From: Fimbriiglobus sp.
GTDB lineage: Bacteria > Planctomycetota > Planctomycetia > Gemmatales > Gemmataceae
Length of the DNA: 32,546 nt
Direction of reading: 5' to 3'
Assembly (NCBI GenBank): GCA_025362195.1
Contig: JANYHV010000222.1
Span: forward strand, 1 to 32,546
Made by a program: the position numbers and the translations under genes. Below, in pieces: positions 1 through 32,546 of the stretch; position 1 is the stretch's first letter; each line of letters begins with the position of its first letter. A model generated the notes under the pieces. That model was not told where the DNA came from, made no database searches, and saw only the letters and a program-made list of their open reading frames with translations.

Positions 1-140
1 TCGTCGGGGCGTCCGACCTGGCCGCGCCGGCCGTCGTCGGGTCGGCCGCGCTCGGCCTGACGTTCCGGCTCGCCCCCGGCCCGGCCCGCCCGCTCATCGC
101 CGTCGCCCACCCGGCCACCGGCCGCGCCTGGACCGTGTGA
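1..140 (+). CDS. C-terminal fragment of an unidentified protein
   Basis: The frame starting at base 3 is open from the window edge to a TGA at 138-140 and encodes about 45 residues ending in ATGRAWTV. It is rich in Ala, Pro, Gly and Val with no motif I recognise, so no function is offered. Its codon pattern (G or C in nearly every third position) fits the surrounding genes, which is why I accept it as coding. It is tail-to-tail with the GTPase gene, whose stop lies only 24 bases further on. Confidence 0.5.
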   Translation, partial: VGASDLAAPAVVGSAALGLTFRLAPGPARPLIAVAHPATGRAWTV

Positions 141-164
141 CGACCGACCGTTGCGGAAGCCGTT

Positions 165-1742
165 TCACTTCTTCGCCCAGTCGAGCAGCAGGCGGGCGGC
201 GTGGCCGCCGGCGGTTTGGAGTTGCCGCCAGACGCGCTTGGCCTTGTCCGCGTCGGCCTCGGTGTACAGCGCGCGGAGCAGGCTGACGCCGCGGGCTTCG
301 CCGACGCGGGCCAGGATCGCGGCCAGCAACTCGTCCTGCACCCCGGTCACTTTCCCGGCCGAGGCGCACACCGGCACGACCGTCTCGACCCCCTTGCCGA
401 AGAGTTCGCCGGCGGCACTGACCGCGTCGCGGACGTTCACCTCCTTCGGCCGGGTGCCGGCGGCGAAGTCGTAGGGCGGTGCCCACTCCATCGCCGGGGA
501 GATCAGGTCGATGTGCGTCAGGACGCCGACCAGCGGCGGCGGCTTCAAGTTGGGCACGGCGGCCATCGCCTTCAACAGCCGGTCGAGGAACTCGGTCTCG
601 GGGGCGCGGGCGGCACTGCGGGCGGGGACGACGAGCAGCAGCACGTCGGCTTCCTTCGCCGCCAGGAGCGCGGTCTGCACGTCGTCCTCGGTCGGGCCGG
701 CCAGGCCGAAGCCGGCGGAATCGACGATCGTGAACGCCGGCAGTCCCGGGCGGCGGAGCGTGTACCGGACCAGCCCGGCGGTCAACGGCAGCACGTCGGT
801 CGCGGCCCGTTGTTCGCCGAGCAGCGCGTTCGCCAGGCTCGACTTGCCGGCCTTCACGGGGCCGACGATGGCGACGGTCAGCGGCAACGGCTCGACGACC
901 GGGTCGGCCCCGGCGGGGGCGTCGGCGACGACGGCCGGGTCGGCGGCCGTGCGGGTGAGTTCGAGGTACCGCTTGGCCCCGACGCGGAGCCGGCCGCTGT
1001 TCAACTCGATCAGGTACCGGCCGACTTCGCGCAGGTAAACGGCCTGGAACCACTGCAACACGTTGGCCTTCACGCCGTCCTGGGCCGGCCCCATCATGCC
1101 CTTGGTGTACGCGATTTGCGCCGCCGTCTTGATCGGGTTGAAGACCAGGGACGCGGCCCAGTAGACGTTCCGCAGGCGGGGGTACCAGGTCGTCGCGGAA
1201 TCGACGACGTTGTACAGCCGCTGCACGTCGCCCAGGGTGAACAGGTGGCTGCCGGGGACGCCCTCGCGGACGAGCTTGGTCAGGTCGTGGGTGACGAGTT
1301 CCCCGCACGCGAGGACTTCGGGCATCGTCAGGTGGGCGAACGGATCGGCCTGGCCGGGCCGGTAGACGCGGGCCACGGCCACGGCCAGTTCTTGCGTCTG
1401 CGTGGCGTACCGGCTCAGGTCGGTGAGTTCCTTCGTCGGCACCGGCGGCATGGTGGCGATCTTGGCCTCGACGATGTCCCACGCCGTGCGGTCGCGGTCG
1501 GTCCAGTAGACGGGCAGCGGCTCGCCGTCGGCGGCCGGGGTCGCCCGGCGGAGTTGCCGCGACCAGTACCAGCCCAGCGCGTAAGCCGTAAGGAAGCAGG
1601 TCGCCATCGGCCAGTAGGTGATGAACGCCCACCCGGTCGCCCACAGGTGGTACAGGCCGACGCCGACGAGGAACAGCACGGGGGTGAGGATCAGCACCGC
1701 CGCGAGCAGGCCGCGGAGCTTCCAGCGAAACGACGGCATCAT
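165..1742 (-). CDS. Membrane-anchored Era/YcjF-like GTPase domain protein
   Basis: Encodes 525 aa. Two hydrophobic segments near the N-terminus (about 11-33 and 38-60) should anchor it in the cytoplasmic membrane. A roughly 220-aa helical region follows, then a P-loop GTPase domain: G1 GPVKAGKS at 294-301, G3 DSAG at 341-344, and a G4-like THID at 409-412 in place of NKxD. G2 is not obvious. The order TM pair, helical region, GTPase resembles stress- or envelope-linked bacterial Era-superfamily GTPases; the exact subfamily and partner are unknown. I chose the ATG at 1742 because a GGG-containing ribosome site lies about 8 nt upstream; an in-frame ATG at 1781 would add 13 residues but has no such site. 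It is transcribed alone, divergently from the lipoprotein gene at 2106. Confidence 0.8.
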   Translation of the reverse strand: MMPSFRWKLRGLLAAVLILTPVLFLVGVGLYHLWATGWAFITYWPMATCFLTAYALGWYWSRQLRRATPAADGEPLPVYWTDRDRTAWDIVEAKIATMPPVPTKELTDLSRYATQTQELAVAVARVYRPGQADPFAHLTMPEVLACGELVTHDLTKLVREGVPGSHLFTLGDVQRLYNVVDSATTWYPRLRNVYWAASLVFNPIKTAAQIAYTKGMMGPAQDGVKANVLQWFQAVYLREVGRYLIELNSGRLRVGAKRYLELTRTAADPAVVADAPAGADPVVEPLPLTVAIVGPVKAGKSSLANALLGEQRAATDVLPLTAGLVRYTLRRPGLPAFTIVDSAGFGLAGPTEDDVQTALLAAKEADVLLLVVPARSAARAPETEFLDRLLKAMAAVPNLKPPPLVGVLTHIDLISPAMEWAPPYDFAAGTRPKEVNVRDAVSAAGELFGKGVETVVPVCASAGKVTGVQDELLAAILARVGEARGVSLLRALYTEADADKAKRVWRQLQTAGGHAARLLLDWAKK

Positions 1743-2105
1743 CGCAAAAACCCTGACCCGGGGGCGGCGGACCGGGTTCATGATACGGTCGGGGGTCGCG
1801 TCGGGGCGGTGCGTGAGCGTCCGGAGCCGCGTGACGGCTCGGCTCGGTTGCCGGCGGTCTTCACTGCTGTAGTCGGCCTCTGTAAGGCCGGACGCGGCGT
1901 GGGCCGCCTTGTCTTCCTGGAGTTGGCCTCTGTGAGACCACCCACAGAAGACGAGACTGGACCGGCGTATGGGACAATGAACCTTGGCCGAGTGATTAGG
2001 TGCCGGTATCCGGGCCGGCTGCGGGCGCGGTGGGCCGGCTGATACGTTCCCCCGCGCAACTTCTATACTGCAACCGACCCCGACACCCCCGCTGTGGAGC
2101 CTCCC
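1743..2105. other. Divergent intergenic region with direct and inverted repeats
   Basis: This 363-bp spacer between two divergent genes has no convincing coding frame. It holds a 16-base direct repeat, AGTYGGCCTCTGTRAG, at 1871-1886 and 1921-1936. The copies are exactly 50 bp apart with two transition differences. The first copy contains a hairpin (CGGCCT 1874-1879 with AGGCCG 1885-1890). The second is followed by a TCTGTG/CACAGA inverted repeat (1929-1934, 1943-1948). These could be operator sites, but no regulator is identified. Confidence 0.4.
2064..2069 (+). promoter_or_regulatory. Possible -10 element (TATACT) before the propeller lipoprotein
   Basis: TATACT matches five of six bases of the sigma-70 -10 consensus and lies 37 nt before the GTG start at 2106. 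No good -35 hexamer is seen 16-18 nt upstream, so the call is weak. Confidence 0.25.
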
Positions 2106-3305
2106 GTGTGGAAACGCACCTGGCCAGTCGCCCTCCTCATCGCGGGCTGCGGCCGGCCGAACCCGGAGGGCACCGCGACCCCCGCGCCGGCTCACCCCAC
2201 TCCCCCCGTGACCGCGCGACCGGAAAGCCCGCCGGCGGCCCCCGCCCCCACTCCCAGCGGGCCGGCCAACCCCGCTCCGGTGGCGGCCGCCCCGAAGCCG
2301 CCCGCGACCCCGGTGCCGGCCCCCCACGAGCCGGTGAACGTCGAGGCGACGACGACGATCAAGCTCGGCATCCTCAGCACGATTTCGATCACCCTGTCGC
2401 CCGACGGGACCGTGGTCGGGGTTGGCGGTAAGACTTCGGACAGTTCGGACTCCTACGTCTCGGACTACTACGAGCTGCCGGCCGGGAAGAAGCTCGGGCG
2501 GCTCCCCGGACTCGACGGCCCCGGCTCCGTCTCCGACCGGCGGGAAATCCTCTACACCGGCACGAGCTACGACCGAGGCGGCGACATCAACGAGCCGAAC
2601 ATCGACTTCTTCCGCCGCGACATCGTGACCGGCAAGCAGACCCGCGTCTTACAACTCAAAAAGGTCGGGCCGCCGCAGGGCACCTACCTCCCCACGCCCG
2701 ACGGCTCCGTGCTCGTGAGCGGCCGCGGCAGTGAGCTGGCGTTCCTCAAGCTACCGGGCGGCGGCCCGGCCCTCCCCGCCGTGACGACCGACCAGCCGAT
2801 CCTCGCGATGTCACGGCTGTACGCGGCGGGGACGCGGGTCGCCACCCTCCACGACGGCGGCAAGGTTCTCGTCTGGGACGTCACGACCGGCAAGCAGGCC
2901 GACGCCCTCGGCCTCGGCCGGCCGACGCAGAAGGACGAGGAACTGCAGATCGCCCCGGACGGCCGGGCCATGGTCCTCAGGAACGAGAAGGGCGAGAAGG
3001 TCGTCTGGGACCTGAAGGCGAAGAAGCCCTGCCGGTGGGCGAAGGAAGAGTACCGCTCGGAGTTCCGGCCCCTGAGCGGCGGGGCGGTCTGCTACAACGA
3101 CACCGACTACGGGCCCACGCCGATCCGCAAGTGCGTCGTGGTCGCCGACATGATGACGGGCAAAGTCCTCGAGCGGCTTGTGCTCCCCGCCGACGCCCGG
3201 CAAGTTTATGTCCACCCGCGGGTTTCGGACGACGGCCGGCGGGTCGCCTGCTTGAGCGCGGACACGGAGACGGTTTGCTCCTGGGACCGCCCCAAGGCCA
3301 AGTGA
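2106..3305 (+). CDS. Propeller (WD40/YncE-like) lipoprotein
   Basis: Encodes 399 aa. The N-terminus is a short lipoprotein signal peptide with lipobox IAGC, Cys at 15, so the mature protein should be lipid-anchored outside the cytoplasmic membrane. A Pro/Ala-rich linker covers about 20-80. The rest has degenerate beta-propeller blades: SPDGTVVGVGG, TPDGSVLVSG, GGKVLVWDVTTGKQ, APDGRAMVL and EKVVWDLKAKKP, with the WD-type ending in VWD. No catalytic motif is seen; a binding or scaffold role is inferred. The GTG at 2106 is preferred over an in-frame GTG at 2094 because a GGAG ribosome site lies about 6 nt upstream and the signal peptide then begins properly with MWKR. It ends 22 bp from the oppositely oriented gene at 3328. 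Confidence 0.75.
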   Translation: MWKRTWPVALLIAGCGRPNPEGTATPAPAHPTPPVTARPESPPAAPAPTPSGPANPAPVAAAPKPPATPVPAPHEPVNVEATTTIKLGILSTISITLSPDGTVVGVGGKTSDSSDSYVSDYYELPAGKKLGRLPGLDGPGSVSDRREILYTGTSYDRGGDINEPNIDFFRRDIVTGKQTRVLQLKKVGPPQGTYLPTPDGSVLVSGRGSELAFLKLPGGGPALPAVTTDQPILAMSRLYAAGTRVATLHDGGKVLVWDVTTGKQADALGLGRPTQKDEELQIAPDGRAMVLRNEKGEKVVWDLKAKKPCRWAKEEYRSEFRPLSGGAVCYNDTDYGPTPIRKCVVVADMMTGKVLERLVLPADARQVYVHPRVSDDGRRVACLSADTETVCSWDRPKAK

Positions 3306-3327
3306 CCGCCGCAAACCCGCCCACTGC

Positions 3328-3804
3328 TCAGTCGTCCGCGAGGCCGCCCTGGGCCAGGTCGATGGCCTCGGGGTCGGGCGGCAGGGGTTCGAGCGGCCGG
3401 CCGGTCAGCCGCTCGATGGCCGCGGCCATCAGCCCGCCGGCCAGGTCTTCCAGAACGAGGCGGGTGAACGGCGGGAAGAGGACGTACTTCGCCCCCAGGT
3501 CGAGGACCATCGCCGTCCACGCCGGCCGGTCTTCGACGGGCAACTTGGCGTCGCTGACGACGACCAGCGGCGCGTCCGGGTGCTGCCGGGCCAGTTCGCC
3601 GACGATGCGCAACGGCACCGGGGCGTCGGCCGTCGGGTCGAACTGCCAGAAAACGACGCTCGGCCGGGGCGGGGTGAGTTGCGCGGCGACGGCCTCGGGC
3701 TGCCGCAACTCTGTCAGCAGCCAGCGGTGGTCCCGGAGGAAGCCGCGGAGCATGTTGGGCAGGGCGTCGTCCAGGGTACACATCACGACGAGCGGGTACT
3801 TCAC
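3328..3804 (-). CDS. Degenerate receiver-like protein, partner of the Fis/AAA+ protein
   Basis: Encodes 158 aa with the hydrophobic strand and helix rhythm of a response-regulator receiver. An acidic cluster LDD sits at 11-13, a candidate phosphoacceptor Asp56 at the end of SVVFWQFD, a VVVSD strand at 81-85, and GAKYVLFPPF where receivers have the conserved Lys-Pro. The Lys is absent (FPPF instead of KPF), so normal phosphoryl switching is doubtful. The start is GTG at 3804, which overlaps the stop of the upstream gene in a GTGA arrangement, so the two are probably translationally coupled and may act together. The receiver assignment is inference from pattern; an unrelated Rossmann-like domain is possible. 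Confidence 0.6.
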   Translation of the reverse strand: MKYPLVVMCTLDDALPNMLRGFLRDHRWLLTELRQPEAVAAQLTPPRPSVVFWQFDPTADAPVPLRIVGELARQHPDAPLVVVSDAKLPVEDRPAWTAMVLDLGAKYVLFPPFTRLVLEDLAGGLMAAAIERLTGRPLEPLPPDPEAIDLAQGGLADD

Positions 3805-5093
3805 GGCGTACCCCCGCCCGACACCGTCGGGATTTTGAAGGCTTCGACGCGGCGGAGCAGGGTCGCGCGGGGCACGTCGAGCCGCTTGGCGGCGGCGGTC
3901 GCGTTGCCGTGGCAGGCGAGCAGGGCGTCCTCGATCATGCGGCGTTCGACCGCTTCGAGCACCGCCGCGAGGGCCATCGACCGGGGCTGCGGCAACGGGT
4001 TCGCGGTAAGCAGGTGGCGCTCGCGGAGGACCCGCGGCAGATGCTCCGGGGCGATCGGCAGTGCGCCGGCACGCGCGGCCGCGGTGCGGAGCACGTCCGA
4101 GAGTTCGCGCAGGTTCCCCGGCCAGTCGTGCGCGGCGAGCACCGGCCAGGTGGCGTCGGCGACGGGGTGCGGGGTGACTCGCTCACCGAACCACGGCAAG
4201 TCATCGGGGCGGTCGCGGAGGGCCGGGACGCGGATTTCGAGGACGCCGAAGCGGGTGGCGAAGCCGTCGATCAGTCGGGGGTCGGCGTGCGGCGACACGG
4301 CCGACGCGCACACGACCCGCGGCGCGGCCGGCTTGTTCAGGTAGCCGGCCAACTTCTCCTGGAAGTCGCGCGGCAGCAGCCCAGGGTCGTGCAGGAAGAG
4401 CGTGCCGATCCCCCCGGTCGGCAGCGCGGCCCCGCCCTTGCCGAAGAGCAATGCGTCGAGCAGGTACGGCTGCACCCCGTGGGCGTCGGCCGCGACGAAG
4501 GCCTTGGCGTGCGTCGGCCCCTGGTGGTGGATCGCGCGGGCGGCCGTCGTCTTGCCGCTGCCCCGCTCGCCGATCAGCCAGACGGGGACGACCGTCGAGG
4601 CGGCGAGCCGGACGAGGTTGACGAACCGCTCCCCGACCGCGGTCGTGCCGGTGAGCAACTCGACGCCGTAGTGCCGGGCGTGATCGGCCTGGGTCGCGGC
4701 CAGGTCGGCCGGGAGTTTGCCCGTAGCCCGGCGGGTCGTCCGCTCGCCGTGCTGGGTCAGGAAGCCGACGACGCCGAGGAGTCGGCCGTCGCCGCCGGGC
4801 AGCGGGACGAAGGTGAAGTCCCACCACGGCGGGCCGCTGGTCGCGTCCGGCGGGGCGCGGCGGACGCGGGTGATTTCGCCGGCCCACGCCTCGGGCGGCG
4901 GCATCAGGGTCTGGCCGAGCGGGGTCGCGGAGCGGAACGCGGACAGCCGGAGGCCGCGGAGCTTGGCCCAGTCCGCCCCGATGACGCGCTCCCAGGCCGG
5001 GTTGGCGTACCGCAACCGGCGCGACGCCCCGACGACGAACACGGCCGTCGTCGAAGCGTGAAAGAACGAGCGCCACGACTTCGCGGAGGCCAC
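3801..5093 (-). CDS. PAS-AAA+-Fis regulator related to sigma-54 activators, lacking GAFTGA
   Basis: Encodes 430 aa. A PAS-like sensor covers about 15-115 (VFVVGASRRLRYANPAWERVIG). A sigma-54-activator-type AAA+ domain follows: Walker A GERGSGKT at 175-182, Walker B GTLFLHD at 230-236 (normally GTLFLDE), an LRDRPDDL segment at 292-299 and WPGNLREL at 324-331. A Fis-type helix-turn-helix ends the protein (about 390-425, ACHGNATAAAKRLDVPRATLLRRV). The GAFTGA loop that contacts sigma-54 is missing: after LLFGKGG the chain goes almost directly to Walker B, and Walker B has His for Asp. It therefore probably does not remodel sigma-54 holoenzyme and may be a plain DNA-binding regulator. GTG at 5093 is chosen because GGAG lies 7 nt upstream. 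It lies 41 nt downstream of the giant surface-protein gene and is coupled to the receiver-like gene. Confidence 0.75.
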   Translation of the reverse strand: MASAKSWRSFFHASTTAVFVVGASRRLRYANPAWERVIGADWAKLRGLRLSAFRSATPLGQTLMPPPEAWAGEITRVRRAPPDATSGPPWWDFTFVPLPGGDGRLLGVVGFLTQHGERTTRRATGKLPADLAATQADHARHYGVELLTGTTAVGERFVNLVRLAASTVVPVWLIGERGSGKTTAARAIHHQGPTHAKAFVAADAHGVQPYLLDALLFGKGGAALPTGGIGTLFLHDPGLLPRDFQEKLAGYLNKPAAPRVVCASAVSPHADPRLIDGFATRFGVLEIRVPALRDRPDDLPWFGERVTPHPVADATWPVLAAHDWPGNLRELSDVLRTAAARAGALPIAPEHLPRVLRERHLLTANPLPQPRSMALAAVLEAVERRMIEDALLACHGNATAAAKRLDVPRATLLRRVEAFKIPTVSGGGTP

Positions 5094-5134
5094 GGCACGA
5101 CTCCGGTCGAGGAAGTCCCGGCGAACGCCGCGCG

Positions 5135-8100
5135 TCAGCCGACGAACACGCCGCCGGCGTAGCCGGGCAGGTTGCCGCCGTCGTCGATCACGCCGGACGG
5201 CGGGTTCGAGCCGGTCAGGAACTGGCCGACGTACAGGCGGACTTGCCGGCCGCTCTGTTCGCCGTCGCCGGTGATCAGGTCGGCGAACTTGCCCCCGGCG
5301 AGGCTCTTGACGGCGACGCGGATGCCGCCCCGGTCGGTCAGGTCGCCGGCGAAGAAGTCGGCCGCGAGGGTCGGCACGGAGGTCGCGGTTTGGGCGAGCA
5401 AACTCGCGCCGTCGAAGACTTTGACGCGGGGGCCGCCGCCCGGGCCGGCCCCGACGACCAGGTCGGCCTTGCCGTCGCCGGTGATGTCCCCGGCCGACAC
5501 GTAGACGCCGTTGCGGAGGCTCGTGTCGAAGGCGAAGAAGTCGGCGACGAGGCGGACCGGGGTGACGCCGGGCCGCAGGGTGCGGCCGTCGAAGATGGCG
5601 ACCCGCGGGCCGCCGCCGAACCCGGCCGCGACGACGAGGTCGGGCGTGCCGTCCCCGTTCACGTCGGCGATGGCCGTGCGGACGCCGCCGCGGAAGGCCG
5701 GGTCGTCGATGGCGAAGAAGTCGGCGATCACTTCGAGCGTGCGGCCGCTGCGGATCTGCACCCGCGGGCCGCCGCCCTGGTCGGGGGACGAGGCGATCGC
5801 GTCGTACCCCTCGCCGAGGATGTCCCCGGTCGAGACGAACACCCCGCCGGCGAAGGTCGATTCGAACGGCTGGAAGCTGTCGAGTTGCGTGCCGCTGCCC
5901 GCGTCGAACCGGACCACGTCGGGGAACCGGCCGGGGCCGGGCGCGGCGACCAGCCGGGCGACGCCGTTCGGCTCCCGGGCGACGGCCACGCGGACGCCGC
6001 CGGAGAACCCGGGTTCGTACGGCCGGAAGGCGGCCACGACCTGGTTGTTCGAGTCGAACGTGAGCACCTTGTTGATGGTGCCGGCGTCGGTCCCGACGGC
6101 GTAGGTGTTCGCCTGGCCGGACAGCGGCGGGGCGGGCGGCGGGGGCGGCGGCGGGCCGGGCGGCAGCACCACCGGCGGGAGCGGGATGACCGGCGGCGGG
6201 GGCGGCGGCGGGGGGACCGGCGGGCCGGGCGGCGGGGGCGGCGGGGGCGGCGGCAACAGCGGCGGCGGGCTGACCGTCGTCGCCTGCGACCCGGTCAACG
6301 CCGGGTCGAGCGTGTCCGTCGCCGTGATCGTCTGCGGGCCGGCCGTCGTCAGGCTGTAGTTGACCGTCCGGGCACCCCGGTCGCTCAGCGCGAAGGTGAC
6401 CGTGAGCCTGCCGACCGCCGCGTCCGTGGTGGTCACGACGGCCGTGCCGGCGTAGGTGTTGGCCAGGTTGCCGAACGGGTCGCGGGCCGTCAGGGTGAGC
6501 GGCTGAACGTCCCCCGACACGACGGCCGTGGGGAAGTCCGAGAAGACGAACTGGGACGGCGCGGCGGCGACGACCCGGGTGGTGGCGATCGCGCTGGTCA
6601 ACAGGGTCGCCGGGTTGCCGGCCGTGAGGGTCACCCCGCCGGCCGTGCGGAAGGTGACGGTGAACGACTTCGTGCCCATGTCCGCCGCCGTGAACACGTA
6701 GTCCCCCGGCAGGCCGGCCTGCTTGTCGCTCGAAGTCAGCCGGACCAGCCCGGTGAACCCGGTGAGCACGGCCCCGGCCCCGTCGGTCGCGGCGATCGTG
6801 ACCGTGTTCGTCGTCCCGGCGACGGTCGCGGCGGCCAGGCCGGTGATCGTCACGGCCCCGACCGGGCCGATCAGGTCGTACTGGCGGATGCCGGTCGGCG
6901 TCTCCAGGAAGACGTACCGGCCGTCCGGCGAGACCGCCATCGTCCCGGTGGTGAATGGCCCGACGCCGGCCAGCCCCTCGCCGAGCGGCCGACTCGTGAC
7001 CAACTTGTAGGTCGCGGTGCTGTACGTTTCGAGCTTGCTGGACGTGCCGTTGGCCAGGTAGAAGAGCGGTAAGACCGGGTCGAAGGCGACCCCGCCGACG
7101 ACCCCGGCGAAGTTCTTGGTGACGGCCAGGGTCTTGTCGTAAATGGTGATCCCGCCGGTGTTGCCCGCGAACAGGCTGCCGTCGGCGTTGGCGGCGAACA
7201 GGTTGCCCCGGGTGTCCGCGGCCGGGGTGAACGACGCCGTAATCGCCTTGCCGGCGGCGCTGTAGACGCCCAGGAACGGGGTGAACGCGCCCCCCGGCGA
7301 GCCTTGAAAGCCGGCCGACACGAGGGCGCGTTTGCCGTCGCCGGAGCGGGCCAGGGTGGAGTTGACGGCGAACGCCCCACCGGACAGGCCGGGGGCACTG
7401 ATCGCGTCGGTCGCCGTGTTCAGGGACAGCGTCCCCGTGTAGTTCTTGGCGAACGCCGCGCCGGTCAGCACTTCCACGTCGCTGCCGCCGGTGGTGATCA
7501 GCACGGACGCGGCGGACGCGGCCACGTCGAAGAGGCCGGAGTTGTGGACGGTCACGTCGTAGGGCACGTTGGTGACCGCGCCGGTGTCGGCGTTGACCTT
7601 GCGGACGAAGCCCTGCGTCAGGCCGCGGACGCGGTCGGCGACGTACAGGAACTGGCCGTCCGGGCCGAGGTCGATGCCGCCCGGGTCGGCCGCGACCTTC
7701 CACGGCGCGAGCAGGGCCTGCGTCGCCACGTCGAACCGCTGGACGAACCCGTCGGGCGTCGTGTAGTAGACGCGGTTCCGGACCGGGTCGAAGGTCAGGT
7801 CGCCGCGGGCCGTGGCGATGCTCGCCAGAGGGCCGAAGGCGTTGACGACGATCCCGGACTGTGTGGCCGTGACGCCCAGGGCCGTGTCGCTGACCGACAC
7901 ACTCTGCCGGCCGGTCGTGCCGAGCCGCACGTCGAAGGTGCGGACCCCGGCGTCGGCCGGCGTGAAGGTGTACGCGACCGGCAGGACGGCGGCCGCGTCC
8001 GGGCTGCTGAAGGTGACCGTGCCGGCGTAGTTCGTCAGCGCGTTGCCCGCGGCGTCCCGGGCGGTGACGGTGACCGCGGCCGTCGTGCCCGTCGTGACGA

Positions 8101-10360
8101 TCGTCGGGTACGGCGTGGTGAACTCGAACGCGGCCAGCTTGCCGTCGGCCCGGGGCAGGGCGAACTGGCGGAAGCCGGACGGCGTGCGGACGTACAGAAA
8201 CTTCGAGTCCGGGGTGATCGCCAGGATCGTGTTGCCGACCGCTTCGCCGATGTTCAGGCGGTACTTCTCGCGCCAGCCGTTGGTGTCGAGGGCGACGACC
8301 GAATTGTTGCCCGTGTCCACGGTGAACAGGGTCGTCCCGGCCGGGTCGAAGACCGCGCCGCCGTTGGTCCCGGACACCGTCTCGACGCCCTTCAAGGTGG
8401 CCCCGACGATCGACAGCGTGTTCTGCGTGCCGCCGACGCCGGCCGCCGCGAGGGTGCCGTTCTTGGCCACGGCCGGGGAGAACAGGCCCACGAACCCCGC
8501 GTCGGCGGTCAGCAGCGCGGCCGTCGGCGAGGTCCGCAACTGGACCCCGTCCGTGGCGCGGGGGGACGGGGCGGACCCGGTCAAGTCGGCCCGCAGGGCG
8601 AACAGGGCGCTGCGGTCGAGGGACCGCACCTGGAGCGTGTCCCGGCCGCCCTGGAGGGCCACGCTGCCGCCGGTCGCCGCGTCGGTCGCCAGGTCGATGG
8701 TCGCGCCGTTGCTCAGGTACGCGATCTTCCCGTCTGCCAGGATGGAGATCGTGCTGCCGCCGGTCGTGGCGATGCGGGTCACGGCCCCGGTCGCCAGGTC
8801 GATCTTGCGCGTCAGGTTGTTCGTGTACCCGAGGAAGGTGTCGGCCGCGTAGGCGAACGCCCCGCTCGGGGTCGTGTCGATGCCGCCGAAGTTCGCCCCG
8901 GCGGCGACGGCCGGCGTGAGCGACTGCTTGCCGATGTCGAACCGGGTGACCGCGCCGCCCGCCCCGGCGATGACGAGTTGGTTCCGCGTCGGGTCGATGG
9001 TGAAGCCGGACACGCCCCCGGCGACCGGCACGGCCGTAGCCACCGCGTTCGCCGCCGTGACGCGGATGCCCTTCTGGGACGTGGTCAGTGCGTTTTGCAG
9101 CTCCTGGAAGACGATCGAGTGCGTGCCCGGCGTGCCGAAGGCTGCGGTAAAAGTCTTCGTCCCGGCGTCCGCCGCCGTGAACGTGTACGTCGCCGGGAGG
9201 GACGCGATCGCGTCGGTCGTGTTGATTTGCAGGGTGCCCGCGTACCCGGTCAGCGGCTCGCCGGCGGCGTTGCGGACCTGGACCGTGATCGTGCTGGCGA
9301 ACCCGGCCGCGACGTAGGTCGGGAACGGCGACGTGACGGCGATCAGCGCCGAATTCGAGTCGGACTGCGGCAGGTCGAACCGGCGGATGCCGTCGGGCGT
9401 CGTGAGGAACAGCAGGGTGCCGTCCCCGCTCACGGCCATCTCGCCGTTGCCGAAGGCGGTGTACGCCGGGACGTTCACGCCGACCGGCAGGCGGTACCGC
9501 TCGACCCCGGTGGCGGTGTCCACGGCGACGACTTCGTCGGTCCGCGAATCGACGCCGTAGAGCACGTCCTTCTTCGAGTCGAAAATCACGCCGCCGTCGA
9601 GCCGGTCGTAGTTCTCGACGGTCGCCTGGGTCGCCAGGTTGACGAGCGAGAGACCGCTGCTCTGGCGGACGACCAGGCTGCCGCCGGTGCGGTCGAAGGC
9701 CGCGGCGCGGTTCTGCCCGCCGGCCCCGATCCGCTTGGCCCCGGCCCCGTCGATGACGACGCCCCCGTTGACGGTCGAGGTCGAGTCCGACACGAACACG
9801 AGCTTGCCGTCCGCGCTGCGGTACAGCGCGGTGTCCTGGAAGACCGCCGGCACGTCGGCCCGCTTGGTGAACTTGTCCGTGGCCGGGTCGAGCGCGACCA
9901 GATCGACGCTGCCGGCGGCGGCCCCGACGCGGCGGGACGTGACCAGGGCCTTGCCGTCGTTGCCGAAGGCGATGTCGTACGCGCCGTTGCTGCCGGCCCC
10001 GGCGGAGTACGTGAGTTCGGTGACGGTCCCGTCGGCCAGGTTGACCTTGGCCAGCTTGCTCAGCGAGTCCTCGGCGGCGTACAGGGACTTGCCGTCCGGG
10101 GTCAGGTCGAGGCCGTTGAGGATGCCGCCGGCCGGGGCGATGTACTGCGGCAACTGGCTGTTCGTCGCCGGGCTGTACCGCCGGACTTCCCCGACCGTGG
10201 TCGTGAAGAACAGGGTGTTCGTCGCGTCGCTGAAGACGAGGCCGCGCCGCTCGGCGCTGTTCGGGACGACCGAACTCGGCACGGTCCGCTCTTCCAACGC
10301 CTCCAGCCGCAAGGGGGAGCGCAACTTCTCGCGCGTGAAAGAGGTGAGCGATCGTGCCAT
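5135..10360 (-). CDS. Giant secreted propeller/Ig-like/FG-GAP surface protein
   Basis: Encodes 1741 aa. Residues 19-29 (LEALEERTVPS) are the planctomycete N-terminal signature found on exported giant proteins. Three units follow, each a roughly 300-residue YncE-like beta-propeller (about 33-340, 434-745, 841-1160) plus an Ig/Big-like domain with the recurring phrase Y-T-F-T-A-A-D-x-G-x-x-T/S-F (about 342-433, 745-840, 1160-1263), then one more Ig-like domain (to about 1357). A poly-Pro/Gly linker spans about 1367-1412. The C-terminus (about 1414-1741) has FG-GAP/integrin-like repeats with Ca-binding style loops (DVNGDGTPD) and GGGPRVxxFDG. The three units look like internal duplications. The role is probably adhesion or cell-surface structure; no enzyme motif is seen. 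I chose ATG at 10360 because it places the signature near the N-terminus; an in-frame start at 10441 adds 27 unremarkable residues. Confidence 0.85.
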   Translation of the reverse strand: MARSLTSFTREKLRSPLRLEALEERTVPSSVVPNSAERRGLVFSDATNTLFFTTTVGEVRRYSPATNSQLPQYIAPAGGILNGLDLTPDGKSLYAAEDSLSKLAKVNLADGTVTELTYSAGAGSNGAYDIAFGNDGKALVTSRRVGAAAGSVDLVALDPATDKFTKRADVPAVFQDTALYRSADGKLVFVSDSTSTVNGGVVIDGAGAKRIGAGGQNRAAAFDRTGGSLVVRQSSGLSLVNLATQATVENYDRLDGGVIFDSKKDVLYGVDSRTDEVVAVDTATGVERYRLPVGVNVPAYTAFGNGEMAVSGDGTLLFLTTPDGIRRFDLPQSDSNSALIAVTSPFPTYVAAGFASTITVQVRNAAGEPLTGYAGTLQINTTDAIASLPATYTFTAADAGTKTFTAAFGTPGTHSIVFQELQNALTTSQKGIRVTAANAVATAVPVAGGVSGFTIDPTRNQLVIAGAGGAVTRFDIGKQSLTPAVAAGANFGGIDTTPSGAFAYAADTFLGYTNNLTRKIDLATGAVTRIATTGGSTISILADGKIAYLSNGATIDLATDAATGGSVALQGGRDTLQVRSLDRSALFALRADLTGSAPSPRATDGVQLRTSPTAALLTADAGFVGLFSPAVAKNGTLAAAGVGGTQNTLSIVGATLKGVETVSGTNGGAVFDPAGTTLFTVDTGNNSVVALDTNGWREKYRLNIGEAVGNTILAITPDSKFLYVRTPSGFRQFALPRADGKLAAFEFTTPYPTIVTTGTTAAVTVTARDAAGNALTNYAGTVTFSSPDAAAVLPVAYTFTPADAGVRTFDVRLGTTGRQSVSVSDTALGVTATQSGIVVNAFGPLASIATARGDLTFDPVRNRVYYTTPDGFVQRFDVATQALLAPWKVAADPGGIDLGPDGQFLYVADRVRGLTQGFVRKVNADTGAVTNVPYDVTVHNSGLFDVAASAASVLITTGGSDVEVLTGAAFAKNYTGTLSLNTATDAISAPGLSGGAFAVNSTLARSGDGKRALVSAGFQGSPGGAFTPFLGVYSAAGKAITASFTPAADTRGNLFAANADGSLFAGNTGGITIYDKTLAVTKNFAGVVGGVAFDPVLPLFYLANGTSSKLETYSTATYKLVTSRPLGEGLAGVGPFTTGTMAVSPDGRYVFLETPTGIRQYDLIGPVGAVTITGLAAATVAGTTNTVTIAATDGAGAVLTGFTGLVRLTSSDKQAGLPGDYVFTAADMGTKSFTVTFRTAGGVTLTAGNPATLLTSAIATTRVVAAAPSQFVFSDFPTAVVSGDVQPLTLTARDPFGNLANTYAGTAVVTTTDAAVGRLTVTFALSDRGARTVNYSLTTAGPQTITATDTLDPALTGSQATTVSPPPLLPPPPPPPPPGPPVPPPPPPPPVIPLPPVVLPPGPPPPPPPAPPLSGQANTYAVGTDAGTINKVLTFDSNNQVVAAFRPYEPGFSGGVRVAVAREPNGVARLVAAPGPGRFPDVVRFDAGSGTQLDSFQPFESTFAGGVFVSTGDILGEGYDAIASSPDQGGGPRVQIRSGRTLEVIADFFAIDDPAFRGGVRTAIADVNGDGTPDLVVAAGFGGGPRVAIFDGRTLRPGVTPVRLVADFFAFDTSLRNGVYVSAGDITGDGKADLVVGAGPGGGPRVKVFDGASLLAQTATSVPTLAADFFAGDLTDRGGIRVAVKSLAGGKFADLITGDGEQSGRQVRLYVGQFLTGSNPPSGVIDDGGNLPGYAGGVFVG

Positions 10361-10411
10361 GAGTGCCGTTCCGTGCCGCGAGTGGGGCGTACTATTCCGT
10401 ATGCTACGACG

Positions 10412-10441
10412 ATTGTGACGCCCGAAAGGATGGGGCGTCAA
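10412..10441 (-). promoter_or_regulatory. Candidate sigma-70-type promoter of the giant surface-protein gene
   Basis: On the minus strand TTGACG (10441-10436) is followed after 18 nt by CACAAT (10417-10412), about 52 nt before the ATG at 10360. The spacer contains a hairpin (GACGCCC 10417-10423 with GGGCGTC 10433-10439), which could alternatively end transcripts from the thiL operon. Confidence 0.35.
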
Positions 10442-10516
10442 GCGAACCGCGCCGGGATTTGTCCGCCCGCCCGCCGAGAGTTGACCACGGCGCGCGTTGG
10501 CGCAGTCGCGCCGGCG

Positions 10517-11434
10517 CTAAACCGCGTGGACCCACCCGGCCGGGGTCAGGACCGTCCGCACCCCGCCCGCGACGAGCCAGAGGCCGGTCCCCGCCACGAC
10601 CCGGCCGACCCGCACGACCGGCACCGGGGACCGGGCGAGCAACGCCGCCTCGTCCGGGCCGCCGACGGTGAAGATCAGCTCGAAGTCCTCGCCGTCGTTC
10701 AGCGCGTGGTCGAGCGGCGTCCGGCCGGTCAACCGCGACCGGGCGACGGCGTCCGCGTGGACGGGAACGGCGGCCGCGTCGATCTCCGCGCCGCACCCGC
10801 TTTCGGCGAGCACGTGCGCCAGGTCGGCCGCGAACCCGTCGCTGATGTCGATCATCGCGTGCAACTCGACGAAGTCGCGGAGGGCCAGCGCTTCGCGGAC
10901 CCGCGGCGTCGGGTCGAGGTGCCGCCCGAGCAGGCTGCCGCCGAGCGGCCCGGTGACGAAGATCGCGTCCCCGGCCTTCGCCCCGTCGCGCGGGACGGGA
11001 CGGTCGGCCCGGCCCAGGACGGTGACGTTAACGACCAGCCCGCCGTCCCAGGTGTTCGTGTCCCCGCCGACGATGGCGACCTGAAAGCGGTCGGCCATTT
11101 CGCGCAACCCCGCGTCGAGTCGGTCGGCCAGTTCGCGCGTCGTCATCCCCGGCGGGTGGCGCGGCAACGCCAGGCTGACGACGGCGGCGAACGGCGTCCC
11201 GGCCATCGCGGCAACGTCGGACAGGTTGACCCCCATCGCCTTCCGCCCGACCGCCTCCGGTGACGCCTCCGCCAGCAAGAAATCGACCCCCTCGGTCAAC
11301 AAATCCGTCGTGACGAGCAACTGACCGGCCGGCGGAACGAGCACCGCGCAATCGTCCCCCGGACCGACGAGGACGCCGGGGGCCGGCCGGGTGCGGCCGC
11401 GAACGCCGCGAATGTAGTCGAACTCGCCGGGCAT
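10517..11434 (-). CDS. thiL: Thiamine-monophosphate kinase
   Basis: Encodes 305 aa, slightly shorter than E. coli ThiL. ThiL phosphorylates thiamine monophosphate with ATP to give thiamine diphosphate, the last step of cofactor synthesis in the cytoplasm. The AIRS/PurM-like family signatures are present in order: GPGDDCAVL at 24-32, VTTDLLTEGVDF at 41-52, GRKAMGVNLSDVAAMAG at 63-79, VGGDTN near 122, MIDISDGFAADLAHVL, and NDGEDFELIF near the C-terminus. The ATG at 11434 shares its first base with the TAA stop of the upstream lipoprotein gene (TAATG), so translation is probably coupled. No TPP riboswitch-like leader is seen before the operon. It is the last gene of a four-gene run of otherwise uncharacterised exported proteins, an unusual setting for thiL. 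Confidence 0.93.
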   Translation of the reverse strand: MPGEFDYIRGVRGRTRPAPGVLVGPGDDCAVLVPPAGQLLVTTDLLTEGVDFLLAEASPEAVGRKAMGVNLSDVAAMAGTPFAAVVSLALPRHPPGMTTRELADRLDAGLREMADRFQVAIVGGDTNTWDGGLVVNVTVLGRADRPVPRDGAKAGDAIFVTGPLGGSLLGRHLDPTPRVREALALRDFVELHAMIDISDGFAADLAHVLAESGCGAEIDAAAVPVHADAVARSRLTGRTPLDHALNDGEDFELIFTVGGPDEAALLARSPVPVVRVGRVVAGTGLWLVAGGVRTVLTPAGWVHAV

Positions 11435-12405
11435 TACCAGCCCCGGGGCTTGCGGACCGGCAAGCCGTCGGGCGGCGCGCCGCGGTAGTTCGGCGTGGAC
11501 TGGAGGCTCGTCAGGTTCACCGGGGTGACGCCCGAGATCGTCGGCCGGGTGAAGAGTTCCCGGGCGTCCGCGTCCGAGATCGGCTCGTTGATCTTGGGCG
11601 ACCGCAGTTGCATCCTCATGCGGAACTGCTGCTGCGGCCAGTCCAGCACGACCTCCGTCGGCACCTGGACGAGTACGTCCTTGTCGTCGGTCTTGGACCG
11701 GCCGGCACTGAGTGTGGTCACGCTCTTGATGCTCGCGGTGGCGATCGGCTTGCCGGCCGCGTCGGTGATGAGGTGCTGACGGACCTGCGGCGACTTGTCC
11801 CCCATGTCGTCGGCCGCGAAGACGACGACGTGCTGCACCGTCGCCCCTTTCGGCGTCGTGGACTCGTACCGCAGTCGGTGCTCGCGGGTCGCCTGGTCGG
11901 TGTCCACGCGGTATGGCGTGTTCGGGTCGTAGTGGCTCATGCCCAGGGCTTGCAGCGCCCACTCGGTGTCGAACGGGAACGGCAGTTCTGCCGAGCCGCG
12001 CCGGAAGTCGTCGTGCGAGCAGTAGACGTACCGCGGTCCGGAGACGTTGTTGATGACCCAGAACTCCTGCGAGTTCGACCCGACTTTCACCATGTCCCCC
12101 AGCAACTTCTTGCCCCCGACGAGCGAGAAGTTCATCGGCTTCTGGCAAATCAGACTGCTGTCGTTGAGCGCCGCGGTCTGCTGGCCGGTGATGTCGATCA
12201 ACACCTTCTTGCAGTTCACCGAGGTCAACTTTTCGGACTCACGGTTGAGGTAGTTCACCAACTCTTCGCGGGTCTTCGGCGCGACCGGGCCGTCGGGCCG
12301 GGTCGTCCGCTTGTCCGGCTGAGTCATGTTGCGGAGCCACTCGCACCCGCCCAGCGTGGACAGGGGGGCGAGGAGCGCGAGGGTCGCGGCCTGGCGTCGG
12401 GTCAT
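11434..12405 (-). CDS. Lipoprotein with Tat-like signal peptide, function unknown
   Basis: Encodes 323 aa. The N-terminus TRRQAATLALLAPLSTLGGC combines a twin-arginine-like start (Arg3-Arg4) with a lipobox LGGC, Cys at 21. The mature part is mostly beta-strand-like with phrases such as FSLVGGKKLLGDMVKVGSN, FWVINNVSGPRYVYCSHDDF and EVVLDWPQQQFRMRMQLRSPKI. These suggest an outer-membrane lipoprotein-sorting or LolA/LolB-like beta fold, but this is only an impression. The start at 12405 gives the proper signal peptide; an earlier in-frame start at 12429 would add eight residues and overlap the upstream gene. It is 4 nt downstream of the 162-aa gene and overlaps thiL by one base. Confidence 0.75.
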   Translation of the reverse strand: MTRRQAATLALLAPLSTLGGCEWLRNMTQPDKRTTRPDGPVAPKTREELVNYLNRESEKLTSVNCKKVLIDITGQQTAALNDSSLICQKPMNFSLVGGKKLLGDMVKVGSNSQEFWVINNVSGPRYVYCSHDDFRRGSAELPFPFDTEWALQALGMSHYDPNTPYRVDTDQATREHRLRYESTTPKGATVQHVVVFAADDMGDKSPQVRQHLITDAAGKPIATASIKSVTTLSAGRSKTDDKDVLVQVPTEVVLDWPQQQFRMRMQLRSPKINEPISDADARELFTRPTISGVTPVNLTSLQSTPNYRGAPPDGLPVRKPRGW

Positions 12406-12409
12406 CGCG

Positions 12410-12898
12410 TTACTCCCAACCGAGGACACGGAACACTTCGTCTTGCACGGCCGCCGCCTCGTCGGCCGTCAGCCGCGGGTCGGGCACGGCGTGCCGCGCG
12501 CCGGTCTTGGCGTCCCGCAGGCATAGTACGCCGTCGCCCGCGTCGGTCCGCGTGGCGTCCTCGAACTTCAGCCGCTTCCGCCGCATCAGCAGCAGCGCCA
12601 CCACGTACCGGAAGTTGACCCGGTCCGGCTCGGTCCGCCCGGCGAGGTGGTGGAACCAGTCGACGAGAAGCTCTTCGTTGAACGTCGGCTTTCGCGGCCG
12701 GTCACTTGCCGGAACCCGGCCGGCCCAGAAGGCGACGGTGCCCGGCGGCGCGCCTTGCCAGGCTTCCGCGGCAAAGTCCCTGCGAACGTACTTGCCCGCT
12801 TCTTCGGACAGGACCGTGTAACACTTCTCACCGGCCGCCAGCACCCGGCCGCTGACGCTGCACGCCTTGGTCGGGTTCGGCACCTCGAAGTCCGTCAT
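12410..12898 (-). CDS. Conserved-looking 162-aa protein with a Cys pair, function unknown
   Basis: Encodes 162 aa, no signal peptide. The N-terminal part (VPNPTKACSVSGRVLAAGEKCYTVLSEE) has Cys at 13 and 26 in a short beta-hairpin setting like half of a zinc-ribbon or treble-clef, then aromatic-rich AEAWQGAPPGTVAFWAGRVP. The middle (PTFNEELLVDWFHHLAGR and VNFRYVVALLLMRRKRLKFED) is helical. I do not recognise the family. ATG at 12898 overlaps the TGA of the upstream thioredoxin-fold gene by four bases (ATGA), and the stop is 4 nt from the next start, so it is firmly inside the operon. Confidence 0.7.
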   Translation of the reverse strand: MTDFEVPNPTKACSVSGRVLAAGEKCYTVLSEEAGKYVRRDFAAEAWQGAPPGTVAFWAGRVPASDRPRKPTFNEELLVDWFHHLAGRTEPDRVNFRYVVALLLMRRKRLKFEDATRTDAGDGVLCLRDAKTGARHAVPDPRLTADEAAAVQDEVFRVLGWE

Positions 12899-14418
12899 TG
12901 CGTGCCCCCCGGGCCGGTCAAACGGTCGAGTTGTTCGCGGACGAGGAAGCCGGTCTCGGGGCCGTGGCCGTCGAACTGCCAGGCGAGCGCCCCGCGGGCG
13001 TCCAGCACGAAGAACTTCGGGTAAGCGTCGAGGGCGTACAGCCCGGCGACCGCCCGGCCGTCCACCAGGGGCACGGTCAGCTTCAAGTCGGCCCGCTGCT
13101 TCTCGGTCGCCGTCGGGTCTTCGAGGACGGCGACGCCCAGGACGTTGGCCCGGCCGGCGGCGTGGGCGTGCAGGGCTTCGGCGACCCCCAGGGCGGCCGC
13201 GGAGGTCGTCGAGTTCGGCCGGTAAAAGACCAGCACGCACGGCTTGCCGCGCAGGGACGACAGCCGCGTCTGTCGCACGTCCGGGACGCACGGGGCGACG
13301 AAGTCCGGGGCGACCCCGCCGACCCGCGGCGGCTCCGGGCGGACGGTCGTCGCGGCGAGCGGGACCGGCAACTGCGCGCCGCTCGCCGCGGCCAGGTAGC
13401 GGCGGTGGGCGGCTTGAATCGCCTCGCGGAAGCTGCCGGCCGGGTGGTCTTCGAGGAACTGGCGGACGCGGACGCCGCGCGACTTGAACTCGGCCGGCGG
13501 CGCGCGGCGGGCGAGCAAGGCCGTCAACTCGACGCCGAGCAGGTACGCCGCTTGCGCCTCGCGGGCCTGCTGCTCGAACCGCTCGCCGGTCAGCCGCGTG
13601 CCCGGTTGCAAGTCGTAGCTGACTTCGACCCAGCCGAGGACGGCGGTCCCCTGGCGGCGTTCGACCCGGCGCTCGACCCGGCAGGCGGTGCCGTCGGCCG
13701 GACTGACCAGGACGCGCTCGGTCCGCCGCCACCCGCCGCGGGCTTCGAGCGGCCGGTCGAAGCCTTCACTCTGTTGCAGGCCGCGGACTTCCAGCACCCG
13801 GCCGCCGTTCCACAAGCTGTCGGCGTGCGCGGCCCAGGCGACCGGCGGCCGCGCCCCGTCGGCGGCGTCCCAGGTCGTGCCGACGACGGCCGACCGGAGC
13901 GGCAGCGGCACGCAAAACCCGGTCTCGACGACCGGCGGGCCGTCCAGCGGGAGGGGCGACGATGGCCCGGCCGCGACGTGCTGGCTCAGGTCGAGGACGG
14001 CCCCCAGCCCCTTCGGAGCCGCCGGCGTCGGCACGAGCAGCGTCACGCGGCCCCGGCCGTCGATGCGGACGAGGTCCACGCGGACGGTCGCCGGCTGCGC
14101 CTGCCGTGCGGTGTCGTGGCCGAGGACCGCCGTCGCCGGCCCGGCGATGAGCGGGTCGAGCCGCGGCTTCAAGCGGGTGAGCAAGGCCCCGTCGGCGTGG
14201 TTCGGGCCGACTTCCAAGACCAGCAACCGGACTTCGAGGTCGAACTTCTTGCGGAAGCGGTTGTCGAACCGCTCCGAGGCTTCGACCACTTCCCCGGCGT
14301 AGTGCAGTTCGTCCCCGGCCCGCAGGCGCGGCGGCGGCACGGCGCGGGCGTCCGCGGCCGCCGGGTCGGCGGGCGAAGCGAGGGCGAGTGTGGCGAGGAG
14401 CAACCCGGCCGCGAACAT
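12895..14418 (-). CDS. Secreted protein with C-terminal thioredoxin fold lacking the CxxC
   Basis: Encodes 507 aa. A Sec-type signal peptide (MFAAGLLLATLALASPADPAAADA) directs export. The central region (about 30-330) is beta-rich and unrecognised. The C-terminus (about 370-500) is an AhpC/TlpA-like thioredoxin fold: APDFVAPCVPDVRQTRLSSLRGKPCVLVFY, then a second half with the cis-proline-type DAYPKFFVLDARG. Where resilin or TlpA-type enzymes carry CxxC, this protein reads Y-R-P-N-S-T-T-S (Ser403 and Ser406), so thiol-disulfide exchange by that site is not expected. ATG at 14418 is preferred; a TTG at 14445 would add nine residues before the signal peptide. It heads the operon with the 162-aa gene, the lipoprotein and thiL. 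Confidence 0.75.
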   Translation of the reverse strand: MFAAGLLLATLALASPADPAAADARAVPPPRLRAGDELHYAGEVVEASERFDNRFRKKFDLEVRLLVLEVGPNHADGALLTRLKPRLDPLIAGPATAVLGHDTARQAQPATVRVDLVRIDGRGRVTLLVPTPAAPKGLGAVLDLSQHVAAGPSSPLPLDGPPVVETGFCVPLPLRSAVVGTTWDAADGARPPVAWAAHADSLWNGGRVLEVRGLQQSEGFDRPLEARGGWRRTERVLVSPADGTACRVERRVERRQGTAVLGWVEVSYDLQPGTRLTGERFEQQAREAQAAYLLGVELTALLARRAPPAEFKSRGVRVRQFLEDHPAGSFREAIQAAHRRYLAAASGAQLPVPLAATTVRPEPPRVGGVAPDFVAPCVPDVRQTRLSSLRGKPCVLVFYRPNSTTSAAALGVAEALHAHAAGRANVLGVAVLEDPTATEKQRADLKLTVPLVDGRAVAGLYALDAYPKFFVLDARGALAWQFDGHGPETGFLVREQLDRLTGPGGTQ

Positions 14419-14506
14419 CCGTGCGCACCCTGGGGGACGGTTCAAGCCCCCGGGTATACCACGCCCGTCCCCGCCGCCGCAAGTTCACCCTGACTGCCGC
14501 GCGGGG

Positions 14507-15361
14507 TCAAACGTACAGGTGGCCTTCGCGGCGGTACCGGGGGTGCCGGGCGACGGCGTGGTGGTCGGCCGCCTGCACCGCGTGCGCCGCGCCGACGGCG
14601 GCGATGACCGCGTCGAAGGCGTCCCCGCCGGGGTTGCGCATCATGACCCGGCGGAACCGCGGGGCGACCACCACGACCCCGGTGAGCCAGTCGAGAATCG
14701 CGTGCCGGGTCAGCCGCCGCTTGCGGGTCAGCGGGCCGCCGAGCGGTTGCTTGTAGTTCTGGTGGGGTGCCCCGACCCGCTTCAAGACCGAACTCGGGCA
14801 GCACTCGACGACGACCCGCCGGGCCGTGCGCAGTTTGCGGTACTGGAACGGCAACACGGCCGTCCCCGGGGCCTGCCGCAGCGGGTCCACCACGTCGCGC
14901 ATGCCGAAGAACGTCTGGTAAATGATGCGGTAGTGGAAGGAGTCGAACGGGGCCTTGGCCTCGGTGTCGGTCGTCCGCCGGACGTGCTTCCGGTCGAACA
15001 AGGCGGTCGCCCGGCGGACGCACTCCAGCCCGCACGCGTACGCCTCGTCGCCCCACTCGCCGAGGAACGCGAACTGGTCGGCCCAGGGGGTGCCCGGCGG
15101 GAACAGTTCGACCGGCAGGCCGAACGGGAAGTCGAACCCCCACAGTGCCCGGTCCGACGCCAGGACGCGCTCGACGAGGTGCCGGTGCGCGGCGGTCCGG
15201 TCCGGGGTGCCGCACAGGGCGGTGAGCGAGTTCAGCGCGGTCAGGGCGTACCCCGGGGCGGCCGCGGTCGGCACCACCTCGGCGACCCAGATGGTGTCCC
15301 CGGCCTTCTTCGCGCCGCTGAAATCGACGCCGTAGAACCGCTCGAACGTGGGGAGTTGCAT
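14507..15361 (-). CDS. DUF429 family protein (predicted RNase H-like fold)
   Basis: Encodes 284 aa. The N-terminal strand FYGVDFSGAKKAGDTIWVAEV (10-30) is the typical DUF429 opening with an Asp in the first RNase H-like strand. WGFDFPFGLPVEL and the later GGDAFDAVIAAVGAAHAV supply further conserved acidic residues. DUF429 proteins are predicted nucleases of the RNase H superfamily; the substrate is unknown. The start at 15361 places the first strand correctly. It is divergent from the JAMM/pgk frame (124-bp spacer) and 88 bp upstream of the thioredoxin-fold gene on the same strand. Confidence 0.75.
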   Translation of the reverse strand: MQLPTFERFYGVDFSGAKKAGDTIWVAEVVPTAAAPGYALTALNSLTALCGTPDRTAAHRHLVERVLASDRALWGFDFPFGLPVELFPPGTPWADQFAFLGEWGDEAYACGLECVRRATALFDRKHVRRTTDTEAKAPFDSFHYRIIYQTFFGMRDVVDPLRQAPGTAVLPFQYRKLRTARRVVVECCPSSVLKRVGAPHQNYKQPLGGPLTRKRRLTRHAILDWLTGVVVVAPRFRRVMMRNPGGDAFDAVIAAVGAAHAVQAADHHAVARHPRYRREGHLYV

Positions 15362-15439
15362 GGACCGATTATGGCCCCTCCGCCGCCGCCCCGGCCAGGT
15401 CGGGTGCCGAATCCCGTCGTTCCCCGCCGCGCCCGGCGT

Positions 15440-15445
15440 AAAAAG
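15440..15445 (+). promoter_or_regulatory. GGCGTAAAA-type -10 element before the JAMM/pgk frame
   Basis: GGCGTAAAAA lies 46 nt before the JAMM ATG at 15486. The same GTAAAAT-like core in a GC-rich setting occurs before the genes at 17502 (+) and 24071 (-), which suggests a shared -10-like element. No clear -35 is visible. Confidence 0.3.
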
Positions 15446-15485
15446 TCCCCCGCGGTCCCGACCGACTCCCCACGACGCAGACCCG

Positions 15486-15941
15486 ATGCTCACCCTCCCC
15501 GCCACGGTCCTCGACGCCGTTCTGGCCCACGCCCGGGGCGAGTCGCCGCGCGAGTGTTGTGGCGTGCTCGGCGGACTCGGCGGGGTCGTGACGCACGCCG
15601 TTGCGGTGGTCAACGAGTTGGCGTCGCCGACGGCGTTTCGCACCGAGCCGCGGTCGATGCTCGCGGCCGACCGGGCACTGCGGGCCGCCGGCGTCGAACT
15701 GGTCGCCGTCTACCACTCGCACCCGACCTCGGCGGCCGTGCCGAGCGCCACCGACCTCCGCGAGAACCCGCACGGCGAGGAGGTCTTGTGCGTCATCGCC
15801 GGGACCGACGGGGTCCGCGCCTGGCGACTCGGCCCGACCGCCGCCACCGAAGTCCCGGTCCGCGTGACGGAACCCCGCCCGCTCCGTAAGTTGCCGATCC
15901 GACCACACCCCACACCCGACACCCGATACCCGAGGATCGAC
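15486..15941 (+). CDS. JAMM/Mov34 (M67) metallopeptidase domain, in frame with pgk
   Basis: This 152-codon stretch encodes a JAB1/MPN/Mov34 domain. The zinc-site motif is complete: Glu23 in PRECCGVLGG, then HSH at 77-79, Ser87 and Asp90 (H-S-H-x7-S-x2-D). Such bacterial M67 proteins cleave isopeptide or peptide bonds, often behind ubiquitin-like or ThiS/MoaD-like sulfur carriers; the target here is unknown and no carrier gene is nearby. No stop codon follows: the frame passes through a Pro/Arg-rich stretch (PRPLRKLPIRPHPTPDTRYP) straight into pgk. Either a JAMM-PGK fusion of 553 aa is made, or a stop has been lost by mutation or sequencing error. Out-of-frame stops at about 15865 and 15885 would end the domain after a single-base indel. 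There is no obvious ribosome site before 15486. Confidence 0.75.
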
Positions 15942-17147
15942 ATGCCCAAGAAGACCCTGAACGACCTGCCCGACCTGACCGGGAAGACCGTGCTCGTCCG
16001 CGTCGATTTCAACGTGCCGCTCGACAAGAAGACGGGGGCGGTGAAGAACGACCGCCGCATCCGGGCCGCCCTGCCGACCGTCGCCGCACTGCTGAAGGCC
16101 GGGGCGTCGGTCGTCGCCATGAGCCACCTCGGCCGGCCCGAGAAGGCGACGCCGGAGGAGCGGGCCCACCTGACGATGGACAAGGTCGCGGCCCGGTTCG
16201 GCGAACTCCTCGGCAAGCCGGTCACCAAGGCCGCCGGCGAGGTCGTCGGCCCGGCCGTGACGGCGGCGGTGGCGGCCATGAAGCCGGGCGACGTGGTGCT
16301 GCTGGAGAACCTGCGGTTCGACCCGCGCGAGCAGAAGAACGACGCCGGGTTCGCGGCGGCGATCGCGGCCCTGGGCGACGCTTACGTGAACGACGCCTTC
16401 GGCACCTGCCACAACGACAAGGACGCGTCGATGGTCGCCGTCCCGGCCGCACTCAAGGCCGCCGGGAAGCCGCGCGCCGTCGGCCTGCTCGTGGCCAAGG
16501 AACTCGACATCATCGAGGGCCTGATGGGGTCGCCGAAGCGGCCGGTGCTGGCCGTCATGGGCGGGGCCAAGGTGTCCGACAAGCTCGCCTTCATCAACGT
16601 GCTGCTCTCGAAGGTCGATCACCTCATCATCGGCGGCAAGATGGCGTACACCTTCCTCAAGGCTCAGGGCGTCGACGTCGGCTCGACCCGCGTCTCCGAC
16701 GACGAGTTGGCCGCCGTCAAGCCGCTGCTCCAGTACGTCGGCGGCAAGATCACGCTGCCGGTCGATTGCCTGGCCGCGAAGTCCGACGACTTGACCGCGA
16801 CCAAGGTTTTCGCCGGGGCCATCGACGCCGGGTACGAGGGCGTCGACATCGGCCCGAAGACGCTGGCCGCCTACGCCGCCAAGATCGGCACCGCCGGCAC
16901 GGTGATTTGGAACGGCCCGGTCGGCTGGTTCGAGCAGCCGGCGTTCAGCCACGGCACCCGCGGCGTCGCCGAGGCGATGGCGGCCAGCCCGGCGGTGACC
17001 GTCGTCGGCGGCGGCGAAACGGCGGAGGCCGTCGAGCAGTTCGGGTTCGACGCGAAGATGACGCACGTGAGCACCGGCGGCGGCGCGTTCCTGGCCTACG
17101 TCGAGGGCAAGGCGTTCCAGTCCCTGGCCCAAATCGACGATCAGTAA
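15942..17147 (+). CDS. pgk: Phosphoglycerate kinase
   Basis: Encodes 401 aa, the normal bacterial length. It transfers phosphate between 1,3-bisphosphoglycerate and ADP in glycolysis and gluconeogenesis, in the cytoplasm. Signatures: TVLVRVDFNVPL at 16-27, SHLGRP at 61-66, LLENLRFDPREQKND, YVNDAFGTCHNDKDAS, GGAKVSDKL, the hinge region GTVIWNGPVGWFE, and the nucleotide-binding GGGETAEAVEQFG with STGGGAFLAYVEGK at the C-terminus. ATG at 15942 has a GAGG ribosome site 6-7 nt upstream, which supports independent initiation even though the upstream JAMM frame is open into it. The catalytic and binding residues all seem intact. Confidence 0.95.
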   Translation: MPKKTLNDLPDLTGKTVLVRVDFNVPLDKKTGAVKNDRRIRAALPTVAALLKAGASVVAMSHLGRPEKATPEERAHLTMDKVAARFGELLGKPVTKAAGEVVGPAVTAAVAAMKPGDVVLLENLRFDPREQKNDAGFAAAIAALGDAYVNDAFGTCHNDKDASMVAVPAALKAAGKPRAVGLLVAKELDIIEGLMGSPKRPVLAVMGGAKVSDKLAFINVLLSKVDHLIIGGKMAYTFLKAQGVDVGSTRVSDDELAAVKPLLQYVGGKITLPVDCLAAKSDDLTATKVFAGAIDAGYEGVDIGPKTLAAYAAKIGTAGTVIWNGPVGWFEQPAFSHGTRGVAEAMAASPAVTVVGGGETAEAVEQFGFDAKMTHVSTGGGAFLAYVEGKAFQSLAQIDDQ

Positions 17148-17190
17148 CCTGCACAGCCGGGTCGATTTTCACCGACGGCGAGGGGGGGTC

Positions 17191-17427
17191 ATGGTCGTGG
17201 CAGTGCGGTGCCCGGCGGCGACGTGCCGGATGTACATGCTCGTCGAGGCGGCGGACCGCGGCAAGGTCGTGCCGTGCCTGATCTGCCGGCGTGGCGTCCC
17301 CGTGCCCGCCGACGTGCCCCCGCCCTTGCCGCCCGCGCCGGTCGTGTTTGAGGCCGAGTCCCTGGAGCCGGTCGCCGCCCCGCGGCCGGTCCCGGGGAAC
17401 GACGACGACTTGCTCGGGCTGACCTGA
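17191..17427 (+). CDS. Small Cys4 zinc-ribbon-like protein
   Basis: Encodes 78 aa. The N-terminal half has four cysteines as Cx4C-x16-Cx2C (VRCPAATCRMYMLVEAADRGKVVPCLIC), the arrangement of small zinc ribbons common in Gemmata-type planctomycetes. A Pro-rich tail ends in GNDDDLLGLT. ATG at 17191 follows a strong G-rich ribosome site (AGGGGGGG). It lies 43 nt after pgk and 74 nt before the response-regulator gene. Function unknown; a protein- or RNA-binding role is plausible. Confidence 0.7.
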   Translation: MVVAVRCPAATCRMYMLVEAADRGKVVPCLICRRGVPVPADVPPPLPPAPVVFEAESLEPVAAPRPVPGNDDDLLGLT

Positions 17428-17465
17428 GTCGGCCGGTTTGCCGTCGTCCGTCGGGCGGCGCGGCG

Positions 17466-17471
17466 TAAAAT
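17466..17471 (+). promoter_or_regulatory. TAAAAT -10-like element before the response-regulator gene
   Basis: GGCGTAAAATAC lies about 31 nt before the ATG at 17502, matching the element before the JAMM frame and, on the other strand, before the FmdB-type gene. Confidence 0.35.
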
Positions 17472-17501
17472 ACGCCCGTCGTACCGTCCGGAGACTCTCG
17501 C

Positions 17502-18962
17502 ATGGCCGCCACCAGCCTCGCCCCGCCGCCCGCCCCGCCCGCGCCGCCGTTGGCGGACGACCCGCTCCGCGTCCTCGTCGTGGACGACGACCGGCACCTC
17601 GCCGCGGCCATCGCCGAGAGCCTCGAACGCCGCGGCCACGCCGTCACCACGGCCGTCAGCGGCAAGGCCGGGGCGGCCCGGATCGAGCAGGACGAGTTCG
17701 ACGTGGTGCTGACCGACTTGCGCATGGCCGACCTCGGCGAGCAGGGCGGGCTGACGATCGTCCGCAGCGTCCGCGAACACCTGCCCGACGCCGAGGTGTA
17801 CGTCATCACCGGGTACGGCGACGTGAAGACCGCGGTCGAGGCGATGAAACTCGGGGCCGCGCACTACCTGTTGAAGCCGATCGACATGACCGAGTTGCGG
17901 GCCATCGTCGGCAAGTCGGCCGACCGCGTCAAGCTGGCCCGGAGCAACCGCGAGTTGCGGCAGCAGATCGACGAGCGGTTCGGCCTCGAAGGCATCGTCG
18001 GCAACGGGTCGAAGATGCAGCGGGTCGTTCAACTCTTGAAGGCGTACGCGCCCAGCCCGGCCCCGATCCTGATCCTCGGGGAGAACGGCACCGGCAAGGA
18101 ACTGGCCGCGAAGGCGCTGCACACCAACGGGCCGCGGAAGAACCGGCCGTTCGTGGCGATGAACTGCGCCGCGCTCAACGAAAACCTCCTCGACGACGAC
18201 ATGTTCGGCCACGAGGAGGGCAGCTACACCGGGGCCAAGGGGGCGCGCAAGGGCCGGTTCGAGCACGCCAACCACGGCACCCTCTTCCTCGACGAAGTCG
18301 GCGACATGCCGTTGACCCTCCAGGCGAAACTCCTCCGCGTGCTGGAGAACGGCGAGGTCACCCGCATCGGGGCCAACGACCCCGTCCGCGTGGACGTGCG
18401 GATCGTCGCCGCGACGAACAAGAACATCGAGGCCATGGTCGAGGACGGCCGCTTCCGCCGCGACCTGTACCACCGGCTCAAGGTCGGCGTGCTGCGGCTG
18501 CCGGCGCTGCGCGAGCGGCGCGAGGACTTGCCGCTGCTGTTGAACCACTTCACCCGCGACCTGGCGGTAAAATACGGCAAGAAGCCGCCGGTCGTGGGCG
18601 AGGCGGTCCGCAAGGCGTTCGCCGCGTACGGTTGGCCGGGCAACGTCCGCGAGTTGCGCAACGTCCTCGAAAGCATGACCGTCCTCGACCTCGACGGCGT
18701 GCTGGGCCTCGACGACCTGCCCGAAGACTCCGGCGTCGCCCCCGACCCGTACGCGCACTCGGCCGGCGACGACGACGGCCCCGACCGGCTCGTCGGCAGG
18801 CCGCTCGAAGACGTGGAGCGGTACTACATCGAGCGGGCGCTGGCGATGACCGAGGGCAACCGCGAGGCGGCGTCGGAAATGTTGAAGATCGGCGAACGGA
18901 CCTTGTACCGCAAGCTGCAAGAGTGGAAAAAGGCCGACGAGGCGAAGCGACCGACCCTGTAG
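17502..18962 (+). CDS. NtrC-family sigma-54-dependent response regulator
   Basis: Encodes 486 aa. A 20-aa Pro-rich lead precedes a receiver domain (23-140) with acidic residues 28-30, phosphoacceptor Asp72, Thr103 and Lys125. The AAA+ domain has Walker A GENGTGKE at 193-200, the sigma-54 contact loop as GSYTGA at 240-245 (canonical GAFTGA), Walker B GTLFLDE at 259-265 and the arginine-finger region FRRDLYHRLKVGVLRLPALRER. A Fis-type helix-turn-helix ends the protein (NREAASEMLKIGERTLYRKLQEW). It should activate sigma-54 promoters after phosphorylation. No histidine kinase is adjacent, so it is an orphan regulator. GGAG lies about 8 nt upstream of the chosen ATG. A sigma-54-type promoter at 30275 in this window is one possible, unproven target. 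Confidence 0.93.
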   Translation: MAATSLAPPPAPPAPPLADDPLRVLVVDDDRHLAAAIAESLERRGHAVTTAVSGKAGAARIEQDEFDVVLTDLRMADLGEQGGLTIVRSVREHLPDAEVYVITGYGDVKTAVEAMKLGAAHYLLKPIDMTELRAIVGKSADRVKLARSNRELRQQIDERFGLEGIVGNGSKMQRVVQLLKAYAPSPAPILILGENGTGKELAAKALHTNGPRKNRPFVAMNCAALNENLLDDDMFGHEEGSYTGAKGARKGRFEHANHGTLFLDEVGDMPLTLQAKLLRVLENGEVTRIGANDPVRVDVRIVAATNKNIEAMVEDGRFRRDLYHRLKVGVLRLPALRERREDLPLLLNHFTRDLAVKYGKKPPVVGEAVRKAFAAYGWPGNVRELRNVLESMTVLDLDGVLGLDDLPEDSGVAPDPYAHSAGDDDGPDRLVGRPLEDVERYYIERALAMTEGNREAASEMLKIGERTLYRKLQEWKKADEAKRPTL

Positions 18963-18981
18963 TCCGAGAAGGGACGTGGCC

Positions 18982-19782
18982 ATGAACGCGCGCATCCTCA
19001 CACAACCCGCGCCGCCGGCGGCCGGGTCCATCGATTACCCAAGCAGCGACGGGGAGCCGATGGCCGAGACCGACCTACACCGCCGCCTCCTGACTGCGGC
19101 GACCGAACTGCTGATTCTGCACTTCGCGACCGACCCCAAGGTTTACGTCAGCGGTAATCTGCTGGTGTACTACCAGGAAGGCGACCCGCAAGTCTGCCTG
19201 TCCCCAGACTGCTTCGTCGCCTTCGGCGTCGGGCCGGGCGACCGGGACACGTTTAAAACGTGGGCCGAGGGGGTGTACCCTGCGGTCGTGTTCGAGTTCA
19301 CCTCGCGCTCGACCCGTGACAACGACCTCGTCAAGAAGTTCGCCATCTACCAGGACGTGTGGAAGGTGGACGAGTACTTCCTGTTCGACCCCCGCGAGGA
19401 GTACCTGAACCCGTCGCTGCAAGGCTTCCGGCGGGACCGCGGCGGCAAACTCGGGCCGATCCCCCCGGACGCCGACGGCAGCGTGTTCAGCAAGCGGTTG
19501 AACCTCAAGGTCTCGCGCGACGGCCGGATGCTGGCGTACCACGACGCCGAGACGGGCGAACGCTTACCGGACGTCGGCGGCAGGCAGGCGCGCTACGAAA
19601 CCAAGGCCCGCGCCGAGGCCGAGCAAGTCGCCCGCGTTGCTCAGCAGTCCGCCCGCGACGCCGAGCAACGGGCGAACGACGAGGCTGACGCTCGCCGCGC
19701 CGCCGAGCGAATTGCCCGCGACGCCCAAGCGCAACTGGCCGAAGCGCTCGCCGAGATCGCCCGCTTGCGGAAGACGCCGTGA
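18982..19782 (+). CDS. Uma2-family (DUF820) endonuclease-like protein with coiled-coil tail
   Basis: Encodes 266 aa. Residues about 30-200 match the Uma2/DUF820 fold, a PD-(D/E)xK nuclease-like family very abundant in planctomycetes and cyanobacteria: CLSPDCFVAFG with Asp76, then VVFEFTSRSTRDND with Glu105 and a Ser instead of the usual Lys-type position, then KKFAIYQDVWKVDEYFLFDP. The C-terminal 60 residues are Ala/Glu/Arg-rich and predicted coiled coil (ARAEAEQVARVAQQSARDAE). The biological role of the family is not established. ATG at 18982 follows AAGGGA by about 8 nt; a GTG at 18976 is less likely. Its last bases overlap the GTG start of mutL (GTGA, 19779-19782). Confidence 0.8.
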   Translation: MNARILTQPAPPAAGSIDYPSSDGEPMAETDLHRRLLTAATELLILHFATDPKVYVSGNLLVYYQEGDPQVCLSPDCFVAFGVGPGDRDTFKTWAEGVYPAVVFEFTSRSTRDNDLVKKFAIYQDVWKVDEYFLFDPREEYLNPSLQGFRRDRGGKLGPIPPDADGSVFSKRLNLKVSRDGRMLAYHDAETGERLPDVGGRQARYETKARAEAEQVARVAQQSARDAEQRANDEADARRAAERIARDAQAQLAEALAEIARLRKTP

Positions 19783-21608
19783 CGCCACCCCGCATCCGCC
19801 AACTTTCGGCCGGCGTCGTCACGGCCATCGCCGCCGGCGAGGTCATCGAGCGGCCGGCCAGCGTCGTCAAGGAACTCGTCGAGAACTCCATCGACGCCGG
19901 GGCGACGCGGCTCGAAATCGACCTCGAAGCCGGCGGCACCGAACTGATCCGCGTCGTGGACGACGGCCACGGCATCCACCCGGAAGACCTGCCCCTCGCG
20001 TTCGTCACGCACGCCACCAGCAAGCTCGAAACGGCCGCCGACCTGTTCCGCATCGGCACCCTCGGCTTCCGCGGCGAAGCCCTGGCGTCCGTCGGCGGGG
20101 TCGCGCAGGTGCTGTTGCAGTCGCGCACGCCGGGCGACTCGCGGGGGGCGGAGATCCGCTGCGACGGCTGTGTGCTGAGTCCCGTGCGGCCGTGGGGCGG
20201 GCCGGTCGGCACGCGCATCGAGGTCCGGCACCTCTTCTTCAACGTGCCGGTCCGCAAGAAGTTCCTGAAGTCCGTCGCCACCGAACTCGGCCACGCGTGC
20301 GAGACGGTCACCCGCGTCGCCCTGGCCAACCCCGGCCTGCACATCGTGCTGCGGCACAACGGCCGGCTGGTGTACGAAATCCCCGCCACGGCCACGCTGC
20401 CCGACCGCATCGGCCTGTTCTTCGGCGGGGACGTGCGCGACGCCCTGTACCTCGTCGAGACGCCGCCCGGCCCGACGCGGCTGGCCGGGTTCATCGCCGA
20501 CCCGGCGTGCGACCGCGGCAACGCCAAGTTGCAGTACCTGTTCGTCAACGGCCGGTGGTTCCGCGACCGCAGCCTGAGCCATGCCTTCCAGGAGGGGTAC
20601 CGGAACCTGCTCATGACCGGCCGGTACGCCGTCGGCTTCTTGTTCCTGACGGTGCCGGCGGACCAGGTCGATGTGAACGTCCACCCGACCAAGGCCGAGG
20701 TCCGCTTCCGCGAGAACTCGCTGCTGTACTCGATGGTCCGGGCCGCCGTCAAAACGCGACTCCTGGCCGAGAACCTCGTGCCACAACTGCGCGCCCCGGA
20801 GTTCACCGTCCCCGACCTGATCCGCGACCCCCTGCCGCCGCGCCGAGAGTTCCCGGTCCTGCCGACGCTCGACGCCGAGTGGCCGATCCCGGCCCGGCCG
20901 AACTTCGACGCGGTCAGCCCGCGCCGGCCGCTGGCCGAGGCGACCCCCGCCCCGTGGGAGACGCCGGCGAGTGTCAACCCGGTGTCACCGGAAGTCGAGC
21001 CGCCGCCGCTCGCGCCGTTCCCGCTGCCGGCGTTCGAGGGCGGCGCGGCGCTCCAGGTCCACGACGCGTACTTGGTCCTCGAAACCCCCGACGGGATGCT
21101 CGTCATCGACCAGCACGCGCTGCACGAGCGCATCCTGTTCGAGCAGATGCGCCAGCGGGTCCGGGACGGCAAGCTCGAAGTCCAGCGCCTGCTCATCCCC
21201 GAGCCGATCGACCTGCCGCCGGAGCAGGCGTGCGCCGTCCTGGACGCCAAGGACCAACTCGCCGAACTCGGCCTCGAAGTCGAAGACTTCGGCGGCAACA
21301 CGGTGCTCCTGTCGAGCTACCCGACCCTGTTGAAGCGCCGCGCCCCGCACGAGATTCTGCGGGCCGTCGTCGATCACCTGGTGAGCAAGGACCGGTCGCC
21401 GACGAAGGAAGTGTTCCTCGACCACCTGCTCGCCACGATGGCGTGCAAGGCCGCCGTCAAGGCCGGCGACCGGCTGACGCCCGAGGAGATCGCGCACCTG
21501 CTCCTGTTGCGGCAACTCGCCGATGATTCGAGCCACTGCCCGCACGGCCGGCCGACTTCGCTGTTGTTCAGCCGGGCCGAACTCGACCGCCAGTTCCGCC
21601 GCACCTGA
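19779..21608 (+). CDS. mutL: DNA mismatch repair protein MutL
   Basis: Encodes 609 aa. The GHKL ATPase domain has AAGEVIERPASVVKELVEN (18-36), DDGHGI at 61-66, THATSKL at 78-83 and GFRGEAL at 96-102, then the transducer domain ending in VDVNVHPTKAEVRF. A variable Pro-rich linker leads to the C-terminal dimerisation/endonuclease domain with DQHALHERILFE starting at residue 444, which fits the DQHA-x2-E-x4-E metal-dependent nicking motif, plus ACKAAVKAGD and CPHGRP near the end. It is therefore a nicking-type MutL, expected in bacteria without MutH. The GTG start overlaps the Uma2 stop, so the two are translationally coupled. MutS is not in the window. Confidence 0.96.
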   Translation: MTPPRIRQLSAGVVTAIAAGEVIERPASVVKELVENSIDAGATRLEIDLEAGGTELIRVVDDGHGIHPEDLPLAFVTHATSKLETAADLFRIGTLGFRGEALASVGGVAQVLLQSRTPGDSRGAEIRCDGCVLSPVRPWGGPVGTRIEVRHLFFNVPVRKKFLKSVATELGHACETVTRVALANPGLHIVLRHNGRLVYEIPATATLPDRIGLFFGGDVRDALYLVETPPGPTRLAGFIADPACDRGNAKLQYLFVNGRWFRDRSLSHAFQEGYRNLLMTGRYAVGFLFLTVPADQVDVNVHPTKAEVRFRENSLLYSMVRAAVKTRLLAENLVPQLRAPEFTVPDLIRDPLPPRREFPVLPTLDAEWPIPARPNFDAVSPRRPLAEATPAPWETPASVNPVSPEVEPPPLAPFPLPAFEGGAALQVHDAYLVLETPDGMLVIDQHALHERILFEQMRQRVRDGKLEVQRLLIPEPIDLPPEQACAVLDAKDQLAELGLEVEDFGGNTVLLSSYPTLLKRRAPHEILRAVVDHLVSKDRSPTKEVFLDHLLATMACKAAVKAGDRLTPEEIAHLLLLRQLADDSSHCPHGRPTSLLFSRAELDRQFRRT

Positions 21609-21622
21609 CCCCGTGGAAATCG

Positions 21623-21667
21623 CCGCCCCCGGCCGCCCGCGATGGTGGGCTAGGCAAGCCGGGGCGG
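21623..21667 (+). terminator. GC-rich imperfect hairpin after mutL
   Basis: CCGCCCCCGGC (21623-21633) can pair with GCCGGGGCGG (21658-21667) across a 24-nt loop, with one bulged C. No U-run follows, so it is only a possible terminator in the 111-bp spacer before the glycosyltransferase gene. Confidence 0.3.
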
Positions 21668-21719
21668 TTCGGGGTAACCTGCCGGCCGGTGTGGGGTAGT
21701 CTCGGGTCGGGGGGCCGGT

Positions 21720-22871
21720 ATGGACGCCGTCGCGGTCGGGTTGGGTTTGTGGCTGGTGCCGGCGTCCGGCGCGGCCCTGTACTACTTCGCGCTGACACTT
21801 TTGGGCTGGACGACCCGCCGGCCGACGGCCGACGTCGCCCCGCACCTGCACGTCACGGTCCTCATCCCGGCGCACGACGAGGAGCGGACGATCCCGGACG
21901 CGATCCGCTCGGTCGCGGCGTCCGACTACCCGGCGGACCTGTTGACGGTCGTCGTCGTGGCGGACAACTGCGGCGACGGCACGGCGGCGGTCGCCCGCGG
22001 GCTGGGCGCGGGGTGCCTGGAGCGGTCCGACGCCACGCGGCGCGGAAAGGGGTTCGCCCTGGCACTCGGATTGGACCGCGTCCTCGACACGCCGACGGAC
22101 GTGGTCATGGTCGTGGACGCCGACTGCGAACTGTCCCCGGTGGCCGTCCGCCGGCTGGTCGCGGCGCTCGAAGCCGGGGCGGACGTGGCCCAGTCGTCGG
22201 TCATCACCCGCAACCCGCGGGTCGTGCCGGCGGGGCTGATCGCGGGCGTCGGCGGGCAGCTCGAAAACGCCGTCGCGGCCGGCCTCGACCGGCTCGGCTA
22301 CCCGACCGGGTTGCGGGGCACCGGCATGGCCTTCCGCCGGGCCGTCCTCGAAGCGCACCCGTGGGACGCCTACGGCCTGACCGAGGACGCCGAGTACGCC
22401 GGGCGGTTGCGGGCCGCCGGCGTCGCCGTCCGCTTCGTCCTCGACGCGGAGGTGCGCAGCGAGGCCCCGCCGACCGCGGCCGCCTTCGGCACGCAGCGGG
22501 ACCGCTGGCGGGCCGCCCTATTCACCCCGGGCTTCGGCATCGTTCACAAGCTCCTGAGCAGCAAGCCGCTCGTGCTCGCGCACCTGGCCGTGACGCTCGC
22601 CGGGGTCGTCGCGGCCCTGCCGTGGCTGCCGACTCCGGCCGGGGAGGTCGCGGCGGTCTGGGCGGGGGCGCTCCTGCTCCTCACGGCCCTCCCGTACCTG
22701 TACGCCATCCGCCGCGGCAACTACGACACCGGCGGGTTCGTCGGCCTGGTCAAGTCGGTCGCGCTCACGGCCCGCCTCGCGGTCGTGACGGTCGGCGGCC
22801 GCAAGCGACGGGTCGGCGGCTGGCAGCGGACCTTGCGCGTCGCCGAGGCCCCCGCGCGGAGCGGGGCGTGA
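21720..22871 (+). CDS. Family 2 glycosyltransferase, membrane-bound
   Basis: Encodes 383 aa. An N-terminal hydrophobic segment (about 5-30) precedes a GT2 fold: VTVLIPAHDEERTI, the DxD-type DADC at 133-136, GLTEDAEYAGRL (TED acceptor-site acid) and a QRDRW motif typical of processive polysaccharide synthases. Two hydrophobic segments follow near the C-terminus (about 280-325). It probably adds sugars to a polysaccharide at the inner face of the cytoplasmic membrane; the sugar is unknown. The ATG at 21720 follows a G-rich ribosome site. The stop overlaps the GTG of the NodB-type deacetylase gene by four bases (GTGA), implying a joint role such as making and deacetylating an N-acetylhexosamine polymer. 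Confidence 0.88.
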   Translation: MDAVAVGLGLWLVPASGAALYYFALTLLGWTTRRPTADVAPHLHVTVLIPAHDEERTIPDAIRSVAASDYPADLLTVVVVADNCGDGTAAVARGLGAGCLERSDATRRGKGFALALGLDRVLDTPTDVVMVVDADCELSPVAVRRLVAALEAGADVAQSSVITRNPRVVPAGLIAGVGGQLENAVAAGLDRLGYPTGLRGTGMAFRRAVLEAHPWDAYGLTEDAEYAGRLRAAGVAVRFVLDAEVRSEAPPTAAAFGTQRDRWRAALFTPGFGIVHKLLSSKPLVLAHLAVTLAGVVAALPWLPTPAGEVAAVWAGALLLLTALPYLYAIRRGNYDTGGFVGLVKSVALTARLAVVTVGGRKRRVGGWQRTLRVAEAPARSGA

Positions 22872-23527
22872 GGTTCGCCGCGCGGCCGGGGTTGCCGCGC
22901 CGACTCCTCCCCGAGGCGCTCGTCCGCCGGCACGCCACGGCCGGCCGGGTCCACCTCACCTTCGACGACGGCCCGCACCCGGTCCACACCCCGGCCGTCC
23001 TCGACCGGCTCCGCGCGGCCGGCGTCACCGCGACCTTCTTCGTCATCGGCGGGCGGGTCGCCGAACACCCGCGGCTCGTCGAGCGGATCGCCGCCGAGGG
23101 GCACGCCCTCGGCAACCACACGATGACGCACCCGGCCTGGAAGCCGTGGGCCGGCGTCGCGTCCGTGACGCGCGAGTTGCGAGCCTGCCAGGCCGCCGTG
23201 GCGAACGCCACCGGGCTGACGCCGCGGGTCGTCCGGCCGCCGCTGGGCCGGGTGCCGCCGGGGTTCTTGATGGCGGCGCGGCGGCTGTCACTGGAGGTGC
23301 TGAACTGGTCGCTCGACACGGGGGACTGGCGCTGCCGGAGTTCCGCCGACGCGGAGCAGTGCGCCGGCGAAACCGTGCGGCTGGTGCGGCCGGGGGACGT
23401 GGTCTTACTGCACGACGGGCCGGCCGCGTTGGCGGTGCTCGATCAACTGCTCCCGGTGCTCGCCTGTCCGTCGTCGTCGCCGGGGGTCGAGGCGTCGCGG
23501 GGCGGGCCGGCGTCGGGGATTTTGTAG
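22868..23527 (+). CDS. NodB-type polysaccharide deacetylase
   Basis: Encodes 219 aa. Carbohydrate esterase 4 motifs appear in order: TFDDGP at 31-36, HTMTH at 84-88, RPPLGR (RPPYG equivalent), DTGDWR, and VLLHDG. It should remove acetyl groups from an N-acetylated polysaccharide. No signal peptide is evident from the GTG at 22868; the N-terminus is basic (RFAARPGLPRRLLPEALVRR), so it may act in the cytoplasm or at the membrane with its partner glycosyltransferase. Its last 85 bases (23443-23527) overlap the 3-prime end of yacG on the opposite strand, giving a Ser/Pro/Gly tail with no motif. Confidence 0.88.
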   Translation: MRFAARPGLPRRLLPEALVRRHATAGRVHLTFDDGPHPVHTPAVLDRLRAAGVTATFFVIGGRVAEHPRLVERIAAEGHALGNHTMTHPAWKPWAGVASVTRELRACQAAVANATGLTPRVVRPPLGRVPPGFLMAARRLSLEVLNWSLDTGDWRCRSSADAEQCAGETVRLVRPGDVVLLHDGPAALAVLDQLLPVLACPSSSPGVEASRGGPASGIL

Positions 23528-23652
23528 TCCTCGGTCAGCCAACGGCCCAGGTCGATGAGCTTGCACCGCTTCGTGCAAAATGGGTACTCGGGGTACTCCG
23601 TCCACTCCCCGGGCATCGGGGTCGAGCAGATGACGCAGACGGTCTTCGCCAT
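23443..23652 (-). CDS. yacG: YacG-type zinc-binding protein (gyrase inhibitor family)
   Basis: Encodes 69 aa. The four-cysteine zinc site is Cys6, Cys9, Cys26 and Cys30 (VCVICSTPMP, FCTKRCKLIDLGRWL), followed by the family phrase LGRWLTEDYKIP. E. coli YacG binds GyrB and inhibits gyrase. The length is usual for the family, with an extra acidic Ser/Thr-rich tail. ATG at 23652 shares one base with the TGA of the FmdB-type gene (TGATG), so the two are coupled. The last 85 bases overlap the deacetylase gene tail-to-tail. Confidence 0.88.
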   Translation of the reverse strand: MAKTVCVICSTPMPGEWTEYPEYPFCTKRCKLIDLGRWLTEDYKIPDAGPPRDASTPGDDDGQASTGSS

Positions 23653-24071
23653 CACGCCCCCTTCTTGGTCTTGGGTTTGCCCGACTCCTTGGCCGCTTCC
23701 TTGGCCGGGGCGGCCGCTTCGACCTTCGGCGCGTCGGCCTTCGGCTCCGCCTTGCCCTCGCCCTTCCCGTCGGGCTTCGCCTCGGTCTTGGCGTCGCCGG
23801 CCGGTTCGGCCTTGGCGTCGGCCGGGGCGTCGTTGCCGTCCTTGGCCGGCTTGCCGTTCTTCCGCTCGCTCTTGGCCTTCTCGTCGGCCTGGCGGTAGTC
23901 GGTGTCGTAGAAGCCCGACCCTTTGAACACGATCGCGGCCCCGCTGCCGAACAGCCGGACCAGTTTGTTCTTCTTGCACGCCGGGCACTTGGTCAGCTTC
24001 TCGGCCGTGAAGGACTGCCACTCCTCGAACTCGTGCTCGCAGGCGTCGCACCGGTAGTCGTAGGTCGGCAT
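23652..24071 (-). CDS. FmdB-family zinc ribbon protein with Lys/Ala-rich tail
   Basis: Encodes 139 aa. Residues 1-50 form the FmdB/CxxC regulatory-protein zinc ribbon: MPTYDYRCDACEHEFE (Cys8, Cys11) and KCPACKKNKLVRLFG (Cys29, Cys32), then FKGSGFYDTDYR, a hallmark of this family. The remaining 75 residues are a low-complexity Lys/Glu/Ala/Pro tail that is probably disordered. Strong GAAGG ribosome site 5 nt before the ATG. Role uncertain; the family is often linked to stress or regulation. Confidence 0.88.
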   Translation of the reverse strand: MPTYDYRCDACEHEFEEWQSFTAEKLTKCPACKKNKLVRLFGSGAAIVFKGSGFYDTDYRQADEKAKSERKNGKPAKDGNDAPADAKAEPAGDAKTEAKPDGKGEGKAEPKADAPKVEAAAPAKEAAKESGKPKTKKGA

Positions 24072-24109
24072 GGAACCTTCTTCAGTCGTGGGGAACGGTC
24101 GCTGGGGGT

Positions 24110-24115
24110 ATTTTA
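24110..24115 (-). promoter_or_regulatory. TAAAAT -10-like element before the FmdB-type gene
   Basis: On the minus strand CCCGTAAAATACCCC lies about 39 nt before the ATG at 24071. It is the third instance in this window of a GTAAAA core at about this distance from a start codon. Confidence 0.35.
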
Positions 24116-24224
24116 CGGGCCGCGGGCAATCCGCGGGCGGTTCGGGCGAACTCTTGCGGGCGGCGGCCGCTCCTGTTAAGTCTACGGCACCCGTCCGTCC
24201 GCCCGTTTGCGAAGGAGCCTTGCG

Positions 24225-25538
24225 ATGGCCGAGCCGGAATTGTTGCACGTCCCGCCCGACGAAACCGCCCCCGAAGTCGCCGGCCCCGGGGACCCCACGA
24301 CCGGCCGCGTCGAGCTGTCCGGCGAGGAGGCGATGACCCTCCTCCGCGACGGCAAGGTGGTCACGAACGCCCGCGTCGGCGGGTTGAAGTTCGTCGGGCC
24401 GGTCCCGTTCGCCGTGCAGTTCAAGGGGTGCGTACTGGTCAAGCCGGAGTTCCGCGGGGCGGCCTTCGCCGAGCCGGTGAGCCTGGTCGCGTGTACCATC
24501 GACCGCGCCCAGTTCAACCGCAAGACGACCTTCGCCAAGGGCTTCAAGATCGACGGCTCGGTCGTCCACAAGACGATCTTCCGCGACCTGACCGTGACCG
24601 GCGACCTGTTCGCCGCGCACGCCGAGTTCAAGGGCAAGGCCGGCTTCGTCGGGTGCGAGTTCCACGGCAAGGTCCACTTCTGGGAGGCGCAGTTCCACGC
24701 CTGGAGCGACTTCCAGAACTGCACCTTCCACGCCGACGCGGACTTCCGCAGCGTCCACTCCGAGGAAGGGTTCGTGCTCACGAAGTCCCGGTTCCTGGGC
24801 GACTTCCTGTTCCGCGGGGCGAACGTCGAGAAGAAGTTCTCGGCCGACGGCTGCCGGTTCGAGAAGCTGGTGGACCTGTCGAAGGCCAAGCTGCACGACT
24901 TCGCGTACCTGGAGGCCATCGACGCCGGCCCGGGCCAGACGTTCGCGTTCCTGAACGCCGTGGCCGAGCGGGTGCGGGTGCTGCCGGCGCAGGTCGAGGG
25001 CCGGCTGCAGAGCGAGCGGGACGGCCGGCACCTGGACGCCATGCAAGAGTACGGCCTGTTGAAGAAGAGCTACTCGCAACTGCACCGCTTCGACCAGGAG
25101 GACTGGGCCTTCTACCGGTTCAAAGTCGCCCAACGGCGGGCCGCCGGGAGTTCGTGGCGGCGGCCGTGGACCAAGTGGCGGACCTTCGCCGAGTGGCTCT
25201 TCCTGGACGTCGGCTGCGGGTACGGCACGAACCCCCTACGGGCCGTCCGCATGGCGGCGGTGATCGTCCTCGGCTTCGCCCTCGTGTACGCCACGAACGC
25301 CGACATGTTCTACGCCGACAAGCTGCCGTTCCCCGGCGAGGGCGCGAGTAAGACCGACTTCGCCAACGCCACGATGATCGGGCTGACGACGAGCGTGTCG
25401 ATCTTCACGTCGGGCATGGGCGGCATCCGCGAGCTGGCGATGGGCTGGATGAACGTGCCGGTCATGATCGAGTCGGTTATGGGCACGCTACTCTTCGGCC
25501 TCTTCATCGTCGCCTTCTCGCGCAAGGTCATCCGGTAG
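24225..25538 (+). CDS. Pentapeptide-repeat-like protein with C-terminal ion-channel-like domain
   Basis: Encodes 437 aa. About 55-235 is a run of five-residue turns centred on Phe (AQFNRKTTFAKGF, AEFKGKAGFVGCEFHGKVHFWEAQFHAW, CTFHADADFRSV, SRFLGDFLFRGANV), a right-handed beta-helix of pentapeptide type. A helical linker follows (DAMQEYGLLKKSYSQLHRFDQEDWAFYRFK). The C-terminus has a hydrophobic segment (about 343-358), a pore-loop-like stretch (ATMIGLTTSVSIFTSGMGG) and a last segment ending LFGLFIVAFSRKVIR, the layout of two-TM potassium-channel-like domains. The canonical TVGYGD filter is absent, so ion selectivity is uncertain. ATG at 24225 follows GAAGGAG. A single gene divergent from the FmdB gene. 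Confidence 0.8.
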   Translation: MAEPELLHVPPDETAPEVAGPGDPTTGRVELSGEEAMTLLRDGKVVTNARVGGLKFVGPVPFAVQFKGCVLVKPEFRGAAFAEPVSLVACTIDRAQFNRKTTFAKGFKIDGSVVHKTIFRDLTVTGDLFAAHAEFKGKAGFVGCEFHGKVHFWEAQFHAWSDFQNCTFHADADFRSVHSEEGFVLTKSRFLGDFLFRGANVEKKFSADGCRFEKLVDLSKAKLHDFAYLEAIDAGPGQTFAFLNAVAERVRVLPAQVEGRLQSERDGRHLDAMQEYGLLKKSYSQLHRFDQEDWAFYRFKVAQRRAAGSSWRRPWTKWRTFAEWLFLDVGCGYGTNPLRAVRMAAVIVLGFALVYATNADMFYADKLPFPGEGASKTDFANATMIGLTTSVSIFTSGMGGIRELAMGWMNVPVMIESVMGTLLFGLFIVAFSRKVIR

Positions 25539-25658
25539 TGCGACGCGAAGCCGGGGGGTGGATGCGACGATTGACCGACACCGGGTACTCGGGTGGTCCC
25601 TGTTGGCGCATCCGGAGTGGGAAAAGCAGCGGGGTCACCGCCGCGTGGCCGACCCGGC

Positions 25659-25689
25659 TTGACGGGCGGGCCGGCCCCGTTAGCATAAT
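25659..25689 (+). promoter_or_regulatory. Likely promoter of tRNA-Lys
   Basis: TTGACG (25659-25664) is followed by CATAAT (25684-25689, 19-nt spacer) or TAGCAT (25681-25686, 16-nt spacer), ending about 10 nt before the mature tRNA 5-prime end. Confidence 0.5.
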
Positions 25690-25698
25690 CGATGTTCC

Positions 25699-25771
25699 GA
25701 GCTGGTAGCTCAGTTGGTAGAGCAAGGGACTTTTAATCTCTAGGTCGAGGGTTCGAGCCCCTCCCAGCTCA
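25699..25771 (+). tRNA. tRNA-Lys (anticodon UUU)
   Basis: A complete 73-nt cloverleaf. The acceptor stem GAGCTGG (25699-25705) pairs with CCAGCTC (25764-25770), discriminator A at 25771. The D arm has GCTC/GAGC, the anticodon stem AGGGA/TCTCT encloses CTTTTAA with anticodon TTT at 25732-25734, and the T arm is GAGGG-TTCGAGC-CCCTC. CCA is not encoded. Confidence 0.97.
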
Positions 25772-25788
25772 TCTCGGACACCACCCCC

Positions 25789-25826
25789 CGATGCCCTGCC
25801 GAACCCTCCGGTTCGGCGGGGCATCG
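25789..25826 (+). terminator. 17-bp hairpin downstream of tRNA-Lys
   Basis: CGATGCCCTGCCGAACC (25789-25805) pairs with 25810-25826 across a CTCC loop, with a single G:U-type mismatch. It lies 17 nt after the tRNA. There is no U-tract, but stem length and position make a terminator or processing signal likely. Confidence 0.6.
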
Positions 25827-25867
25827 GCGTTGATGGCGACCTCCGAGTTTACGTTACGGGGCTGGGT

Positions 25868-26030
25868 GGCTCCGCCGCAGGCGACTCTTGTTAGCCCGAC
25901 GCGCTAGCGAGGGTCGAGGGGTCGTTGACGATGTTCGGGGTCGTGGATGGTACGGTCGTCGATCACCAACCTTGCCCTCGACCGGTCCGCCCTCGCTAGC
26001 GCGTCGGGCTAACGCGCCTGCGGCGGAGCC
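25868..26030. repeat. Large inverted repeat, dispersed-type planctomycete element
   Basis: The left arm (25868-25913) and right arm (25990-26030) are inverted copies. Both read GGCTCCGCCGCAGGCG then GTTAGCCCGACGCGCTAGCGAGGG on the appropriate strand, differing only by an insertion of about five bases (ACTCTT versus C) between the blocks. A 76-bp spacer separates them. The element fills the spacer between tRNA-Lys and the convergent gene at 26055 and could act as a bidirectional terminator. Conceptual translation gives LARRASEGRG-type peptides, which are not real genes. Whether it recurs elsewhere in the genome cannot be seen here. Confidence 0.8.
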
Positions 26031-26054
26031 GAAAACCTTGATCTTAACGCCGCT

Positions 26055-27497
26055 CTATCGCTGGACCGTGACGGCGAGCGCGATCGCGTTGCCGGTGTGC
26101 GACGTCTGGCCGGCCGGGGGCGGGGCGTCGAGGCGGTAGCCGGCAGGCGTCACTTCGTAGGCGAACGGCTTCGCCGTGACGGGGTCGTTCGGCACCGGCA
26201 GGGTCACTTCGGCGAGGGTTGCGGGGAGTCGGCCGCCGTGCGTCGCGGCGTGCAGGCGGACCGCTTCGCACGCCTGAAAGAGTGCCAGGCGGCGCTCGAC
26301 GCGGGTGTGCGCGTCGTGGACTTTCGTGACCGTCGGCAGGACCAGCAAGAAGACCCGCAAGGTGGGGTCGCTGGGGTGGTCCTTCAAGGCCCGGGCGGAC
26401 TTCGCTTTCAGCGCCTCGATTTCGACCGCCGCCTTCGGGTAGGGCAGGTAGAAGAGCGCGGCCTGGTCGTCCCACAGTTCGCGGTAAATGCTGGCCGCGC
26501 GGACGAGGACTGCCTGGGCGGGCGGCATCGTGTCGAGGTCGGCCCTGGCCCAGCCGCGGGCGGCGAGTTCGTCCCGGGCCGCCGGCGCGAGCAGCGTCAA
26601 CCCGACACTCTGCGCGACCTGGGCGAGCGGGTCGTCGAGTCCGCCGGCCGCCCCCGGGTCCGCGCCGCCCAACAACTTCATGTGGTCCCGGAACGCCTTC
26701 GACGCGACCGCCTCGGACACCGGTCCGGCCTCCAACGCGGCGAGTTGCGGTAAGAAGGCCAGCGTCTGCCGCAACTCCCCGTCGAGCGACGGCCGCGGGT
26801 CGATGAACGGGTGCGGCAGGGTGGCGAGCGCCCAGTACAGGTTCGGGGCACCCGGTCGCGTCGTCAGGTGCTCGGCCTGGGCGATCATCGTGACGGCGAT
26901 GGCGTCGGCGACGAGCAGGTCGATCGCACTCCCGGCCTCGCCGACGTGGCGGGCGTGTTGCAGGCCGGTTTGCAGGGTTCGCAGGGCGTCGGTCGTGCGG
27001 CCCTCGGCCAGGTCGAGGCGGACGCGGTGCTTGAGCAAGCGGGTGGCCTCGCGCCGCCCCTGGACGAGGTTCGTGGAGACGGCCACCTCCTCGGCCCCGC
27101 CGCCGCCGCGGTACTGCCAGTCGCACCCGGCCATCCGCGCGGCGTCGTCCAGGGCGCGGAACATCGGGCGGTACGGCTTGAGGTACTCGGCGACTTCGGC
27201 CAGGGGCAACTGGTCGTCCGGCAGGCCGTCCCAGGCGTCCACCCGGTCCTGGAGCTTGCGCCGGGCGAGCGGGTCGCGCGGCGGCTCGGGGGTGAGGGTC
27301 GCGGCCCGCAGGTAGCCCAGGGCGGCGTTGCCGGGCGAGCGGTCGCGGCTCGGCGGCAAGAGTTCGTGCTTCAACGTCGGCACGCCCGGCCCGACGAGCC
27401 GCAGGGTGCGCTCGAGTTTGAGCGGTTCGCCCGGTGGCTGGGCGGGCGCGGTCAGCGGCGCGGCGTAGGCCAGCAGCGCGACGAGGAAGCGGGTCAT
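26055..27497 (-). CDS. Secreted protein of unknown function in the sigma-factor operon
   Basis: Encodes 480 aa. A signal peptide (MTRFLVALLAYAAPLTAPAQ) suggests export. The mature part is mostly helical, with TPR-like spacing in places (GNAALGYLRAATL, RREATRLLKHRVRLDLAEGRTTDALRTLQTGLQHARHV) and a later helix-rich region (YLPYPKAAVEIEALKAKSARALK). Near the C-terminus QACEAVRLHAATHGGRLPATLAEV is followed by DPVTAKPFAYEVTPAGYRLDAP, a segment that resembles the end of planctomycete pseudopilin-type proteins. No catalytic motif is recognised. It overlaps the membrane-protein gene by four bases (ATGA) and is third in the sigma-factor cluster. Confidence 0.75.
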   Translation of the reverse strand: MTRFLVALLAYAAPLTAPAQPPGEPLKLERTLRLVGPGVPTLKHELLPPSRDRSPGNAALGYLRAATLTPEPPRDPLARRKLQDRVDAWDGLPDDQLPLAEVAEYLKPYRPMFRALDDAARMAGCDWQYRGGGGAEEVAVSTNLVQGRREATRLLKHRVRLDLAEGRTTDALRTLQTGLQHARHVGEAGSAIDLLVADAIAVTMIAQAEHLTTRPGAPNLYWALATLPHPFIDPRPSLDGELRQTLAFLPQLAALEAGPVSEAVASKAFRDHMKLLGGADPGAAGGLDDPLAQVAQSVGLTLLAPAARDELAARGWARADLDTMPPAQAVLVRAASIYRELWDDQAALFYLPYPKAAVEIEALKAKSARALKDHPSDPTLRVFLLVLPTVTKVHDAHTRVERRLALFQACEAVRLHAATHGGRLPATLAEVTLPVPNDPVTAKPFAYEVTPAGYRLDAPPPAGQTSHTGNAIALAVTVQR

Positions 27498-28090
27498 CGG
27501 TCGTCCTCGGGGAGAGGCGGCGGCGGGGGCGTGGGGCGGGGGGGCGTGGCGTACACGCCGCGGCCGAGGACCGGGAAGTCCTCGAACCCGTCGCGCGGGC
27601 GGGGCGCGGGGACCGCTTCGGGCAGCATCGTCAGGCCGGCGGCGAGTACGTCGTTCCGCAGCCGCAGCCAGCGGACGCGCTCCTCCAGCGTCGGCTCATC
27701 GCCGGTCGGTTTCACGGCAAACCCGGTCGGCTCGACCGGGACTTTGGACGGCGGAAAGACCTCGCGCGGCACCGGGGCGAGTTCGACCTCGGCCGGCGAC
27801 ACCGCGGCGACACCGGGCACCGGCCCGCGCCCGGTCGGGCGGTCGGCGGGGGCCGCGGCCCAGACGGCGACGACGGCGGCCCCTACGCACCCGAGGACGG
27901 TTTGGCCCAGGCACAGGCGCTGCCAGAAGGCGACGCGGCGGCCCTCGGCGGCGCGGCCGGCGGCGAACAGGAAAGCCGGCGTCGCCAGGTCGGCCGGCGC
28001 GGGGGCCAGCCGGGCCAGGGCGCGGGCCAGCGGGTCGCCGCCGCAAAGCGGGCCGTCGGGGTCGGCGGGCGGGACGCGGGGGTCGCTCAT
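27494..28090 (-). CDS. Single-pass membrane protein, candidate anti-sigma factor
   Basis: Encodes 198 aa. A cytoplasmic N-terminal part (about 1-57) precedes one transmembrane segment (about 58-80, LCLGQTVLGCVGAAVVAVWAA) and a Pro-rich extracytoplasmic part. Lying 6 nt downstream of an ECF-type sigma gene with this topology, it could hold the sigma factor at the membrane. I see no zinc-binding HxxxCxxC anti-sigma motif, so the role rests on position and topology only. Confidence 0.6.
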   Translation of the reverse strand: MSDPRVPPADPDGPLCGGDPLARALARLAPAPADLATPAFLFAAGRAAEGRRVAFWQRLCLGQTVLGCVGAAVVAVWAAAPADRPTGRGPVPGVAAVSPAEVELAPVPREVFPPSKVPVEPTGFAVKPTGDEPTLEERVRWLRLRNDVLAAGLTMLPEAVPAPRPRDGFEDFPVLGRGVYATPPRPTPPPPPLPEDDR

Positions 28091-28096
28091 GGCACT

Positions 28097-28615
28097 TCAA
28101 CTCGGCGTGCGGGTTTTCGGGGCGGTCGCGGGGATCGGGCGGGTCACTTTCAAGTGGACGCGAAGCAGTTCGAGGCCGGCGGCGTACCGGCGGTAGGCGG
28201 TACTCGCCGACCCGCCGACGGTCGCCGCGATTTGCTCGAAGGTCAGCCCGCCCCACAGGTGGGCGACGAGGATTTCGCGGGCGTCGAGCGGGATCGCTTG
28301 CAGGGCGTCCGTCGCGGCCCGGGCGTCCAGCCCGGTCGGGTCGTCGGGCGGGGTGAACCAGCACGGGGTGCGCTCGGCGGCGCGGGCCTCGTACTTCTGC
28401 CGCCGGCGGGCCGCCCGGCCGGCGTCGATCGCGCCGTTCCGCACCACCCGGTACAGCCACGGCACCAGGCTCTCGGGCGGGGTGCCGGCGCGGGCGAGTT
28501 TCAGGAACGCCGCCTGGACCACGTCCTCCGGGGCGGCGCACCACTGCCGCGCGTACAGGACCAAACCGGCCGCGTGCCGGTCCACCAGGGCCGTGAGTAG
28601 TTCGGCGGTCACCAC
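28097..28615 (-). CDS. ECF-type RNA polymerase sigma factor
   Basis: Encodes 172 aa, the size of ECF sigma factors with only regions 2 and 4. Region 2: VLYARQWCAAPEDVVQAAFLKLARAG, then SLVPWLYRVVRNGAIDAGRAARRRQKYE (region 2.4-like basic helix). Region 4: ALQAIPLDAREILVAHLWGGLTFEQIAATVGGSASTAYRRYAAGLELLR, a helix-turn-helix for the -35 element. The start is GTG at 28615 or the adjacent GTG at 28612. It leads the operon with the membrane protein and the secreted protein, and is divergent from the DUF1559 gene. Confidence 0.88.
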   Translation of the reverse strand: MVTAELLTALVDRHAAGLVLYARQWCAAPEDVVQAAFLKLARAGTPPESLVPWLYRVVRNGAIDAGRAARRRQKYEARAAERTPCWFTPPDDPTGLDARAATDALQAIPLDAREILVAHLWGGLTFEQIAATVGGSASTAYRRYAAGLELLRVHLKVTRPIPATAPKTRTPS

Positions 28616-28690
28616 ACGGAATCAGACGCCTCCGGGGCCGACCGCTTTCAAGCCGTTCGCAAAATATCCGGACTCGGCGTCGAATCACGC

Positions 28691-28719
28691 TTGACATTAT
28701 GATGGCGAGGTGAGATGAT
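28691..28719 (+). promoter_or_regulatory. Sigma-70-type promoter of the DUF1559 gene
   Basis: A perfect -35 TTGACA (28691-28696) is followed after 17 nt by GATGAT (28714-28719, four of six consensus bases). This gives a leader of about 80 nt before the ATG at 28806. Confidence 0.45.
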
Positions 28720-28805
28720 TCAGTCGGTCGTGCAATCGACCGAGGATTATCCGGCCCCGCCGCACTCCCCGCAGCGAACCTCTCCCACCTTTTCGGAGGA
28801 CGGTC

Positions 28806-29753
28806 ATGAATCGTTCGACCCGGCCCGCGTCTCGTCCCGGCTTCACGCTGATCGAGCTCCTCGTCGTCATCGCCATTATTGCCATCCTGATCGGCCTGCT
28901 GTTGCCCGCCGTGCAGAAGGTCCGCGAGGCGGCGTCCCGCATGAAGTGTACCAACAACCTGAAGCAGTTGGGCCTGGCCATGCACGGCCACCACGACGCC
29001 CTGGGCAAGTTCCCCATCGGGTCCAGCGCCGGCAGCCGGCCCCGCCAGACGTGGGTCATGAGCCTGTGGCCCTACATCGAGCAGACCGCGCTGGCGGGCA
29101 AGAACAATTTGAACAACAACTTCTACCAGGAGCCTGCCACGATCGGCGGCACGATGAACGGCCTGTGCGGGTCCCGCGTGCCGGGGTACTACTGCCCGAG
29201 CGACAACGGCGTCGATTTGAACACGACGTACTACCAGCGGACCCGCGGCAACTACATGGTCTGCTGGGGCAACACCCGGTACGGCCAGGGCGTGCCGGTC
29301 GTCGGCAGCGGCCCGGGCGCGGGGATGTTTTCCCACAAGGACGGGGACCGCGCGCAGCCCGTCACCGTCACCTTCGGCAGCATCTCCGACGGCACCTCGA
29401 ACACGCTCATGCTGGCCGAGAGCCTGATGGCCAAGTCCCCCGCCGACAACGACTGGCGCGGGGACATCCACAACGACGACGGCGTGTTCCGGTTCCACAC
29501 GATCACGCCGCCGAACAGCACCGTGGCGGACATCATCGCGTCCGGCTGGTTCCAGAACGCCAACGACCCGCTGATGCCGGCCGTGGCCGGGGGCGGGAAC
29601 GAGCAAGTCGCCGCGGCCCGGAGCCGGCACACCGGCGGGGTGAACGCCGGCCTGGCCGACGGCAGCGTCCGGTTCTTCCGCAACAGCACCGCCCCCGTCA
29701 CCTGGATGGCCCTCGGCACCATGAACGGCGGCGAAGTCGTCAGCGTCGATTGA
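28806..29753 (+). CDS. DUF1559 pseudopilin-like protein (H-x9-DG type)
   Basis: Encodes 315 aa. A basic leader ends in the prepilin-type cleavage site G|FTLIE (residues 12-17) followed by a hydrophobic helix [19 protein letters not shown], as in type II secretion pseudopilins. The rest is the DUF1559 domain ([30 protein letters not shown]), ending with the H-x9-DG motif, His275 to Asp285-Gly286 ([12 protein letters not shown]). Such proteins are present in very many copies in planctomycete genomes; the function is probably structural, at the cell surface or envelope. A strong GGAGG ribosome site precedes the start. It is followed 51 bp later by the small lipoprotein gene, a common pairing. 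Confidence 0.93.
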
Positions 29754-29804
29754 CCCGGCCGTCGGCCCGCAACCCCTCCCCCCCTCGCCCCACGGACCGC
29801 CCCC

Positions 29805-30239
29805 ATGACGACTCTCCTCGCCGCCCGCAAGCTGACCGGCATGGCCCTGACCTTCGTGCTGGCCGCGGCCGTGCTGGGCTGCGACAGCGGCCCGCCGATG
29901 GGGGACGTCGAGGGGGTCGTCACGGTGGACGGTGCCCCGGCCGCGATGGGGGCGATCACCTTCACCCCGACCGACGGCCAGCGTGCCCCGGCCGGGTGCG
30001 AAATCAAGGACGGCAAGTACGCCGTCCGCGTCGCCGTGGGGCCGTGCAAGGTCGAACTCCGCGTGCCCAAGAAGATCGGCGAGAAGAAGCTGTACGGCAA
30101 CGACCCGCACAGCACGTCCGCGCCGGTCTTCGAGGAGTCGTTGCCGGCGAAGTACAACGACACCACGGACCAGAAGCACGACGTGACCGCCGGCCGGACG
30201 ACGAAGAACTGGGACGCCAAGTCCCGGTACGCCAAGTAA
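29805..30239 (+). CDS. Small lipoprotein with transthyretin-like/Ig-like fold
   Basis: Encodes 144 aa. Signal peptide with lipobox VLGC, Cys at 26. The mature part starts DVEGVVTVDGAPAAMGAITFTPTDG and continues ...GKYAVRVAVGPCKVEL, typical of the short carboxypeptidase-regulatory/transthyretin-like lipoproteins that follow DUF1559 genes in planctomycetes. The role is unknown; it may accompany the pseudopilin-like protein on the cell surface. Confidence 0.85.
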   Translation: MTTLLAARKLTGMALTFVLAAAVLGCDSGPPMGDVEGVVTVDGAPAAMGAITFTPTDGQRAPAGCEIKDGKYAVRVAVGPCKVELRVPKKIGEKKLYGNDPHSTSAPVFEESLPAKYNDTTDQKHDVTAGRTTKNWDAKSRYAK

Positions 30240-30274
30240 CCCCCGCCGGCCAAATCCGCGCGGTCGTGCGCCGG

Positions 30275-30290
30275 TGGCACGCCCGTTGCA
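30275..30290 (+). promoter_or_regulatory. Sigma-54 (-24/-12) promoter before the YflT-like gene
   Basis: TGGCACGCCCGTTGCA matches the sigma-54 consensus TGGCACG-N4-TTGCW without a mismatch; the invariant GG (30276-30277) and GC (30288-30289) are ten bases apart as required. The expected transcript start is near 30301, about 62 nt before the ATG at 30363. It sits in a real intergenic region on the correct strand. Confidence 0.65.
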
Positions 30291-30334
30291 TGACCGCCCC
30301 CCCGAAACCCGGGGCCTCGCACTTCGCGGGCGTC

Positions 30335-30360
30335 CCGGTTCCCTTTCGGTGAGGAACCGG
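30335..30360 (+). promoter_or_regulatory. Hairpin enclosing the ribosome binding site of the YflT-like gene
   Basis: CCGGTTCC (30335-30342) and GGAACCGG (30353-30360) form a perfect 8-bp stem around a 10-nt loop. The right arm contains most of the GAGGAA ribosome site (30351-30356), which lies 6 nt before the ATG at 30363. The fold could hide the site and make translation conditional, for example on temperature or a bound factor. Confidence 0.55.
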
Positions 30361-30362
30361 CC

Positions 30363-30881
30363 ATGACCAGCACCACGAAATCGACGACCGTCGGCGTCTT
30401 CAACACCCGCGGCCAGGCCGACAAGGCCGTCAACGAGTTGAAGGCCCTCGGGTACACCGACGACCAGATCGGCGTCGTCGCCAAGCACCAAGACAGTACC
30501 GCCAAGACCGGCCTCCAGGACGACCCGACCGGGACGCGCTGGGAAGAGGGCACGGGCATCGGGGCCGCCGCCGGGGCCGCGACCGGGACGGGCCTCGGCC
30601 TGGCCGTCGCCGCCGGCCTGTTGACGCCGGTCGGCCCGTTGATCGCCGGCGGGGCGCTGATCGCGCTGCTGGCCAGCGCCGGGGCCGGGGCCACGGTCGG
30701 CACGCTCGTCGGCGGCCTGGTCGGCCTCGGCGTGCCCGAGGACGACGCCGAGTACTACGAGGGCGAGGTGGACGCCGGCCGGTACGTCGTCACCGTGGAC
30801 GCCGGTGCCCGCTCGACCGAAGTCCAGTCGATGTTCCGCCGCCACGACGGCTACGACCGCAGCACCTCGACCCCCCGGTAA
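30363..30881 (+). CDS. YflT-like (general stress protein 17M family) protein with Gly/Ala-rich core
   Basis: Encodes 172 aa. The N-terminus TVGVFNTRGQADKAVNELKALGYTDDQIGVVAKHQD matches the opening of the YflT/17M stress-protein domain. The middle (about 60-125) is a glycine/alanine-rich hydrophobic stretch (GIGAAAGAATGTGLGLAVAAGLLTPVGPLIAGGALIALLASAGAGATVGTLVGGLVGLG), like the glycine-zipper segments of this family, possibly membrane-associated. The C-terminal strand YYEGEVDAGRYVVTVDA closes the fold. Molecular function is not established. A sigma-54 promoter and an RBS hairpin lie just upstream, and a strong terminator follows, so it is a single-gene unit. Confidence 0.85.
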   Translation: MTSTTKSTTVGVFNTRGQADKAVNELKALGYTDDQIGVVAKHQDSTAKTGLQDDPTGTRWEEGTGIGAAAGAATGTGLGLAVAAGLLTPVGPLIAGGALIALLASAGAGATVGTLVGGLVGLGVPEDDAEYYEGEVDAGRYVVTVDAGARSTEVQSMFRRHDGYDRSTSTPR

Positions 30882-30904
30882 GCGGCCCCCGTTCCGGACG
30901 ACCC

Positions 30905-30948
30905 AGCCCCGCCCGACCCCCGGTGATTTCCGCGGGCCGGGCGGGGCT
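30905..30948 (+). terminator. Rho-independent-type terminator after the YflT-like gene
   Basis: AGCCCCGCCCG (30905-30915) pairs perfectly with CGGGCGGGGCT (30938-30948), 11 bp, with a 22-nt loop, followed by a short TT run and CGGCGTTT. It lies 24 nt after the stop at 30881. Confidence 0.65.
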
Positions 30949-31018
30949 TTCGGCGTTTGAAATTGCGCCCGCCGGGCGGCGAATACAACACCATTCCCCA
31001 CACCGAGGAGTGTCCGCC

Positions 31019-31366
31019 GTGCTCGCGCTCGATCAACTGGTCTTCGTCGGCTTGAACGGGTACGCGGTCGCCCTGGACCGCGACACCGGCGACATCGTCT
31101 GGTCCAACGACCAGATGAAATCCGGGTACGTGACGATGCTCCTCGACGGCGACCGACTCATCGTTTCGACCAACGGGTACATCTTCTGCCTTCACCCGCT
31201 GACCGGGGACATCCTCTGGCAAAACACGATGAAGGGCTACGGGAGCGGCGCGCCGACTTCGCTGGTGTCGGTCCGCGGGCAGAGTTCGCAAGACGTGATC
31301 GTGCAGGGTGCGGCCGCCGATACCGCTGCCGCGACCGGCACGCACGCCGCGGCCGCCGTGATTTGA
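31019..31366 (+). CDS. Small two-blade PQQ-like propeller protein
   Basis: Encodes 115 aa. Two PQQ-like beta-propeller blades are visible: [16 protein letters not shown] and [16 protein letters not shown], each with the D/P-x-x-TG-x-I-x-W signature, followed by [11 protein letters not shown] and an Ala-rich tail. A full propeller needs six to eight blades, so this is either a minimal unit that oligomerises or a remnant of a larger protein. GTG at 31019 is chosen because GAGGAG (31005-31010) lies 8 nt upstream; a GTG at 31010 would overlap that site. No signal peptide is evident. Confidence 0.75.
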
Positions 31367-31437
31367 CGCGGTCGAAAATCGGGGCCGGCGGCGTATCTGT
31401 AACCGGAAATGCTTCCCCTCCTCCGGTCCCGCCGCCC

Positions 31438-32546
31438 ATGTTTGAAACCCTCGTCGAGACGACCGACCCCGCCGTTTACCAACTCGTCAGCACCCAGCGC
31501 GGGCCGGGCGGGGCGTTGCCGCTGACCGACGAACTGTTGCGGCACGCGCCGAGCGGCGATCTGTTCGGCTGGACGCAGAACGTCGGCATGGGCCTGTCCC
31601 CGGCGCTGTTGGGCCGCAAGGAATTCCTGATCCTCTCGACGCACGGCGGCATCCGCGGCGAGGACGGCACGCCCATCGCACTCGGCTTCCACTCCGGGCA
31701 CTGGGAAGTCGGCCTCCTGGTCAAGGCGGCGGCCGACGAGTTCCAGCGGCAACTGGCCATCCCGTTCGCCGGGGCCGTGACCGACCCGTGCGACGGCCGG
31801 ACCCAGGGCACGACGGGCATGTTCGACAGCCTGCCGTTCCGCAACGACGCGGCGACCGTCTTCCGCCGGCTGATCCGCAGCCTTCCCACCCGCGCCGGGG
31901 TCATGGGCGTCGCCACGTGCGACAAGGGCCTGCCGGCGATGATGATGGCGCTCGCCGCCCAGCACGACACGCCGACGATCCTGGTCCCCGGCGGGGTCAT
32001 GCTGGCGGGGGACGCGCACGCCGAGGACACGGGCAAGGTCCAGACGATCGGTGCCCGGTACGCCAACGGCGAAATGACGCTGGAGGAAGCGGCCGAAGCA
32101 GGCTGCCACGCCTGCGCGTCCCCCGGCGGCGGCTGCCAGTTCCTCGGCACGGCGGCCACGTCCCAGGTCGTCGGCGAGGCGCTCGGCCTGTCGCTGCCGC
32201 ACTCGGCCCTGTCGCCCAGCGGCCAACCGGTCTGGCTCGACCTGGCCCGGCGGTCGGCGCGGGCACTCGTCCAGTTGGAGCGGCGCGGCATTCACACCAA
32301 GCACGTCTTGACCGAGGCGGCCTTCCACAACGCCCTGGCCGTCTTCGCGGCCTTCGGCGGAAGCACCAACCTGCTGCTGCACACCCCCGCCATCGCCTTC
32401 CACGCCGGCATCAAGCGGCCCACGGTCGCCGACTGGACGGCGATGAACCGCCGCGTCCCCCGGCTCGTGGACGCCCTGCCGAACGGCCCCGTCGGCCACC
32501 ACACGACCCGCGTCTTCCTGGCCGGCGGCGTGCCCGAAGTGATGCT
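31438..32546 (+). CDS. IlvD/Edd-family dehydratase, YjhG/YagF type (partial)
   Basis: 369 codons are present; the C-terminal part lies beyond the window. It closely follows the YjhG/YagF xylonate-dehydratase branch of the IlvD/Edd family, which dehydrates sugar acids: [78 protein letters not shown], and [12 protein letters not shown]. Iron-sulfur cluster cysteines are candidates at 118, 161 and 223/226/233. The substrate is probably D-xylonate or a similar aldonate, in the cytoplasm, but this is by family only. ATG at 31438 gives [10 protein letters not shown] with the family alignment beginning at once. No clear ribosome site is seen. Confidence 0.9.

Follow-up and report, generated by a model that had tools for sequence, protein, structure and literature searches.

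Organization of the YflT-like locus

The window, which is the whole 32,546-nt stretch of DNA analysed here, carries on its forward strand a gene at 30363-30881 that encodes a small YflT-domain protein (Pfam PF11181) of 172 amino acids with a glycine-rich middle. An earlier note on this DNA had placed the gene in a general stress family as YflT-like, and the name is borne out by a PF11181 match above the gathering cut-off (E 6.8e-10; 39.8 bits against 26.2) that covers the profile only partially, with the alignment limited to residues 9-47 and to profile positions 2-40 of 99, the N-terminal part. The predicted structure is of low confidence (mean pLDDT 55); in this model, a beta-alpha-beta N-terminal end and an alpha-beta-alpha C-terminal end lie on either side of the glycine-rich middle, and it looks as if an insert might split one small domain.

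The start codon is preceded by a Shine-Dalgarno sequence, GAGGAA, recognized from the sequence at 30351-30356 (+), with the ATG 6 nt further on. The next gene upstream, at 29805-30239 (+), encodes a small probable lipoprotein with no Pfam match; a sequence resembling it also lies upstream of the homologue in a genome of the same genus (G007). The gene stops 35 nt short of the -24 element described below, and an enhancer within about 200 nt would fall mostly inside it. The nearest named relatives of the YflT-like gene are found in Fimbriiglobus MAGs (family Gemmataceae, Planctomycetota), in keeping with the planctomycete origin suggested earlier. Its homologues amount to 112 matches in 41 of 95 family genomes, and the two nearest relatives of the protein share 86% and 80% identity with it.

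A predicted sigma-54 element upstream of the YflT-like gene

The segment TGGCACGCCCGTTGCA at 30275-30290 (+) agrees with the sigma-54 consensus TGGCACG-N4-TTGCW at 12 of 12 consensus bases, with no mismatch. Its GG (30276-30277) and GC (30288-30289) are separated by a gap of 10 nt, so the exact consensus and correct spacing claimed in the earlier note are both confirmed. We annotate this segment as a sigma-54 (RpoN) -24/-12 element on the basis of the consensus match and its conservation in homologues. The ATG of the YflT-like gene sits 72 nt 3' of the element on the same strand. At sigma-54 promoters transcription starts about 12 nt past the GC, a geometry that places the predicted start at 30301 (+). 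A consensus scan of 29700-31100 returned no sigma-70-like promoter.

Taken by itself, the perfect match is weak evidence for a promoter. The source genome (G000; a fragmented assembly of 5.66 Mb in 509 contigs) contains two perfect sites over both strands and none for the reversed motif, and about 1.3 perfect matches per genome are expected from composition by a hand estimate; at up to one mismatch, 41 sites were counted against 52 for the reversed motif. On the genome count alone, therefore, the promoter is not distinguishable from chance, there being no enrichment over the reversal at up to one mismatch. The site rises above chance because of its position before the ATG and its conservation in homologues.

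Conservation of the element across Gemmataceae

For the survey of homologues, 91 of the 112 YflT-like matches were sampled roughly by rank, with weak matches and contig-edge fragments dropped before promoter inspection; 90 of the 91 upstream regions were scorable (one was unscorable), and the best site within 200 nt before the start was recorded for each. Across 38 Gemmataceae genomes, the best site has no more than two mismatches in 53 of the 90 regions, and 29 of these 38 genomes have at least one YflT-like copy with such a site. By the same count, the opposite strand yielded 6 and the reversed motif 2, while 200 permuted motifs gave a mean of 1.25 and a maximum of 9. The best sites comprise 2 with no mismatch, 19 with one, 32 with two, 26 with three, 9 with four and 2 with five. 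The 53 sites with at most two mismatches keep a narrow distance to the start codon (median 66 nt; 5th-95th percentile 46-90). Among the 78 sites with at most three mismatches lying 38-110 nt from the start, the GG and the GC are present in all 78 and the T before the GC in 77, and the remaining positions vary. Recognition by sigma-54 would be expected to produce just such invariance of GG, GC and T amid a variable remainder.

Both nearest relatives keep the element: in G007 the site is still perfect, with T as the last base, which remains within the consensus, and in G045 it is kept with one mismatch. The -24/-12 bases, whose conservation in relatives the earlier note had named as a check, are thus retained both in the family sample and in the closest genomes. 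Outside the family, 29 of 38 matches were scored. Sites of two mismatches or fewer precede four of the 29, two of these four having a single mismatch; the opposite strand gave three and permuted motifs averaged 0.36. The signal beyond the Gemmataceae is weak, and the element is rare before the homologues scored there. Judged from the conservation within the family, the predicted site at 30275-30290 is real and functional-looking.

The hairpin at the ribosome site

The end of the predicted leader holds an 8-bp inverted repeat with a 10-nt loop at 30335-30360 (+), in which CCGGTTCC (30335-30342) and GGAACCGG (30353-30360) are perfect reverse complements and overlap the ribosome site. When the leader is folded from the predicted start at 30301 at 37 C, the GGAA is 94-98% paired, the first G of the site is 88% paired and the A following it is mostly free; the earlier description of a perfect 8-bp hairpin burying most of GAGGAA accordingly holds as a prediction for this fold. 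A 60-nt leader without the first bases adopts a different fold with a mostly open ribosome site (0.66 unpaired). Compared with homologous leaders, the target is among the more open when 60-nt leaders are folded (79 of 90 are lower) and among the more closed when folding begins at the predicted start (5 of 45 at or below it, the target included). As the two folds disagree, the accessibility of the ribosome site depends on the assumed 5' end.

Shuffling puts the chance of an 8-bp repeat at about 0.4% for one given leader of this composition. A stem of this length at the ribosome site was seen in one of the 90 YflT-like leaders, where about 0.35 would be expected. Repeats of this kind number 23 over the whole window, compared with 15-27 in each of five shuffles, and 30301-30400 folds with an unremarkable energy (z -0.41). 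For 45 leaders folded from their sigma-54 starts, the ribosome site has a mean unpaired value of 0.43, against 0.39 in shuffled sequence and 0.16 in the target. Computed melting of the stem gives a gradual opening above 45 C and no sharp transition in the range 20-65 C, and the leader has no Rfam match. The stem is absent in both G007 and G045, the very relatives that keep the promoter, so the conservation expected of a regulatory stem fails both there and in the wider sample of leaders. A conserved translational switch was rejected given the single occurrence of the stem, its loss in the nearest relatives, the lack of an Rfam match and the lack of excess pairing at the ribosome site. The hairpin is probably a chance feature of this species, in which it may lower translation. 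Separately, the leader stretch GCACTTCGC (30318-30328) is kept in both nearest relatives despite the loss of the stem.

Other stress-type genes preceded by sigma-54 sites

The second perfect site of the source genome lies 69 nt before a gene for a DUF2171 protein. Of the 41 sites found when one mismatch is allowed, we inspected 30: the two perfect ones and 28 more. One-mismatch sites precede a DUF1328 gene and two YtxH/LEA-like genes (the latter below the Pfam cut-off), and another lies 207 nt from a weak BON-like gene, likewise below the cut-off; many of the 30 precede non-stress genes or no convincing gene. At the family level, DUF1328 (PF07043) was sampled at 30 loci from 86 matches, two of these loci being too short; a site of no more than one mismatch precedes the gene in 16 of the 28 scorable upstream regions, against one on the opposite strand. 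The control, ribosomal protein L27 (30 loci from 90 matches), gave no site with at most two mismatches in 30 upstream regions. DUF1328 occurs in 42 of the 95 genomes, and 33 genomes hold both it and a YflT-like gene (Fisher p 3.6e-10, not phylogeny-corrected). This family-wide set of stress-type genes preceded by sigma-54 sites goes beyond what the earlier note had claimed.

In three relatives, perfect sigma-54 sites were also seen 50-161 nt before two GroEL-like genes and one DnaK-like gene (L140, L153 and L150), with gene identity judged by eye. These sites agree with the chaperone enrichment described in the available text of a recent study of Planctomycetia (PLoS One 2025, PMC12316311).

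Candidate activators and kinase-activator islands

The source genome has a single copy of rpoN, which is matched in 87 of the 95 family genomes, and encodes eight strong AAA+ sigma-54 activators, one of them truncated by a contig end. The candidate that we favour is a receiver-AAA-HTH protein at G000:C321:6471-7874. Its gene is transcribed divergently from that of a CHASE3-PAS histidine kinase, which is itself followed by a receiver protein and a receiver-kinase. This activator lies directly 5' of YtxH-like, DUF2383 and DUF1328 genes, each with a one- or two-mismatch sigma-54 site. Its best NCBIfam models are AtoC, NtrC and others including ZraR, none above the cut-off, and the nearest solved chains are NtrC-family regulators.

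Comparable activator islands were found in G051, G044, G045, G007 and G087. Pfam scans covered the kinase adjoining the activator in G000, G051 and G087 and confirmed it in all three; in G007 the ORF script gave no clear call for it. Genes present in at least one scanned island encode DUF2383, DUF1328, YtxH-like, Holin-X, BrkB, AI-2E transporter, branching-enzyme-like, carbonic anhydrase and DUF2934 proteins, and the island of G045 also contains a YflT-like gene with a two-mismatch site. Of the 101 ORFs called across the six islands, 27 are preceded within 200 nt by a site of two mismatches or fewer (reversed motif 1; opposite strand 4; permuted motifs mean 1.4, maximum 6), a figure that serves as description and not as a blind test, the islands having been chosen for the presence of the activator and mostly also of DUF1328 nearby, and the ORFs having been called by a simple script, with some spurious. 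The kinase beside the activator in G087 (L294, 4367-6403) has an ETR1-like (ethylene receptor) N-terminal domain where those of G000 and G051 have CHASE3, and the sensor paired with the same activator thus seems to differ between lineages; by eye, the G044 kinase (L291, 4996-8103) resembles the ETR1-like kinase of G087.

An orthologue of the C321-type activator was counted in 44 of the 95 genomes, leaving out 6 of 50 genomes whose best match is only 41-45% identical. Of the 41 genomes that have YflT-like genes, 36 also have this orthologue, compared with 8 of the 54 that lack such genes (Fisher p 4e-13, uncorrected for phylogeny; genome completeness is 56-100%, and absences are soft). The five YflT-like genomes lacking it are G093, which has a one-mismatch site, G021 and G023, with three mismatches each, and G012 and G030, which were unscored. 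We take this co-occurrence as suggestive only, because a larger genome may retain each of the two genes for a reason of its own.

The window itself encodes a further receiver-AAA-HTH activator at 17523-18956 (+), 11 kb from the YflT-like gene. At E 1e-100 it is matched in 85 of the 95 genomes (three at just 42-44% identity), namely in 38 of the 41 that have YflT-like genes and in 47 of the 54 that lack them, and no orthologue was found in G007. It is probably a core regulator, and co-occurrence does not single it out as the regulator of the YflT-like gene, its near-universal presence being uninformative. A third activator examined occurs in 2 of the 95 genomes; among these three of the eight activators, the C321 type tracks the YflT-like gene best. 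Searches for a shared enhancer motif, by exact dyads in 64 upstream regions and by 5-mer dyads with one mismatch allowed in the 70 of 76 regions kept after de-duplication, turned up no dyad that stood out clearly from shuffled sequence, and for that reason the link from the C321 activator to the YflT-like gene is one that we infer.

Proposed mechanism and alternative explanations

We consider it highly probable that 30275-30290 is a working sigma-54 promoter, served by an NtrC-type activator with its kinase and of a type shared by a set of small stress-type genes, with C321 as the likeliest source of the activator. RNA polymerase carrying RpoN would bind the element as a closed complex, which an NtrC-type AAA+ activator, turned on by a histidine kinase, would open, so that production of the YflT-like protein would follow the signal sensed by the kinase. 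The same promoter type would be common to small stress-type genes encoding YflT-like, DUF1328, YtxH/LEA-like, DUF2383, DUF2171 and other proteins, whose expression would depend on RpoN in the cell and whose products may protect against stress. The likeliest activator would be the receiver-AAA-HTH protein at G000:C321:6471-7874. We accordingly read the YflT-like gene, from its sequence context, as one putative member of a conserved sigma-54 stress regulon with the C321 activator as leading candidate.

The principal competing explanation accepts a real sigma-54 promoter and has one or more other activators, such as that at 17523-18956, switch the YflT-like gene, with no single regulon. We regard this as less likely than not. 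In its favour, the genome has eight strong activators to choose from, the one 11 kb away accompanies nearly all YflT-like genes (38 of 41 genomes), no common enhancer motif was found upstream, and G093 retains its site without a C321-type orthologue. Yet the window activator is nearly as frequent where YflT-like genes are missing (47 of 54) and was not found in G007 with its perfect site, whereas the C321 type is the best tracker of the three compared and sits among sigma-54-preceded stress-type genes.

Two further explanations fare much worse. That the hairpin adds a temperature- or ligand-dependent translational switch to the sigma-54 promoter draws on the perfect stem, its low chance in a single leader, the near-complete pairing of GGAA at 37 C and the gradual opening above 45 C, but a stem missing from the nearest relatives and found in one leader of 90 against 0.35 expected, with neither family-wide hiding of the ribosome site nor an Rfam match nor sharp melting, makes it very improbable. 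The two-layer control put forward in the earlier note therefore survives in its transcriptional half, with conserved -24/-12 bases, one rpoN and NtrC-type activators, and is given up in its translational half, with the stem lost and no excess pairing. Hardest of all to credit is a chance match, with the gene using a different promoter: some 1.3 perfect sites per genome are expected and sites with at most one mismatch are no more frequent than reversed ones, but chance would not account for conservation and position in homologues, for the empty L27 control (0 of 30) or for the lack of a sigma-70-like promoter in the scan. We thus retain the sigma-54 promoter with a kinase-linked NtrC-type activator as the preferred reading.

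Relation to known systems and significance

In Bacillus, yflT (GSP17M) belongs to the SigB general stress regulon, where, as here, an alternative sigma factor of the stress type governs the same small-protein family. SigB itself is of the sigma-70 type and is controlled by an anti-sigma factor; unlike it, the promoter predicted here is of the sigma-54 type, which requires an activator ATPase. Small membrane and LEA-like proteins are also typical members of the RpoS and EcfG general stress regulons of Proteobacteria, which resemble the present set by analogy in the kinds of small protein and use another sigma factor with another promoter. ZraSR and other NtrC-type two-component systems, like C321, place a receiver-AAA-HTH activator beside a histidine kinase; unlike them, the present arrangement combines a CHASE3-PAS or ETR1-like sensor with a proposed broad target set in place of one neighbouring operon. 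Predictions of sigma-54 regulons reportedly include those of Studholme and Dixon (2004) for Pirellula.

A sigma-54 promoter before stress-related genes is an already known kind of element. In Planctomycetia, predicted sigma-54 promoters before genes for UspA, MscS channels, chaperones and ZraR-like activators are described in the available text of PMC12316311; stress-related genes are thus the shared theme. The present gene set and the kinase-activator island do not appear in the available text of that paper, and the terms YflT, DUF, Gemmat- and CHASE3 have no occurrence in its main text. For Rhodopirellula, a member of another family, the portions available of PMC2754498 describe rpoN as unregulated in heat shock and down-regulated in salt, and mention a thioredoxin gene for which a sigma-54 promoter had been proposed. 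In the open-licence PMC papers searched, the available text gave no account of YflT-like or DUF1328 genes being controlled by sigma-54, nor of this island.

Sigma-54 probably governs part of the stress programme of the Gemmataceae. More tentatively, at somewhat less than even chances, their general stress response might as a whole be run by sigma-54, and not by SigB, RpoS or EcfG, through one dedicated kinase-activator pair governing a scattered regulon of glycine-zipper, LEA-like, DUF1328, DUF2383 and YflT-like genes; if true, a dedicated pair would give the whole response an ATP-driven, off-by-default switch. Under strict sigma-54 control these genes should be silent without the signal, and the activator would offer a handle for finding it. 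Membership of such a regulon would also hint, by association, at what several DUF families do, and a conserved sigma-54 stress regulon with a candidate kinase-activator pair would be a different answer to how planctomycetes coordinate a general stress response.
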